DNA of 64,000 bases, from assembly GCF_900114835.1 (NCBI RefSeq), contig NZ_FOUJ01000003.1, positions 62,001-126,000 of the forward strand, in the 5' to 3' direction. Of the stretch, positions 1-64,000 are shown piece by piece (the stretch's first letter is position 1; every line of letters starts with the position of its first letter). The notes beneath the pieces are model-generated. The model was given only the letters and a program-made list of their open reading frames with translations. It was not told where the DNA came from and searched no databases. The DNA is from Methanolobus profundi (lineage in GTDB: Archaea > Halobacteriota > Methanosarcinia > Methanosarcinales > Methanosarcinaceae). The translations under genes were made by a program, and so were the position numbers.

Positions 1-1
1 T

Positions 2-505
2 CCTGAGATGAAGAGTACCGGTGAGGTCATGGGTGTGGATTACGATTACGGACGTGCATTCTTTAAGGCACAGCTCAGTGCTGATAATCTCCTGCCACTC
101 TCAGGCAAGGTATTCATGTCCATCAGGGATGAGGACAAGGAACAACTGGTGGATGTGGCACGCAAGCTGAAAGATGCAGGTATAGAGCTTATCGGTACCC
201 GTGGTACTGCTGTATTCCTTGAAGAGAAGGGGATCGAGATGGACATCATTAAGAAGGTCCATGACGGCAGTCCAAATGTGATCGACATGATGCGCAGGGA
301 TGAGGTGGCTCTTGTCATCAATACCCCAACCAACAAGCAGTCCCGCAAGGACGGCTCAAGGATACGCCGTGCAGCAGTGGATTTCAAGGTTCCGTATATC
401 ACCACTATCCAGGCAGCTGTTGCAGCATCCAACGCCATCGTCTCAATGAAACAGGGAGAGGGCGAGGTCAAATCGATAAATGAATATCACAGGGATATGG
501 CTTAA
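2..505 (+). CDS. carB: Carbamoyl-phosphate synthase large chain, C-terminal end (partial)
   Basis: This is the last 167 codons of a gene that begins left of the window. The open frame runs in from base 2 and the first residues match the end of the second synthetase half (motif EMKSTGEVMG). The rest is the MGS-like regulatory domain, with the GTRGTA loop near its start and a VINTP strand, which in this family binds allosteric effectors. CarB uses ATP, bicarbonate and ammonia passed from CarA to make carbamoyl phosphate for arginine and pyrimidines. argG follows 48 bases downstream on the same strand, so the two arginine genes may be co-transcribed. The ATG at base 8 is internal, not the start. 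Confidence 0.93.
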   Translation, partial: PEMKSTGEVMGVDYDYGRAFFKAQLSADNLLPLSGKVFMSIRDEDKEQLVDVARKLKDAGIELIGTRGTAVFLEEKGIEMDIIKKVHDGSPNVIDMMRRDEVALVINTPTNKQSRKDGSRIRRAAVDFKVPYITTIQAAVAASNAIVSMKQGEGEVKSINEYHRDMA

Positions 506-553
506 TTCTCCTTATCCCCTATTATTTTCAGGATCAGTTAAGGATCTGATATT

Positions 554-1735
554 ATGACAAAGAAAGTAGTACTTGCTTATTCAGGCGGACTTGACACTTC
601 AGTGTGCATTCCGCTTATCAAAGAAGAATACGGCTACGATGAAGTGATCACTGTCGCCGTTGATGTAGGACAGCCTGAGGATGATGTCAAACAGGCTACA
701 GAGAAGGCACAGAAGATCAGTGACAAGCACTTCACCCTTGATGTGCGTGAGGAGTTCGTCAATGATTATATCTTCCCTCTTATCAAGGCCAATGGTGACT
801 ATGAAGGATATGTCATGGGCACATCCATCGCACGTCCACTCATCGCAAAGAAGGTCGTTGAGATCGCTGAGAAGGAAGGCGCTGTTGCACTTGCACACGG
901 CTGTACCGGCAAAGGCAATGATCAGCTTCGTTTCGAGGCAGTTTTCCGCCTTACAGACATGGATGTCATCGCACCTATGAGGGACATGAACCTTACCCGT
1001 GAATGGGAGATCGAGTATGCTAAGAAGCACGGCATACCAGTAAGTGTCACAAGCGCAAAGCCATGGAGTGTTGACGAGAATATCTGGAGCCGCAGTATCG
1101 AGGGCGGTAAGCTTGAGGACCCTGGATTTATCCCACCTGAGGAGATCTACCAGTGGACCGTTTCCCCTGAAGCAGCTCCTGAAGGACAGACACTTGTTAT
1201 CGGCTTTGAGAACGGTGTCCCTGTTTCCCTTGACGGCGAGGAGATGAACGGTGTTGAACTTATCATCAAGCTCAACGAGATAGCAGGTTCCCATGGTGTC
1301 GGCAGGACCGATATGATCGAGGACCGTGTTCTCGGACTTAAAGCACGTGAGAACTACGAGCACCCTGCAGCAACTGTACTGCTCACAGCTCACAAGGACC
1401 TTGAGAAGCTTGTACTCACAAGGGCAGAGCTGAAGTTCAAGAAAGGTGTTGACGACCAGTGGTCAGAACTTGCCTACTACGGCCTTGTTGACGAACCACT
1501 CTACGCAGACCTCAATGCTTTCATCAACAAGACACAGGAACGTGTTAGCGGTACTGTGACAGTGAAACTGCACAAGGGCAGCGTTATCATACTCGCACGT
1601 ACATCCCCGTATGCACTCTACTCAGAAGACCTCGTGTCCTTTGACAGTGCGACCATCGACCAGAAGGATGCCGAGGGCTTTGCAAAGTACCATGGCTTCC
1701 AGGCAAGGATGTACAAGAAGGTTATTGAAAAGTGA
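554..1735 (+). CDS. argG: Argininosuccinate synthase
   Basis: The 393-residue protein joins citrulline and aspartate with ATP to give argininosuccinate, the penultimate step of arginine synthesis. The N-terminus carries the ATP-pyrophosphatase loop AYSGGLDTS near residues 8-16, followed by the conserved GCTGKGND motif near residue 117 and the WSRSIEGG segment that contacts substrate. Length is normal for the family. It sits 48 bases after carB, giving an arginine gene pair. The stop codon lies inside a strong hairpin followed by a T-run, so transcription probably ends here. A long antisense frame exists across this gene but has no family signature and is a shadow. Confidence 0.97.
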
Positions 1736-1769
1736 AGTTCACCTTCACTTTCTAATTCTCTATTTTTTT
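1729..1769 (+). terminator. Hairpin plus T-run terminator overlapping the argG stop
   Basis: A 9-bp perfect stem (AAAGTGAAG at 1729-1737, CTTCACTTT at 1743-1751) with a 5-base loop is followed by a run of seven T at about 1763-1769. The left arm includes the argG stop codon. Confidence 0.7.
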
Positions 1770-1920
1770 GTCAACGTTACTCTGATCTGTAGTGCAATTT
1801 CATCTACAGTCAGTTTTATACTGGAAAATGCTACTTTATAGAAAAGCATAGGCCCTTGACCAAGTATTTACTCCTTTGAAATGTTGTGCCAAATTGGAAG
1901 TATGACTTTTTTATATATAA

Positions 1921-2150
1921 TGCAACTTTGAACTCAACTGTTTTCAATAACTGCACTATTTAAAGACTCTCCAGAATTCTAGTAAAGGAACGTGCCGCCT
2001 ACGGCGGATGTCACATTTATTTGTAGCCAATTATTTGTTGCAGATCTGCCAGAAACATAAGGTTACGGTGGATAATAAGTGCTACCAACAGGAAATCGTA
2101 AATAACTAAAACCTTCCCGAAGGGTCCGGCGAAGCCGGCATGATCCGAAA
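1921..2150. repeat. Dispersed hairpin-rich repeat, copy A
   Basis: About 230 bases that align by eye with 33104-33336. Shared blocks are the left edge TGCAACTTTGAAC, the hairpin CCGCC-TAC-GGCGG at 1995-2007, a middle block around TTGCAGA...CCAGAAA, and a right pair of hairpins, CCC-GAA-GGG (2116-2124) and CCGGC-GAA-GCCGG (2126-2138). The right edge runs into GATCC and an A-run. Only the loop bases and a few positions differ between copies. I see no transposase or convincing long reading frame in it. It may be a MITE-like element or a structured RNA. Confidence 0.65.
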
Positions 2151-2328
2151 AAATGAATACAAATATATTGCCTTCAATTCTTTTTCTGAATCTCTGCAAT
2201 TTAAAAACGTGATAGATTTCATAAGTGTTGTAGCAAAATATCTTGACAAGGATGACGATTGCATAAGATATTCAAATGTGTATTCTTCAAAGCTCATTTT
2301 TAACTATCTTTGGCCTCATAAACAATGA
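2140..2328 (+). CDS. Small hypothetical ORF after repeat copy A
   Basis: A 62-residue open frame begins at an ATG in the right edge of the repeat and ends just before the ATPase promoter. Its composition (Lys, Asp, Tyr, Phe rich, no membrane segment) is protein-like, but I recognise no family and there is no clear ribosome binding site. It could be a remnant of a gene broken by the repeat or chance. Nothing links its function to the ATPase gene that follows. Confidence 0.25.
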   Translation: MIRKNEYKYIAFNSFSESLQFKNVIDFISVVAKYLDKDDDCIRYSNVYSSKLIFNYLWPHKQ

Positions 2329-2361
2329 TTATAAATATAATGATTACAAAAATAATCATTA
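2324..2361 (+). promoter_or_regulatory. Leaderless-type promoter with overlapping repeats for the ATPase gene
   Basis: An archaeal TATA-like box ATTATAAATATAA lies at 2328-2340, about 28 bases before the ATG at 2361, the spacing expected for a leaderless transcript. The box is overlain by two direct copies of AATGATTA (2324-2331 and 2339-2346) and one inverted copy TAATCATT (2353-2360), which could bind a repressor. Confidence 0.45.
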
Positions 2362-3743
2362 TGGAATTCTACAACCGGGAGAAAGAACTCACCCTAATGT
2401 CCCTCCTGGACAAAAGCAAGCCGTCCTTTCTCGTGATAACCGGGAAAAGAAGGGTCGGAAAGACCGAGCTTATCAAACAGTTCAGCAGAGACAGGCAGGC
2501 GCTCTATTTTTTTGTGGACAGCAACAAGAGTATTGACATACTCATGGATGAGTTCGACAGGATGCTCAGGGAGGAAATGGACCTGCCGGATTACATCAAT
2601 GTTAAAGAGCCGGAGAATTTCCTCAGGTTCATCACATCCTATGACAAAGACATGGTGATAGCTATTGACGAATTCCAGAGATTCCTTAAGATCTATCCTT
2701 CTTTCATTACGCAGCTTCAGCGATACTGGGACATGAAGACGGACAATTGCAGGGTCTTTCTCATCGTATCCGGTTCTTCAATTGGGATGATAAGGAAGAT
2801 ATTCATCGAAGAGCAGGCTCCGCTCTTTAAGCGGGCGGACAACATACTGACACTGCGACCTTTCACGGTTCGCGAGACCTTTGCCATGCTTGATGGCATG
2901 GGCATCACGGATACACAGGAGAAACTGAATCTGTACTTCCTTTTCGGAGGAACGGTCTACTATTACCGCCTCTTCGAAAAATACCAGTGTACCGGTTTCC
3001 TTGATGCACTTGAAAAGCTCGTGTTCAGTGAGTTCGCACCTCTGAAGGACGAGGTAAGGGATATCCTCATAGAGGAATTCGGCAAGGAACACTCCACCTA
3101 TTATGAGATAATATCCGCCATATCACAGGGCAAATGTTCCAAAAACGAGATAGCGGAGATGACGCACGTATCTTCAAGTTCCCTTTCCCCTTATTTCTAT
3201 GACCTTGCGGACCTGCTTGGAATAGTTGAGTACAGGATACCTGTTACGGATGATCTAAAAAAGAGCAAGAAGGGTCGATATTTCCTCAAGGATAATTTCT
3301 TCAGGTTCTATGGACGTTTCATCTATCCATCATTGAGCCAGTACATGGCTGGTAAATATGACCAGATAATAGACACCGTTCTGCAGGAGTGGCAGAGCTA
3401 CACAGGGAAACTTTTCGAGGATATGGTCCGGGAGATGATAGCTGACAGGATCATTTCCGAGTATCCTGAAATTGGAAGCTGGTGGAACAGGAAAGGAGAT
3501 GAGATAGACCTACTTGCCATAGATCGCGAGAAAAGAAAGGTTCTGGCGATCGAGATCAAGAACAGAGAACTTACCGGGAACGAGGCAAGGAGAATTCTCA
3601 ACTCAACTACAGACAAGGCAAAACTTGTCAGCGAAGTATCAGGAATGAGTTTCAAAATAGGGATCGCTGCAAGAAAGATAGAGGACAGGAAGTCGCTTGA
3701 AGATGAAGGTTTTTCTGTATGGGAACTGGAGGAACTCCTATAG
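2361..3743 (+). CDS. Archaeal AAA+ ATPase with C-terminal DUF234/nuclease-like domain
   Basis: The protein has 460 residues from the ATG at 2361; an ATG 36 bases upstream is also in frame, but the promoter spacing favours 2361. The Walker A motif GKRRVGKT is at residues 28-35 and a Walker B strand ends in IDEF near residue 103. The middle carries a winged-helix-like part (ISQGKCSKNEIAEM). The C-terminal 100 residues hold a PD-(D/E)XK-like pattern: GDEIDLLA around residue 380, then EIK around 397-399. This is the archaeal ATPase/DUF234 family, whose cellular role is largely unknown; defence or mobile-element links are often proposed. It stands alone between copies of a dispersed repeat, which suggests an acquired cassette. 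Confidence 0.85.
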   Translation: MEFYNREKELTLMSLLDKSKPSFLVITGKRRVGKTELIKQFSRDRQALYFFVDSNKSIDILMDEFDRMLREEMDLPDYINVKEPENFLRFITSYDKDMVIAIDEFQRFLKIYPSFITQLQRYWDMKTDNCRVFLIVSGSSIGMIRKIFIEEQAPLFKRADNILTLRPFTVRETFAMLDGMGITDTQEKLNLYFLFGGTVYYYRLFEKYQCTGFLDALEKLVFSEFAPLKDEVRDILIEEFGKEHSTYYEIISAISQGKCSKNEIAEMTHVSSSSLSPYFYDLADLLGIVEYRIPVTDDLKKSKKGRYFLKDNFFRFYGRFIYPSLSQYMAGKYDQIIDTVLQEWQSYTGKLFEDMVREMIADRIISEYPEIGSWWNRKGDEIDLLAIDREKRKVLAIEIKNRELTGNEARRILNSTTDKAKLVSEVSGMSFKIGIAARKIEDRKSLEDEGFSVWELEELL

Positions 3744-3803
3744 AACCATATCATTGATCATTCCAGCAAGTAATGATCTTCCTCTTTTCAGCAATAATGC
3801 AAA

Positions 3804-3823
3804 GTGCCGCCTGCGGCGTATGG
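3804..3823. repeat. Dispersed repeat, truncated copy C
   Basis: Twenty bases (GTGCCGCCTGCGGCGTATGG) repeat the first hairpin of copies A and B with one change in the right arm. The rest of the repeat is not recognisable here. It lies 60 bases past the stop of the ATPase gene, so that gene is bracketed by repeat sequence. Confidence 0.5.
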
Positions 3824-3881
3824 TTGCGTTCTGCAGTATATCAATATAGCTTTGATGGTCACTTTTTAAAATAGAAATTGA

Positions 3882-5216
3882 TCAATTGATAGAATAATCA
3901 GCATCGAAGCCAGCTATGTATGTATGGCTGGCATCGTACTCCATCCTGAAGTTGATACTGTTGCTTGGTGTTATGTTGTAGAGAGTGATCTCTGAACCAT
4001 TGGCAGGGAACCAGTCTATGATGACGTTGCTGCCGCCGTTCTCGCTCAGGTATGTTGTTGAGAGATCGGATGGCAGGTAGTATGTGAGTGTGGACTCGAT
4101 GTTATCTGCCTTACTGATGAAGATGCTGTCAATGTCACCGGTGTTTGTCAGGACACCGTTGAGGTAGAACTCTACATTGAAGTCATAGGTAGTTATACGT
4201 CTGGAACCACCTGATATGCCTATATCTATTTCGCCTGTGTTCTGCTGACCGTTCATGACAAGCATGACATCCCTGTTGTTAGGTATGCCGGTTGTGACAC
4301 CATTGATTGTTATGGAGCTACCACCACCTCCACCTCCACCGGTTCTGAATTTGATATAGTCACCGTCTGCGACGTACCCGCCTTTATTGTTCTTCTGCAG
4401 GACCATGTTGGTACCAGTGGATACTACCGGAGCAGGTGTGGTCACTGTCCATGTCCATGTGAGCGAGTCGGTGAGCAGTGGGTCCACAGTGTTCCTTGCA
4501 ATGAGCGTGACCGTGTAAGTACCATCTACCGAGGTCGTGTTGGTATATGTAGGACTGGTGCCGTTGGACCATGCAAGATGCTGACCGTTGAGCAGGAACT
4601 CGTTTGTGGATGCCTGGCTGCTGGTAGCGCTGAAGGTCACGGAAGTGGAGGTATTGCTCTCATAAGGTGTCAGTGGGCTCTGTCCCGAAAGTACCGGAGC
4701 TGTCGGCGTGGTTCCGTTGCTTCCGCTTCCTCCTCCACCGGATGAGCCTGTTACATCCTGAGCCTCACCAAGAAGAGTACCGCTCTTTATCACAAGATTG
4801 GAGTCCGTGGTCAGCATGATAATGGCAACGTTGTCATCCTCACCAATACTCTGCGACCACAGGTCTGAAGTGTTGATCATGATGGTCTCACCAAGATCCC
4901 ATATGTCACTGCCCTTTACCAGTTCCAGTTCAGATGAAGATAACTCCCACCTGGTCCCATTGATATCCAGCAGGACCCGTGTCTTTGTGATATCGACCCT
5001 CTCGCCACCTGCATGACGAAGATAGACCGTGTCAGAGTCCACGTCCACCCATCCCTGTATGTCCGCATGAACCTGCTCCTGCGGGTCCGCATACGAGAAC
5101 ACAGACACAGCTATGACAGAGAATGCAAGCACAGCAATGGCTGTCAGAAGCACCTCTCCTATCACTTCGGAGACTGCTTGCGTATTGTTCAGGAATGAAT
5201 TTTGGTTGTTGGGCAT
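3882..5216 (-). CDS. Large archaeal type IV pilin-like surface protein
   Basis: The 444-residue protein begins with a short charged leader, then QAVSEVIGEVLLTAIAVLAF at about residues 13-32, the class III signal/hydrophobic helix of archaeal pilins (Pilin_N/DUF1628 type) cleaved by a prepilin peptidase. Unlike ordinary pilins of 120-200 residues it has a long ectodomain: a beta-rich domain to residue 150, a Gly/Ser linker, an Ig/PKD-like domain near residues 172-260 ending in WTWTV, a six-glycine stretch near residue 296, and a final beta domain. Many N-x-S/T sites could be N-glycosylated. It is transcribed away from the glycan island. It may be an adhesive pilus tip or a membrane-anchored surface protein. 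Confidence 0.8.
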   Translation of the reverse strand: MPNNQNSFLNNTQAVSEVIGEVLLTAIAVLAFSVIAVSVFSYADPQEQVHADIQGWVDVDSDTVYLRHAGGERVDITKTRVLLDINGTRWELSSSELELVKGSDIWDLGETIMINTSDLWSQSIGEDDNVAIIMLTTDSNLVIKSGTLLGEAQDVTGSSGGGGSGSNGTTPTAPVLSGQSPLTPYESNTSTSVTFSATSSQASTNEFLLNGQHLAWSNGTSPTYTNTTSVDGTYTVTLIARNTVDPLLTDSLTWTWTVTTPAPVVSTGTNMVLQKNNKGGYVADGDYIKFRTGGGGGGGSSITINGVTTGIPNNRDVMLVMNGQQNTGEIDIGISGGSRRITTYDFNVEFYLNGVLTNTGDIDSIFISKADNIESTLTYYLPSDLSTTYLSENGGSNVIIDWFPANGSEITLYNITPSNSINFRMEYDASHTYIAGFDADYSIN

Positions 5217-5583
5217 GGGCGGTCGTCTTTTTGTTTGTGAATAGTATTATCACGGATAATATATAATATAGTTGGTATTTAATACAGATATTAGATGCAG
5301 CATACTCGACATCACCCACCATCTGTGCAAATTTTTCACAATAAAATTTCACAAAACTTAAATATGTATAAATGGTTTAGTGTACCCAGTGGAGTACAAA
5401 AGTACAGGCATCTAGCCATGCTCACAAAACGATATGGGTGATTCGAAAAATGGTGGTATTGGATAATTTTTTTGATTTTGACTATTTGCTAGTAGTTATT
5501 ACCTGAATAAAACTAAAAAATGTATTCCAAAGTAGTTGTCAATTAAATACACATTAAAATAATCAAACTGGTATCATAAAGTT
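5217..5583. other. Divergent intergenic region, pilin / acyltransferase
   Basis: These 367 AT-rich bases separate two divergent genes. Read on the minus strand, TATA-like sequence at about 5258-5275 lies 45-60 bases before the pilin-like start. No RNA gene or repeat was recognised in the remainder. Confidence 0.4.
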
Positions 5584-6603
5584 ATGAGACATCAATGGAT
5601 TGACTCTTTAAAAGGATTTGCAATAATACTAGTTGTCATAGGCCATTTAAACGATGTATCTGAAGGATTAAATACGTATATTTACTCTTTTCATATGCCG
5701 TTGTTTTTCTTCATATCAGGATACCTATTTAATTATCAAAAATACAAAAATAATTCAATCCAGTTTATCCGAAAAAAAATAAATTCATTAGTAATTCCAT
5801 ATTTTACATTTACATTAATATCCTACTTATATTACATCATCACTGATTACATGTACGAACCAAATATTACCAACATAGAATTACTTGGAAATGGAATAAT
5901 ATACAACTTATACACTAGTATTTTTGCAATCAGTAAAAGTATTATAAATACACCATTGTGGTTTTTACCCTGTTTGTTTATAACGGAACTAACATATTTC
6001 TATATACTAACAAAAGTTAGTGAAAAAAAAATGAAATTGATGATTATACTAGTTGCAAGTGCGCTAATAGGATATTTATATAGTAGTAATGTTACTATCC
6101 GCCTACCGTGGGGACTTGATATAGCATTTGTTGCAATTATATTCTATGCTGCTGGAAATATTTTAAAGAAGCATTTTCAAATAAAACAACCTACACAGAA
6201 TACATACACATTATTTTTACTTTTTGTTTTCAGTCTATCATTTTGCTTATTGAACAAAAGAGTGGATATGTATAATTTAGTTTATAATAACTACATATTA
6301 TTTTATACATCGGCATTTTTAGGGATTATTTTCTACATGCACATATTCCTAAAAATAGAACCAAGTAATATTCTATCATATTATGGACAAAATAGTATAA
6401 TAATATTAGGAATTCATTATCCATTGATTTCTTCAATTAAGTACATGATACTTTTTTTGAGCCCCATAATTTCAATTCAAACGGGGATTTACTTATTTGC
6501 ACTAAAATTAATTTTAGTGATTATTTTCCTTATCCCAATTATATACGTAATAAATAATTATATTCCTTTCATAATATGTAAAAAACGAGCAAAGATAAAA
6601 TGA
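5584..6603 (+). CDS. Membrane acyltransferase family 3 (sugar O-acyltransferase)
   Basis: A 339-residue integral membrane protein with about ten hydrophobic segments. The N-terminus has the acyltransferase-3 pattern: WIDSLKGFAIILVVIGH at residues 5-21, with the family's conserved His in the first helix, then HMPLFFFISG near residue 37. These enzymes transfer acetyl or other acyl groups to sugars of surface polysaccharides, drawing the donor from the cytoplasm. It is the first of two plus-strand genes at the edge of glycan island I and is followed 18 bases later by a flippase, so it probably decorates the exported glycan. The gene is very AT-rich compared with argG. The acyl donor and acceptor sugar cannot be told. 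Confidence 0.85.
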   Translation: MRHQWIDSLKGFAIILVVIGHLNDVSEGLNTYIYSFHMPLFFFISGYLFNYQKYKNNSIQFIRKKINSLVIPYFTFTLISYLYYIITDYMYEPNITNIELLGNGIIYNLYTSIFAISKSIINTPLWFLPCLFITELTYFYILTKVSEKKMKLMIILVASALIGYLYSSNVTIRLPWGLDIAFVAIIFYAAGNILKKHFQIKQPTQNTYTLFLLFVFSLSFCLLNKRVDMYNLVYNNYILFYTSAFLGIIFYMHIFLKIEPSNILSYYGQNSIIILGIHYPLISSIKYMILFLSPIISIQTGIYLFALKLILVIIFLIPIIYVINNYIPFIICKKRAKIK

Positions 6604-6621
6604 TATTTCATAGAGGTTAGA

Positions 6622-7908
6622 ATGTCAATATTAAACATGAGCAAAACAATGAAAGACGTGCAATGGTCTTTTATTAGTCTTGCTACAGTTTCTCTGTCCC
6701 ATTTAATTCTTAGAATAATCCTTGGAAGAGAACTTGGACCATCGAGACTTGGAGTTTATACATTAGTATTCACTATTTATATGTTTGGAATGCAGTTTGC
6801 TGCATTTGGGATTGGTGCTGCCCTAACTAAATATATCGCTGAATTCAGTGATAATATTAATCAAATAAAAAAATATATCTCCTCTGGAATAGCTGGTTCT
6901 ATTATAACAGGAGTCATTATGGGGATAGCCCTTCTTTTGTCATCCAACATTATTGCCAACAGTATATTTACAATACCTGAAATGACTAATCTATTGAAGA
7001 CAATAGCTATCTGTTTTCCATTCATCGCAATGCATAAAGCAGCTATTGGAGCTCTTAATGGTTTTAGGAATATGAAAGCTTACGCCTTTCTTAACATTTT
7101 GCTTAATATCTCAGTATTGTTCTTATCAGCATTTTTAGTCCTTTTTCTAAAGATGAATGTTTACGGAGCGGTTTTAGGGTTTGTATTACCGACAATTGTA
7201 ATCGGTTTGCTCTCTATAATTCCCATTCACTCTTATCTATTATATCCAAGCATATCACTGCTGCAAAATAGTATTTTAAAAGAAATATTAAATTTTGGTT
7301 TTTATGTGGTCCTTGGAAACTCGATAGGTTATATCTATGCACACATTGACAGCTTGATGATAGGATACTATCTCAATGAAACAGAAGTTGGCTTTTACGC
7401 AGTATCCATGATTTTTATCCAAGGAATTACACTTATACCCAGTGCTATTCAAAGAGTGACCACGCCCATGATTGCTCGAAGTTTTGCAAAGAAGGAATAT
7501 GAATCAATATTGAATTTACTTAAAAGTGTTACTTTGAAAGTACTTATAATATCACTATTCTTCTCCCTGATTCTGCTGATGTTTGGAGAAAAATTGATAG
7601 TTCTCATTTTTGAAGATGCTTACCTACCTGCATACACTCCATTGTTAATCTTACTTATTGGCTATACAATATACTCTATGTTCATGTCAATTGGTACTTT
7701 TTATGCAAGTATTGGACGTGTTCAATTATCATATCAGGTTGCTTTATTCTCAGCGCTATTAAGCATTTTAATGAATACCCTGCTAATTCCAAATTTTGGA
7801 ATTATTGGTGCAGCAATAGCAACATCTTTCACACTAATTCTATTGACTGTTTTCCATTACATTATCATAAAACACATTATAAGCCAGGTTACAAAGTATG
7901 ACATGTAG
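6622..7908 (+). CDS. Oligosaccharide flippase (Wzx/MOP superfamily)
   Basis: A 428-residue protein with 12 or so predicted membrane helices. The opening, with VQWSFISLATVSLSHLILR followed by RELGPSRLGVY, matches the polysaccharide exporter family (Polysacc_synt type), which moves lipid-linked oligosaccharides across the membrane. The spacing of 18 bases after the acyltransferase, with GAGGTTAG before the ATG, suggests co-transcription. Two more flippases occur in the window (37658-39154 and 45236-46675); the three are clearly different in sequence, which suggests more than one glycan is exported. Low GC content, like its neighbours. Confidence 0.88.
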   Translation: MSILNMSKTMKDVQWSFISLATVSLSHLILRIILGRELGPSRLGVYTLVFTIYMFGMQFAAFGIGAALTKYIAEFSDNINQIKKYISSGIAGSIITGVIMGIALLLSSNIIANSIFTIPEMTNLLKTIAICFPFIAMHKAAIGALNGFRNMKAYAFLNILLNISVLFLSAFLVLFLKMNVYGAVLGFVLPTIVIGLLSIIPIHSYLLYPSISLLQNSILKEILNFGFYVVLGNSIGYIYAHIDSLMIGYYLNETEVGFYAVSMIFIQGITLIPSAIQRVTTPMIARSFAKKEYESILNLLKSVTLKVLIISLFFSLILLMFGEKLIVLIFEDAYLPAYTPLLILLIGYTIYSMFMSIGTFYASIGRVQLSYQVALFSALLSILMNTLLIPNFGIIGAAIATSFTLILLTVFHYIIIKHIISQVTKYDM

Positions 7909-8345
7909 AAAAACTATTCCCCATTTTGTTTTATCATAGTATTTTAAAAAAGATTAATTTCCTTGAAATTACATGCTATTGAAACACAAAAATACGGATG
8001 TGTTGTTTATAAATCTTCAGAAAATTACGTAAAAAAGCAAATTCAAGATATTAATGAATAAACTTGCTAGGCAGTATACCACATACTGTAATCAAAATAA
8101 GGATTTCTATTGATCGTAATATTCATTCACATTCCTTTAATATATAAGAAATCATATCAACAATAATTACTATCAATCTATTGGTAACTAAGTGATTCAC
8201 CGCATCGTAATTATAAGCTGCTATCCAATTTAGCACCTTTTAAATATATGCATAATACTACGGAATAATAATAATAAACCACGTATTACACAATAAAAAA
8301 TTAATTGAGTATATGATAAATATAAAATCAACAATACATGAATTA
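7909..8345. other. AT-rich convergent intergenic region
   Basis: 437 bases between convergent genes. There is no clear terminator hairpin. A short open stretch at 7948-8058, closed by a stop at 8059-8061, reads like coding sequence (37 residues, including KYGCVVYKSSENYV) but has no ATG; it may be the tail of a decayed gene. The rest is featureless AT-rich sequence. Confidence 0.3.
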
Positions 8346-8945
8346 TTATTTGAATGCATTATTCAATTTATTCAAAATATCAACATCATTTTCAGGTATA
8401 AATGTGTTTTCTTCACAGTATACCCATTTATTTCCATGTTTAGAATAAAAATGATTATTCAAGTTATCTTTTTGAATAATCAACGGTTTTGAAGAAATAA
8501 CTACAGAGTTGTCAGGAATATCTTGAAAAACCGTCGTATTAGCACCTATTCTACAATTGTTTCCTATATTAATATTACCAATAATTACGGCACCTGCACC
8601 AATATAACAATTATCACCTATTGTAGGAGATCCCAATCCTTTGGAGTCTGGTAAAGTATTTGAACCTATGGTTGTGTTTTGAAAAATAACACAATTCTTA
8701 CCTATTACAGCATTTCCTGAAATAAAAATCCCATTAATTCCATGTGGTAAAGTGGGAGTTGCTGCAAATATGGAATTGTAACCAATAAAACTACAATTAG
8801 ATTTTAAATACAAAACATATAATAAAAGATATATTTTTTTTACTAATAAATGGTTGGTGCTGTTAATTTTGTTTTTTAATTCAAAAAATCCACCATTTAA
8901 TCTTACTATTAAATCAACTATTATCAGCATAATAACCTCATCCAT
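8346..8945 (-). CDS. Hexapeptide-repeat acetyltransferase (serine acetyltransferase-like)
   Basis: A 199-residue protein with a hydrophobic N-terminal stretch and then left-handed beta-helix hexapeptide repeats from about residue 65 to 150 (IGKNCVIFQNTTIG, IGDNCYIGAGAVIIG, IGNNCRIGANTTVF). The HGINGIFISG segment resembles the active-site His region of serine acetyltransferase-like sugar O-acetyltransferases. It uses acetyl-CoA in the cytoplasm, most likely on a sugar nucleotide or lipid-linked glycan. It is the last gene of the minus-strand run in island I, 149 bases after the membrane protein before it. Gene is very AT-rich. It does not carry the extended N-terminal domain of true CysE, so cysteine synthesis is unlikely. 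Confidence 0.8.
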   Translation of the reverse strand: MDEVIMLIIVDLIVRLNGGFFELKNKINSTNHLLVKKIYLLLYVLYLKSNCSFIGYNSIFAATPTLPHGINGIFISGNAVIGKNCVIFQNTTIGSNTLPDSKGLGSPTIGDNCYIGAGAVIIGNINIGNNCRIGANTTVFQDIPDNSVVISSKPLIIQKDNLNNHFYSKHGNKWVYCEENTFIPENDVDILNKLNNAFK

Positions 8946-9094
8946 AACAATAACAACTATTTAAGAACTCCATAAGATATTAATACAATATATTGTAAGG
9001 ATAATAAAATGTTTGGATAAAATAAACCAGAATCACCTATCCATGTAGATAAGATATAAATATAAATACAAGACTACTTAAGAGTCATAGTTGC

Positions 9095-10867
9095 TCATGA
9101 ACTAACAATAAATATATCAAGATTTAACGTATCATAAATTTTGTTAATAGAAGGGTCATTTCTAATTAATTCAAAATCTTCTTTGTTAAACCTACCAGCT
9201 CTTTTATGAGCTGGAAGTTCTTGATACAGCAATTCCCCATATGAGGTAATAAGAAGATAGCCATAATTATAATCACTTAAAAAAGAATCAAAATATACCT
9301 CACTAAAATCAGATACATTTAAACCATAACCAAAGTGGTCAGGTATTGTATCCTTATAAACCCAATTTGAGCGTGCAAATCCAAATATGTCAGGATATCT
9401 AGAAGTTTGTTCAAACATCATATTTATAGGATAGTTCATCTTTGAATCAGAAAACCAAGTCATTCCTTGAATTTCATTATTTGTAAGAGCAACATTTGGA
9501 CGATACACATTAGGAGAATCAAAAACTCCAAAAAAACTAATTGCCCAAATTGATGTAAGAATACTGCAAATTAGTAAAACATGAGTTAATGAGTTGTTTT
9601 TTTTAAAAATAAGATAAAGTGATATAGAAAAAAGAGGTATTTGCGCATATACAATAAAATTAAGATTCATTATTCTATCAGGTTGATGCACAATTAATGG
9701 ATTGAACAAAAGAATAAGTTGTATTAGTGCAAATAGAAGATATAATACTATAATAGCAAAATATTTTCTAAAAAATACATGTGAGATTTTTTGCCTATTG
9801 TGAAAAATAAAAATAAAACCTATTAAAATAAAGATTGTTGGAAAAATATACCTGCCATAAAAAAAAATTAATAGCTTAAAGTAATCAAAATAATCAAAAT
9901 TTACTTGACTTAATTTCTCTGCAGTCCAAATTGCCGTAGGATCACGCCCTATTTGGTTTATATAAACATGTATTTGTTTAACTAAATCATTAAGAAGACG
10001 CCCTTGATAAACAAACCAAGCAAGATAGGATATAATTAAAACCAACAAACTATTTAATTTGAAAAAATTTACTACTGATTGATTTCCAAGATGTTTAAAA
10101 ATCAGCGGACTCAATATATAATATATAAATAATACAAATACAAAGAAAACAATGAATGGATGACTATAAGGTAAAACTAATGTGAGCAAAATAAACATGA
10201 AAACGTAACTTAATAATCTTTTATGATTAGATTTCATGTACAAAGTAATAATATATAAATAAAATGGCATATATGCAAAAAATAAAGCATGAGGAACATT
10301 TAAAAAATTGTAGATGCCTAAGTATAAGATAAATGATGACGGTATTGCTATCAAATTTGCAAATTGACATGAAAGTAAGATCCTTGAAAATAAATAAGCT
10401 CCCGCGCAAAACATAAAAGAAAATAGCACAGGAATTATTAAAGCTATTACATGAGGCTCTAAATTAGAGATATGGGAACTCACTGCTCCCATAATATGAC
10501 TCGCAGGATAAATATCCCAATTTGCAATATGACCTGAGTTTTTAATCTGCAAATATTCTCCAATATAAGTCATATCATCTGCTCTACCCATTGAATAATA
10601 TCCTAACATACAAGGTATCAAAAGTACCTCTAAATGATTCATGCAGAGAATTATTGTTCCTAGAACCTTTTTTTCATTTAAAACTAAAAATGAAGCAATA
10701 AAATAAGTAATAATCAATCCTAAGTAAAAGCTAAGTGGAAACATTGAATATATATTTGTAATATACCCAACTGATATAGTAAATTTTAGGAGCAATAGAC
10801 CTCTTATTAATAAAAAAAAAGCCACAATAGCTAAAAGTGAAAGTATTTGATTTCTATTAATTCTCAT
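9095..10867 (-). CDS. Polytopic membrane protein, GT-C glycosyltransferase-like
   Basis: 590 residues with about 11-13 hydrophobic segments in the first 430 residues and a soluble C-terminal domain of about 150 residues. After the first two to three helices there is an acidic loop, GRADD at residues 94-98, in the place where GT-C glycosyltransferases keep catalytic Asp residues. The gene lies 17 bases after a family 4 glycosyltransferase. It may transfer a sugar from a dolichyl-phosphate donor on the outer face. I recognise no named family, so this rests on topology and motif position only. A similarly built but divergent protein is at 40476-42053 in island II. Very low GC content. Confidence 0.65.
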   Translation of the reverse strand: MRINRNQILSLLAIVAFFLLIRGLLLLKFTISVGYITNIYSMFPLSFYLGLIITYFIASFLVLNEKKVLGTIILCMNHLEVLLIPCMLGYYSMGRADDMTYIGEYLQIKNSGHIANWDIYPASHIMGAVSSHISNLEPHVIALIIPVLFSFMFCAGAYLFSRILLSCQFANLIAIPSSFILYLGIYNFLNVPHALFFAYMPFYLYIITLYMKSNHKRLLSYVFMFILLTLVLPYSHPFIVFFVFVLFIYYILSPLIFKHLGNQSVVNFFKLNSLLVLIISYLAWFVYQGRLLNDLVKQIHVYINQIGRDPTAIWTAEKLSQVNFDYFDYFKLLIFFYGRYIFPTIFILIGFIFIFHNRQKISHVFFRKYFAIIVLYLLFALIQLILLFNPLIVHQPDRIMNLNFIVYAQIPLFSISLYLIFKKNNSLTHVLLICSILTSIWAISFFGVFDSPNVYRPNVALTNNEIQGMTWFSDSKMNYPINMMFEQTSRYPDIFGFARSNWVYKDTIPDHFGYGLNVSDFSEVYFDSFLSDYNYGYLLITSYGELLYQELPAHKRAGRFNKEDFELIRNDPSINKIYDTLNLDIFIVSS

Positions 10868-10884
10868 AAAATCACATGACCTAG

Positions 10885-12060
10885 CTAGTGAACATACCCT
10901 GCTTTTTCATATACAGTTATAATTTGCTTAGATATATTTTCCCATCTAAAATTGTAAGCATAATTAGTAATAACATTTGAATCCCAATCTTTGCCCAATG
11001 CTGACAGTATTTTGTTCGCCAACTCTCTTGAATTGCCAGGATTGACCAATAAACCGTATTCATCTGAAATAATTACTTCTGGAACTCCACCCACTTTAGT
11101 TCCAACGAATGGTTTACCACAACCCAAACATTCAAACATTACTGTAGGATTTCCTTCATTGAGACTAGGTAGAACAAATATGTCACAGGAATTCATCCAA
11201 AGTGGTATTTCATCATGAGATTTGCCTCCAACAAGTTTGACATAGTTTTCTAACTTGAAATCCATAATTTGATCTTGAATTACATTTTTTAGTTTTCCAT
11301 TCCCAACGATGACACAAAAAACATCATCCCTATATTTAACTACATCATTCATAGCTTCAATTAAATACTTATGACCTTTTGCTTCATCATAGAGATTACC
11401 AACATATAACAATATTTTTTTATCCAATGGTAAACCAAGTTTTTTTCTGCATTCTAAGGTGTTATCATTATAAAAAATAGAAGAATCAAAACCATTAGGA
11501 ATGGGAAAAACTTTGTTCTTAGATATACCTATAGACTCAAATGAGCTTATATCATTTTTTCGAACTCTAATAATAGCATCACATTTATCCCATGTATCAA
11601 TAAATATTTTCTCTTTTCTTTCCACAGCTCTTTGGAAAGTTATTGATGTGTGCTCAGTAACTATAACTGGCACATCATATTTATCCCCTATTTTAATTGA
11701 GCATGAGCCAGAAGGCCACGTAAAATGTGAATGAATAATAGCAAAATTAAGGTTTTTAGATTCAATCGATTTAATTATTGCTTTCGTAGCAAAATAAATC
11801 CATGAATCTTTAAAACAAAAATAAAATAATGGTATATTAAAGTATTTAGGATAAAATACTTCCACATTATCATACTTATAATTTTTATAAGTTGTTTTTC
11901 TAAATTTATCTATACCATATGCAACTGGAGAAATAACATATATATTTTTAAAATAGTGTTTTAAGTAATTTATTTGTTCCTTAACAAATATTCCGCCTAC
12001 ATAAGAATCATCTTCATTTGGGTAATTATTAGTAATTACTAACAAATTATTGGAACTCAT
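10885..12060 (-). CDS. Glycosyltransferase family 4
   Basis: 391 residues with a GT-B fold pattern. The N-terminal half has NNYPNEDDSYVGGIFV near the start, typical of nucleotide-sugar GT4 enzymes, and the C-terminal Rossmann half has VGNLYDEAKGHKYLI and the donor-binding stretch EGNPTVMFECLGCGKP followed by GGVPEVI. These retaining enzymes add a sugar to a lipid-linked glycan at the inner membrane face. The start codon overlaps the stop of the CapK-like gene upstream by four bases (ATGA), which suggests translational coupling. Sugar specificity cannot be told from sequence. Confidence 0.9.
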   Translation of the reverse strand: MSSNNLLVITNNYPNEDDSYVGGIFVKEQINYLKHYFKNIYVISPVAYGIDKFRKTTYKNYKYDNVEVFYPKYFNIPLFYFCFKDSWIYFATKAIIKSIESKNLNFAIIHSHFTWPSGSCSIKIGDKYDVPVIVTEHTSITFQRAVERKEKIFIDTWDKCDAIIRVRKNDISSFESIGISKNKVFPIPNGFDSSIFYNDNTLECRKKLGLPLDKKILLYVGNLYDEAKGHKYLIEAMNDVVKYRDDVFCVIVGNGKLKNVIQDQIMDFKLENYVKLVGGKSHDEIPLWMNSCDIFVLPSLNEGNPTVMFECLGCGKPFVGTKVGGVPEVIISDEYGLLVNPGNSRELANKILSALGKDWDSNVITNYAYNFRWENISKQIITVYEKAGYVH

Positions 12061-13397
12061 AAACTAACCTCATTAACTATGAATTTATACTTTCCCGCTT
12101 TCGTCCGCTCAATCTCATCAACAAACCTAAACTCTACATCCCAACCATTCTTTTTCATTATAGTCCCACGTATATAATCTAATTGAGATTTGTTAAAATC
12201 ATCTTTGCAAACCATATTGAAAATAATACCATCCTTATTCTTTTGAAGAATCTGACATTCTACAATACTATTAGCATCATTGAATTTACTTATCATATTA
12301 TTATAGAAAGCAGCCCCATGAACATGTTTTCCATCGGGCGTAATCAATAATTCTTTATCCCTTCCAATAACTTCCTTTAATAACCGTGAACCACGCCCAC
12401 AACTACAAGAATCTTCAATGATATCACCAAGATCACCGGTATCATAACGAATAAATGGCATCGCAAAATTTCCTAAATTAGTAGCAAGTATTTTGCCGAC
12501 TCCACTATTAATTTGTTCTCCATCATTTGAAGATATTTCCATGATACTTCTTTCTGTATCTATATGCAAACCATTATGTTCGTGACATTCATAAGCTCCA
12601 ACACCACCATCAGTTAAACCATAAGCATCAAAAACATCGCAATTAAATGCGTTTATAATTTTTTCTCGCATATCTGGATACAATTTCTCAGAAGTTGTTG
12701 ATACAAATAATGGAGATTCTATATGTAAACCATTTTCATCTATATACTTAGCCAAAAAATTAATGGATGATGCATATCCTCTTATCATTTTTGGTTTGAA
12801 GGAATTTATCACATTAACATAATTGTTCATTTCCAACTCATTCATATCAAAAGCTGAAAGTTTTTTTAAATTTCTAGTTATTTCATGAATTTTTTTAATG
12901 ATATAAGGATTTGACCCCACATCAAGAGATGTTCCTGCTAAAAATACTTTCTTATCTCCTGGTTTATATCCTGCATATCCCCATCCCCTATAAAGTAAAG
13001 CAGCACCTAAAAAACGATTCGGTTTTGATAAACGATATTTTAAAGGTGTGCCAGTTGACCCTCCGGTTGTCCAATTATAATATTGCATAGATTTTAGATT
13101 TCGAGGTTTAAAATCATCCCAATTTTTCTTAATAATCTCTTTATTCAGAATGGGGAGTTTTTCTAAATCTTCAATTGTTTTGATAGCTTCTGGCCTTAGA
13201 CCTAATTCTTTGAAAAGTTTATGATAGTACGGAACATATTCATATGAAAATTTTATCATATACCGAAGTTTTTGTTCTTGGTCTAATTTCTGGGCTTCAT
13301 AAGAATTCCATTGATTTTTTACAACATGATCATACATTGAATTAAATTCAGGACACTGAAGCTGATGTGCTAGTCGAAATAGTTGTTTTTGTAGCAT
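12057..13397 (-). CDS. CapK/phenylacetate-CoA-ligase-like adenylate-forming protein
   Basis: 446 residues of the PaaK/CapK branch of adenylate-forming enzymes. The phosphate-binding loop TTGGSTGTPLKY is near residue 110, and the YDTGDLG motif that binds AMP ribose is near residue 317. A Cys-rich pair (CSCGRG) follows, as in several CapK-like proteins. Such genes occur in capsule clusters and may activate a carboxylate used to acylate a sugar, but their substrates are mostly unknown. It lies 10 bases after the sugar dehydrogenase gene and overlaps the next glycosyltransferase by four bases, so it belongs to the same transcript. Confidence 0.82.
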   Translation of the reverse strand: MLQKQLFRLAHQLQCPEFNSMYDHVVKNQWNSYEAQKLDQEQKLRYMIKFSYEYVPYYHKLFKELGLRPEAIKTIEDLEKLPILNKEIIKKNWDDFKPRNLKSMQYYNWTTGGSTGTPLKYRLSKPNRFLGAALLYRGWGYAGYKPGDKKVFLAGTSLDVGSNPYIIKKIHEITRNLKKLSAFDMNELEMNNYVNVINSFKPKMIRGYASSINFLAKYIDENGLHIESPLFVSTTSEKLYPDMREKIINAFNCDVFDAYGLTDGGVGAYECHEHNGLHIDTERSIMEISSNDGEQINSGVGKILATNLGNFAMPFIRYDTGDLGDIIEDSCSCGRGSRLLKEVIGRDKELLITPDGKHVHGAAFYNNMISKFNDANSIVECQILQKNKDGIIFNMVCKDDFNKSQLDYIRGTIMKKNGWDVEFRFVDEIERTKAGKYKFIVNEVSL

Positions 13398-13407
13398 AAA
13401 TAACCCT

Positions 13408-14751
13408 TCATTTGTTATCTACGAAACTGCACGCTTTTCCAATTCCAAAATAAACTAATTTATCAGTATTTGAAAATAGATTTTTACAATCAATTACAAC
13501 AGGATGTTTCATGACATCAACTATTTCCTGAAGATTCATTACCCTAAATTTACTATGATCCGTAACAAATATAGCACAATCCACTTCATTTAAAGTGTCT
13601 TCAATAGTATTTTCAGAGATAAATACGCCAGCATTTGTTTTTATCTCTGAAGTATATGGATCATAAACTCTTACTTTTGCTCCAAGATTAACCAATTCCT
13701 CAATTATTTTTTTAGCTGGAGATTCCCTTGTATCAGCAATATCTTTTTTATATGCAAGTCCCATTACTGCCACAGTTGATCCATAAATTTTTTTGTCAAC
13801 TTGCTTTAGTCCTTTCTCCACTAAGTTAATTGTATGAATTCGCATGAAATTATTAATTTCACCTGACGTTTCAATAAATCGTGGAATTAAACCAAATTTT
13901 TTGGCTTTGTAGGACATGTAAAAGGGATCAAGTGGAATACAATGTCCACCAATCCCAGGACCGGGATAAAATGGCATAAACCCATATGGCTTAGTTGCTG
14001 CAGCATCTATAACTTCCCACGTATCAATGTCCATTCTTTCAAATATCAATGCCAGTTCATTTACAAGTGCAATATTTACATTTCTGAAGATATTCTCTAC
14101 TATTTTAACAGCCTCAGCAGTTCTTGCATCTTGTACAGGAACGATTTGCTCAATTATACTTCCATAAAGTTTAGAAGCTATTTCAGTACACTCTTCTGTA
14201 ATACCACCTACAACTTTAGCAGTGTTTGAAACAGTATAATTTGCATTTCCGGGGTCTATCCTTTCAGGAGAATATGCAAGACAAAAATCATCTATGACTT
14301 TTAAACCAGTAGATTCCAGTATTGGAAGAACCACATCTTCAGTTGTACCTGGGTAAGTTGTACTTTCAAGTATTATGAACTGACCTTTCCTTAATGTTTT
14401 AACAATCGTTTCACAAGCACTTTTCACATAAGCAAGATTGGGTTCGTTTTCTAATGTTAAAGGAGTGGGTACACAAATAATAATAAAATCACATTTGGCC
14501 AACTTTTCATGATTAGTTGTTGGATAAAATGATTTGTTTAGTTTTGAAGCAACTATCGAATCAGGAACATCTTGAATATAAGATTTACCACTCATAAGTT
14601 GATCAATTGCTGACTGATTGACGTCGTAACCTATTACATCAAACTTTTTAGAGAATTCAATCGCAAGAGGTAAACCTACGTATCCTAAACCCATAATTCC
14701 TACACATGCGCTACAATCTTCAATAATTGTGTTAAATTTATTCAATGCCAT
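13408..14751 (-). CDS. UDP-sugar 6-dehydrogenase (UDP-GlcNAc/ManNAc type)
   Basis: 447 residues. The N-terminal NAD-binding fold has GIMGLGYVGLPLA at about residues 18-30. The central domain carries the catalytic Cys in GGHCIPLDP near residue 266, and the C-terminal UDP-binding domain follows with MGLAYKKDIADTRESP. The enzyme oxidises C6 of a UDP-hexosamine twice to a uronic acid. The GGHCIPLDPFY form resembles WbpA/TviB and WecC enzymes that act on acetamido sugars rather than plain UDP-glucose. A second, different dehydrogenase is at 28445-29878. The gene is between a DUF354 gene and the CapK-like gene, with 10-base gaps on both sides. Confidence 0.92.
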   Translation of the reverse strand: MALNKFNTIIEDCSACVGIMGLGYVGLPLAIEFSKKFDVIGYDVNQSAIDQLMSGKSYIQDVPDSIVASKLNKSFYPTTNHEKLAKCDFIIICVPTPLTLENEPNLAYVKSACETIVKTLRKGQFIILESTTYPGTTEDVVLPILESTGLKVIDDFCLAYSPERIDPGNANYTVSNTAKVVGGITEECTEIASKLYGSIIEQIVPVQDARTAEAVKIVENIFRNVNIALVNELALIFERMDIDTWEVIDAAATKPYGFMPFYPGPGIGGHCIPLDPFYMSYKAKKFGLIPRFIETSGEINNFMRIHTINLVEKGLKQVDKKIYGSTVAVMGLAYKKDIADTRESPAKKIIEELVNLGAKVRVYDPYTSEIKTNAGVFISENTIEDTLNEVDCAIFVTDHSKFRVMNLQEIVDVMKHPVVIDCKNLFSNTDKLVYFGIGKACSFVDNK

Positions 14752-14761
14752 TCCACCTGAG

Positions 14762-15808
14762 TTATTTATTTTGCACAGTGTTTTCGATTATATTCACCAT
14801 AAATTCTGTAACTTCAATTGTATCTTCAAGTAATATTTTCTGTTTTTCTCTTCCCTTTTTTTTCAGATCAGGATCTTTTAACAACTCAATTGCCTTATTA
14901 ACAGAATTTTGTTGACTTGCTTCGTCTAATTTGAAATTATAGACTAAATCATATTTTTCTTCTTCTTCATCTGTGTAACCGCGACCTGCAAAATCAGAGA
15001 ATATAGCATGTGTACCTAGTACTGCACATTCAGATGCCATTGTTGCACTTTCACCATAGAGAAGAGTTGCATAATACAATAGATCATGCATTTTTTCTGG
15101 AGAAACTGTAACTCTATAAGGTTCGAATTCTGCATCAAGAGGCTTTTCAGATGTAATTAAAACACGACCAAATTTACTTAGTTCACTAACAGCCTTTCTT
15201 TTTATATCTAAAGATAAACCTGCACATCCTATATCGTGACTTGCGCCCCATGACACAAATCTCATAATAATAAAGGTATCATCTTCTGTAAGTCCTAACT
15301 CTTCAAGCACAGATACGTTAGGTGTGAAATATTTTGGAGAAAGATATGCAAGTTCATGGTAACCATTATACCTTACCTGTTTAGAACCTATTGATTTATT
15401 GTAACAATTAGGAGTAGCAATGGTTGAAACAAAAGGAAAAGAGAGAAAATCCTGTATTTTTCCATGTTCAGTATCATTAAACAGAATAGAGGGTTTATTC
15501 AATAAAAAAGAAACATGAGCCACATATACATTTCCTACTCCTCCAACCAGAATATCTGGATTGAACTTTTTAGCCAAGAAATACAATTTGAAGTCAATTA
15601 AGAGCATGTATAGTCCCTTCAAAATAGGATTGTTCTTATAAACACCTATTTCAGAATAAGCAATCCCATATGCCCGTAGCAAATCTAAAGTAACCTCCTT
15701 ATTTCTTCCAGTAACTTTAACATCATGCCCTTTTGACTTTAAAATATCAATAGCATTCCTAAATTGATGGACATGAGCCGGATGTGAAAGATCAAACAGA
15801 AGGTTCAT
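14762..15808 (-). CDS. DUF354 glycosyltransferase-like protein (paralogue 1)
   Basis: 348 residues of the DUF354 family, which has a GT-B-like fold related to MurG and UDP-GlcNAc 2-epimerase. The start reads LLFDLSHPAHVHQF; a middle motif YHELAYLSPKYFTP is at about residues 170-183, and a later GESATMASECAVLG (near 270) resembles the nucleotide-sugar site. The function of the family is unproven; glycosyl transfer is the usual guess. The gene is three bases from the preceding AKR-like gene and 10 from the dehydrogenase, so it is in the same operon. A paralogue with the same central motif is at 46739-47779. Confidence 0.8.
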   Translation of the reverse strand: MNLLFDLSHPAHVHQFRNAIDILKSKGHDVKVTGRNKEVTLDLLRAYGIAYSEIGVYKNNPILKGLYMLLIDFKLYFLAKKFNPDILVGGVGNVYVAHVSFLLNKPSILFNDTEHGKIQDFLSFPFVSTIATPNCYNKSIGSKQVRYNGYHELAYLSPKYFTPNVSVLEELGLTEDDTFIIMRFVSWGASHDIGCAGLSLDIKRKAVSELSKFGRVLITSEKPLDAEFEPYRVTVSPEKMHDLLYYATLLYGESATMASECAVLGTHAIFSDFAGRGYTDEEEEKYDLVYNFKLDEASQQNSVNKAIELLKDPDLKKKGREKQKILLEDTIEVTEFMVNIIENTVQNK

Positions 15809-15810
15809 AA

Positions 15811-16692
15811 TTATACCTTTGACATGTAATCTTTAATTAGTCCAAATGTCTCGTTTGCATGTTCTTTTGTAGATACACCTACAACAACCGATTCTATATT
15901 AGGTAATGAGAACAGATATTCATAGGCCTCTTTAGGTTTCAAATATCCTGAAGCAAGAGTACTCATAGCAAGAACATCAACATCGTATTGGCTTAAACAC
16001 TTCTCACATTCCTCTTTTGAAGGATTCATTTGAAAACCTGCTTTGTTAAAAGAACACATAACCAATGGTTTATCTAAGCCCCATTCATCAAAGCTCTCAA
16101 CTAATTTTACAAAGTTCATAGTTCCATATGCAGGTATTGCATTATAGTTCTCTTTTACATAGTTGTTAAAATACCTGAATATTTCAGGAGAATTCATTGA
16201 AAGTGCAAGATCTGTTAACACATTATGTAAGAAAATGGCTTTTACGTTTAAACCATTAAAAGGCAACATTTCGACATCAATAAAAGTTGAAAGTATACTG
16301 AAAAAATCCTGATTCAAAGCATTGATTCCGCCTTTAAGCATTATTTTTAACTTTGTGGAAGTACTTGCTGGCTCTAAGGTGTCTTTAAGCATACCTAAGA
16401 TTCCAACTTCGTTAGCTTTTCTTACATAACCCTGAGCATAAGGAATTAGAGGATAAATATTCATATTCTTTGCAAGAGTTGAATCTGAGCGAATAGCATC
16501 TAGAATATATTTGGTTTTTGGATGAGTAGAAAGCATAATTCCTGTTCCACCCAAATCATAAAAATCACGAATAACATTAAGAATTCTATCTGAATCATTA
16601 AAATAGTCAGTTCTGCTTCTTGCTCTTTCTTGTGAAAAATGATCAACACCGATAAACTGATTGTGGCCCAAAATAATTGGATCTATGCTCAT
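15811..16692 (-). CDS. Aldo/keto reductase-like TIM-barrel protein of unknown activity
   Basis: 293 residues. The sequence pattern (GGTGIMLSTHPKTKYIL, then repeated beta/alpha units, then ESVVVGVSTKEHANETF at the C-terminus) fits an aldo/keto-reductase-like TIM barrel, including the family's phosphate-binding end. I cannot place the catalytic Tyr/Lys/Asp/His set with confidence, so it may not be an oxidoreductase. The start overlaps the stop of the Gfo/Idh gene by four bases (ATGA) and the DUF354 gene follows after two bases. The tight coupling to a sugar oxidoreductase suggests a shared nucleotide-sugar step. Confidence 0.65.
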   Translation of the reverse strand: MSIDPIILGHNQFIGVDHFSQERARSRTDYFNDSDRILNVIRDFYDLGGTGIMLSTHPKTKYILDAIRSDSTLAKNMNIYPLIPYAQGYVRKANEVGILGMLKDTLEPASTSTKLKIMLKGGINALNQDFFSILSTFIDVEMLPFNGLNVKAIFLHNVLTDLALSMNSPEIFRYFNNYVKENYNAIPAYGTMNFVKLVESFDEWGLDKPLVMCSFNKAGFQMNPSKEECEKCLSQYDVDVLAMSTLASGYLKPKEAYEYLFSLPNIESVVVGVSTKEHANETFGLIKDYMSKV

Positions 16693-17723
16693 AAATTACC
16701 ACCTTCTATTGAAGAATTAATAGTAGAAGACTTATATATGCCATCTACAACTTTTTGTACTTTCAATCCATCGTACACATTCAAGCCAGTATCTTTATTG
16801 TTTTTAACAGATTCAACCATATGCATATCTTCTCTAGTATATTCGGGTCCACCCAAATCAAAATAAACTCCATTATCTAAATCTTGCTTGTAATAAGTAT
16901 TCCATTTAGAATCGGAATCACGGTAAATTTTTACAAAATCATTTGACACAATTAATAGACCATTCTCACCATGGATTTCGATTGTTATTTCAGGGAGACG
17001 ATAATTCCTTACACTCCAAGAGGCATCTAAGTATCCTTCCAACCCAGACTCAAATAAGAAATATGAATGTACAAAATCTTCAACATCTCTTGAATAATAA
17101 GAATTAGTATGACCATTTAGTAGAGAAACATCACCAAAATACCATAACAATAAATCTACAATATGTGTAGCGAGGGTACTCAGCACTCCTCCTCCACTTT
17201 TATTCTTATTATACCTCCATCCTTTACCTTTTGAGAAATTCTGAGAAACATACATACTGGATTTAAAATAAATAAGTTTACCAATATCGTTATTGTCTAA
17301 AATTTCCTTTGCTTTCAGAAAAGTATCAGAGAAACGCATAGAATAACCAATCATATTAACAACAGGATTATGAGCAAGTTCTTCAATTAATGGTTTGCAT
17401 TCAGCTACTGATGTGCTTAGAGGTTTTTCAACAAAAAAAGGAATGTTTGATTCTACACAATCCAAAGCCATTCCTATATGAGATGAAGTAGGCGTGGTAA
17501 TATAAACTAAATCCAGGTCTTCATTCTTGATCATACTCGAATAATCACTATAAGTGGCTATTTTTGGAAGCACCTGCTTTAACGGTTTTAAAATAAGAGA
17601 TTGGCTTTCTGCAATCGCAGTTACATTTGTTCCATTTAACATATTGAGTATTCCTGTGTGCAAAATACCCATTTTTCCCATTCCAATAATTCCAACATTA
17701 AGATTATCTTTCACTAAAATCAC
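16689..17723 (-). CDS. Gfo/Idh/MocA-family sugar oxidoreductase
   Basis: 344 residues. The NAD(P)-binding fold opens with VGIIGMGKMGILH at about residues 9-21, the loop VEKPLSTS near residue 98 carries the conserved EKP motif, and the C-terminal alpha/beta domain has the HIVDLLLWYFG helix typical of the family. These enzymes oxidise or reduce a sugar ring carbon, often C3 or C4 of a UDP-sugar. It is the first gene after the 103-base gap behind the tandem GT2 gene, and it overlaps the next gene by four bases. A second family member is at 27501-28439. Confidence 0.9.
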   Translation of the reverse strand: MILVKDNLNVGIIGMGKMGILHTGILNMLNGTNVTAIAESQSLILKPLKQVLPKIATYSDYSSMIKNEDLDLVYITTPTSSHIGMALDCVESNIPFFVEKPLSTSVAECKPLIEELAHNPVVNMIGYSMRFSDTFLKAKEILDNNDIGKLIYFKSSMYVSQNFSKGKGWRYNKNKSGGGVLSTLATHIVDLLLWYFGDVSLLNGHTNSYYSRDVEDFVHSYFLFESGLEGYLDASWSVRNYRLPEITIEIHGENGLLIVSNDFVKIYRDSDSKWNTYYKQDLDNGVYFDLGGPEYTREDMHMVESVKNNKDTGLNVYDGLKVQKVVDGIYKSSTINSSIEGGNL

Positions 17724-17826
17724 TCACCAAAAACAAGCAAACAATTAACATATACCAATTTTTTCATCATCGAGTTGATATAAATACGTTTTTTCACTAT
17801 TCTTCGCTATTAAAAATGTTAAAATA

Positions 17827-19377
17827 TTATTGATTAGCCAGTAAATGATTATTCTCCTGCATATCAAAGAGCATCGCAAATAATGTAAACTGTATACCTG
17901 TAATTAACAATAAAGCATCAAGTAATGGCATGTTTGTGGATACAGGCCAACCCGTAATCAGCTTTGATATGAAAATATAAGAACCTAACAATACACCCGA
18001 TGGAACCAATACCATACCGAAAATATAGAATAATACTAGCGGATGGAAACTCATAACCATATATTTCATTTTTAGCCTCCACAAGAATTTGCGGAAAAGC
18101 ATAACAGAAACTTTGCTAATATACCTACTATATTTTATCGATGATCGTTCCTGCCCATAGCGAGATGGCATTGGAATATCCATAACTTTGAAACCAAAAG
18201 TATTTAGTTTTATAAGCACATCATTACAATAACCATAATACGTGTAGAGACTGTTTATATCAATGTTAGATAAGGCCTTCTTGGATATTGCTGTATAGCC
18301 GTTTTGAGGATCCATGATATGCCAGTTTCCACTTGCAATTTTAGTTATCATTGTAAGCATGGAATTACCAAATGATCTCCATTTACTCATGCCTACACGA
18401 TATTCCTCATGGAAAAGTCGATTTCCTTTTGTATAATCTGCTTTACCTTCGATAATTGGCATTAATAGATTTGGAAGCTGTAAAGGATTCATCTGATTAT
18501 CGCCATTCATAATGACAGCAATATCCATGTTCTCTTTAAGTGCTTCCTGATAGCCATGCAAGTTTGCCGCACCAACACCCTGGTTAACTTCATGCGTAAT
18601 GACACACAAACGAGGATCGTCAATAGACTCTAAGACCTGTGCAGTACTATCTGTACTGCAATCATTGACCACATATATACGGCTAATATAATCTGGCATT
18701 CCACTTATTGTCGTTCTGATCAATTTCTCTTCGTTGTAAGCAGCAACAACAACACCTATACGATATTTATGGAAAACACTATGGTCATACTCAAACAAAG
18801 GAGAAGCAGAAAGCAATTTAATATCATAACCTGCATTTTTCACATCCTGTAGAAGAGTAATCTCAACTGCAGTACCATTCTCATGAAATCGAAGCGAATC
18901 AACAGCGTTTGCTGAAAATGCAGTGAAGCCCATACATTGTTCTATTAAGCCTGTATCAATAGCAGTGTCACACATCAAAGAATGGTCGGGATAATCATCC
19001 ATACCTATCAATGAGAGAACATCCTGATCCTTGAAGATAGTATTCCCGGACACAACATCAGCTTCAAGCCAGTATATAGGCTCTACAAGCCGGGGTATAT
19101 CTTCAGGATTGTGGTAACCATTGGCATAAATTGTCACTATAATACGAGGTTTAAGTTCCTTTGCAGCACTAAAACCAGATCTTAAAGATTCCACCTTACC
19201 CATGTTCCTGTCATGGTGAACAACCCTGACACCAAGACTTTGAGCAATAAAAGCAGTTGCATCTTTACTGCAATCATCAACTACAATGATCTCGTCCACA
19301 TAATGTTTAGCTTTTTTTATCACATCATGTATGTGAACTTCCTCATTGAACGCCGGAATCACAGCAACTATTGTCAT
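17827..19377 (-). CDS. Tandem GT2 glycosyltransferase with C-terminal membrane segments
   Basis: 516 residues made of two GT2 (dolichyl-phosphate-sugar synthase-like) domains and a hydrophobic tail. Domain 1 (residues 2-200) starts VAVIPAFNEE and has VVDDCSKDAT at 33-41, but where DxDG is expected it reads YANG (84-87), so the acidic metal/donor residues are missing. Domain 2 (residues 206-430) has VVVAAYNEE, VVNDCSTDST and NGDNQM (291-296), keeping one Asp. Two membrane helices follow near residues 445-505. Domain 2 may make a polyprenyl-linked sugar while domain 1 is a regulatory pseudoenzyme. It is the first gene of the minus-strand run and has higher GC than the genes after it. Confidence 0.85.
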   Translation of the reverse strand: MTIVAVIPAFNEEVHIHDVIKKAKHYVDEIIVVDDCSKDATAFIAQSLGVRVVHHDRNMGKVESLRSGFSAAKELKPRIIVTIYANGYHNPEDIPRLVEPIYWLEADVVSGNTIFKDQDVLSLIGMDDYPDHSLMCDTAIDTGLIEQCMGFTAFSANAVDSLRFHENGTAVEITLLQDVKNAGYDIKLLSASPLFEYDHSVFHKYRIGVVVAAYNEEKLIRTTISGMPDYISRIYVVNDCSTDSTAQVLESIDDPRLCVITHEVNQGVGAANLHGYQEALKENMDIAVIMNGDNQMNPLQLPNLLMPIIEGKADYTKGNRLFHEEYRVGMSKWRSFGNSMLTMITKIASGNWHIMDPQNGYTAISKKALSNIDINSLYTYYGYCNDVLIKLNTFGFKVMDIPMPSRYGQERSSIKYSRYISKVSVMLFRKFLWRLKMKYMVMSFHPLVLFYIFGMVLVPSGVLLGSYIFISKLITGWPVSTNMPLLDALLLITGIQFTLFAMLFDMQENNHLLANQ

Positions 19378-19456
19378 ATCCTACCACCCATTTTTCGTTT
19401 TGTTGCGCGCAGCCTCACACATGTAGAATCATATACGAGAGCGAGCTTTTAATGTA

Positions 19457-19475
19457 GATATGTGTTACACATATC
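19457..19475. promoter_or_regulatory. 19-base palindrome upstream of glycan operon I
   Basis: GATATGTGT-T-ACACATATC is a perfect inverted repeat with a one-base centre, 80 bases upstream of the tandem GT2 start. There is no T-run, so it looks more like an operator than a terminator. Confidence 0.35.
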
Positions 19476-19668
19476 CTTTGCACAGTATGAAGATAACTAA
19501 TGCAATATAAAAGTTTCTCAACTGATATCAAATATGTTTTATAAAACTAGGTAAATATAACTGCTGACAAATATTATAACTTTGTTCGCAGCAGTACGAA
19601 TATTGAGACCTCAATAGACAAATATCAAATAACCAGAATAGCATAGATTAAAACCATCCTACATAAAT

Positions 19669-19686
19669 ATGACCATTTGGTCATAT
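19669..19686. promoter_or_regulatory. 18-base palindrome TATGACCA-TT-TGGTCATA
   Basis: A perfect inverted repeat 46 bases downstream of the small cysteine protein gene. On the minus strand no T-run follows it, so it is a weak terminator candidate and may be a protein-binding site. Confidence 0.3.
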
Positions 19687-19731
19687 ACACAAAAAAAGAA
19701 ATAACCGGTCAAAGCTCAGTGTTCATCATCC

Positions 19732-19914
19732 TTATGCAAACATTTCCCTGATATGGACAACGGGACGAAAAAGAAAGTTACCGGAAGCACACTCTTTAGA
19801 CTCAGCGGATAATACACGGAACTTTCCACAATATGTACCGCCGCCATTCTCGGTACAGGTCATAGCCATAGGGTCAGCCTGTTCACACCTGCCGTAGTAT
19901 TTGCACTTCATCAT
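19732..19914 (-). CDS. Small cysteine-containing protein
   Basis: A 60-residue protein with cysteines at residues 4, 10, 20, 29 and 42 (CKYYGRC, then TC and YC), a pattern that could bind a metal or an iron-sulfur cluster. GAGGCGAT lies directly upstream of two adjacent ATG codons on the minus strand and supports translation; either ATG may be used. I recognise no named family. It stands alone between the glycan operon and the YdjM-like gene. Confidence 0.6.
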   Translation of the reverse strand: MMKCKYYGRCEQADPMAMTCTENGGGTYCGKFRVLSAESKECASGNFLFRPVVHIREMFA

Positions 19915-20000
19915 ATCGCCTCAATATATAATTGTATGAATAATAATTAGAACTATAGCAATATATAACTTATTGGATAGAAGTGTACATTATTCTGCAT

Positions 20001-20585
20001 TTACTCAATAGGCTCATACCTGAACCCAAAGCCCAGGTCCTTCAGTGCCAGAAGTGCCATGAACATCACAGCGAAGATGAAGAACACCGATAAGAAGCAC
20101 GCAAAGTTGTAGTAGAAGAAATCCACACCTGAGAGATTTACGTTCATAAATACAAAAATGCTCAACGGCTCATTGTAAACAGGATAGAGGTATGTAAGAC
20201 CGCCATCTGCAATATCATCCAGTAGCAAATGCGAAAGGAAAGCTGCCTCTGCGAATATCCCGAGGGATGTTGCCCTGGAAATGTTCCTATATATTATGTA
20301 TCCGAGGAACAATGCAAGCACAAATGCCACCAGACCGAAGAAAAGTGAATGTGTTGGCATCGTGCCGATCGTTGTATGACGGAGGTTTCCATGTAATAGA
20401 TAGTTCCATACTGCAGGAACATCAGGGAACACCGAACCTATACTTCCCACAACGAACAGCAGACCAAGATGCTTTGCATCCTTCAGACCCATCTCCCTGC
20501 GAAAGCCACTTCCAGCTATTGCAAAGATACCTACAAGTGAGATGCAGAATATGAAGAATGTAAGATGAACTGCTGGATAGGGCAT
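20001..20585 (-). CDS. YdjM/DUF457-type membrane-bound metal-dependent hydrolase family protein
   Basis: 194 residues with about five membrane helices. Conserved features of the YdjM family are visible: HLTFFIF at the start, GSVFPDVPAVWNYL near residue 52, THSLFFG near residue 84 and LSHLLLDDIADGG near residue 120, which supply the His and Asp residues of the presumed metal site. No enzymatic activity has been established by me here; the family name rests on homology. A second member is divergently transcribed only 95 bases away (20681-21217), so the pair may share a promoter region. Confidence 0.75.
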   Translation of the reverse strand: MPYPAVHLTFFIFCISLVGIFAIAGSGFRREMGLKDAKHLGLLFVVGSIGSVFPDVPAVWNYLLHGNLRHTTIGTMPTHSLFFGLVAFVLALFLGYIIYRNISRATSLGIFAEAAFLSHLLLDDIADGGLTYLYPVYNEPLSIFVFMNVNLSGVDFFYYNFACFLSVFFIFAVMFMALLALKDLGFGFRYEPIE

Positions 20586-20680
20586 AGTAATTATATACTA
20601 ATTATAATTATATAAATCTGATGTCCTGTATTCAAAACTCTGAAAAACCATAAATACAGCAGATCATAATACTCTTTCAA

Positions 20681-21217
20681 ATGTTCATCTTCGGCCACAT
20701 AGGCATAAGCTATGGAATATTGCAGATACTGAAAAAGTATTCTAACCGATATCCCATCATTCCTGAAATTCCCACTGACCTGCCCATCATTGCATTTGCT
20801 GCCATGCTCCCGGACCTTATAGACAAGCCGATAGGCGAGGTCATACTTGCAGATTCCCTTGCTAACGGACGTATCTATGGCCACACACTCCTGTTCTGTA
20901 TCCTGGTCCTAATGGTGTCGTTGTACGTATACAGAAGGAACTCCGACACACGCATACTTATCGTTCCTGTTGCCACCTTCCTGCATCTGATGGAAGACAG
21001 GATTTGGATGACACCACAGACATTGTTCTGGCCGCTCATGGGATGGGAATTCCCTGATGGATATCAGTCAGCCGGAATACTCGACTATTTCCTGAGCATA
21101 TTCAGGAACGCATATACACCCGAAGCAAGCTACGTATTTCTCTCCGAGATACTTGGAATTTTAATTATGATAATTGCATGGATCAGACATCATAAGAATG
21201 CTAGAAAACATACATAA
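20681..21217 (+). CDS. YdjM/DUF457-type membrane protein, second copy
   Basis: 178 residues with four to five membrane helices. The His/Asp pattern of the family is present: FGHIGISYG at residues 4-12, AAMLPDLIDKP near residue 42, GHTLLF near residue 67 and FLHLMEDRIWMTP near residue 100. It differs considerably from the 20001-20585 protein, so they are not recent duplicates. It is divergently arranged to that gene. Substrate and role are unknown. Confidence 0.72.
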   Translation: MFIFGHIGISYGILQILKKYSNRYPIIPEIPTDLPIIAFAAMLPDLIDKPIGEVILADSLANGRIYGHTLLFCILVLMVSLYVYRRNSDTRILIVPVATFLHLMEDRIWMTPQTLFWPLMGWEFPDGYQSAGILDYFLSIFRNAYTPEASYVFLSEILGILIMIIAWIRHHKNARKHT

Positions 21218-21363
21218 TAAAATTGTGTATTGTCCTATTTACAGATCAAAAAGCCAAACTATTTCTATAATGGTGCAGATATTTCTTTGAAACTTACACT
21301 AATATACAAATGGATATATACAATTGTCTTGCACTGAATACCTAATAATAACATAGCTTTTCC

Positions 21364-24300
21364 ATGGTCGGGAAAATGAATGAGAACATAGAAAAGAACA
21401 AAAGGCTCAAAAAACTTGTCACACTGTCAGAGGAACTCTTCCGTAGTCCTGTAAACAACATAGACTACCAGAAGATCACAGATAACCTCCTGGAAATATC
21501 AGATGCAAGATATGCAGCTTTCATTCAATTCAATGAAAGGACAAGATCATATTTTACAACGGCCATCTCAGGAGCTTCCGGGAATCTGGAAAAAGCCTGC
21601 GCTATCCTCGGCTTTAACCTTGAAGGTAAAGAATGGCAATTTGACCCCATACTTGAAAATAGGATCAAGAAAGGAAATATTTCCCGCTTCCCGGCCATAC
21701 ACGAGCTAACTGCAGACATATTCCCTGAAAGACCGATATTCCTGCTTGAGAATGCATTCAGAGTAGGGGAGACAATTGTAGCGAATATATTTCGTGAGGA
21801 CATAAACTTCGGATACTTCGTACTGGTCATGCCATCTGGAATTACATTTCAGGATGAGGACATAATAGGGATCTATACCAGACAGGTAGGCCTCCTTCTG
21901 GAACGTAAGAAGACAGAAGAAGAGCTCCAGTTCCAATACAATTTCCAGAAAATGGTATCAGATATATCTGCAGGCTTTCTCAGTATGGATGACGATGGCC
22001 TGGATGAAATGCTCGACGATACCATTAGAGCATGCGGTGAATTGTTCAATATGGACAGGGCCTACATATCCATAATATCCGATGACTGGAAAGAGATAAC
22101 TGTCACTAATATATGGTGTGCTCCAAAAGTGGATGATCCCACCCGGAAGCAAAGAATATTCAGTTTAGAAGAGCACACCTGGTTCAAAGAAGTGATAACA
22201 GGACAGGAGTACATACTCATACCTGATACAGAGGAAATGGGCATTGAGCGTGCTGCTCTGAAGAAGGACCTGATAAAGAATTCCATCAGATCGCTCCTCA
22301 GTATACCCCTGGAAAAGAAAGGAACTTATTTCGGTTTTATCGGATTTGACAGCGTCAGAAGAAAATGTACCTGGACAAAAGAGCAAATATCACTCCTGAA
22401 GATAGTGGCAGGGATAATATCCAGCACGTTCGAGAAAAGAGAAGATAAAAAGGAACGACTCCTGAAAGAGAAACAGCTTGAGAGCGCCCAGAGAATAGGA
22501 CACATAGGAAGCTGGGAGATCGATCTGAACACAGATAGTGTTTACGCATCGCAAGAAGCATTCTCCATATATGGACTTGATAACAGAAATCCAACCATCA
22601 GGGAAATACAGTCCTTGGTGCTCCCTGAATATCGTCCAATGCTTGACAAAGCACTCTATGAGCTCATTGAACAGAACAGAACGTATGACGTAGAGTACAG
22701 TATAATAAGACCTGCTGATGGAGTGATCAGCCACATACACTCAGTAGCTGAATATGATCCGGCCAGCAACACAGTGACCGGAACTATCCAGGATATAACC
22801 GAACGTAAAGATGCACAGGAAAAACTTGCAGAGGAAGAGACCTGGAGACGTATCCTCATAGAAAATTCAATTGACGGCATAGTGGTCCTTGATGCTCAGG
22901 GCAGCGTATACGAGACTAACGATCGCTTTGCGGAAATGCTTGGATACAGCCACGAAGAAGTGCAAAGACTTCGCATATGGGACTGGGATGAAAAGTGGAC
23001 ACGCGAAGATCTACTTGAAATGCTTAATAATGCACATGAGAATCGTGGGTATTTTGAGACAAAACATATACGCAAAGACGGGAAAGTTATCGACGTCGAG
23101 ATCAGTTCCAGTAGTGCAATATGTAGTGGCAGGAAACTGATATTCTGTGTTTGCAGAGAGATCTCTGACAGGAAACGCTCTGAAGAACAAATGCAGAAAT
23201 GGACACAAACACTGGACCTCGCACTTGAAGCAACGCATGCAGGCATATGGGACCTTGACCTGACGAATGGGAACATAGAACTTCAGGGACTTGAGAGCTG
23301 GAACAAGATCACCGGCTATATAATAGATGATTTTCCCGAATTCGATCTGAAAATATGGGAACGAATGATACATCCGGATGACCTTGAACGTGTTTCCGGG
23401 AAACTGCAGGATGTCATTGAAGGAAATGAAAAATACTTCATATCAGAATATAGGATCCTCCACAAGAATGGACAATGGGTGTGGGTCCGTGCACAGGGAA
23501 GGATCGCACAATATGACCCTGAAGGCATGCCACTTCACATGTACGGGACTCACATCAGCATCGATGAAAATAAAAAAGCTGAAGAGAATGCCAAAAAAGC
23601 GAGTCAGGCAAAGTCGGAGTTCCTTGCCAATATCAGCCATGAGATGCGTACACCACTTAATGGCATCATTGGTTTTATGGATCTGCTCCAGCAAACCGAA
23701 CTGACCCAGAGACAGTCAAATTACATGAACACGATATCTACTTCCGCATCTTCCCTTCTTGACCTTATAAACGACGTCCTTGACCTGTCAAAGATAGAGG
23801 CTGGAAAACTGGAGCTGGACACCGAAAGAACAGACCTTATACAACTATGTGAAGACATAGTGGATATGTTAAAGCACAGGGTCCATGAAAAGGATCTTGA
23901 ACTATTAATGGACATACCAGTAGATCTTCCATGGAACATCATTGTAGACAAACTAAGATTGAGACAGGTACTTGTCAATCTTATAGGGAATGCAATAAAG
24001 TTCACCAGCACAGGAGAGATCGAACTGAAGGTAGAGGTCTTTGATATACATGAAACCTCTGAAAGAAAGAAGTTCATATTCTCTGTGAGGGACACAGGGA
24101 TCGGCATATCTGAAGATAGTGTATCGAAGATCTTCGAGTCCTTTTCTCAGGCCGATGGGTCCATTACAAGAAAATACGGTGGCACTGGACTTGGACTGAG
24201 CATCTCCAGCGAAATTCTGGACAAAATGGGTTCCAGACTGGAACTGGAAAGTGAACAAGGAAAAGGTAGCAGGTTCTTCTTTACAGTTGATCTGCCAGTG

Positions 24301-25539
24301 GAAGAGAACATACCCCATTATACCATGCCCCTGTTCGATCATAAAAAAGCCCTCATAGCTGATGATAATCCAGGGAACTGCTCCATACTGGAAAAAATGC
24401 TAAGAACATTATCCATTGAGACAGATACTGTCACAGGCTATGCGGACATATTAACAATACTTGAAAATGAAGAGGATCATGGATACGACCTGCTACTGAT
24501 CGATAAGCACATGCTTTCTGAAGAAGAGGTCCAAAACATCCTCACAGTACTTACTGATAGAAGTGAGGTCAATGGACATCCATCAGTTGTAATGATGCAT
24601 AAGTCCAATGACATGTCCATCATGCATGAAAAAGTTGGCACTATAAAATATACAGATATAGTCAAGCCGGTCAAAATGAAAGACCTCATTGATGCAATAT
24701 CCACCTCCTCCCCAGGAGAAAAGCCGGAGGATAAGCATGAAGCTGTAAGCACCCTTCCGCTTGACGTTGCAGCCAATAAAAGACATAGCATCCTTATAGC
24801 CGAGGATAATGAGACAAATATGATACTTGCATCTACGATCATAAGCAACCTCTTGCCTGAAGCTGAAATATTACAGGCAAAGGATGGGCGTGATGCAGTA
24901 AAAATATACATGGAACACCGACCAGATCTTGCCTTCATGGACATACAGATGCCTGAGGTCAGTGGCTATGATGCCACAGCCATGATAAGGGATATTGAAA
25001 GTGAGAATGGCAACAATATGCCCATTATCGCACTTACCGCTGGCATACTTAAAGGGGAAAGGGAAAAATGCCTTCAGGCCGGCATGAACGATTATATTAC
25101 AAAACCAATAGTTACCGATACCATCCATAATGTACTGAGGAAGTGGCTGCCCGGACAGAGTGAAATTAAGGACATATCCACCACTAAAAATGATAAAGTG
25201 ACCATGGATAAGGTCCACTTTAACAATGAACTCCTTATCCAAAGTACCAGAGGTGACCGGGAGCTATACGACAATCTCATTTCACTTGCATTGAAGTCTT
25301 TTGACCGCAATTACGATGAACTAGCTGATTCCTTCGCCCAGAACGATATGGACATGTTGAAAAGAAAAGCACATAACTGTAAGGGCACTGCCCTGAACAT
25401 CGGATTCGGCATAATAGCAGACATTGCCAGTGACCTGGAACACGCAGCTATCAATGACAATACATTGATACCAGGATTAATGGAAATGATGGAGGAGGAA
25501 CTTTCTCTCCTTAAAGAACTCCTGAATAAAGATAAATGA
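21364..25539 (+). CDS. Hybrid sensor histidine kinase: GAF-GAF-PAS-PAS-PAS-HisKA-HATPase-REC-REC-Hpt
   Basis: 1391 residues with no membrane segment, so a cytoplasmic sensor. By eye the order is two GAF domains (about 25-185 and 195-365), three PAS domains (about 375-490, 495-615, 620-745), HisKA with phospho-acceptor His759 in [10 protein letters not shown], HATPase with N-box near 874 and glycine boxes DTGIG (about 909) and GTGLGL (about 939), a first receiver with Asp1047, a second with Asp1193 in FMDIQMP, and an Hpt domain with His1337. All phosphorelay residues are present, so phosphate could pass His-Asp-His inside one chain. No separate response regulator is encoded nearby. A TATA-like stretch lies at about 21311-21320. 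Its signal is unknown; position next to the acetamido-sugar operon hints at surface control. Confidence 0.9.
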
Positions 25540-25645
25540 TCAATAATACTTTTTGTGAAGTTACCCTTTGTATTCCCTATGAGATACGCCTACTAAATAA
25601 ATTGATCACATATCAAGTTTAATGAAATTGGATGAATTGAATAAA

Positions 25646-25654
25646 TTTATATAA
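25646..25654 (+). promoter_or_regulatory. TATA box of the acetamido-uronate operon
   Basis: TTTATATAA lies about 40 bases before the ATG at 25692, and GGTGG (25683-25687) is a good ribosome binding site for that start. Confidence 0.5.
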
Positions 25655-25691
25655 ACTGACACACTTTTATGGCATAATAATTGGTGGGAAA

Positions 25692-26357
25692 ATGGAAAAC
25701 AAAACTTACATCCACCCCTCTGCTAAGCTCTATGGAACCAGCAGCTTGGGGGAAAACTCAGTTGTTCTGGAGAATGCCATCATTGGGTATCCTCAGCACG
25801 GCATACTGACAGAGAGTATCAGATCAGGCAAGGATATAGAAGAATATGAGGGAGCCGGTACAGTGATCGGCAAGAATGCTTTCATAAGAGCAGGCACCAC
25901 GATATTCAGTAATGTCATAACAGGGGATAACTTCAAGACCGGACATAATGCCATGATAAGGGAGAACACCACCATAGGAGATAATGTTCTTGTTGGCACC
26001 AATGTGATAATCGATGGTAACGTGACCATTGGTAATAATGTCAGTATCCAGGGAAATGTCTACATACCCACCCATGTGACCATCGAGGATAATGTGTTCA
26101 TCGGACCATGCGCAGTACTTGCCAACGACAGATATCCCATAAGAGGAGAGTATCATCCTGAAGGACCCATTCTCAGGAAAGGAGCATCCATAGGTGCAAA
26201 TGCCACACTCATACCCGGAGTGGAGATAGGCGAAGGAGCAATGGTAGCGGCCGGTGCACTCGTAACAAAAGATGTACCAGCATGGAAACTTGCCATCGGA
26301 TGTCCTGCAAAGATGACCGACCTTCCTGAGAAACTACATCAGATTAACCAGATATGA
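25692..26357 (+). CDS. WbpD-like sugar N-acetyltransferase (hexapeptide repeat)
   Basis: 221 residues of left-handed beta-helix repeats (for example [20 protein letters not shown]), with [13 protein letters not shown] in the active-site region. In the WbpABED pathway the matching enzyme acetylates the 3-amino group of UDP-2-acetamido-3-amino-2,3-dideoxy-glucuronate with acetyl-CoA. The next three genes on the same strand encode the aminotransferase, oxidoreductase and 6-dehydrogenase of that pathway, which supports this choice over a general O-acetyltransferase. TATA and ribosome binding sites are well placed. Substrate is inferred from context. Confidence 0.85.
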
Positions 26358-26421
26358 TACAACATATCCAGAACATGAACGTGTATTACAATATTGTACA
26401 TTATAATAGTGGAGTTATAAC

Positions 26422-27507
26422 ATGATACCTATTGCAAAACCACAGCTTGACGAGACAGAGATACAGGCTGTGACCGACGTCCTGCGTTCCGGCATAATAG
26501 CTGAGGGACAACGTGTAAAAGATTTTGAACAGGCATTTGCTGAATACACAGGCACAGAACATGCTGTGGCTGTAAACTCAGGTACTGCTGCCCTTCATGC
26601 TGCAATACTTGCCCATGGGATCGGAAAGGGAGATGAGGTCATAACAAGCTCTTTCAGCTTCATAGCCACTGCGAACTCCATACTTTTCACCGGAGCTAAG
26701 CCAGTGTTCGCAGATATCAGTGCAGACACGTTCAACATCGACCCACATATGATCGAAGAGAAGATAACACCTGCAACAAAGGCGATCATGCCTGTGCACC
26801 TCTATGGCCATCCTGCAGAAATGGATGCTATAAAGGATATAGCAGAGGACCGCGGGCTAATATTGCTGGAAGATGCATGCCAGGCGCACGGAGCCACATA
26901 CAAAGGAAAGAAGGTCGGTTCATTCGGTACAGGTTCATTCAGCTTCTACCCTACAAAGAATATGACCACCAGCGAAGGTGGCATTATAACTACCAACGAT
27001 GAAGAAGTGGCATCTAAGGCACGCATGATACGTGCACACGGCTCTAAACAGCGATATCTGCATGAGATGTTAGGATTCAACCTCCGTATGACAGACATAT
27101 CTGCAGCTATCGGAATTGCACAGCTAAAGAAACTTCCTGATTACACATCCAGAAGACAGCACAATGCTAAATTGCTCACCGAAAAGCTCAGTAATATAGA
27201 ATGGATAAAGTGCCCCGAGGTCAAAGAGAATTGCACCCATTCATTCCACCAGTACACTGTTCGTACACAGGACAGGGATGAACTTTCCGACTATCTGAGA
27301 ATAAAGGAAATAGGTACTGGCATCTATTACCCGATACCCATCCACAGACAACCATACTATAAGGAACTGGGTTATAATGACTCACTGCTTGCAACAGAGA
27401 AAGCTTCCAGAGAAGTACTATCCTTACCAGTACATCCGGGCATCACAGATGAGGACATAGATACCATTGCCAATGCAATTGAAAGCTGGGGTGGTCCTTC
27501 ATGTTGA
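26422..27507 (+). CDS. DegT/DnrJ/EryC1-family sugar aminotransferase (WbpE-like)
   Basis: 361 residues of the PLP-dependent sugar aminotransferase family. The start reads IPIAKPQLDETE and the NSGTAALH motif is near residue 53. The acidic EDACQAHGA near residue 152 contacts the PLP ring, and the lysine in FYPTKNMTTSEGG near residue 180 forms the Schiff base. It would convert a 3-keto-UDP-sugar to the 3-amino sugar with glutamate. The gene overlaps the next oxidoreductase by seven bases, fitting sequential steps. It starts 64 bases after the acetyltransferase. Confidence 0.92.
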   Translation: MIPIAKPQLDETEIQAVTDVLRSGIIAEGQRVKDFEQAFAEYTGTEHAVAVNSGTAALHAAILAHGIGKGDEVITSSFSFIATANSILFTGAKPVFADISADTFNIDPHMIEEKITPATKAIMPVHLYGHPAEMDAIKDIAEDRGLILLEDACQAHGATYKGKKVGSFGTGSFSFYPTKNMTTSEGGIITTNDEEVASKARMIRAHGSKQRYLHEMLGFNLRMTDISAAIGIAQLKKLPDYTSRRQHNAKLLTEKLSNIEWIKCPEVKENCTHSFHQYTVRTQDRDELSDYLRIKEIGTGIYYPIPIHRQPYYKELGYNDSLLATEKASREVLSLPVHPGITDEDIDTIANAIESWGGPSC

Positions 27508-28439
27508 AAGTAGGTGTGATCGGTGCGGGAGCAATGGGAAAGAACCATATCCGCATATATAGTGAGATGCCTGACGTTGAGCTTGTCGGGATATCAGATA
27601 TCGATAAGGACCTCGTGGAAGCACTTGCACAACAATACGGTACGAAAGCATTTACAGATTACAGGAAAATGCTCGCTGAAGGCCTTGACGCTGTAAGCAT
27701 CGTAGTTCCCACTAAGATGCACAGGCAGGTGGCCATCGAAGCAATAGAGGCAGGCGCCCACGTGCTTGTGGAAAAACCTATCGCAGATACCGTAGAGAAT
27801 GCAGAGGCCATCATAAAGGCTGCTGAAGAAAATGACCGTCTGGTAATGGTCGGTCATATAGAGAGGTTCAATCCGGCGGTGATCAAACTAAAAGAGATGA
27901 TCAGCGAAGGACTCTTAGGTAAGGTCGTCTCCATATCCACAACAAGAGTAGGACCTTATAACCCAAGAATAAGGGATGTAGGAGTGATCCTCGATATAGG
28001 CGTACATGACATTGACATCATATCATACCTGTACGGTACACATGTGAACCAGGTATATGCAGTGGCTGGTGCAGACATACATTCTTTTGAGGACCATGCA
28101 ACCATCCATATGCGCCTGGACCATGAATATTCCGGGCTTGTAGAAGTTAACTGGCTTACACCACACAAGGTCAGAAAGTTAACTGCCGTGGGTGTTGGTG
28201 GTGTTGCCTACCTTGATTATATCGACCAGACAGTGGAACTCCATGATAGCGGCTGGATCAGGAAAGCAAAGATCGACCCGAAAGAGCCACTGAAGAACGA
28301 ACTTGAATACTTCATAGATTGTATTAACAGCGGAAAACAGCCGGAACCTTCCGGAGAGGATGGCAAGCATGCCCTAAAGGTAAGCCTAGCTGCCATCAGC
28401 TCATATAAAGATGCAAAATTGATAGAGATAAAAGAGTGA
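27501..28439 (+). CDS. WbpB-like UDP-sugar 3-oxidoreductase (Gfo/Idh/MocA family)
   Basis: 312 residues. The NAD-binding loop VGVIGAGAMGKNH opens the protein, EKPIADT is near residue 93, and GHIERFNPA near residue 116 is a pattern seen in WbpB-type enzymes that oxidise C3 of UDP-GlcNAcA. DIGVHDIDI near residue 166 belongs to the C-terminal domain. It overlaps the aminotransferase gene by seven bases, and the 6-dehydrogenase follows at once, giving the substrate order needed for the pathway. It is distinct from the 16689-17723 family member. Confidence 0.9.
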   Translation: MLKVGVIGAGAMGKNHIRIYSEMPDVELVGISDIDKDLVEALAQQYGTKAFTDYRKMLAEGLDAVSIVVPTKMHRQVAIEAIEAGAHVLVEKPIADTVENAEAIIKAAEENDRLVMVGHIERFNPAVIKLKEMISEGLLGKVVSISTTRVGPYNPRIRDVGVILDIGVHDIDIISYLYGTHVNQVYAVAGADIHSFEDHATIHMRLDHEYSGLVEVNWLTPHKVRKLTAVGVGGVAYLDYIDQTVELHDSGWIRKAKIDPKEPLKNELEYFIDCINSGKQPEPSGEDGKHALKVSLAAISSYKDAKLIEIKE

Positions 28440-28444
28440 TCATC

Positions 28445-29878
28445 ATGAGCCATAAACTTGAGAATATACTAAAAGAGAGAGGACCCATCAAAAAGATAGG
28501 TGTCATTGGCATGGGATATGTAGGAATACCTGCTGCAGCCCTTTTTGCTGATTCTGATAAGTTCGACCTTGTACTGGGATTCCAGAGGGATTCACCTTCA
28601 TCCGGTTACAAGATAGAGATGCTCAACCGTGGAGAAAGTCCCCTGAAGGGAGAAGAACCAGGTCTTGAGGAACTGCTCAAGAAGGTAGTCGATGCAGGTA
28701 AGTTCGTATGTACACCGGACTTTTCAAGAATATCAGAACTTGATGCCATCACTCTTGCAATACAGACACCTTTTGCAGACCCAAAGGCACTTGAACCGGA
28801 CTTTGGAGCACTCAAGGAAGGTATCCGTAATGTGGGTAGATACCTCAGACCAGGTATGCTCGTGGTGCTGGAATCCACAATAACACCAGGCACTACGGAC
28901 AGTATGGCAAAGGAGATACTTGAAGAGGAGTCAGGCCTGAAAGCAGGAGAGGATTTTGCACTTGCACACGCTCCGGAAAGAGTAATGGTCGGAAGGCTTC
29001 TACGTAACATACAGGAACATGACCGTATCGTTGGTGGTATCGATCAGCCAAGTACCGACAGAGCAGTTGAACTTTACAGCCCGGTACTTACAAAAGGTAA
29101 GGTCATCCCTATGAGCGCTACTGCAGCCGAGGTAACAAAGACCGCAGAGAACACCTTCAGGGACCTGCAGATCGCAGCGGCCAACCAGCTTGCACTCTAC
29201 TGTGAGTCCATGGGCATCAATGTATATGATGTCAGAGCAGGGATCGACAGTCTCAAAGGTGAAGGTATCACCAGGGCAATACTCTGGCCAGGAGCCGGTG
29301 TTGGTGGACATTGCCTGACCAAGGATACATACCACCTCGAACGTGGTGTTAAACTTGGAACTGAAGCTCTTGATTATCCACAGGATGCAGAATCTATCTA
29401 CGTACTTGCACGCAGGGTCAATGATTTCATGCCCGTTCACATGTACAATCTGACAGTTGCTGCACTCCACAGACTTGGCAAGGACATTAAAGGTTCAAAG
29501 ATAGCAATGCTCGGCTGGGCATTCATTAACGATTCAGATGATGCACGTAACCCACCTTCCGAACCTTACAGGGACATGGTTATCGAAGCAGGTGCAGAAC
29601 TGATGATACATGACCCACACGTACTGAACTATCCCGATGTCGAGATCCACAAGGACATGAACAAGGTTATTTCCGGTTCAGATGTTGTAGTGATCTTCAC
29701 CGGTCACAAGGAATACTTCAATCTGAGACCTGATGATGTGAAAGGAATGACAGGAAATGAACATACTGTGATCATAGATGGAAGGAATGTTATTGACCCT
29801 GACATGTTCATAGATTCAGGATTTATATACAAGGGAATTGGACGTGGCGACAAGAATGGTCACGAAATAAAAAGCTGA
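28445..29878 (+). CDS. UDP-N-acetylhexosamine 6-dehydrogenase (WbpA-like)
   Basis: 477 residues from the ATG at 28445; an in-frame ATG nine bases upstream overlaps the previous gene and is less likely, since GAGTGATC (28433-28440) would then fall within it. The NAD loop IGVIGMGYVGIPAA is near residue 17, the catalytic Cys is in GAGVGGHCLTKD near residue 283, and the C-terminal UDP-binding domain is present. It would oxidise UDP-GlcNAc to UDP-GlcNAcA, the first step of the four-gene pathway encoded here. It is longer than, and only distantly similar to, the dehydrogenase at 13408-14751. Confidence 0.9.
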   Translation: MSHKLENILKERGPIKKIGVIGMGYVGIPAAALFADSDKFDLVLGFQRDSPSSGYKIEMLNRGESPLKGEEPGLEELLKKVVDAGKFVCTPDFSRISELDAITLAIQTPFADPKALEPDFGALKEGIRNVGRYLRPGMLVVLESTITPGTTDSMAKEILEEESGLKAGEDFALAHAPERVMVGRLLRNIQEHDRIVGGIDQPSTDRAVELYSPVLTKGKVIPMSATAAEVTKTAENTFRDLQIAAANQLALYCESMGINVYDVRAGIDSLKGEGITRAILWPGAGVGGHCLTKDTYHLERGVKLGTEALDYPQDAESIYVLARRVNDFMPVHMYNLTVAALHRLGKDIKGSKIAMLGWAFINDSDDARNPPSEPYRDMVIEAGAELMIHDPHVLNYPDVEIHKDMNKVISGSDVVVIFTGHKEYFNLRPDDVKGMTGNEHTVIIDGRNVIDPDMFIDSGFIYKGIGRGDKNGHEIKS

Positions 29879-29898
29879 TACCAGTTTCAGGCCAGGGT

Positions 29899-29912
29899 GG
29901 GAATTTATTCCC
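29899..29912. terminator. Weak hairpin between convergent genes
   Basis: GGGAAT-TT-ATTCCC forms a 6-bp stem at the junction of the dehydrogenase and VanZ genes, overlapping the VanZ stop. There is no long T-run. Confidence 0.3.
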
Positions 29913-30543
29913 GCTCTTGATCATCCCTGTCTTTTTTGTCTTTTTTCCACCTGATATTCACAAGAATGAGTATCACAAAAAGTATCTGTGCAATGGTCAC
30001 CCCTATACCATCAGCAAGAAGGTCATGTATGCTTGATGACCGGCCTGGCACGAATGACTGATGAAACTCATCCGTAATGCCATATATTATACCAAGGACG
30101 ATTGCAAAGATAGCTGCATACTTCCTCAGTAAGACATGGTCAGAGTGCCTGAATGTCAGATGTAAAAGTACTCCCAAACCAAAATACAGGAACATATGGG
30201 CTACCTTGTCCATGTGTTGGTAGGCATAGGCTGCAATGTCAATGAAAATATCCAGACCAAGTTCTTTAAAGATATCTGCCAATTGATACATTATAGGTAT
30301 CTTGAACACGGAGGAAGGAACACTCAAATTCGCCTGGGATGACAGATAGAATATGAATCCTGCATATAGTACTGTAAGAGCGATCAGGATATTCTTTTTA
30401 TTGCCAGCATAATCGAATCTCTGGATACGGGAAATAATATCAAGGGAAATCCTGAGAACGTAAAGAACATGAAGTGCCAGATAAGCTACATATCTGTTGT
30501 TTTTTAAGTTTTGCATAAAACCCTGAATATATAATGGCAACAA
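29905..30543 (-). CDS. VanZ-family membrane protein
   Basis: 212 residues with an N-terminal extension and about five membrane helices. The VanZ core is recognisable by DKVAHMFLYFGLGVLLH near residue 131 and GITDEFHQSFVPGRSSSIHDLLADGIG near residues 174-200 (key residues E, H, D). VanZ proteins are linked to envelope or glycan functions, with no settled activity. The gene ends against the convergent dehydrogenase gene and follows the epimerase gene by 23 bases on the minus strand. Confidence 0.85.
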   Translation of the reverse strand: MLPLYIQGFMQNLKNNRYVAYLALHVLYVLRISLDIISRIQRFDYAGNKKNILIALTVLYAGFIFYLSSQANLSVPSSVFKIPIMYQLADIFKELGLDIFIDIAAYAYQHMDKVAHMFLYFGLGVLLHLTFRHSDHVLLRKYAAIFAIVLGIIYGITDEFHQSFVPGRSSSIHDLLADGIGVTIAQILFVILILVNIRWKKDKKDRDDQERE

Positions 30544-30566
30544 AGTTAAAATAATTATCCGGCCAT

Positions 30567-31472
30567 TCAGCCAATTATCTCTTCAAGTCCTTTATAAAGA
30601 TCCATCTTTGGTTCAAACCCAATTGCATTGGCCTTTGATATATCTGCATAGCTGTGTTTGATATCACCTGGCATAGCATCACGATATTCAATTTCCAGAT
30701 CCTTGTCAAAGATATCAAGGACGATCTGTGCCAATTCTTTGACGCTAGTGACCTTGCCAGTCCCTACGTTATAGACCTCGCCATTGTCCCCTTTTCCATT
30801 TGCAAGAAGCCTTATCATATTGACAACATCATGAGCAGAGACAAAGTCCCTTGTCTGGGATCCATCGCCAAAGATGATCGGTGGCTGGCCTTCTTTCACA
30901 CGACCTATGAATTTGGATATGACACCTGAATAGGGATTTGAAGGATCCTGCCTTGGACTGTAGATATTAAAAGGTCTTATACAGACCGTGGGCAGACCAT
31001 AAGCATGATGATACATGCTGCAATATTTCTCACCACAGAACTTGCTGGCACCATAGGGAGACATAGGGTTCTGAGGATGACTTTCATCTATCGGAAGATA
31101 TTCCGGATCCCCATAGACAGCAGCTGAACTTATGTATATGAACTTTTCAGGATTGCCTGCACGGGCTCCTTCAAGTAAGTTGAGAGTGCCAAATACATTA
31201 TTGTCAGCATCGAACATCGGATCATCCATAGACCTTGCAACACTGATCTGAGCAGCTGTATGGATAATTATATCGAACTCACCTGCCATTTCCCTGGCAA
31301 CAGGTGACCTTATATCTTCTTTAATGAAATGTACATTGTCCAGGAGGTCTGGCTCTTTACCTGAGGAAAGGTTGTCAAGGACCGTAACCTCATAGTCATT
31401 CTGCATACTATCAACAAGGTAGCTGCCAACCTGACCTATACCCCCGGTTATAAGTACCTGCTTCATGGACAT
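30567..31472 (-). CDS. NAD-dependent nucleotide-sugar epimerase/dehydratase (GalE-like SDR)
   Basis: 301 residues of the extended short-chain dehydrogenase family. The NAD loop is TGGIGQVGSYL at about residues 9-19, the Ser of ISSAAVYG is near 117, and the catalytic YGASK is near residues 140-144. This matches UDP-glucose/UDP-GlcNAc 4-epimerase-like proteins, which flip the C4 hydroxyl of a UDP-sugar. The exact substrate cannot be fixed. It probably supplies a sugar nucleotide for the surface glycans and is co-transcribed with the VanZ gene. Confidence 0.88.
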   Translation of the reverse strand: MSMKQVLITGGIGQVGSYLVDSMQNDYEVTVLDNLSSGKEPDLLDNVHFIKEDIRSPVAREMAGEFDIIIHTAAQISVARSMDDPMFDADNNVFGTLNLLEGARAGNPEKFIYISSAAVYGDPEYLPIDESHPQNPMSPYGASKFCGEKYCSMYHHAYGLPTVCIRPFNIYSPRQDPSNPYSGVISKFIGRVKEGQPPIIFGDGSQTRDFVSAHDVVNMIRLLANGKGDNGEVYNVGTGKVTSVKELAQIVLDIFDKDLEIEYRDAMPGDIKHSYADISKANAIGFEPKMDLYKGLEEIIG

Positions 31473-31589
31473 ATGAGAGTGAATAAAGTATAATTAGATT
31501 ACCCTGTAAAAGATATCAATACAGTAGTTATAACAGTCAACAAGTATCCTACGCAATAATAACAAAAAAGTCAAAAGAAGATGAAGAAC

Positions 31590-31748
31590 TTAGCAGGCAG
31601 TTCGCACCTGATCTAAGCCCCTTTGAACACTCCCTGATGCAGCACGTTCCATACAATGGAGAGTACAGAACATATCCTCACGTGCATAGTCCTCGTAGAT
31701 ATAGATAGGACTGCCGCATGTTGCACATTTCTTTTCTACTAATTTCAT
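31590..31748 (-). CDS. Small zinc-ribbon-like protein
   Basis: A 52-residue protein. The start at 31748 is set by the upstream AAGGTGGTACGA on the minus strand, the same ribosome-binding context as the PEF-CTERM gene at 56411; a longer frame upstream lacks support. It has CATCG and CTLHC, two Cys pairs 19 residues apart that fit a zinc ribbon. Such small proteins are common in methanogens and could act in regulation or protein contacts. No family name is offered. Confidence 0.6.
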   Translation of the reverse strand: MKLVEKKCATCGSPIYIYEDYAREDMFCTLHCMERAASGSVQRGLDQVRTAC

Positions 31749-32085
31749 TCGTACCACCTTAAGCATTTTTGACATATGCCACAAAAAGGACATATGTTCT
31801 ATATATTCAATGACAATAACCCGATTGTCAAGTGTACATTGGAGAATGATACTATATAAATTTATGTTTGATGCCAAAAATGATACTCATAATGATGAGC
31901 ATAGTGTGCGTCGTTGCACAAATGGGAAAACATTATTATATAATAATCAGTCATTAACCGGAAGGAGTGGTGATAGACATTGTTCATACGATCATCACCG
32001 GGAACAGTAAATACATATATTATAATAGTATAGAATAAATAGATCTTTAGGAAGAATAATATATTGGAGATAGGGGATTTGAACT

Positions 32086-33066
32086 ATGCTGGAGATAGCA
32101 TCACCATTCACGCTAATGACTTTGGTTCTTGCAAGTAATTTCTTAATACCGTTCTTAGTGACATTCATATCGATGCCGTATTTCATAAAGAAACTGACAG
32201 AAAAAGGCATCCTTGCAAGAGATTATTATAAAAGGGAAATGACCATGATCCCTGACAGGGGAGGTATTGCCATTCTTCTGGTAGCAATGGTCTGTTTCTC
32301 ATTGAACACACTTTTCTTCAAATTCTCTACAACCAACTATGTAGCACTCATAGTTATCGCTATGTTCGGCCTTTTCGGCATACTTGATGACATGATCGAT
32401 ATAGGAAGAGTGACCAAGCTTCTTCTTATGTACTATTGTTCCTATCCATTGATCCAATATGCAACTCACACTGCATTTACACTTCCCAGTGTTGGCAACA
32501 TAGAGCTTGGCATCCTTTATCTGCAATTCATAGTACCAACCTATGTTCTGGTAGCCTCGAACCTTGTGAACATGCATTCAGGTTTCAACGGATTGGCTTC
32601 AGGGCTCTCAGTGATAGTGCTCATATCACTCATAGTAAAATCATTCCTTATAGGTGATATTGAAAATATCATTGCGGTAGTAAGTATAACCGGTGCAGCC
32701 CTTGGATACTTTATGTTCGATAAATATCCCTCTAAGATATTCTGGGGCAACGTAGGGTCCCTAACAATTGGAGCTGCGATCGGCATCATTATAGTTATAC
32801 AGGGATTCATCATCAGTGGATTTATCATGTTCATACCACATACTATCAATTTCCTTATGTACGCGTACTGGAGAGCCATGAAGTTCCCTGTAGCAAAGTT
32901 CGGAAAGGAAAGAGAAGACAGGACACTGGAGGTTCCAAACCCACTGACCTTAAAATGGGTACTTCCATACTATTACAGAGTTACAGAGAAGCAGGCTACA
33001 TGGGCCATGTATGCTGTTACCATATTCTTCTGTGCACTCGGAGTAATGCTGCCTGGAAGAATGTAA
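32086..33066 (+). CDS. UDP-sugar:dolichyl-phosphate sugar-phosphotransferase (MraY/WecA/AglH family)
   Basis: 326 residues with about ten membrane helices. The family's acidic loop is present as GILDDMIDIG near residues 97-106, NMHSGFNGLASG near residue 163 matches the conserved Asn/Gly-rich segment, and a basic loop with FGKEREDR is near residue 268. These enzymes move a sugar-1-phosphate from a UDP-sugar to dolichyl phosphate and so start a lipid-linked glycan; archaeal examples initiate protein N-glycans. It has its own upstream region after a small divergent gene and is followed by repeat copy B. It would supply the lipid carrier for glycans made by both islands. Confidence 0.9.
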   Translation: MLEIASPFTLMTLVLASNFLIPFLVTFISMPYFIKKLTEKGILARDYYKREMTMIPDRGGIAILLVAMVCFSLNTLFFKFSTTNYVALIVIAMFGLFGILDDMIDIGRVTKLLLMYYCSYPLIQYATHTAFTLPSVGNIELGILYLQFIVPTYVLVASNLVNMHSGFNGLASGLSVIVLISLIVKSFLIGDIENIIAVVSITGAALGYFMFDKYPSKIFWGNVGSLTIGAAIGIIIVIQGFIISGFIMFIPHTINFLMYAYWRAMKFPVAKFGKEREDRTLEVPNPLTLKWVLPYYYRVTEKQATWAMYAVTIFFCALGVMLPGRM

Positions 33067-33103
33067 AGCAGTATTATTTTGGCTCTATAGAGATCTTGAC
33101 AAT

Positions 33104-33336
33104 TGCAACTTTGAACACAGCAATTTCAAACAACTGCAATATTTCAATAGTCTTCAGGATGATGGAAAAGGAATGTGCCGCCTGCGGCGGATGGTATCAT
33201 AGTTCTTTGTCTGTCAATGATCTTGCAGAGATATCAGAAATGCAAGGTGCAGGGAACACTAAGTCAAATTGAGCGGAAGGCATGAATAACTCCATCCATC
33301 CCGGAGGGTTCCGGCGAAGCCGGCATAATCCAAAAA
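33104..33336. repeat. Dispersed hairpin-rich repeat, copy B
   Basis: Same layout as 1921-2150: left edge TGCAACTTTGAACA, hairpin CCGCC-TGC-GGCGG near 33178-33190, middle block TTGCAGAGATATCAGAAA, then CCC-GGA-GGG (33299-33307) and CCGGC-GAA-GCCGG (33311-33323), ending CATAATCC plus an A-run. Lengths of the two copies agree (about 230 bases) and the stems are better kept than the spacers. It begins 38 bases past the stop of the dolichyl-phosphate transferase gene. Confidence 0.65.
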
Positions 33337-33784
33337 GATTAACGAGATCATCTGTTGTTTTCTATTCTTTTTCTACATACTAATAACCAAAAACCGTGAT
33401 CTATCTGTTAAAATGATATGCTGTAATAATGACAGGCATGTATGATCGCATGAACCATTTAACTGAGGAACTCTACAGAGCCACTACTTTTTATTTTATG
33501 TTTGCTCTTCAATATCATCACTGCCATATATGACAGAAAGAGATGATTTTAAAAAGCTGCCCAATTGATCGACCTATCTGAGCACTGAACGGCCTAATTA
33601 GTGGACACTCTACAGACCTCAACATCAACTGAGAACATACAAATACCAGCTTATAGGACATAATTAATGTATGTACATAGAAGAACATGACCTTGCAACA
33701 GCATAGTTGTGGTCATGAACATATGATATGTCCACTATTGATCTGCCAATACACAGATAGATAGAAATGAAATGATCAAATGTA

Positions 33785-33816
33785 AAAAAGAAGAAAGATG
33801 ACCCGATGTGGGTCAT
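33785..33816 (-). terminator. Terminator of the cohesin/dockerin gene
   Basis: A 7-bp stem (ATGACCC 33798-33804, GGGTCAT 33810-33816) is followed on the minus strand by CTTTCTTCTTTTTT, just past the gene's end. Confidence 0.65.
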
Positions 33817-33832
33817 TTTAGTTACTACTTGT

Positions 33833-36800
33833 TCAAATTGTTTCACCGAAGTGTCCGGAGACTATTGAGAGATCCTGGATGTTAACAGTTCCATCCTGAT
33901 TGACATCCCAGCGTGGTGGATTTTCGGTGTATGTTGCACCATAGTTCTGACCTATGAGGGTGATATCAAGTACGTTGACAACACCATCCTCGTTGACATC
34001 CCAGCGTGGCTGGAGGTCTGTAATGGTTATGGTGCTTGTAGCACGTACCTCGTCGATACCGTCACTTACTATGACCTCGATCGTGTGAGTGCCTGCTGAT
34101 TCATAATCAACTGCCCATGCATAGCTTGAAGCTGTAGTTACCTGGACACCGTCTATCTTAATGATGTAACTAAGGCTTTCTCCATCTGCATCACTTGCGA
34201 TAACATTCACATTGATAGTGGACCCTTCTTCAAAGACAGCTGAATCTGCCGGCTCGAAGAGTGTGATCACAGGAGCATGGTTCATTGGAGTGACAGTTAC
34301 AGCCACGGTCATGGAATCACTGAGATATCCATCTGTGACCTCGAATACTGCACTATAACTTCCGTCGTCACCTTCTGCCGGAGTCCAGCTGAAGGTCTGG
34401 CCATCAAATGATGCACCTGATGGAAGTGAGGTTGCTGAGTATGTCAGTGAATCACCCTCTGCATCTGTTGCGCTTACGGTGAAGCTCAGGCTCTGGCCTT
34501 CCTCTACGGTCTGTGAAGCCGTTGTTGCAAATACCGGAGCTGTGTCCACAAGGACCGTTGCGTTGGTCACTGTGTATCCTGCCGGAGCGGAGTTCGCATC
34601 ACTTACTATAACATTGTTCAGGCCAAGGTCCAGTATACCGGATTCACTGCCTGCGGTCATGGTAATAGTTGCCATGGTACCTGCAGTTGATACTGTTCCT
34701 GACCCTACTATTGCGGAGTATACATGTGTAAGTATACCTAGAGTATTATCGATACCCTCGTATTCGAACATTGTTGAAAGTCCGCTCTGTGTGAACAGAT
34801 CACCTTCAGCAACTGTGGTCACGCTTGCAAGCTGACTGTATTGAAGATCGAACTGTGAACCAGTTATAGATTCTGTTGGATCGATGTAAACATCTATGGT
34901 GAATGACTCACCTGGTTTTACAATTGGTGCAGATGCTGAGATACTGATGGATGAGTATTCAGATACTGTCTGTTCTGAAACTTCAACTGTCCATGTATTT
35001 GTCACTGTTTCTGTTGTTGTTGTTCCCAGGAATTCAACTGTGTGAGTACCTACCTTATCCCAGTTCTGTACATAGCTGGTTCCGGTTGCGACCTGTACAC
35101 CATCATAGGACCATGAACTGCTTACAAGCTCATCAGTTGAATCTGCAGTGAAAGTTGTTGATTCACCAGCAGTTGCTGTGAGTGAGGTTGTTGATGGAGT
35201 GAATGTTACACCTGTACCTGAGGAGCCTGGTGTTGTACTAGGCACTTCACCTTCAGTTACTTCCCATGTCTGAACTACAGCACCATTAGAGTTGGAACCT
35301 GCAAACATGATAGTGTGTGAACCGGTCTCTACAGTCCAGTCATATGTCATTGATCCAGATGATCTGAGGTTTCCATTAACATACCATTTCATGGTTGTCA
35401 GTTCCTCATCTGTCCATATCTGGAACTTCTTGGTCTCACCTGCTGTGAATGGGTTTTCAGAGCTTGGTGCGAAACCTGTAATATGTGGTCCTGTGGTACT
35501 GTCAGGAATCACTGCTGTGATCGTGTATGTTGGGGTGTTTGGATCCTCACGATACCAAGTTGAATCGGGGGTGATGCCAGTGAGGGCTACAGAATCCCCT
35601 GAAGGTGTATTAATTGTTGCTTTATGGGATAAAAGTACTGACTCTAAAGATGCAGCTCTGTAGGCACCTGCCATGACAGGAGACTGGGCTCTATTGACCT
35701 GAGGATCATATGTTCTTCCATTTGAATCAACTAAAAATGAGGTCATATCCATACCAAATCCATTTGAACTTTCAATTGCTGCACTATCCTCATTTTTGAG
35801 TGCAATATTTGATTCTGAAAATGGATTTCCATTTGAATCAAGAACTATAAGATCCAAGTAATAATTATTGGAGAAATAATCATTATCCAAGCGTACTGTT
35901 GAATATTGTGTATTGACAATTTTAGTTACACCATCATTTATCCATAAATCATTCCAGTTGTTATCAGAGAAGTCACTATCTATAATGCTAACATCTTCCA
36001 AGTATACAAAATTACTTGCATCTATAATAGTAGAAAGGAAGCCTACACCTTCTGCGCCTGATCCAACTGCATCCCTTTGTACAACATTCAACAAAGTTAT
36101 ATTTTTAGAGTTTGACACATAAGGACCTTTTCCAATGAAAGTAGAATTAGCAATAATAGTATCAAAACTACCCTCTGTAATGCAAGCTCCATAACCAAGG
36201 TCAGAATTAATACTAGTCACTTCTTCATAGATGTTATTTCCTCGAGTAGCACCTACTTCAGCTTTTCCTACCTGGAAAAGATTGTGTCTATGAGAATCCT
36301 GTATGTAAATATTAGTAAACTTTGAATCATTAACTTCAACTTCAAAACCATTATGACCTGCATCTATCACCTTAATGTTGTAGGCCGTAAGATTTACACC
36401 ATCCGTGAAACTTGTACCACTATAAGCCACATAATCAATATAAACATCATGAATTACATTGTTGCTACCCGCAAGTTCCACACCATATGCAGCAGTAGCA
36501 TCATTGCTTTTCTCGCTTGCATTTATAACTTGAACATCGTATATCGTAGAGTTATCCATTTCACAATTAAGTAAACCGCCACCTGAGACCCTGTTACCAT
36601 CTTTTATTAAAATGTCGTGTACAGTAACCCGGTCTGCATTTTGAAACGTAAGACCATACTTTGTTTGTTCTAGAGTAAGATTAGAGAACTCTAGATTTGA
36701 AATAGAATCACCATATTTATAACCAAAATAAACATTCTTAAAGTTCTTAAAAGTTACATTATTTGCCTCATTATATGATACACCATATCCAGGATTGGTA

Positions 36801-37183
36801 GGACCATCCGATGATATTAGAGCTACATTTTCAAATTGTATATATCCCTTATATGCCCATCCATTTGTACTTGTTCTAAAACTAACTTGTTCAGCATCAG
36901 TATCATTGATAAATAGAGTATTTGGTGTTTTTACATAGAGAGTATATACATTCCAATGTTTAGGAGATGTTTCATATATCACTGAATCAGCAAATTCTTG
37001 ACCAAACTGATCGATGATCTTTGCCCTTAATTGCGTAAGATTGGTAATCCCTGGCTCGTTAGAAATTTCAATCTGTTCATAGTAATTACTATATGTAACA
37101 CTAGCACTAGCAACGTTTGACAAAAAAATTAAACCCACAATAAATAGAATGACGTTTTTTATGTTTTTTGAATATAGATGCAT
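33833..37183 (-). CDS. Secreted beta-helix protein with Ig-like, cohesin and dockerin modules
   Basis: 1116 residues with a signal peptide (hydrophobic core at about 11-25, ending SNVASA). Residues about 100-480 form a right-handed parallel beta-helix of short repeats with many Asn. Next come two PKD/Ig-like domains (about 555-740), a cohesin-like domain (about 745-882, with DVYIDPT), a cadherin-like domain (about 883-967), another Ig-like domain (968-1055) and a dockerin with two calcium loops, DVNEDGVVN and DVNQDGTVN (about 1062-1105). Having both cohesin and dockerin would allow self-assembly. The N-terminal half of the gene is visibly more AT-rich than the C-terminal half, with the change near the domain border at about 35,650. 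No membrane anchor is seen. Confidence 0.88.
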   Translation of the reverse strand: MHLYSKNIKNVILFIVGLIFLSNVASASVTYSNYYEQIEISNEPGITNLTQLRAKIIDQFGQEFADSVIYETSPKHWNVYTLYVKTPNTLFINDTDAEQVSFRTSTNGWAYKGYIQFENVALISSDGPTNPGYGVSYNEANNVTFKNFKNVYFGYKYGDSISNLEFSNLTLEQTKYGLTFQNADRVTVHDILIKDGNRVSGGGLLNCEMDNSTIYDVQVINASEKSNDATAAYGVELAGSNNVIHDVYIDYVAYSGTSFTDGVNLTAYNIKVIDAGHNGFEVEVNDSKFTNIYIQDSHRHNLFQVGKAEVGATRGNNIYEEVTSINSDLGYGACITEGSFDTIIANSTFIGKGPYVSNSKNITLLNVVQRDAVGSGAEGVGFLSTIIDASNFVYLEDVSIIDSDFSDNNWNDLWINDGVTKIVNTQYSTVRLDNDYFSNNYYLDLIVLDSNGNPFSESNIALKNEDSAAIESSNGFGMDMTSFLVDSNGRTYDPQVNRAQSPVMAGAYRAASLESVLLSHKATINTPSGDSVALTGITPDSTWYREDPNTPTYTITAVIPDSTTGPHITGFAPSSENPFTAGETKKFQIWTDEELTTMKWYVNGNLRSSGSMTYDWTVETGSHTIMFAGSNSNGAVVQTWEVTEGEVPSTTPGSSGTGVTFTPSTTSLTATAGESTTFTADSTDELVSSSWSYDGVQVATGTSYVQNWDKVGTHTVEFLGTTTTETVTNTWTVEVSEQTVSEYSSISISASAPIVKPGESFTIDVYIDPTESITGSQFDLQYSQLASVTTVAEGDLFTQSGLSTMFEYEGIDNTLGILTHVYSAIVGSGTVSTAGTMATITMTAGSESGILDLGLNNVIVSDANSAPAGYTVTNATVLVDTAPVFATTASQTVEEGQSLSFTVSATDAEGDSLTYSATSLPSGASFDGQTFSWTPAEGDDGSYSAVFEVTDGYLSDSMTVAVTVTPMNHAPVITLFEPADSAVFEEGSTINVNVIASDADGESLSYIIKIDGVQVTTASSYAWAVDYESAGTHTIEVIVSDGIDEVRATSTITITDLQPRWDVNEDGVVNVLDITLIGQNYGATYTENPPRWDVNQDGTVNIQDLSIVSGHFGETI

Positions 37184-37657
37184 ACCATTACCTCAAATAT
37201 TCCTTGATTTCAAAACTAAATGTACTGATATATATCCAGCATGTTCACAAATAGACAGGATTTGTACATAGTATGAACATGGAATTTTTTGATTATATGA
37301 ACTAATACTAAAATATGCATCCATCATAGCGTAATTTCCAATTAATTAATACAATACTAAGAACTTTAAGCAAAGTACAAATAACAGATACAGTCAGGAC
37401 AAATCAGTCATTATTGTACATAGACATAAATACCAATATTATTCATCCACCTGAATAATTTCATCATATAAAAATCAGTTGATATTTGTATTCATATATA
37501 AAGATACATAGATGAGATTATTACCGACAAAAGTAATCATCAGATAAGTAAAAATAAATAGATAGAAGCATATTTTACCGTGGATAATAAAATTAAATTA
37601 AATTATAATCAGTCTTGTTTTTTAAACCACAACACATAGCTTAAAAGATGTGATTCC
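37184..37657. other. Divergent intergenic region, AT-rich
   Basis: 474 bases between the secreted protein gene and the flippase gene. It should carry both promoters, but the sequence is so AT-rich that TATA boxes cannot be singled out. Nothing else is recognised. Confidence 0.3.
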
Positions 37658-39154
37658 TTGAACAGAACAGAAGTCAATAAAAACAATCTTAAAGAAAAAA
37701 CTTTTGAAGGCCTATTCTGGTCAATGAATTCCAAATTTACAATGCAATTATTCAATCTTGTCATCACAGCAATACTTGCGAGACTTTTACTACCGAAGGA
37801 TTTTGGCTTAGTAGGAATGTCACTGATAATTATCGGACTTGTTTCATTAATAAACGAAAGTGGATTAGCAACTGCAATAGTTCAAAGAAAGGATTTAGAA
37901 GAACTGCACCTATCAACTGCTTTCTGGTCAAATATAGCTACAGGTATCCTATTGTATATTGGAACTTTTTATTTTTCACCTTTCATTGCATCTTTTTTTA
38001 AGATAGACACAGTTGAAATTATTATAAAAGTTGCAGCCATAAGCTTTCTAATATCATCAATAACAATTGTTCATCGCTCACTGTTATCAAGGAACTTACA
38101 ATTTAAAACAATAGCTAAAACAGAAATTGCTGGCTCACTCATTTCAGGAACCTTTGCCTTATACCTTGCACTTTCAGGTTTTGGATTTTGGAGCCTTGTT
38201 GCAAAAAATCTAATGAATGATCTTATAGTTGTTTCATTAACTCTTATAATTTATCCGTGGAAACCTACGTTTGAATTTAGCAGAGAAAAGTTTAATGATC
38301 TCTTTGGTTTTGGAGCAAATGTGATTGGTGGAAATATGCTGAACTATTTTAGACAAAATATGGACTACATCATAATAGGGCGTATAATGGGAGCTGAATT
38401 ACTTGGCTATTACACTCTTGCATATACATTGGCCGTATTTCCTGCAGTAAAGATAATTCCAGTTATCACAAGAGTCGTGTTTCCTGCGTTTTCATTATTG
38501 CAAGATGATAATATACGTTTCAGGAAAGGCTATATGAAGCTTGTATCTGCTTTGTCCTTTTTTATAATGCCTGCACTTATAGGCCTTGCAATGGTCGCTC
38601 CAGAATTGATAATAAAAGTTTATGGAGATAAATGGGAAGCCACAATATTACCATTACAAATACTTTGCATTCTTGGCCTTGTTGAAGCAACATCACACAC
38701 TACAAAATCAGTATTCTATGCAAAAGGACTGCCTGGAATGGAACTGAAATTGAACGCTGCAAAAATAATAGTATCGACTTGTGTGATAATTCTAGGTTCA
38801 TATTATGGAATAGTAGGTGTAGCTATAGCACTTTCACTTATATCACTATTCTATTTTTCAATTACTCAACAAATTGTAAATAAAATCATTCAACTTACAT
38901 GGAAAGAGTATGCAAGTTGTATTAGAGAATTTTTATTTGCTTCTTTATTTATGGGCTCTTTCCTCTCAATATACAAATATTGGGCATATTCTACAAACAT
39001 GTTTGATGAAATGGTTATACTTATAAGCTCAATTGGAATTGGAATATTAGTTTATTCAATAATTATATGGAAACTAAAACCAGAATATTTAAAGATAGGT
39101 AAAAAAACACTTGATAATATGGTCCTCAATAAATTAAAATCAATTATCAAATAA
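37658..39154 (+). CDS. Polysaccharide flippase, WzxC-like
   Basis: 498 residues with about 12-14 membrane helices. The N-terminus (GLFWSMNSKFTMQLFNLVI, then ARLLLPKDFGLVGM) matches the WzxC/colanic-acid-exporter branch of the MOP flippases, and the helix following it carries the usual GLATAIVQR. It moves lipid-linked repeat units across the membrane. The frame opens with a TTG at 37658 and the first ATG is about 22 codons later; the extra N-terminal residues are charged and fit the family, so TTG is plausible but not certain. It is the only plus-strand gene of island II. Confidence 0.87.
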   Translation: MNRTEVNKNNLKEKTFEGLFWSMNSKFTMQLFNLVITAILARLLLPKDFGLVGMSLIIIGLVSLINESGLATAIVQRKDLEELHLSTAFWSNIATGILLYIGTFYFSPFIASFFKIDTVEIIIKVAAISFLISSITIVHRSLLSRNLQFKTIAKTEIAGSLISGTFALYLALSGFGFWSLVAKNLMNDLIVVSLTLIIYPWKPTFEFSREKFNDLFGFGANVIGGNMLNYFRQNMDYIIIGRIMGAELLGYYTLAYTLAVFPAVKIIPVITRVVFPAFSLLQDDNIRFRKGYMKLVSALSFFIMPALIGLAMVAPELIIKVYGDKWEATILPLQILCILGLVEATSHTTKSVFYAKGLPGMELKLNAAKIIVSTCVIILGSYYGIVGVAIALSLISLFYFSITQQIVNKIIQLTWKEYASCIREFLFASLFMGSFLSIYKYWAYSTNMFDEMVILISSIGIGILVYSIIIWKLKPEYLKIGKKTLDNMVLNKLKSIIK

Positions 39155-39267
39155 AATAGAGATCATACTATAATTAAAGATATCAATACAAAAAGAATCT
39201 ACACTTTATGATTATGATGAGAACATACGTCACGATTCAGTTGAGCCAGTATTGCAGTTTATTTTCT

Positions 39268-40452
39268 TCACCCCGAGTCAAATGAAGAGAAATATAAATA
39301 TGCTTTAAATAATTCTTCTGCAGAAGCTTCCCATGAATACGAAGCAACTATTGAAACAGCTTCCTTTGCTCGCTCTAAATAATAGACTTTATTATCAAGT
39401 ACCTTGATAATTCCATCAGCAAAAGAAACGATATTCTCAGGTTCTACAAGGATGGCTTTATCACCAACAACTTCTTTTACAGCCTTGAAATCAAAGGAAA
39501 CAATTGGTTTACCTGCTTTTAGATATTCAAAAAGTTTAGTAGGGGGATCAAGCTCTGTTTGCAAGCATTTAGAATGAGGGATTAAAAGAACATCTGCTTT
39601 TTTCAGGTAGAAAGGAATAATTTCAGAAGGCACATAGCCAACTAAAATTACGTTGTCCAGTTGTTTTCTTTCAATAAAACTTTCTAGTTCCTCTTTAAAT
39701 GGACCCGTGCCCAGAATTAAGAACAATACATCAGGCCTTTTAGCATTTAGTTCATCGATAACAGACATTAGATGGGGAGTTCCATGAAGGCGAGACAATG
39801 AACCTACATACATTGCAATAGCTCCATATTTTGAGAGTTCCCTTTGAAAATTCGGGATTTCAACCTCATTATTGCAAAAGTCCACATCTACACCATGAGG
39901 AACTACACATATTTTATTCCCATCAATCCCAAAATGATTAATGACATAATCTTTTATTATAGAAGTATATACAATCACACCTTTACTTTTCTTGAATGCA
40001 TAAGTTTCAAAATACCTGATATATGGCCTTAATATTCTTACTTTTAAAGAAGCGTTCGTGCTTGTTGTAGATTCGGCATCGGCTAAACCCATAGCCTCAA
40101 AGACAGTGATGTATTTACGGGCCCTGAAAATATTAGCAATATGTGCAACAAATAAGGCCTGATAATTAAAACAATGCACTATGTCACAATCTACTTTAAC
40201 TAATTTTGGAAATGAAAAAAGAAGTGCAGATATCATTTTGATACCTTTTTTAGGGAGATACTGGTAGTGGGTGTAATATAGATTATCATAATCAAGATAA
40301 TCCATCTTTTTTGCGGATGGACTCATGATTTCCAAATCGAAGTCTTTGTCGCCAAAATATTTTACCCTTTCAAGTAAATAATTTTTTCGAACATCAATAT
40401 TATCCCTATCAAGAGAGATTACACCTGAAAAGATACAGACTCTCATATTCAA
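39268..40452 (-). CDS. Glycosyltransferase family 4
   Basis: 394 residues of GT-B type. The C-terminal half has YVGSLSRLHGTPHL near residue 205, then the donor-binding region DPPTKLFEYLKAGKP near residue 310, including the conserved acid before the Lys, and IVSFDFKAVKEVV. It adds a sugar to a lipid-linked acceptor in the cytoplasm. It is the last gene of the long minus-strand run of island II, 23 bases after the GT-C-like gene. The two GT4 proteins in the window are only distantly alike. Confidence 0.9.
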   Translation of the reverse strand: MNMRVCIFSGVISLDRDNIDVRKNYLLERVKYFGDKDFDLEIMSPSAKKMDYLDYDNLYYTHYQYLPKKGIKMISALLFSFPKLVKVDCDIVHCFNYQALFVAHIANIFRARKYITVFEAMGLADAESTTSTNASLKVRILRPYIRYFETYAFKKSKGVIVYTSIIKDYVINHFGIDGNKICVVPHGVDVDFCNNEVEIPNFQRELSKYGAIAMYVGSLSRLHGTPHLMSVIDELNAKRPDVLFLILGTGPFKEELESFIERKQLDNVILVGYVPSEIIPFYLKKADVLLIPHSKCLQTELDPPTKLFEYLKAGKPIVSFDFKAVKEVVGDKAILVEPENIVSFADGIIKVLDNKVYYLERAKEAVSIVASYSWEASAEELFKAYLYFSSFDSG

Positions 40453-40475
40453 CTCACTCTTAGCTGGAATTCATA

Positions 40476-42053
40476 TTAAACTTCGATTTGCCTCAAGTTG
40501 TAAATATCCAAAATACCATTTGAGTAAATAATTTCTGCATTCTCTGTAGAGAGACCTTTTGTCTTATAAGGGCCCGTTCTTGATTGAACCAGATAATCAA
40601 GCGTGTATACATCTTTAATTATTTTGATGTCTTTATTACTTATATACCAATCCATACTTCTATAAATATCCCTTTCTTCAACACGATAAGGCCCTTCTGA
40701 GTAAAAATAACTACTGGTCATTGGAACTTCTTCAAGATTATCAAGATATGAATCGTTAATATATCCATAAGCAAAACCCTGAACACCTCCGACAAGTATT
40801 GGCATTTCGTTCTCTACAAGAGCTATTGTACGTACTTCATAATTATTTTCAGAAACCATGAATATACGACTACTATGATTTATCTCACCATCTATCCAAT
40901 TTGCAAGATCATAGTTCTTTTCATTCATATACCACAGGTATTGATACTCGCCAGTCCTGCTATGATTATAAAATGCTGTAAACAATGTTGAGACCAGTAT
41001 AATAGAAATCGCAAAAACTGCCACAACTCGAACCATATTATTATTTTTCTGCAATCTACTATAAATCGAGTTTTTAAATCCAATACTTAAAAAAACAATT
41101 GAAAACAGCAGTAAAAGATAATGTCCATACAATAAATCATATACAAAAGGAACCATAAATATAAAACTTATTAAAAAATACCATTGAGAAAAACTTTTTT
41201 TTGCAGATAAGGATAAAGAAATAACACCACTTATTGCAAAGAATGCTGCTGGACCAATGAACCTTAAGTTAATAGTAAGCAAATCAATAATCCATCCATA
41301 TCTTGACCCTGCAGTAATCATAGTATGGGTAAGAAAAGGATACATAAAAGAACTTACCAAAATAAACAAGTAAAGCAAGTTGATTTTATCTTCATACTTG
41401 TGCAACGAATATTTAATTTCAAAAAATCTACCCAACATAAAGACTATTTGTAATACTATGTAAGCCATAGTAAGAACTATCGCAAAAATAGCATAATGAT
41501 GCAAGGAAAATAAGAAAGTAATGCACATAGCAGATAACATCAATTTTTTAGATATTGAATATTTCTTTAATAGGAGATATATAAAGAAAGGTAAGAATAT
41601 CATAAAAGGTCCACGAGCACTTGCCTCCCATGTTGTAAAAAGCATGATTCCCGGAGATATTGAGAAGAAAAAAGCCATAAAATATTGAAAGATGTAATTC
41701 TTATAAATAAGGCCTGCAAGTGTAAAAGCGATGAAAATTGAAAATACACCGAAAATGAATGAATATATCAAAATTGATGTTTCTACATTAATACCCATTA
41801 GTTGGGACATTCCAGATAGTGTAAAAGGCAAGCCACTTGCGTACGAATATGGATAATATCCAAATATTGAGAGCCAATGCTCCCACCAGTTTGCTTGCCC
41901 AAAAGCATTGATAGAGTTTGCAAGAGAATGAATGAAAAATGAATCTCTTCCTTTCTCATGTGGTATTGAAGGTATACGCAATACTAAATTCAACAAAACC
42001 AAAAGTCCAAAAGAGATTACTTTGAATTTGTGAGATTTGAGATTCTGGAACAT
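40476..42053 (-). CDS. Polytopic membrane protein, GT-C glycosyltransferase-like
   Basis: 525 residues with about 11 membrane helices in the first 360 residues and a soluble C-terminal domain of about 150 residues. After helix 1 the segment HEKGRDSFF (residues 32-40) places an Asp in the first extracytoplasmic loop, as in STT3/PMT-type GT-C enzymes, and WWEHWLSIFGYYPYSY follows. It is probably a dolichyl-phosphate-sugar-dependent transferase or related surface-glycan enzyme. The start overlaps the preceding GT2 gene by 37 bases; a later start is possible but would cut into helix 1. Confidence 0.7.
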   Translation of the reverse strand: MFQNLKSHKFKVISFGLLVLLNLVLRIPSIPHEKGRDSFFIHSLANSINAFGQANWWEHWLSIFGYYPYSYASGLPFTLSGMSQLMGINVETSILIYSFIFGVFSIFIAFTLAGLIYKNYIFQYFMAFFFSISPGIMLFTTWEASARGPFMIFLPFFIYLLLKKYSISKKLMLSAMCITFLFSLHHYAIFAIVLTMAYIVLQIVFMLGRFFEIKYSLHKYEDKINLLYLFILVSSFMYPFLTHTMITAGSRYGWIIDLLTINLRFIGPAAFFAISGVISLSLSAKKSFSQWYFLISFIFMVPFVYDLLYGHYLLLLFSIVFLSIGFKNSIYSRLQKNNNMVRVVAVFAISIILVSTLFTAFYNHSRTGEYQYLWYMNEKNYDLANWIDGEINHSSRIFMVSENNYEVRTIALVENEMPILVGGVQGFAYGYINDSYLDNLEEVPMTSSYFYSEGPYRVEERDIYRSMDWYISNKDIKIIKDVYTLDYLVQSRTGPYKTKGLSTENAEIIYSNGILDIYNLRQIEV

Positions 42054-42922
42054 ATTATCTCCTTAAGCCTTTTATCCCTGTAATAATTTAGAATATCCTC
42101 ATCCTCTATTTGAGGCTTCAGCAATATAAAATCTGTAAAATACCCCATAATATAGGCAATGCCTATACCCGGCTTATGGTATCCTTTTTTACTATACAAC
42201 ATTTTTGTACCTTTTAACAGAACATGTATAGGAGAATAACCTATAAAATAATTATTGGAGCCTAACCTTTTGTAACCTTTCCATTGTCCTTGAGCGCTTG
42301 AATAAGGTCGAGTAGAAAGGGCTTTTGTTTTTATAAATTGCCTGGTCTTCCAGCCTTTTAACTTTGCTTTTACATTAGAAACACTGTCAGGACTACATGT
42401 TAAAAGAAAACCTCCAGTGTCATTAAAACATTGGATATTCCATAATCGTGCACCTCCAGAAGGAAGATCATCTCTAAAATTGCTCCACACTATAGAGCCA
42501 TTAATTATATTCCCTACATGCCCACTGCATATACCAAGTTTTGAATCAGACTCAAATTCTGCCATCAGAGTAGAATAATAATCTTCATCCAATATAATAT
42601 CTGCATCTACACTTGCAATATAATTATACTTAATATCGTTCTTTTTACAATACTCGATAGCAGTATTGAATCCGGTACGATAAACATGGGACACGTGAAC
42701 TCCCAAGTCACGGGGCTTTTCATTTAGCCTGACTGATCGAATCCAAGAATGATTTGAACAAAGTTCATCCAAAATATCAGGAGTATTATCTGTACTGCCA
42801 TCATCAACAATAATCCACAGTACAGGAGTAATCTCTTGATTAATGACTGATTCAGCAAGCTTTGGAAGACTTACTTCTTCGTCTTTGCATGGAGTTACCA
42901 GTATGTAGGACCTCATATCCAT
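42017..42922 (-). CDS. Glycosyltransferase family 2
   Basis: 301 residues. The GT-A domain opens with YILVTPCKDEE, VDDGSTDNT is near residues 37-45, and the metal-binding SVDADI is near residue 107, so the active site looks intact. The DTGGFLLT part near 166 fits acceptor-side residues. No membrane helices are obvious. It overlaps the PIG-L gene upstream by ten bases and the GT-C-like gene downstream by 37 bases, which suggests one transcript. Confidence 0.9.
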   Translation of the reverse strand: MDMRSYILVTPCKDEEVSLPKLAESVINQEITPVLWIIVDDGSTDNTPDILDELCSNHSWIRSVRLNEKPRDLGVHVSHVYRTGFNTAIEYCKKNDIKYNYIASVDADIILDEDYYSTLMAEFESDSKLGICSGHVGNIINGSIVWSNFRDDLPSGGARLWNIQCFNDTGGFLLTCSPDSVSNVKAKLKGWKTRQFIKTKALSTRPYSSAQGQWKGYKRLGSNNYFIGYSPIHVLLKGTKMLYSKKGYHKPGIGIAYIMGYFTDFILLKPQIEDEDILNYYRDKRLKEIICSRISNLTNSK

Positions 42923-43566
42923 AAACTATCATCCATTCTAATGACTTCGAAACATTCAGCAAATTCATAGCTCATCGCCCACCCATAGGTCCTGGCCATC
43001 GAGCGTACTCTTTCTATAAGAACTTCCCCACCAAACTTATTATATTGTGTTTCATAGGCCCTTATAGCATCCATTTTAGTATCTATAGTATCAGTAATAT
43101 CAACATAGAACTGTGGCCTGAAAGCAAAAACATTTGGCCTGTACGGTAGAGTAGAACCACTCAATACAGTCTTCACACGCCCTTGTCTTGAAACTGCAAA
43201 CATAATATCAGCTGCAGCTTTATGATCCTGGTGAGAATCAAAAGGGTGATGAGAAATAAATACATCAGGTTTTATTTCATCAACCAAAGCATCTACTTTT
43301 GAAACGATTTCACCACCAGATGGAAGCTCAGTTGTATGATAATCATAAAAAATTACTTCTTTGATTCCCAGAATTTTAGAAGCATTAATAGCCTCATTTC
43401 TCAACTGTTCATCAAAATAGGTATTACCATTCATATCAGTATACCCGCCTGAAGTAAGAATCAGAAGATATACATCATATCCTTTCTTAATGAATTTTGC
43501 CAAGGTTCCTCCGGCTTCAAGTTCCATGTCATCGGGATGAGCTCCCATCGCAAGTATTTTTGGCAT
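42913..43566 (-). CDS. PIG-L family N-deacetylase
   Basis: 217 residues of the LmbE/PIG-L family. The zinc motif AHPDDMELEAGG is at residues 8-19 and HQDHKAA, with the second His set, is near residue 112. Members remove N-acyl groups from amino sugars such as N-acetylglucosamine in glycolipids. It lies 16 bases after a formyltransferase-like gene, so a deacetylated amino sugar could then be N-formylated. It could also act on a small metabolite, but the cluster argues for a glycan substrate. Confidence 0.88.
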   Translation of the reverse strand: MPKILAMGAHPDDMELEAGGTLAKFIKKGYDVYLLILTSGGYTDMNGNTYFDEQLRNEAINASKILGIKEVIFYDYHTTELPSGGEIVSKVDALVDEIKPDVFISHHPFDSHQDHKAAADIMFAVSRQGRVKTVLSGSTLPYRPNVFAFRPQFYVDITDTIDTKMDAIRAYETQYNKFGGEVLIERVRSMARTYGWAMSYEFAECFEVIRMDDSLWI

Positions 43567-43582
43567 ATTTGCAGATTCCTCC

Positions 43583-44503
43583 TCAAGTAAATGTATTTCC
43601 TTCTATAAAAGTTAATTTTTTTGTTTTTGCATTGTTTGGTACAACTTCAAATTTGTTTACTGCAATCATACCATCTATAGTACTAATTAATAAATAGTTT
43701 TCAGCAGCTTTTATGATACTTCCACAAGGATAATCCTCCTTTGGAGAATGACTGACATCTATTGAAGCTTCCCAAAAAATGATTTTAGAACCATTGAAAT
43801 AACTGAAAGCGCCTGGCCAAGGTTTTGATAAAGCCCTTATAATGTTATAGACTTCAATACTACTTTTGCTCCAGTCCAGATGACCATCTTCTGGTTTTCT
43901 AGGTTTGAAAAATGTAGCGTTAGAAGAATCTTGGACTTTTCTTTCAAATTGTCCCGTCTTACTAAAATCATTGAGTACATCCTTTAACAAATAACAGGCT
44001 TTGTCGTAGATCCTATCATGTAATTGTTTTGCAGTATCATCAAAGTAAATAGGAACCGACCTTTGAGCAATAATATCACCAGTGTCTAAATCATCATCAA
44101 CAAAGTGTACTGTAACTCCTGTTTTTGTTTCTCCATTAACTATAGCCCAATTAATCACATGTTGTCCCCTATATTTAGGTAACATGGAAGGATGGATATT
44201 AATAGCTCCACTTTTAGGCAATGAAAATATCTCACGAGGAATTATATACTTATAACCACAGACAATGATTAAATCAACATCCTCATTTTTTAAAAAAGGA
44301 GAATGCATATACAATTCTTTTTTAGTCGGTTGAAATAAAAGAATATCCTTAGAATCTAAATAGCGCTCAATTAGGTCAATAGAGTCATTCGAACCATTGT
44401 TTGGTCTTGTGAAAACTGCAACTATATTTACGATTGAATCCAAATATTCAAGGATTTTAAGATTATTTCCAAAAAAAACAATATTTAATGAAGAATTATC
44501 CAT
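43583..44503 (-). CDS. Formyltransferase (methionyl-tRNA formyltransferase/ArnA fold), likely for an amino sugar
   Basis: 306 residues from the ATG at 44503, one base after the WbqC stop; an in-frame ATG 21 bases upstream is also possible. The N-terminal formyl-transfer domain carries the catalytic set: NIHPSMLPKYRG near residue 105 (Asn and His) and DDDLDTGD near residue 141 (Asp), with the usual folate-binding fold. A C-terminal OB-like domain follows. Archaea do not formylate initiator tRNA, so the substrate is more likely a UDP- or lipid-linked amino sugar, as for ArnA, VioF or WbtJ. Neighbours are WbqC-like and PIG-L genes. Confidence 0.85.
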   Translation of the reverse strand: MDNSSLNIVFFGNNLKILEYLDSIVNIVAVFTRPNNGSNDSIDLIERYLDSKDILLFQPTKKELYMHSPFLKNEDVDLIIVCGYKYIIPREIFSLPKSGAINIHPSMLPKYRGQHVINWAIVNGETKTGVTVHFVDDDLDTGDIIAQRSVPIYFDDTAKQLHDRIYDKACYLLKDVLNDFSKTGQFERKVQDSSNATFFKPRKPEDGHLDWSKSSIEVYNIIRALSKPWPGAFSYFNGSKIIFWEASIDVSHSPKEDYPCGSIIKAAENYLLISTIDGMIAVNKFEVVPNNAKTKKLTFIEGNTFT

Positions 44504-44504
44504 T

Positions 44505-45173
44505 TTAATCGAACCTGTATCCATTAAGTAAAGAATCTATTGCTGACATGTTGGGAATAAATCCATCATATTGCTGTCTATATAGAGGATGATCAAATTT
44601 CTGAAAAAGTAAGTCGATTCCTGATTTTTCAAACATTTCAACGTCAAGATAGTTAACACCAGACGGACCTGAAAGATAAGCGTCCCCTCCAACTGCTTGG
44701 ACAAGCTCTATAAGTCTTTTTGTTGAAAATGAAGTTGAAGGATAAGAACTCGAGTTTACTATTTTCGTATCTATATCAAATGAATCATTCATAAAAGAGA
44801 TCAATTTCATATTTAATTCAAATAAGTACTGATAATCCTCACCATATATCAATGAGAGCCCATCAAAATAATCTTCAAAGCACTGTGCTTTATTGTAATT
44901 ATCATAAATTTGATTTAAATGATGGATAGACCATTTTTCATTTTTAATCATTGAATCATTAATAACCCGTATTTCATTTATTGGTTTATGTTGTTTTTCA
45001 ACGGGAACTGTAAGCCATTTGGAACCATTGTGTATTTTAATTCTATTACGATGTTGAAAATCACCTTTATTGAATTGGGCATCGTCATAAATAACAAAGA
45101 TATCAGATTTTTTCATTTTATCAAAAAAACCTAAGTATGGAAGATAATTGGGCTGGTGTATTCCAACAATCAT
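44505..45173 (-). CDS. WbqC-like family protein
   Basis: 222 residues of the WbqC family, known from O-antigen clusters but with no fixed biochemical role. The start reads IVGIHQPNYLPYLGFFDK; DDAQFNKGDFQHRN is near residue 31 and SGPSGVNYLD near residue 169, both conserved blocks. No catalytic motif or membrane segment is evident to me. It is sometimes found with sugar N-acyl or aminotransferase genes; here it precedes a formyltransferase by one base, so it may help handle an amino sugar. Confidence 0.85.
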   Translation of the reverse strand: MIVGIHQPNYLPYLGFFDKMKKSDIFVIYDDAQFNKGDFQHRNRIKIHNGSKWLTVPVEKQHKPINEIRVINDSMIKNEKWSIHHLNQIYDNYNKAQCFEDYFDGLSLIYGEDYQYLFELNMKLISFMNDSFDIDTKIVNSSSYPSTSFSTKRLIELVQAVGGDAYLSGPSGVNYLDVEMFEKSGIDLLFQKFDHPLYRQQYDGFIPNMSAIDSLLNGYRFD

Positions 45174-45235
45174 GGTTTAAGGATAGACGTCTTAGTATAA
45201 ATACATTAATTAAATGGCATATATAAAAATGGATT

Positions 45236-46675
45236 TTATGGTTTATTTTCTGAAGCATTCACAAGAAGAGATTTGAACAATAAAATATCATCTTTCGAAA
45301 TACTTCCTAAGACATATAATATTAATATATAAGCTGAACTACATACAATGATACCAACAAAAAAATTAAAATCCAAAATATTTGATAGAAAAATACATAC
45401 AACTAATGAAGCCAACACTATTTTGTAAGAACTTCTGTTTAGTGATGACAAAGAGAGTTCTGCCCTAATAAAAAGAAATTCAATAGCAAAGAGGATGAAT
45501 ACAGAAACCAAGGTCGCAATTGCAGCACCATTATAATTGTAAATAGGTATAAGAATTAGATTTAAAGCTACATTGAGTATGCAACAGAAACCTACAGAAA
45601 CAGTATTTATTTTTTGTCTATTAGAGGCAACCAGCAAAGAATTCTGAATTGAATTCAATGAATTAAAGATGACAGTTAAAGATAATATTTGAAAAGTAAG
45701 GATTGCAGAATAGTAATCAACTGTATACAACACTTGAAATATATAACTAGATTTGACATATAATATACAAGATATGAAAAGCATCAATTGAAATATATAC
45801 TTTGATCCTAAAGAATAAACTTGTTTCAATTTAGGACGATTATTTACATAATTAGCAGACATTATTGGCATCAACACAGATACAAGAGCTCCTGGTATAA
45901 ATAACAAAGGATCAGTTAACTTGTAAGCTGCAGAATAAAGGCCTACAGCAATATTTCCTTCCATTTTTGATAACATTAGAATGTCAATACGATAATAAAT
46001 GATTAAAAGTGCATATCCAACAATAAATGGGATACATTCTTTAAGAAGATATTTGCATAGTTTCAAATCGATACTCATACGAATTGATACAAATTTTCTA
46101 GAATAATAAATTGATATTAATGCACGAATAAATTCTGTAATTACGTATAAATAAAAAAAGCTAATAAGTTGTTCGTCTAAAATAATGAGAATGAAAACAG
46201 CTAATGCATAAAATAGTTTAGAAACTACCATGCTAATTGATGAATAGTGCATTTTTAGATTGCCATGAAAAACAGACTCAAATAAGTAACTCAATCCTTG
46301 AAACAATAAAATTAAAGACAATAATGAAACATGCATTATTGTCTCAGCAGGATAATCAAGGACATAAACAACTGTTATAGCTAAGATAATGGACAATAAA
46401 GAAGTTAATATTCGTATCATTAAAACATTCGATACAAAAATATTTACATTGAACTTATTCCTAGAAATATCCCTAATCAAAATTGAATCTAATCCAAAAT
46501 TTGCAAGAAACACAAAAAGTGATAAATATGTAATTACAAAATTGTATTCTCCAAAGTATTCGACACCTAGATATCTTGCAAGATTGATAGAAATTAGAAG
46601 AGCTAAACCCTTAACAACGATATTTCCAAACAAAATAGCTGTTGTATTAGTTGCTACCTTCCTAGCAGTTTTCAT
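45236..46675 (-). CDS. Oligosaccharide flippase (MOP superfamily)
   Basis: 479 residues with about 14 hydrophobic segments. It opens with ATNTTAILFGNIVVKGLAL and then ARYLGVEYFGEYNFV, the signature of the Wzx/polysaccharide-export family. It is the third flippase of the window and belongs to the minus-strand operon. Its neighbours upstream are DUF354, ATP-grasp and acetyltransferase genes, and the WbqC/formyltransferase pair lies downstream. It would export the glycan built by this island. It is very AT-rich. Confidence 0.88.
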   Translation of the reverse strand: MKTARKVATNTTAILFGNIVVKGLALLISINLARYLGVEYFGEYNFVITYLSLFVFLANFGLDSILIRDISRNKFNVNIFVSNVLMIRILTSLLSIILAITVVYVLDYPAETIMHVSLLSLILLFQGLSYLFESVFHGNLKMHYSSISMVVSKLFYALAVFILIILDEQLISFFYLYVITEFIRALISIYYSRKFVSIRMSIDLKLCKYLLKECIPFIVGYALLIIYYRIDILMLSKMEGNIAVGLYSAAYKLTDPLLFIPGALVSVLMPIMSANYVNNRPKLKQVYSLGSKYIFQLMLFISCILYVKSSYIFQVLYTVDYYSAILTFQILSLTVIFNSLNSIQNSLLVASNRQKINTVSVGFCCILNVALNLILIPIYNYNGAAIATLVSVFILFAIEFLFIRAELSLSSLNRSSYKIVLASLVVCIFLSNILDFNFFVGIIVCSSAYILILYVLGSISKDDILLFKSLLVNASENKP

Positions 46676-46738
46676 AGATTTTGGATATAAGACATTAAGT
46701 GATAAATAATAGTAGACAGCTTTAATGTTTAAAGTAAA

Positions 46739-47779
46739 CTATTCAAGGTTGTTCCCTATTACTTCCACAATAAATTCAACAACATCTATTTTCTCAGATA
46801 ACATCTTATTTCTTTTAATAGTCCATTCGTCATTAGAATTTTTTGTTAAAATATCAACTGCCTTTTCGAGGGCTTCAGCCGAATTGACAATTGTGTAAGC
46901 AAGGCCATACCTCTGTTCAAGTTCCTCTAGGTAACCTCTTGTTGTATTAGAAACATATATAGAAGGGACACCTAAAACTGCAGCTTCTGCAGCCATTGAA
47001 GCCCCTTCTCCTATATACAAAGAAGAATAATACAAAAAACTATGAAAACTCTCAGGAGGGACATTTACTTTATACGTTTCAAGTTCAGGAGTGAGCTCAA
47101 TCTCCGTAGTTATAAAAACCTTTCCATACTTTTGGAGTGATTCTACAAAAGATAAAATTTCGGATTCATTTTTAAAATTAAATCCTTCTGCATTAACATC
47201 ATGATGTGCATTTAAAGCTGAAAGACGAAGTATTGTATATTTTTCAAATTTTTGCAAGCCAGCAAATTGCAACACACTTTCATCAGGAGTGAAGTATTTT
47301 GGATGTAAATAAGAAAGTTCATAATATCCATTGAATTTTTTTTGTTTTTTGCCTCTATCGATTCTATGACATGAAGGAACATAATCTACTTTTGAGAATA
47401 TTAAAGTAGTAAATACAAACTGATTAATTGTTGCCTTTTCAGAGTCGGTATCAGTAAATGATATATGATCTTTTCTTAATAAAAAACTAGCTTGAGCTGC
47501 ATAAGGTGACCCAAAACTCACAAAAAGGTCTGCACCGAATTTCTTCGCTATTTTATATACTCGATAATCATTTTTAAACATACCACATAATTTATTGAAT
47601 AGACCCGTATAATGAGGCTTTACTTCATAGTCTAAACAATAAGATTTTAAAATATCTAATATATTCTCTTTGTTTGCAGCAATAATCTTAATTGAATGAC
47701 CATCAATAGACAATATCTTTATTACATTAAGAAAAACATTAATGTCCTTGGGATGATTTATATCGATAAGGATACGCAT
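46739..47779 (-). CDS. DUF354 glycosyltransferase-like protein (paralogue 2)
   Basis: 346 residues. It shares with the 14762-15808 protein the central YYELSYLHPKYFTPDESVL block (compare YHELAYLSPKYFTP), the GEGASMAAEAAVLG site near residue 268 and the overall length. The start reads ILIDINHPKDINVF. The fold is GT-B-like but activity has not been shown. It lies three bases after the ATP-grasp gene, so the two may act on the same substrate. The two paralogues are in different islands and are far enough diverged not to be a recent duplication. Confidence 0.8.
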   Translation of the reverse strand: MRILIDINHPKDINVFLNVIKILSIDGHSIKIIAANKENILDILKSYCLDYEVKPHYTGLFNKLCGMFKNDYRVYKIAKKFGADLFVSFGSPYAAQASFLLRKDHISFTDTDSEKATINQFVFTTLIFSKVDYVPSCHRIDRGKKQKKFNGYYELSYLHPKYFTPDESVLQFAGLQKFEKYTILRLSALNAHHDVNAEGFNFKNESEILSFVESLQKYGKVFITTEIELTPELETYKVNVPPESFHSFLYYSSLYIGEGASMAAEAAVLGVPSIYVSNTTRGYLEELEQRYGLAYTIVNSAEALEKAVDILTKNSNDEWTIKRNKMLSEKIDVVEFIVEVIGNNLE

Positions 47780-47782
47780 TGA

Positions 47783-48883
47783 TTACCTCCAAATAAATGT
47801 ATTTAATAAATCTTTTGATGAGAAAACTTTTTTGCCAGTATAGGAAGAAATTGTTGAATTAATTATTTTTTTCTTGTTATTACTTCCTAATAACTGATTT
47901 ATAACAGAAGGAACGTCTTTATAAAAATTTATAAACTTCACATTCATATCATACGAAGTATTTGCTTCAAAATCATAGCCAAGTGATACATTATATAGAT
48001 AAAATGGAAAGTCAACTCCACATGCAATTGGATGTTTTAAATACTGCCAAAAACGAGGATTTATTTCAATCAGCTTAAAGCAATTATCCCGCAAATCCAA
48101 TTTAAATTCAATTTCTGCTACTCCATACCACTTAAGGCTGGAAAATATTTTTTTTGCATAATCCAATAAAATCTGTTCAAATATACTCACACCACATGTA
48201 GTGACTCCACCTGTGTGAGGATATTCACGTATTTTTTTTGCCATGAAAAAAGATACGAGCTCATGATTTTTATCATAAAGAACATTTATCATATACATTT
48301 GCTCACTCGACCCTGGAATATATTCTTGTATCATGGGCAGGTGACCATCAGCAATAAGTTCATAATAAAAGTTTACAAGCTCATCTTTTGATGTAACAAT
48401 ATGAATGCTCCTTGCAGCCCCCCCACCCATCCGAGGTTTTATTATCAGAGGATACGTTGCAATAGCTGAAAATTCAATTAACTCATCATAATCACTAAAA
48501 ATAAATGTTTCTGGAACTGGAACGTTCAATGACCTAGCCAAATCAAATGTTTGAAATTTATCGTGTGCCTTAATTAAATAATCATAATCAGAAAGAGGAA
48601 CATCACATACTTCATTTAAAATAGGCTTATTTTTGCTTAATGGAATAACAACATCGTCACTCATTGGAAATACTGTTTCTACATTGTTTTCCAAACATAT
48701 TTCATACACTGAATCAATAAAATTCTCAGTTGTTGGAGACAAATACTTTACATATTTTTGATTGGTCAAATTAAAAATGGGTTGTGATACATCTGCTGCT
48801 ACAGTAGAAACACTTTTTTTGTGAAGAGATTTTGCCGCCTCTTTTGATATTTTCCACGAAGAATTTGTTAATAGAACAGACAT
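47783..48883 (-). CDS. ATP-grasp domain protein
   Basis: 366 residues. A pre-ATP-grasp Rossmann part occupies about 1-110. The ATP-grasp domain has IIKPRMGGGAARS near residue 146 (Lys and glycine-rich loop), MIQEYIPG near 183 and EINPRFW near residue 274, which carry the nucleotide and magnesium ligands. Members join a carboxylate to an amine or other nucleophile with ATP. In glycan clusters they may ligate an amino acid to a sugar or make a glycan precursor. It sits between an acetyltransferase and the DUF354 gene. Confidence 0.87.
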   Translation of the reverse strand: MSVLLTNSSWKISKEAAKSLHKKSVSTVAADVSQPIFNLTNQKYVKYLSPTTENFIDSVYEICLENNVETVFPMSDDVVIPLSKNKPILNEVCDVPLSDYDYLIKAHDKFQTFDLARSLNVPVPETFIFSDYDELIEFSAIATYPLIIKPRMGGGAARSIHIVTSKDELVNFYYELIADGHLPMIQEYIPGSSEQMYMINVLYDKNHELVSFFMAKKIREYPHTGGVTTCGVSIFEQILLDYAKKIFSSLKWYGVAEIEFKLDLRDNCFKLIEINPRFWQYLKHPIACGVDFPFYLYNVSLGYDFEANTSYDMNVKFINFYKDVPSVINQLLGSNNKKKIINSTISSYTGKKVFSSKDLLNTFIWR

Positions 48884-48901
48884 GTGAAACGACTCCTATT
48901 T

Positions 48902-49366
48902 TTACTTAAGTGTCCTTATTTTTTTTGCAGGAACACCCGCAACTATAGTATAAGAATCTACATTTTTGGTAACAACTGCTCCTGCACCTACAATGGACCC
49001 TTCACCAATCGTAACATTAGGCAATATTGTAACAGAAGCTCCAATCCATGAACCTTTCTTAATACATATAGAACCACTTATTGTTGAACTTATTTTACCA
49101 TATTTAGCAATATCACTTGCAGGATGAGTACGAAGAACTAAAATTGAATACGGACCTATATGAACATCATCCTCAATTGTAAGTAGATTTGTATCTGAAT
49201 GATGAGTACCCCATAATAAACAATAAGGACTTATTATAGAGTTATCACCTATATTATAGCCACATTTCCTCCACCAATATGTAGGCCACTTGTATGATAC
49301 AGGATAACGTGCTAACAGACTGTATATCTTTAACTTTAATTTACAAATATATAATAGTATGCCCAT
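48902..49366 (-). CDS. Hexapeptide-repeat sugar acetyltransferase
   Basis: 154 residues of beta-helix repeats (IGDNSIISPYCLLWGTHH, GSICIKKGSWIGASVTILPNVTIGEGSIVGAGAVV), with a probable N-terminal amphipathic or membrane-associated helix. The WGTHHSD part supplies a catalytic-type His. It transfers an acetyl group to a sugar in a surface glycan. Its short length fits the WbbJ/LacA-like group, not CysE. It is 21 bases after the FemAB-like gene and 18 before the ATP-grasp gene. Confidence 0.85.
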   Translation of the reverse strand: MGILLYICKLKLKIYSLLARYPVSYKWPTYWWRKCGYNIGDNSIISPYCLLWGTHHSDTNLLTIEDDVHIGPYSILVLRTHPASDIAKYGKISSTISGSICIKKGSWIGASVTILPNVTIGEGSIVGAGAVVTKNVDSYTIVAGVPAKKIRTLK

Positions 49367-49387
49367 ACTCCTCCATTACTTAACATA

Positions 49388-50413
49388 TCAACATAAAAAC
49401 CTATGCAAGAGCGGCCTTATTATTTGATAGGTTTTAAATAATTTGAATGCTACTGTTTTTTTCGTCACTGAATGCACTTTCTCATATCTACCATAGTTCA
49501 CCATTTCCCCACCAAACCTTCTCTTGAATTCCCTTACACCATATGGTTTATCTGGGTGCCCGGCACCACCGAAATCAAATATCTTATACTTGCCAGCATT
49601 CATCTTCAGAATATGCCATACAAGAGCCTCATCAACGTAATCCACACCTTGGCGTGAGCCTGCATACCAGTCATAGACCATGTCTTTATAGTTAAGAGTG
49701 ATTCTGGTCCCCACAACTTCCTCATTCTTATAGGCGATTAAGAAATCTGCATAACCTGTTTCTGAAAGAGCATCATATACTGCTTCAAAAAGAGAGATAT
49801 CTGCAATAGGGATCTTAAATCGTTTATATGTATCAAGAACCAGATCATAGCACAGCTTTAATTCTTCACGTTCCTCTACATTCCTGACTATGATCCCGTC
49901 CCTTTCCGCCCGGTTTATGCCTTTTCGACGGGATTTCTGGATATCCGACCATATTTCTTCTTCTTTGCGGTCCAGATTTATCAAAAAATCAAGATGCTCC
50001 TCGTATTCATAACCCATAGCATCCAACATTTTACAGCAATTACTGGTATCCCCCATATTTCTTATTTGGGTATAAACTACCTTATCCTTCATTAAATCAT
50101 TATAGTGGACCATAAGTTCTTGAACTGCTTTCTTCCCTTGATCAGAATCCACAAATAACGGAGCACCCTGTATCACTGAACGTGATGAAAAAGAAGAAAG
50201 TATTCCTTTCATTTCACTGATAACAGAACCTTGCACCAAGGCCAGTATTTTACCAGACCCTTCGTCTTTTGCTATAAGGCGTACTGTTTCATACTTGGTA
50301 GCTTTGCTATAAACTTTTGCCATATGAGAAGTCTGGAAAATATTTCCATATGGGTGGTCAAGAACAAACTTATCCCATTCTGTATCATCAAAAATATCAG
50401 TAATCATTAGCAT
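49388..50413 (-). CDS. FemAB-like GNAT-fold aminoacyl-transfer protein
   Basis: 341 residues from the ATG at 50413. An upstream in-frame ATG overlaps the previous gene; GGGG lies 9 bases before 50413 and supports it. The sequence shows the double GNAT fold of FemABX proteins: a first half with NIFQTSHMAKVY near residue 20, IWSDIQKSRRKGINRAERDG (around 132-151) typical of FemAB-like members, and a second half with YDWYAGSRQGVDYVDEALVW. FemABX enzymes use aminoacyl-tRNA to add amino acids to cell wall peptides. Methanogens lack bacterial peptidoglycan, so here it might decorate a glycan or pseudo-peptide. A polysaccharide deacetylase gene precedes it. Confidence 0.82.
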   Translation of the reverse strand: MLMITDIFDDTEWDKFVLDHPYGNIFQTSHMAKVYSKATKYETVRLIAKDEGSGKILALVQGSVISEMKGILSSFSSRSVIQGAPLFVDSDQGKKAVQELMVHYNDLMKDKVVYTQIRNMGDTSNCCKMLDAMGYEYEEHLDFLINLDRKEEEIWSDIQKSRRKGINRAERDGIIVRNVEEREELKLCYDLVLDTYKRFKIPIADISLFEAVYDALSETGYADFLIAYKNEEVVGTRITLNYKDMVYDWYAGSRQGVDYVDEALVWHILKMNAGKYKIFDFGGAGHPDKPYGVREFKRRFGGEMVNYGRYEKVHSVTKKTVAFKLFKTYQIIRPLLHRFLC

Positions 50414-50429
50414 CAAAGTACCCCTATAA

Positions 50430-51218
50430 CTATTTGGTAAGCTTCCTGTACTGTATAATTCCCGCCTTACCAACATTCTTAAGGTTCTGCATGACCAGTT
50501 CTTTGGTCCAACCAAGCATTCCATCACACCACCTGTTAGGATGGGCAAGGATACATAGCTGTTTCACTTCCTCACTTCTGACCAGGCCAATGACATCATC
50601 CGTTGATCTTATTTTACTTCCATATTTAAGGCTCAGTTCATTATCAGGGACTTCAAGTACATCCTTAACACGTATATTTCGGTCGGCCCATGTCCTTCCT
50701 GTGTCAGTGAGATACAGAACTTTTGAGTAATCTATCGAAAAGTAAGGTTCACCAACGATCCCAAAGTCAGTATAATCATGATCCTTCCAGAGATCCCTGT
50801 TGGACCAGGTCGCAAAAGGATTTCCATGCATGCAGGCTGTCGTTACCTCAGCATACCTGCGCAGATCCTCCAGTTCGGTCCTGAAGATATCCAGAGCCTT
50901 TGCCTTATCTCCTTTTGCCTTATCCAGCACTTCATAGTGAAAACCCACCTCATGGCCAAGGTCAGCGATCTCTTCGATTGCAGAGGGAACAAATACATCC
51001 TCCACATGCCTGAAATAGTAGGTCGATCTAATTCCATGCTCTGCTTCCTGTCTTGCCATTGCAAGGTTCCTGTCGACCGCACGATCCACATCATGTCGAA
51101 GGATTATGCACCTGCCATCTGGAGAAGACAGGTAATCGCATACGGCCATCGCCTTATATTCGCTTGAAACTATAGCTTCAATAAGCTCTTCATATTTAGA
51201 TAATGTGAAATCTCTCAA
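50430..51218 (-). CDS. Polysaccharide deacetylase-like protein
   Basis: 262 residues of the NodB-homology/carbohydrate esterase 4 type fold. The motif RHDVDRAVDRN near residue 40 supplies the metal-binding Asp, GHEVGFHYE near residue 91 supplies the His set, and LAHPNRW near residue 233 is the C-terminal His. It may remove acetyl groups from a sugar in a surface glycan. It is the first gene of the minus-strand run in island II and is divergent from the archaeosortase gene. Its GC content is higher than that of the next genes. Confidence 0.82.
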   Translation of the reverse strand: MRDFTLSKYEELIEAIVSSEYKAMAVCDYLSSPDGRCIILRHDVDRAVDRNLAMARQEAEHGIRSTYYFRHVEDVFVPSAIEEIADLGHEVGFHYEVLDKAKGDKAKALDIFRTELEDLRRYAEVTTACMHGNPFATWSNRDLWKDHDYTDFGIVGEPYFSIDYSKVLYLTDTGRTWADRNIRVKDVLEVPDNELSLKYGSKIRSTDDVIGLVRSEEVKQLCILAHPNRWCDGMLGWTKELVMQNLKNVGKAGIIQYRKLTK

Positions 51219-51458
51219 GACAGGACCTCTTTGTATTATTGCTTCATATTTCTGTAGAGTGCATAATAATATAATCAGCTATTTCACAGGTGTACTTTCA
51301 AAAGACTCCCACTTTCGAACCCATGCACCTGAATTAAACAGAGGAAAATATAAATTACTATACTATATAAAGTTAGTACCTTATCGAATAAATGATGATT
51401 ATGATGACTTCAGTCAAATATAAATATGATTTGATGATTCTCTAGATAGGTACAAAAA
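51219..51458. promoter_or_regulatory. Divergent promoter region, deacetylase / archaeosortase
   Basis: 240 AT-rich bases between divergent genes. A TATA-like AAATATAAATATG at 51416-51428 lies about 35-40 bases before the archaeosortase ATG, and AGATAGG (51444-51450) may be its ribosome binding site. The minus-strand promoter is not clear. Confidence 0.4.
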
Positions 51459-52283
51459 ATGCAAGATGAAAACAAAAACATAATAATTATTCTTCTGGTA
51501 CTTGCACTTTTCACAGGGGCAACTATAGAACTCAGTGAAGGCTCGACCATAATGGGTGTGGTACTCTTCATAATTGCTGCGATACTTATATCCCGGATGG
51601 AACTATCAGGAACCGAAGGATTGAAAAGCTCCAGGAATCTGATGCTTATCGGAGGATTCATTGTAGCTGCAGACCTCATTTATAATTATGTGAATTCCAG
51701 TGAACTGGGGACACTTGATTCAATGGTCTTTTTCCTGGGTGCCTCATTGCTCGCCATGGGAACCGGCAAGAAGGACATAAAGCAACTGGGAGAGTTCGGA
51801 TTTTACATTTCTTTTGTCTTCACCACATTATATTTGATATTCTACACGTTCTTTGGAGTGTTCAATATAGATTTCCTGCATCTTTTCGACCATTATTTCG
51901 TCCTTATGCCGACAGTTATGATAATAAGGCTTTTTGGCATACCTGTTGAGATAATAGCAACAGAAACAGTGATTCTCTATGGTGCAGAACCCATGACCAT
52001 CCTAATAGGTGGTCCATGTTCAGGATTATACTCGATGTTCCTTTTGATAGGGATCGTAGCCGGATATTCCAGAATAGAAAGAATGGACGTAAGAAGATCC
52101 ATCAACCTGCTGGGTTTTGCTGTGGCCATTGCATACATTGCAAACCTCATAAGGGTCCTAATATTATACATCACAGCCTACCTTTATGGCATGGATACGA
52201 TGATGATGGTTCACACACACATAGGATGGATGATCTTCGCAGTGACAGCAGGCGGCATAATGTATCTGGTAAATAGAAAATGA
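51459..52283 (+). CDS. Archaeosortase (exosortase-family transpeptidase)
   Basis: 274 residues with about eight membrane helices. The proposed catalytic set of the family is present: Cys187 in GGPCSGLYS, Arg232 in NLIRV and His252/His254 in HTHIGW. The protein would cut C-terminal sorting signals on the outer membrane face and join the substrate to a membrane lipid. A PEF-CTERM protein is encoded at 56411-56926, which points to the ArtC group, whose known partner signal is PEF-CTERM. A terminator hairpin sits between it and the small convergent gene. It is an ortholog by role only; the exact subfamily is not proven. Confidence 0.85.
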   Translation: MQDENKNIIIILLVLALFTGATIELSEGSTIMGVVLFIIAAILISRMELSGTEGLKSSRNLMLIGGFIVAADLIYNYVNSSELGTLDSMVFFLGASLLAMGTGKKDIKQLGEFGFYISFVFTTLYLIFYTFFGVFNIDFLHLFDHYFVLMPTVMIIRLFGIPVEIIATETVILYGAEPMTILIGGPCSGLYSMFLLIGIVAGYSRIERMDVRRSINLLGFAVAIAYIANLIRVLILYITAYLYGMDTMMMVHTHIGWMIFAVTAGGIMYLVNRK

Positions 52284-52301
52284 AGAAGGACTCCTTCATT
52301 T
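52278..52301. terminator. Shared hairpin between archaeosortase and small membrane gene
   Basis: AAATGAAG (52278-52285) pairs with CTTCATTT (52294-52301). It overlaps the archaeosortase stop and lies just past the convergent stop at 52296, so it can serve both strands. Confidence 0.55.
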
Positions 52302-52532
52302 TTCTATCAATCTCTTTTTCAGTATCCTTACTGATATGATCATCAATAGTATTACAGCGCCCATATAGACAAAAGTTAACCCGAATACAAGGACGAACTT
52401 GAAATCTTTAAGAATAAAAGTAATAGCAACAATCAGTCCAAAAAGGATGATGGAATACGAGATAAAGCTGAACATCAATGCCTTTTGCCAGTCCTTCAGA
52501 CTTGTATAGAAATAATTTAGCTCAGAAAACAT
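52296..52532 (-). CDS. Small two-helix membrane protein
   Basis: 78 residues with two hydrophobic segments, at about 20-40 and 48-68, an N-terminal amphipathic stretch (FYTSLKDWQKAL) and a basic tail (KKRLIEK). No family is recognised. It follows the M48-like gene by nine bases and so probably forms an operon with it. It may be a small partner of the archaeosortase system, but this rests only on position. Confidence 0.6.
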   Translation of the reverse strand: MFSELNYFYTSLKDWQKALMFSFISYSIILFGLIVAITFILKDFKFVLVFGLTFVYMGAVILLMIISVRILKKRLIEK

Positions 52533-52541
52533 TTTTACCCC

Positions 52542-53384
52542 TCAAAATTCCGATCCATTAACCATTACCTGAGAAATTGCATTCAAACGCTGGGCCATAT
52601 CAGGTCTCATCTCAAAAAGTGAAAGATGGAGATCGAAGAAGGAGTTGACCTTTACAGGGTTCATAGTAAAAAGGTGAACATGCCCTGGATTGAAATATTC
52701 CATAGAATTTAAAAGAATATCAGTGTGCATCCTTTTTAAAGCAGATACAAGAACATCCTTTTTGCCTAATACCCTGGCAACCTCCGTATCAGCCTTTAAA
52801 GTAAGGTCAGAGGCACCAGTATATACTATGATAGAACAGGGAAACATCACTATACCCATTACTACAAAGCGTATGAATTTTGGAGCAGGGTCTTCCTCGT
52901 TACCAAACCCACTTAACATGGCCATCCACAGAGCAGTAGTCGAAAATGAAGCAATTATACCGGCCACCAATGCGACAAAGGTATTTTGAGAAATGCTTCC
53001 TTCTTTAATACGCACCATCTCACGTGCAATGATACATTTTAATTCATTCTTATCAAGTATAGATAGCGATCTGCTCGAAAGCACCATACATGGACCCTTA
53101 TGAGAACCAACAGTGAATATAACCGGGACCGAGGATTCAAAGATATAGATTTTGGGCCTCTTTACAGAGAAGTTAGAAGAAAGATCATCAATTATAGGAT
53201 CAATAGTCGATAGTTCGCCTTGACCTGGTTCCCGGCACCTGTACCACTTCAGAAGCACACGGAAAGCTGACAGATATACATACCTACCCAGTATGATTAT
53301 AATAACCAGACTCAAGGCCCCTGCCACAATACCTCCAAAATAAACTGATGATCCAATGACAGGCACAGATATAATGAAAAACAA
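52542..53384 (-). CDS. M48 peptidase-like membrane protein with degenerate active site
   Basis: 280 residues with about four membrane helices. The sequence keeps the M48 layout (PKIYIFESSVPVIFTVGS, then LDKNELKCIIA, and a C-terminal RPDMAQRLNAI like the family's HPPIEERIAAL), but the zinc motif HExxH reads REMVR (residues 121-125), so both His are Arg. The later ExxAD site reads TLKAD, so the third ligand also looks lost. It therefore is likely a pseudoprotease. The frame opens with a TTG at 53384 and the start is uncertain. It lies in the archaeosortase locus. Confidence 0.75.
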   Translation of the reverse strand: MFFIISVPVIGSSVYFGGIVAGALSLVIIIILGRYVYLSAFRVLLKWYRCREPGQGELSTIDPIIDDLSSNFSVKRPKIYIFESSVPVIFTVGSHKGPCMVLSSRSLSILDKNELKCIIAREMVRIKEGSISQNTFVALVAGIIASFSTTALWMAMLSGFGNEEDPAPKFIRFVVMGIVMFPCSIIVYTGASDLTLKADTEVARVLGKKDVLVSALKRMHTDILLNSMEYFNPGHVHLFTMNPVKVNSFFDLHLSLFEMRPDMAQRLNAISQVMVNGSEF

Positions 53385-53561
53385 AATATATATCCAGATC
53401 TTATTCCTAATTATTATCCCTCGATTATTATTGATAAAGTGTCATACATGACAGGATGATATACAATGGCACCCTACACTTATATATTTTAGCAAATAAT
53501 TACATTCAACCCTTAAATATTTCATGTATATTCAATCACAACGCAAGGACAACGTGAACAG

Positions 53562-56285
53562 ATGTTAAGCCCAAATAAATGCAAATATACTACCGACCTG
53601 AAGGTTTTGATCATAGTTTCACTGCTTTCGGCAATATTTATCCTGATCGCACCTTTCAACGAAACACCATTGAGAATACTTTTTGCATTATTGCTTATAT
53701 TTTTCACCCCAGGCTATGCATTTATTGCTACTATCTTCCCTGGTAGCAGGGAGATATCAGTTATCGAGAGGTTCACACTTAGCGTTGGTTTCAGTATTAT
53801 TATAATGGTATTCGATGGGTTCCTCATCAGCCTTACAGAATGGAAGTTCAGACCTAACTCAATAACAATATCACTCATATTATTAACACTCGTATTCATA
53901 CTGCTGGCATACCTTTCAAGAAAGAGACTTCCAGAGGATGATCAATTCAGTTTCTCATTCCAACAGTTCATCAGCGACCAGGAAAGTGATTCTGAATGCA
54001 CAGGACCTGACAATGAAGAAAATGAATGCCAGGAGGAACTTACAGGTAAAAGACAGTTTGCTGCAAGAAATAGAAAAAAAGTATCTGCAGTGAACAAGTC
54101 TATGAAAGAGATAACAGCCTCAGGTCCTCAACGGTCAGATATATTATCCCCACAGATCACAAAGACCCTTATGATAGCAATGGTCCTTTCTATCATCGTG
54201 GCAGGCTCCATGTTCGCCTATGCCAAAGCAACAAGGGAAAAGGAAACATTCTCCACCCTCTACATACTCGGACCTGATGGAAAGGCGGAGGACTATCCCA
54301 CAAACTTCTCAACCAGTGATCCGATCCACGTGATTGCGGGAGTGGAGAACTATGAACATGAAAGCGCCAATTATACACTTAATATCGATCTGGATGGAAC
54401 TACAATAGATACAATACAGTTCACCCTGGACCATGGAAATAAATGGGAGGAAGAGCTTACAATATCCCCAACCAGATCAAAACAGGGAAGACAGAAATTC
54501 GAGCTTGTTCTATATAGAGGTGAGCCCACAGGAACCACATACAGATCAGTACACCTATGGCTTGACCAGGTGGTCAGCACAGAAACAATTGAAACTGAAA
54601 AATATGATGTTATTGATTTTGCTACGATCGATAATCCATCAATGGAGATAGACACCGGATGGGAGTTCAGCTCAACGAATGAATCGATCGCTACAGGCTA
54701 TTACATGAATGGTTCCGGCATATACGCATCACAGGCATATGTCATCAACTCCAGTTATGAAGGAATAACAGAGCGTCAACTGACAACACATACAATCCAA
54801 CAGGTAATCGAAAGTGACAGAGAAGCAGACGTATTATTATCCTGTTACATAAAGGATACATATACTGGAGGGACTTCGAATAAAGATGAATATCAGTTCA
54901 AAAGGGTGCTATTTAACGGTCAACTCGTATGGTATGATGGAGTCAATGGAGACGAAGGCTGGCAACATATACAGGTGCCTGTATCAATAAAAGAAGGAGA
55001 CAATACACTTTCATTCATGCTGCTTCAGAGTGCATTGCAAAGCATATCCCCTGTAGAGGTCATGATCGATGAGGTCAGTTTCCTGCCAGAGTCTGCATTG
55101 TCCCCTTATATAGAAGAAGATAACACTGTGGAATTCAATCTTCCTGAATCAAATGTATATCCATTACCAATATCAAGTGATGAGATATTCACAGTTGAAT
55201 GGAATGGAACTGACAAGGGCTCAGGAATATTCTATTACAATATCCAGTACTCAACAGATGGAACTACATGGAACGACTGGTTCAAAAGAACAAGTATAAC
55301 TTCTGCAGAATTCAAAGGAACACCAGGAGTAACATACTACTTCAGATCCATAGCAACAGATAACGCACTCAATAGAGAAATAATTGATACTGTGGCAGAC
55401 ACAAAGACATCGGTTGATATATCGTTACCAACAGTTGAACTTGATATTACTCCGAACCCCACAAGCGATGTAACCTACCTCACAGTAGAAGCAAACAAGG
55501 CACTCCTCAAAGTCGAGTGTACAATAACCCCGAGGAACTTTGGAGGAGCGGAGACAATAGAACTCACTACAAGTGATAATATTACGTGGACCAGTAAATA
55601 TACCATAGAAGTTCAGGACACTTATGATATAGAAGTGATCGCTACTGATCACGCCAATAATGAGGCATATACATTCGGTACACTCTACACTGATGAAACA
55701 TTGGAAGAACTTTTAATTGAGATAGAACCTGAAAAAGTATCAGATGAAGCTACAATTACTATAACTTCATCTACAGCTCTAAAAGATGAGCCTACAGTAA
55801 TAGTAAAAGACAGATATGGATACAAACTGGAAGTTAAATACGATAGCTCAGATGAGAATGAATACGTGTACACAGTAACAACTGATGACGATGATCTGGA
55901 TTATACAATACGTGATGGAACAGCGCGTGTGACAGTAACTGCAAAAACAGCAGATTCAATGACCCTGTATGAAGAAGAAACATTCCTGATAGATAGAGTG
56001 GATCCAACCATTGAGAGCCTTACCCCTGACAAAGGTGAAACTATAGGTTCAGATACAGTATCGATAAGAGCTTCATACTCAGATAACCGTGCTGGTATTG
56101 ATAAAACAAAAGTTACCCTTCAGATAAATGGGGTTGATGTAACGGATAATTCAGAGGTAGATTATGGATCCATATCATATACAGCAACTGGACTTGAAGA
56201 TGGAGAAGTGGAGGTCCGTCTTGTCATCACAGACCAGGCAGGAAATACGCAGGAGGAGAACTGGAGCTTCTATGTATCAACATAA
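53562..56285 (+). CDS. DUF1616-type membrane protein with long Ig/FN3-like ectodomain
   Basis: 907 residues. There are three to four membrane helices in residues 10-115, an acidic then basic cytoplasmic loop (about 120-195), another helix near 205-227, and then a long outside part. The outside begins with STLYILGPDGKAEDYPTNF, a block typical of DUF1616 proteins, and continues with a carbohydrate-binding-like domain, an FN3-like domain (about 535-610), and Ig-like domains to the end (DRVDPTIESL). It follows a divergent gap after the M48-like gene and precedes the PEF-CTERM gene by 125 bases. Role in this locus is unknown. It is a plausible surface receptor or scaffold. Confidence 0.78.
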   Translation: MLSPNKCKYTTDLKVLIIVSLLSAIFILIAPFNETPLRILFALLLIFFTPGYAFIATIFPGSREISVIERFTLSVGFSIIIMVFDGFLISLTEWKFRPNSITISLILLTLVFILLAYLSRKRLPEDDQFSFSFQQFISDQESDSECTGPDNEENECQEELTGKRQFAARNRKKVSAVNKSMKEITASGPQRSDILSPQITKTLMIAMVLSIIVAGSMFAYAKATREKETFSTLYILGPDGKAEDYPTNFSTSDPIHVIAGVENYEHESANYTLNIDLDGTTIDTIQFTLDHGNKWEEELTISPTRSKQGRQKFELVLYRGEPTGTTYRSVHLWLDQVVSTETIETEKYDVIDFATIDNPSMEIDTGWEFSSTNESIATGYYMNGSGIYASQAYVINSSYEGITERQLTTHTIQQVIESDREADVLLSCYIKDTYTGGTSNKDEYQFKRVLFNGQLVWYDGVNGDEGWQHIQVPVSIKEGDNTLSFMLLQSALQSISPVEVMIDEVSFLPESALSPYIEEDNTVEFNLPESNVYPLPISSDEIFTVEWNGTDKGSGIFYYNIQYSTDGTTWNDWFKRTSITSAEFKGTPGVTYYFRSIATDNALNREIIDTVADTKTSVDISLPTVELDITPNPTSDVTYLTVEANKALLKVECTITPRNFGGAETIELTTSDNITWTSKYTIEVQDTYDIEVIATDHANNEAYTFGTLYTDETLEELLIEIEPEKVSDEATITITSSTALKDEPTVIVKDRYGYKLEVKYDSSDENEYVYTVTTDDDDLDYTIRDGTARVTVTAKTADSMTLYEEETFLIDRVDPTIESLTPDKGETIGSDTVSIRASYSDNRAGIDKTKVTLQINGVDVTDNSEVDYGSISYTATGLEDGEVEVRLVITDQAGNTQEENWSFYVST

Positions 56286-56336
56286 ATTCAGAACATATCA
56301 TCATTATGATGAGTATGACATCAATAGGATGTTGCA

Positions 56337-56349
56337 AAAGTATATATAG
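56337..56349 (+). promoter_or_regulatory. TATA box of the PEF-CTERM gene
   Basis: AAAGTATATATAG lies 62 bases before the ATG at 56411, giving a leader of about 35 bases. AGAGGTGGTACGA just before the ATG is a strong ribosome binding site. Confidence 0.55.
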
Positions 56350-56410
56350 AAAAAACACAAAGGAAAGACATAACAGTAAAAATCTTTTGAAAAAAAGAGG
56401 TGGTACGAAT

Positions 56411-56926
56411 ATGAAGAAATTATTAACAATACTACTTATTGCTCTTGTAGCTCTAGTAGGAACAGCAAGCGCTAACTACGGTGCAGACCTTGCAGACAGT
56501 TCAGGAGTAGTCCTGCCAAATACCGTAACACAGATGGTAGGAACACCTGTAGATTACAGTATCATACTAACCGACTTTACAGGTGAGACAGTATACTACA
56601 AGGTAGGTTTTAATGATACAGGACTTACAATGGACATCCTTAAGCAGGGAACTTACGTTTCAAGCAACCCATTCACTGACTACGACATAGTTCGTGTAAC
56701 AGTAGAACAGGGAGCAGCACAGGGAGATTCATTCAGCGGTAGGATCGATGTATACAGAGAGGACCCTGATGCAAACGTACAGGCAGTAGCTATTGCATCA
56801 ATCCCATTCTGGGCATCTGCATCACAGAACTTTAATGCACAGATTCCAGAATTCCCAACCATTGCACTCCCAGTAGCTGCAATAATCGGTCTTGCATTCT
56901 TCATGCAGCGCCGTAAGGAAGAGTAA
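56411..56926 (+). CDS. PEF-CTERM surface protein
   Basis: 171 residues from the ATG at 56411; a longer frame upstream lacks a binding site and would disrupt the signal peptide. Residues 1-22 form a signal peptide (KKLLTILLIALVALVGTASA). The middle 120 residues are beta-rich with no known fold by eye. The C-terminal 26 residues have PEF at 146-148, a hydrophobic helix (about 150-165) and QRRKEE, the tripartite PEF-CTERM sorting signal. The archaeosortase 4 kb upstream is its likely processing enzyme. A terminator follows and overlaps the stop. It is probably exported, cut near PEF and lipid-anchored. Its role is unknown. Confidence 0.85.
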   Translation: MKKLLTILLIALVALVGTASANYGADLADSSGVVLPNTVTQMVGTPVDYSIILTDFTGETVYYKVGFNDTGLTMDILKQGTYVSSNPFTDYDIVRVTVEQGAAQGDSFSGRIDVYREDPDANVQAVAIASIPFWASASQNFNAQIPEFPTIALPVAAIIGLAFFMQRRKEE

Positions 56927-56951
56927 GTGAATTAACTTACTCCTTTTTTTC
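56921..56951 (+). terminator. Terminator of the PEF-CTERM gene
   Basis: GAGTAAGT (56921-56928) pairs with ACTTACTC (56935-56942), and a run of nearly all T follows (56943-56951). The left arm includes the stop codon. Confidence 0.75.
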
Positions 56952-57054
56952 TCTTTTTTGATTCTTACTAATTACACTGATCCATTTTCTAACTCAAACA
57001 TTTATATTCTTTTAACCCCATTTCATCCCTGAATAACATCAATGGATGATCATC

Positions 57055-58101
57055 ATGGAAGAGTTAATAACAAAACTATCAAATGCTCACGGCATATCAG
57101 GTAGCGAAGGCAACATCAGGACAATTCTTGAAGAAGACCTCAAGCCATATGTGGATGAGATGAGAGTTGACAAGATGGGAAACCTCATTGCTGTCAAAAA
57201 AGGAGAAGGACCATCCATCATGCTTGCCGCACACATGGATGAGATCGGCCTGATGGTCAAATACATTGATGATAATGGGTTCCTCAAGTTTGTGAAGATA
57301 GGAGGATGGTATGATCCAACCCTGCATAGCCAGAGAGTTATCGTCCACACGACAAAAGGACCGATACCAGGAGTTATCGGCTCAAAGCCACCACATGTCA
57401 TGAAACCTGATGACAGGAAAAAGCCTCCGGAAGCTAAGGACATGTTCATTGATATCGGTGCAAAGGACAAGGAAGATGCCGCAAACATGGGCATCATAGT
57501 AGGCACCCCGGTATCCATGGACCGTGAGGTCAAAAAACTGGCAAACGGCAAGATCACCGGAAAAGCATTTGATAACAGAGCAGGTTGTGCCATACTCATC
57601 GACGCCATGCGTCAGATAGCAGATATGGACATTAAGGCAACCATCTACGCAGTAGGCACAGTACAGGAAGAAGTAGGACTTAAAGGTGCACGCACATCCG
57701 CATTCGGCCTCAACCCGGATATTGCCATAGCGATCGACACCACCATCCCTGGTGACCATCCCGGCATTAGTAAGGACGACTCAGTTCTTGATACAGGAAA
57801 AGGTGGAGTGATCACAATAGCCGATGCTGCAGGAAGAGGTATAATTGCAGCACCACAGGTGATCAAATGGCTTGTAGAGACTGCGGAGAAGAATGAGATA
57901 CCATACCAGACAGATGTCGGTGATGGCGGAACCACAGATGCTACTGCCATCCATCTTACAAGAGAAGGCATACCATCTACGGTGATCAGCGTTGCAACAA
58001 GGTACATACATTCACCTGTCGAAGTACTCGACCTTGCAGACCTGCAGAGTTGTTCTGACCTTGTGGCAAAAGCAGCTCTAAGTGTCAACGACTATTTCTA
58101 A
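57055..58101 (+). CDS. M42 family metallo-aminopeptidase (tetrahedral aminopeptidase/endoglucanase-like)
   Basis: 348 residues from the ATG at 57055; an ATG nine bases earlier is possible. GGATGATC lies just before. The metal-binding motifs of the family are visible: AAHMDEIGLMV near residue 60, TGKAFDNRAGC near residue 165, VQEEVGLKGA near residue 205 and DGGTTDAT near residue 299, and the last His (YIHSPVE) near residue 319. M42 enzymes form large tetrahedral particles that trim peptides after the proteasome. It has its own terminator and is separate from the surface genes upstream. Confidence 0.92.
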   Translation: MEELITKLSNAHGISGSEGNIRTILEEDLKPYVDEMRVDKMGNLIAVKKGEGPSIMLAAHMDEIGLMVKYIDDNGFLKFVKIGGWYDPTLHSQRVIVHTTKGPIPGVIGSKPPHVMKPDDRKKPPEAKDMFIDIGAKDKEDAANMGIIVGTPVSMDREVKKLANGKITGKAFDNRAGCAILIDAMRQIADMDIKATIYAVGTVQEEVGLKGARTSAFGLNPDIAIAIDTTIPGDHPGISKDDSVLDTGKGGVITIADAAGRGIIAAPQVIKWLVETAEKNEIPYQTDVGDGGTTDATAIHLTREGIPSTVISVATRYIHSPVEVLDLADLQSCSDLVAKAALSVNDYF

Positions 58102-58130
58102 TACTATACACACTTTTACAGCCAATATCA

Positions 58131-58160
58131 GGGGATCAACTCCCCTTCTATACTTTTTTT
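58131..58160 (+). terminator. Terminator of the M42 peptidase gene
   Basis: GGGGA (58131-58135) and TCCCC (58141-58145) form a short stem, followed by a T-run at about 58153-58160. Confidence 0.55.
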
Positions 58161-58187
58161 CGTGATGAATCATGATAGATTAATCGT

Positions 58188-58200
58188 TATACATATATAC
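58188..58200 (+). promoter_or_regulatory. TATA-like box of the branched-chain amino acid operon
   Basis: TATACATATATAC centres about 60-65 bases before the coding frame of the synthase. Transcription would begin near 58225, right before the hairpin at 58226-58242. Confidence 0.4.
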
Positions 58201-58225
58201 CACTTCAGTGTATCCCTTTAAGCTG

Positions 58226-58242
58226 CTGCTACTAAGTAGCAG
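58226..58242 (+). promoter_or_regulatory. 5' leader hairpin of the synthase gene
   Basis: CTGCTAC (58226-58232) and GTAGCAG (58236-58242) form a 7-bp stem with a TAA loop. No T-run follows, so a leader structure or regulator site is more likely than a terminator. Confidence 0.4.
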
Positions 58243-58258
58243 ACAAATATCGTGAGGG

Positions 58259-59737
58259 ATTATATTATTCGAAAATGTCCGGTTTTTAGATACAACGCTT
58301 AGAGACGGCGAACAGACACCAGGCGTAGCGCTTACCAGCAGAGATAAGGTAGATATTGCCACAAAGCTGGATGAACTTGGCGTTAACGTCATTGAGGCTG
58401 GCTCAGCTATCACATCAGAAGGTGAGCGCGAGTCAATAAGGGCTGTAGTTGCTGAAAATTTAAATGCAGATATCTGTAGCTACTGCAGAATAATGAAGCC
58501 AGACGTAGATTATGCGCTGGCATGTGATGTTGACTCCATCCATCTTGTAGCACCTGTGTCCGACCTCCATATCAATGTGAAGCTCAAGAAGGACAGGGAA
58601 ACTGTCAGACAAATGGCTGTAGACGTAACAGAATACGCAAAAGAACATGGCCTTATAGTCGAGCTTAGCGGAGAGGATGCATCAAGAGCTGATCTTGAAT
58701 TCCTGAAATCACTATATAACGATGGTGTTGATGCAGGAGCAGACAGATTATGTTTCTGCGATACAGTCGGATTACTCGTTCCAGAGAAAGCAGAAGCTAT
58801 TTTCAAGGATATGTCCGCTGCAGTAAAAGCACCAATAAGCATCCACTGTCACAACGATTTCGGCCTTGCAACATCCAATACAATAGCAGCGCTCAGAGGA
58901 GGAGCACAGCAGGCACACGTTACTATCAACGGTATTGGAGAAAGGGCCGGAAATACAGCTCTTGAAGAAGTTGTGATGAGTATCGAATGGCTATACAAGC
59001 ATAAGACAGGGATCAACACAAAAGAGCTATTCAAGACCTCAAGACTTGTAAGCAGGCTCACAGGCATACCTGTGGCACCTAACAAATCACTTATCGGCGG
59101 TAATGCATTTACCCATGAGGCAGGCATCCATGTACACGGACTTCTGGCAGATACGGAAACATATGAGCCGATCAAGCCTGAAGTACTCGGCAGGGAGAGG
59201 AAGATCGTCCTTGGAAAGCATGCCGGTAAAAGCTCAGTTACCCTTGCGGTCAAAGAAATGGGATTCGAGGTTGATGACTCCCAGCTACATGACATACTGA
59301 ATCGTGTAAAGGAACTTGGGGATCACGGAAAGAAGGTCACCGATGCAGATCTGCAGACGATCACAGAAACCGTGCTCGACATCCAGAGAGAGGCAAAGGT
59401 GGTTCTTGAGGAATACACCGTAGTATCAGGTAATAGAGTAACTCCAACAGCTTCCGTCAAGCTCAAAGTAGAAGGAAATGAGGTTGTAGAGGCAGGAATT
59501 GGAGATGGACCTGTAGATGCGACCTTTGCAAGCATCAAGAAAGGTATCTCAGGCATTGCTGATGTGCAGCTTGAAGAGTACCATGTAGATGCCATCAGTG
59601 GCGGTACAGATGCCCTTGTAGAGGTTTTGGTGAAGCTCTCAAAGGATGGAAAGATGATCACAGCCAGAGGATCACGCACAGATATCGTGATGGCTTCTGT
59701 AGAGGCACTCCTTAACGGAATAAACCGCCTTATATGA
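58259..59737 (+). CDS. (R)-citramalate synthase / 2-isopropylmalate synthase family
   Basis: About 492 residues. The frame is open from 58256 and reads [17 protein letters not shown], the conserved start of the family, but has no in-frame ATG, GTG or TTG before it; ATT (58259) or ATA (58262) are the only start-like codons. GTGAGGG lies at 58252-58258. Then come the barrel with [12 protein letters not shown] and NGIGERAGN, and the C-terminal regulatory domain. It condenses acetyl-CoA with pyruvate (CimA) or 2-ketoisovalerate (LeuA); closeness to ilvBNC and overall resemblance to the methanogen CimA favour isoleucine synthesis, without excluding LeuA. The ATG at 58493 is internal and cannot be the start. 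ilvB follows after 68 bases. Confidence 0.85.
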
Positions 59738-59805
59738 TCATCAGAAACCTATAAGATAGATACTATCAATCTACACGCACATAATTGACAATCTAGAGGA
59801 TTTAT

Positions 59806-61503
59806 ATGACTGAATCGACGGAAAAAATGACAGGCGCAAGAGCCCTCATCGAGTGTCTGTACAGAGAAGGTGTTGACACCATCTTCGGATATCCGGGAGG
59901 TGTACTACTCCCCATCTACGATGAGCTCTATGATGCGGATGTCCGTCACGTACTTGTCCGCCATGAACAGGCTGCGGTCCACGGGGCTGAAGGATATGCA
60001 AGAGCTACAGGCAAGACCGGTGTATGCATAGCCACATCAGGACCGGGAGCAACCAACCTTGTAACAGGTATCGCTAACGCATATATGGACTCCATACCAA
60101 TGGTGGTCTTCACAGGGCAGGTCCCAAGCAGCCTTTTAGGGAACGATGCATTCCAGGAAGCGAACATCACAGGCATTACCATGCCTATAACAAAGCACAA
60201 TTACCTTGTACAGGATGCAAATGACCTCCCACAGGTCATCAAGGAAGCTTTCCACATTGCATCCACCGGCAGACAGGGACCAGTGCTCATCGACCTTCCA
60301 AAGGACGTCACTGTTCAGGAGATCGACTTCTACTATCCTGAAAAGGTTAACCTGAGAGGATACAAACCCACATATCAGGGTAACCTCCAGCAGATAAAGA
60401 AAGCCGCTTCAGAGATCGAGAAGGCAAAGAACCCTGTGATCTATGCAGGTGGCGGAGTCATCAGTTCAGATGCAAGCAAGGAACTCCGTGAACTGGCAGA
60501 GAAAGTGAAGGCACCTGTGACAACAACCCTTACAGGTATGGGAGGATTCCCTGTTGAACACGACCTTTTCCTTGGAATGCCAGGAATGCATGGAACCAAG
60601 TACGCCAACTATGCGATCCAGGAGTCTGACCTTCTAATTGCAGTAGGTGCAAGATTCGATGACAGAGTAACTGGTAAGCTCAAGGCTTTCGCATCCAATG
60701 CGAAGATCATCCACATTGATATCGACCCTGCAGAGATCTCCAAGAATGTAAAGGTAGACATACCGATCGTTGGAGATGCAAAATGGATCCTTCAGAAACT
60801 TCTGAAATATGCGGCTCCGGCAGATTCCGAAAAATGGCTGGAAAGAATTGCACACTGGAAGAAGGATAATCCACTTTATTATGTACAGCCTGACAATGGT
60901 GATGGAATAAAACCACAGTACATCATCGAGCAGATAAGCGAGGCGTGCAAGGATGCCATAATCGTCACTGAAGTAGGACAGCACCAGATGTGGGCTGCCC
61001 AGTATTTCAGATTCAGTGAACCAAGGACATTTATCACATCCGGAGGACTTGGAACCATGGGTTACGGATTCCCGGCTTCCATCGGTGCAAAGATAGCAAG
61101 ACCTGACAAAGTTGTCTTTGACGTTGCAGGTGACGGTTCATTCCAGATGAACTCACAGGAACTTGCAACCGCGGTCCAGGAAAATGTCCCTGTAATTGTA
61201 GCTGTATTCAACAACGGCTATCTTGGAATGGTCAGACAATGGCAGGAACTCTTCCATGACAAGCGCTATTCATCTACCTGCATACAGAATAGTGTTGACT
61301 TTGTCAAGCTGGCAGAAGCATATGGTGCACTGGGACTCAGAGCCACCAAACGTGATGAAGTTCGCCCGGCCATCGAGGAAGCTATCGCATCAGGAAGACC
61401 AACTGTCATCGACTTTGTGGTCGAGTGCGAAGAGAACGTATCCCCAATGGTGCCAGCAGGTGCTGCAATTAACGAAATACTTGACCTGGAGAGGAAAGAA
61501 TGA
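59806..61503 (+). CDS. ilvB: Acetolactate synthase, large catalytic subunit
   Basis: 565 residues of the ThDP-dependent family. The Glu of [18 protein letters not shown] near residues 20-55 is the ThDP-activating part, KDVTVQEI marks the start of the middle domain, and the C-terminal [12 protein letters not shown] followed by [12 protein letters not shown] (about 445-475) holds the magnesium/ThDP site. It makes acetolactate and acetohydroxybutyrate from pyruvate for valine, leucine and isoleucine. The small subunit gene overlaps it by four bases (ATGA), as expected for a stoichiometric complex. Confidence 0.97.
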
Positions 61504-61985
61504 GACATACACTTGCAGTTCTGGTCGAGAACAAATATGGAGTACTCTCAAGAGTCGCAGGAATGTTCTCAAGAAGAGGTTATAACATTGACAGCCTGAC
61601 AGTAGGTGTCACCGACGACCCTACTATATCCCGCATGACGATCGTTGTAATGGGAGATGACCAGGTCCTTGAGCAGGTCACAAAGCAGCTCAACAAGCTT
61701 ATTGATGTTATAAGGGTCACAGACCTTAAATCTGAAGAGTCCGTTGAAAGAGAGCTGGCACTGATAAAGGTCAACTCAGATGTTACCAACCGTTCAGAGA
61801 TAATGCAGATAGCAGACATATTCCGTGCACGCATCATCGATGTTGCCTCAAAGTCCATGGTCATTGAGGTCACAGGTGATGAAGGCAAGATAACCGCTAT
61901 CGAACAGTTGCTCAAACCATTCGGGATCAAAGAGATGGTCAGAACCGGAAAGGTAGCACTCAGAAGAGGACAGAAGAGTTCTTAA
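61500..61985 (+). CDS. ilvN: Acetolactate synthase, small regulatory subunit
   Basis: 161 residues. The N-terminal ACT domain (about 2-75) has [21 protein letters not shown] and NIDSLTVG; the second half is the ALS_ss_C domain. It binds valine or another end product and activates the large subunit. Start and stop are well fixed by the four-base overlap with ilvB. Length is normal. Confidence 0.96.
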
Positions 61986-61991
61986 TTATTC

Positions 61992-62009
61992 AGACACTTA
62001 TAGGTGTCT
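61992..62009 (+). promoter_or_regulatory. Hairpin between ilvN and ilvC
   Basis: AGACAC (61992-61997) pairs with GTGTCT (62004-62009), ahead of an AT-rich stretch without a T-run. It may be a partial terminator or mRNA processing site. Confidence 0.35.
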
Positions 62010-62055
62010 TAATTATATCTAAACTAAACATATTTCACTTAAAGAGGTACATACA

Positions 62056-63063
62056 ATGGCACAGATGTATTATGATAACGATGCTGATCTTGACTTACTC
62101 AAAGGTAAAAAGATCGCTGTAATGGGTTACGGAAGCCAGGGACATGCACAGGCACAGAACCTGCATGACTCAGGACTTGATGTAACAGTCGGTCTTAGAG
62201 AAGGCAGCAGACGCTGGAAGCAGGCAGAAGAAGATGGCCTTAAGGTCATGACAGTTGCTGATGCAGCAAAGATGGCAGACGTCATCCAGATCCTCCTTCC
62301 TGACGAGACACAGGCACAGGTATACTACGAAGCTATCGAGCCAGGACTTGAAGCTGGTAACGCGATCGTATTCTCACACGGATTCAACATCCACTACAAC
62401 CAGATCATCCCACAGAAGGACATCGATGTCTACATGGTAGCTCCAAAGAGCCCGGGTCACCTTGTCAGAAGGACCTACGTAGAGGGTGCAGGAGTTCCAG
62501 GTCTTGTAGCAGTCTACCAGGATGCAACAGGTAAGGCAATGGAATTGGCACTTGCACACGCAAAAGGTGTCGGATGTACCCGCGCAGGAGTATACAAGAC
62601 ATCTTTCCGTGAGGAGACCGAGACAGATCTCTTTGGTGAACAGGTAGACCTTTGTGGTGGTGTCGCTTCACTCATCAAGACTTCATTCGAAGTACTTGTA
62701 GAGGCAGGATACCAGCCAGAGATGGCATACTTCGAGACATGCCACGAGCTTAAGCTCATCGTCGACCTTATCCACGAGGGTGGCCTTGACAAGATGTGGT
62801 ACTCAGTATCCAACACAGCAGAATACGGCGGAATGACCGTTGGACCTAAGGTCATCAACGAGCTTTCCAGAGAAGCTATGTACGAAGCACTTGAGAGGAT
62901 ACAGAACGGAGAGTTCGCACGTGAGTTCGTACTCGAAGGCAAGGCAAACAGGCCGGTCCTTACCGCAATGGAGAGACAGGACAGAGAACATCCTCTGGAA
63001 GTCATCGGTAAAGAGATCAGGGCCAAGATGCCATGGCTCAACAGTGAACTTAATGAAAAGTAG
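62056..63063 (+). CDS. ilvC: Ketol-acid reductoisomerase
   Basis: 335 residues, the class I length. The NAD(P)H loop reads [13 protein letters not shown] near residues 24-36, the metal-binding acidic cluster near 190 lies in [13 protein letters not shown], and the final catalytic Glu region reads SNTAEYGG near residue 254. It converts acetolactate to dihydroxyisovalerate in branched-chain amino acid synthesis and follows ilvB and ilvN. AAAGAGGT just before ATG is a good ribosome binding site. The loop after the glycine-rich site ([12 protein letters not shown]) suggests NADPH, by inference. Confidence 0.97.
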
Positions 63064-63090
63064 ACCAATTGGTCTACACAATCTTTTTTT
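63060..63090 (+). terminator. Palindromic terminator of ilvC
   Basis: GTAGACCAATTGGTCTAC (63060-63077) is an 18-base perfect palindrome followed by a T-run at 63084-63090. The left arm contains the stop codon. Confidence 0.75.
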
Positions 63091-63146
63091 ATTCCCGATT
63101 AGAATTGTTTTCTTACAGACCATTCCCTTTAACCGGAGGTATCGAT

Positions 63147-63668
63147 ATGCCAGAAGTAATTGACACTATCCTTTCAAGAAGAAGTATCAGAAAATACACA
63201 GAAGAGCCAGTTGAAGATAATGACATAAGAACCATACTTGATGCAGGAAGATGGGCACCATCAGGACTGAACAACCAGCCATGGAAATTCGTTGTCATAA
63301 AAGACAAAGGAACTATGGAAGAACTGGCAGGTTGCACACACTATTCCCAAATAGTCAGGAGTGCACCACTGCTGGTCGCTGTGTACCTTGATACCGAAAC
63401 TATGTACAACAAGACAAAAGATATACAGGCCATAGGTGCATCCATCCAGAATATGCTCCTTGCATGCTGTGACCTTGATCTCGGAGCAGTCTGGCTGGGC
63501 GAGATCCTCAACAATGCAAATAAAGTTAACTTGATTCTTAATTGTCCGGACTCACTTGAGCTAATGGCAGTGCTTGCGATCGGCAAACCTGCAGAAAGTG
63601 GGAAAGATGCTTCCAGAAAGGACATTAAAGACATAACATACAGTGAGAAGTACGGAATAGAATATTGA
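63147..63668 (+). CDS. Nitroreductase-family FMN oxidoreductase
   Basis: 173 residues from the ATG at 63147, which follows GGAGGT at 63135-63140; the earlier in-frame ATG overlaps the ilvC terminator. The start reads MPEVIDTILSRRSIRKY, the FMN phosphate-binding motif of the family, with APSGLNNQPW near residue 34 and a C-terminal AIGKPAES near 150. It would transfer hydride from NAD(P)H to an unknown small substrate as a dimer. Function beyond that is not supported. It is on the same strand as ilvC but has a terminator between. Confidence 0.9.
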   Translation: MPEVIDTILSRRSIRKYTEEPVEDNDIRTILDAGRWAPSGLNNQPWKFVVIKDKGTMEELAGCTHYSQIVRSAPLLVAVYLDTETMYNKTKDIQAIGASIQNMLLACCDLDLGAVWLGEILNNANKVNLILNCPDSLELMAVLAIGKPAESGKDASRKDIKDITYSEKYGIEY

Positions 63669-63683
63669 GAAAAGAAGGAGGCT

Positions 63684-63784
63684 GAGACGAATTGTAATGA
63701 TTTGAAGGTTTGTTGGAGGTAGTAGATCGGCTTGACCCATTTTTTAGTAGACAAAGATCATTAAACAGGTCGACAATTCGTCTC
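63684..63784. repeat. Inverted-repeat element (12-bp arms)
   Basis: GAGACGAATTGT (63684-63695) is the exact reverse complement of ACAATTCGTCTC (63773-63784), about 77 bases apart. Part of the intervening DNA is also complementary (AATGAT near 63696, ATCATT near 63757), so the whole may fold into a long hairpin. It begins 15 bases after the nitroreductase stop. It could be a small inverted-repeat element, an IS remnant or a terminator-like structure. Confidence 0.45.
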
Positions 63785-63889
63785 TAAATCCTAAAATAGA
63801 GTTTATCATATATAAACGTTTGTCAAAATTAGCACTAAATCAAGAAAAACTGATTTACTATGAAATCAGATTTGGTTGATTCAGTAATG

Positions 63890-64000
63890 TTACCTCTTTT
63901 TACCAGCACATTTCCGGTTAGCACAAAACTCCACAGCATCCTGTTTTTGCTCTTTCACGCGTATTAAGTGCCATCCACAGTGTTCACACATCTTATCCAG
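63890..64000 (-). CDS. C-terminal zinc-ribbon end of a minus-strand gene (partial)
   Basis: The last 36 codons of a gene that continues past the right edge. The frame ends at a stop read from TTA at 63890-63892. The visible part reads DKMCEHCGWHLIRVKEQ and later EFCANRKCAGKKR, so it has two CxxC-like pairs of a zinc finger. C-terminal zinc fingers of this style, ending in CxNxxC, occur in archaeal DNA topoisomerase I, which is my best guess. Other nucleic-acid enzymes are possible. Confidence 0.5.
   Translation of the reverse strand: MDKMCEHCGWHLIRVKEQKQDAVEFCANRKCAGKKR

Follow-up and report, generated by a model that had tools for sequence, protein, structure and literature searches.

An M48-like protein, often without its zinc site, and a small membrane protein are probable partners of archaeosortase C

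Introduction

What do a relative of the M48 proteases and a small membrane protein do beside an archaeosortase? To our knowledge, archaeosortases and exosortases have mostly been treated as single enzymes that act with a tail signal, and how that tail is recognized is not known. In Haloferax, the archaeosortase ArtA is established to cleave surface proteins and to attach them to an anchor. In the literature that we searched, archaeosortase C (ArtC, TIGR03762) is given with its PEF-CTERM targets (TIGR03024) alone, and no M48-like or small partner is mentioned. In Methanolobus profundi, genes for two such proteins lie next to artC. Below, the window is the whole stretch of 64,000 nucleotides analysed, positions 62001-126000 of contig C11 in a genome of 3.1 Mb. 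A first-pass annotation of this DNA had suggested that the pairing of a pseudoprotease with a small membrane protein could define accessory parts of the sorting system.

Results

The ArtC locus and its five genes

The first-pass annotation placed five genes in about 5.5 kb, and all of them are confirmed at those places (Table 1). The arrangement is not a matter of chance, as some 70 loci phylum-wide have these genes again. ArtC and the PEF-CTERM protein each fall squarely within their family, with scores over the curated cut-offs. ArtC matches its model over the full length, is the sole PF09721 match in the source genome, and has its closest named relatives in Methanolobus species, with 88% identity in M. 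bombayensis. The putative catalytic residues Cys187, Arg232 and His254 are all present; among 62 ArtC proteins compared, the Cys and the Arg are each found in 62, and the third position is His in 53 and Tyr in 9.

Table 1. Features of the ArtC locus, in window coordinates
Feature	Position	Strand	Evidence
Archaeosortase C (ArtC), 274 aa	51459..52283	+	TIGR03762, 340.8 bits (cut-off 100)
Small two-helix membrane protein, 78 aa, KDF loop	52296..52532	-	No Pfam/NCBIfam family
M48/HtpX-like pseudoprotease, 289 codons from probable AUU start	52542..53411	-	Pfam M48 (PF01435), 25.7 bits (cut-off 20.3)
REMVR replacing the HExxH zinc motif of the M48-like protein	53010..53024	-	Alignment with relatives and ordinary HtpX
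GFGNEEDPAP loop of the M48-like protein, between two hydrophobic helices	52881..52910	-	Family conservation
Long DUF1616 membrane protein of 907 aa, containing Ig-like domains	53562..56285	+	PF07760, 205.4 bits (cut-off 31.6)
PEF-CTERM protein of 171 aa, with a signal peptide and body before PEFP, a hydrophobic stretch and an RRKEE tail	56411..56926	+	TIGR03024, 36.4 bits (cut-off 23)

The PEF-CTERM protein of the locus is one of 14 TIGR03024 matches in the source genome, and its C-terminus consists of the PEF motif, a hydrophobic stretch and a basic tail (IPEFPTIALPVAAIIGLAFFMQRRKEE). Its gene is taken to start at 56411, which has a strong ribosome site and replaces a start at 56306. The idea that this protein is orthologous across loci was rejected: only the signal and the tail are widely common, so that the position of a PEF-CTERM protein is conserved rather than the protein itself.

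Adjoining artC on its other side (47783-51218, minus strand), the window encodes an ATP-grasp protein, a hexapeptide acyltransferase, a FemAB-like protein (57.9 bits with the PEP-CTERM FemAB model TIGR03019, under its cut-off of 260) and one protein without a family. This gene mix resembles the polysaccharide clusters found beside bacterial exosortases.

The M48-like protein and its zinc site

The M48-like protein belongs to Pfam M48, and it falls far short of the HtpX equivalogs of NCBIfam, whose cut-offs range from 245 to 422 bits (best score 85.6 against 369 bits). The HExxH motif of active M48 peptidases is replaced by REMVR. Similarly, the third zinc ligand, a Glu four residues before a conserved Asp, is replaced by Thr, with TLKAD standing for ExxxD. 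A frameshift or sequencing error behind the missing motif is ruled out by the open frame and by other substitutions at the same columns in several genera. An AlphaFold model of the protein (pLDDT 92.6) matches ZMPSTE24, Ste24p, HtpX and BlaR1 in a structure search, and a profile search agrees. The likeness to HtpX and Ste24 is one of fold and of helix order around the motif region. The differences are the loss of the zinc site in the protein of this locus, a separate clade, a Pro-Ala-Pro loop and a fixed link with ArtC and the small protein.

How general is the loss? Of the 71 M48 partners, 26 have an intact zinc motif, among them those of all ten Methanosarcina-like loci that were compared and most members of one other family; in the remaining 45 the motif is broken. 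The term pseudoprotease, used in the first-pass annotation, is therefore true of the protein in the window and of those 45 partners but not of the 26. The replacements are diverse (REMVR/RELAR, CEAAK, LEVTK, REIGH, HNIVQ/YNIVQ, YEIAH, HEMSR, HELIR, HELVL, DMIVH and FQLLH); in ordinary HtpX from this order, the motif reads HELAH or HEMAH. In a likelihood tree, the partners form one clade separate from same-order HtpX, with support 100. The state of the motif changes at least eight times along the partner tree, which comes from a quick search, has several weakly supported branches and gives no direction of change; we read these changes as losses because the re-gaining of three ligands is unlikely. 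The ancestor of the M48 partners would have been a membrane zinc protease. Since the zinc site has been lost in many lineages, the present one among them, the function conserved in all M48 partners would not be catalysis. The genes are nevertheless kept under purifying selection: among nine Methanolobus, omega is 0.14 for the M48 gene, 0.09 for the small protein and 0.07 for ArtC, values that lie clearly below 1 but should not be taken as precise, with synonymous sites probably near saturation.

The best-kept stretch, in broken and intact partners alike, is GFGxExDPAP, with Gly/Phe/Gly at 96-100%, Asp at 84-96% and Pro-Ala-Pro at 89-100%. Ordinary HtpX has GGFGGRDDD at this position, without Pro-Ala-Pro. 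Judged from HtpX and from hydropathy, the loop would lie outside the cytoplasm if the protein has the topology of HtpX.

With a fold closest to Ste24/HtpX and a zinc motif that is intact in 26 of 71 members, all ten Methanosarcina-like loci included, the M48 partner could be a dedicated quality-control or by-product protease that breaks down the C-terminal peptide set free by ArtC, or else PEF-CTERM proteins left unprocessed, and its zinc-less members could be regulatory remnants. We regard this as unlikely. The motif was lost several times independently, in 45 of 71 partners, with the gene still beside artC under purifying selection, and the residues common to all partners lie in the helix-loop region, not at the zinc site. 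We propose that the M48 partner probably has a conserved role other than proteolysis, as a scaffold or as a binder of tails for ArtC.

At L040-L049 and L054-L070, most PEF tails have the ending -KEGL or -KEEL if the M48 partner of the locus has an intact HExxH, and -RRKEE or a similar ending if the motif is broken, an association that is confounded by lineage.

The start codon of the M48 gene

The TTG start listed for the M48 gene (53384) was rejected, for the conserved N-terminus begins at an upstream ATT, 53411. No ATG, GTG or TTG is found where this N-terminus begins (53409-53411, minus strand). ATT also occupies this position in about ten relatives from the Methanolobus group, three sister-genus loci (L045-L047) have ATG and others have ATA, and a GAGGG ribosome site lies 6-7 bases before the ATT. 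The gene probably starts at this conserved AUU codon. An AUU start is unusual outside infC.

The small protein and its fusion to the M48 partner

The small protein has two hydrophobic helices with a conserved KDF loop between them, and searches of Pfam and NCBIfam returned no matching family. An alignment built from sequences at these loci (family A2), which could miss very distant homologues elsewhere, finds it in 56 of 150 genomes of the order, always in single copy. In 55 of these genomes its gene comes immediately after that of the M48 partner, on its 3' side and in the same orientation; in the 56th (G051), the M48 gene is a fragment cut at the contig end.

In Methanosarcina-like genera and in several lineages of another family, the two proteins are fused in one open frame with the M48 part first, just as the M48 gene comes first where the two are separate. 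Fusion is seen in 21 M48 frames of more than 330 aa, which contain the small domain as well. HtpX models are the best NCBIfam match of all 19 fused members, the member shown falling far under their cut-offs, and NCBIfam has no model that names the M48 partners.

A regulator or sensor comparable to the M56 protease BlaR1, which would tune the activity of ArtC or the level at which the locus is expressed and take no part in sorting itself, must also be considered. BlaR1 is among the structural matches of the M48-like protein, and the probable weak AUU start would suit a regulator of low abundance. Nonetheless, no sensor or DNA-binding partner is found among the genes of the locus, and fusion is with the small membrane protein alone. 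We hold regulation of this kind to be quite improbable.

Co-occurrence with ArtC

Is the link with ArtC more than local? The ArtC model, the M48 protein, the small-protein alignment, PEF-CTERM and DUF1616 were each searched across 150 whole genomes of the order, drawn evenly. Control genomes, Methanosarcina acetivorans among them, yielded no match to ArtC. ArtC was called strong above 200 bits, a threshold chosen after a second class had been noticed at 105-160 bits. On this threshold, the small protein accompanies strong ArtC in 49 of 51 genomes and is found in 7 of 99 others (p = 2.6e-29), with both in 49, ArtC only in 2, the small protein only in 7 and neither in 92. At the curated cut-off of 100 bits the corresponding counts are 49, 5, 7 and 89 (p = 5e-26), and stratification by genus leaves the association at p = 2e-19 over ten informative genera. 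Within single genera, ArtC and the M48-small pair occur or are missing jointly. Likewise, counts tallied by hand from two lists for 393 genomes of the phylum give the small protein in 38 of 39 with strong ArtC versus 6 of 354 others. Far from turning up mostly away from archaeosortases, the outcome named in advance as speaking against the link, the M48-like and small genes thus follow ArtC.

The arrangement of the genes is equally regular. ArtC is present at 52 of the 71 M48-partner loci, on the opposite strand in every one of the 52 and within 1.5 kb of the M48 gene in 49. PEF-CTERM proteins are found at 36 of 71 loci, and at 33 of these the distance to the DUF1616 gene is no more than 1.2 kb. 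Taken together, genome content, position, orientation and fusion all show the pair tracking ArtC. They support the proposal that it is an accessory part of sorting, and we conclude with considerable confidence that the M48-small pair belongs to the ArtC system.

Co-occurrence, clade and orientation also rule out that an ordinary HtpX stands beside artC by chance. Could the M48-like protein be an ordinary HtpX paralogue kept there by shared descent, with no functional link? Its Pfam M48 membership and its weak matches to HtpX models are in keeping with such an origin. However, the genomes checked have a separate, ordinary HtpX with HExxH, the partners form their own clade, the genes are jointly present or absent within ten genera, and the opposite orientation is conserved across families. 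We consider a mere paralogue scarcely credible.

A further alternative is that the long DUF1616 protein is what the M48 partner and the small protein serve, for instance in its assembly, and that ArtC is a mere neighbour in a surface-protein locus. As a partner in the locus, DUF1616 holds up in part: the long version is linked, lying no more than 2 kb from the M48 gene in 59 of 71 loci, some of them in genomes that have ArtC elsewhere, but DUF1616 proteins in general are widespread, in several copies, in 126 of the 150 genomes of the order, most of which have DUF1616 regardless of the pair. Furthermore, two loci (L137 and L139) have the M48-small pair beside ArtC and no DUF1616 within the stretch examined. 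Service to DUF1616 is accordingly a very unlikely explanation, and we retain ArtC as the partner.

The second ArtC-like class, at 105-160 bits, occurs without the M48-small pair at L092, L093 and L094 and in further genomes of the phylum. At L092-L094 it lies near a weak DUF1616-like match of 127-130 aa.

Exceptions to the link

The pair is not strictly required, because two genomes, G105 and G076, keep strong ArtC without it. G105 (Methanolobus) has ArtC and six PEF-CTERM matches but neither the M48 nor the small protein, and G076 has strong ArtC without the small protein. The G105 locus (L069, 8820-9424) is a natural deletion in which ArtC, DUF1616 and PEF-CTERM remain and the M48 and small genes are gone from between them. 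Of the seven genomes with the small protein only, two complete ones (G053 and G109) have decayed small genes and no ArtC; the other five are drafts, and ArtC may be absent from the assembly. Finally, three Methanolobus genomes, G111, G113 and G138, have six, three and seven PEF-CTERM matches, respectively, with no ArtC over the cut-off and one archaeosortase-family protein left in each. Their PEF tails may be handled by another enzyme, or the proteins may be left unprocessed.

Discussion

What is the M48-small pair to ArtC? We propose that it is very probably a working part of the ArtC anchoring machinery that has so far not been described. That the M48-like and small proteins form a dedicated membrane accessory unit of ArtC/PEF-CTERM sorting is, in our judgement, moderately likely. 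Inactive relatives of membrane proteases are known from eukaryotes, where the iRhoms have a rhomboid fold. As in the iRhoms, a protease fold appears to be kept without activity, presumably for substrate binding; in contrast to them, the fold here is that of M48, the proteins are archaeal and the loss is repeated and independent. A second parallel is the ArtA-PssA-PssD system of haloarchaea and Methanosarcina, in which accessory partners were likewise first suggested by gene neighbourhood (PMC7157517). The artA-pssA-pssD neighbourhood led to proven partners of ArtA, needed for processing, in Haloferax (PMC7157517), and hence such neighbourhoods have predicted real archaeosortase partners. The partners differ in kind: PssA and PssD are lipid enzymes, and those proposed for ArtC are a relative of proteases and a small membrane protein.

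How might the parts act together? By analogy, ArtC would cleave PEF-CTERM proteins at the outer face of the membrane and attach them to an anchor. On the cytoplasmic side, the M48 partner would hold the membrane helix and short basic tail of the substrate and would present the PEF motif to ArtC, and the small protein would join the M48 partner to ArtC. Given the topology of HtpX, the Pro-Ala-Pro loop would lie outside, as the active site of ArtC does, and the former protease domain would be cytoplasmic, where the basic tail of PEF-CTERM proteins would end. Partners with an intact zinc site may, in addition, destroy the released tail. We consider a receptor or scaffold mechanism of the M48 partner plausible, if a little short of likely. 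Somewhat more tentatively, there may be a membrane complex of several parts, with ArtC as its catalytic subunit, the protease-derived and often dead M48 protein as the receptor of the C-terminal tail and the small protein as the link; the repeated, independent death of the M48 protein would then reflect that binding, not cutting, is essential.

We found no link of HtpX or M48 proteins to archaeosortases or exosortases in the literature searched, which excludes Haft et al. 2012; one paper that covers both an archaeosortase and M48 names HtpX separately, as a stress protease. The present findings would correct annotation, for the M48 partner genes would otherwise be called HtpX heat-shock protease. 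They also offer a clear case of repeated change from enzyme to pseudoenzyme with a fixed partner. Finally, a pair that is inherited with one archaeosortase throughout a phylum, and kept after loss of the active site, would provide a handle on tail recognition in vivo.
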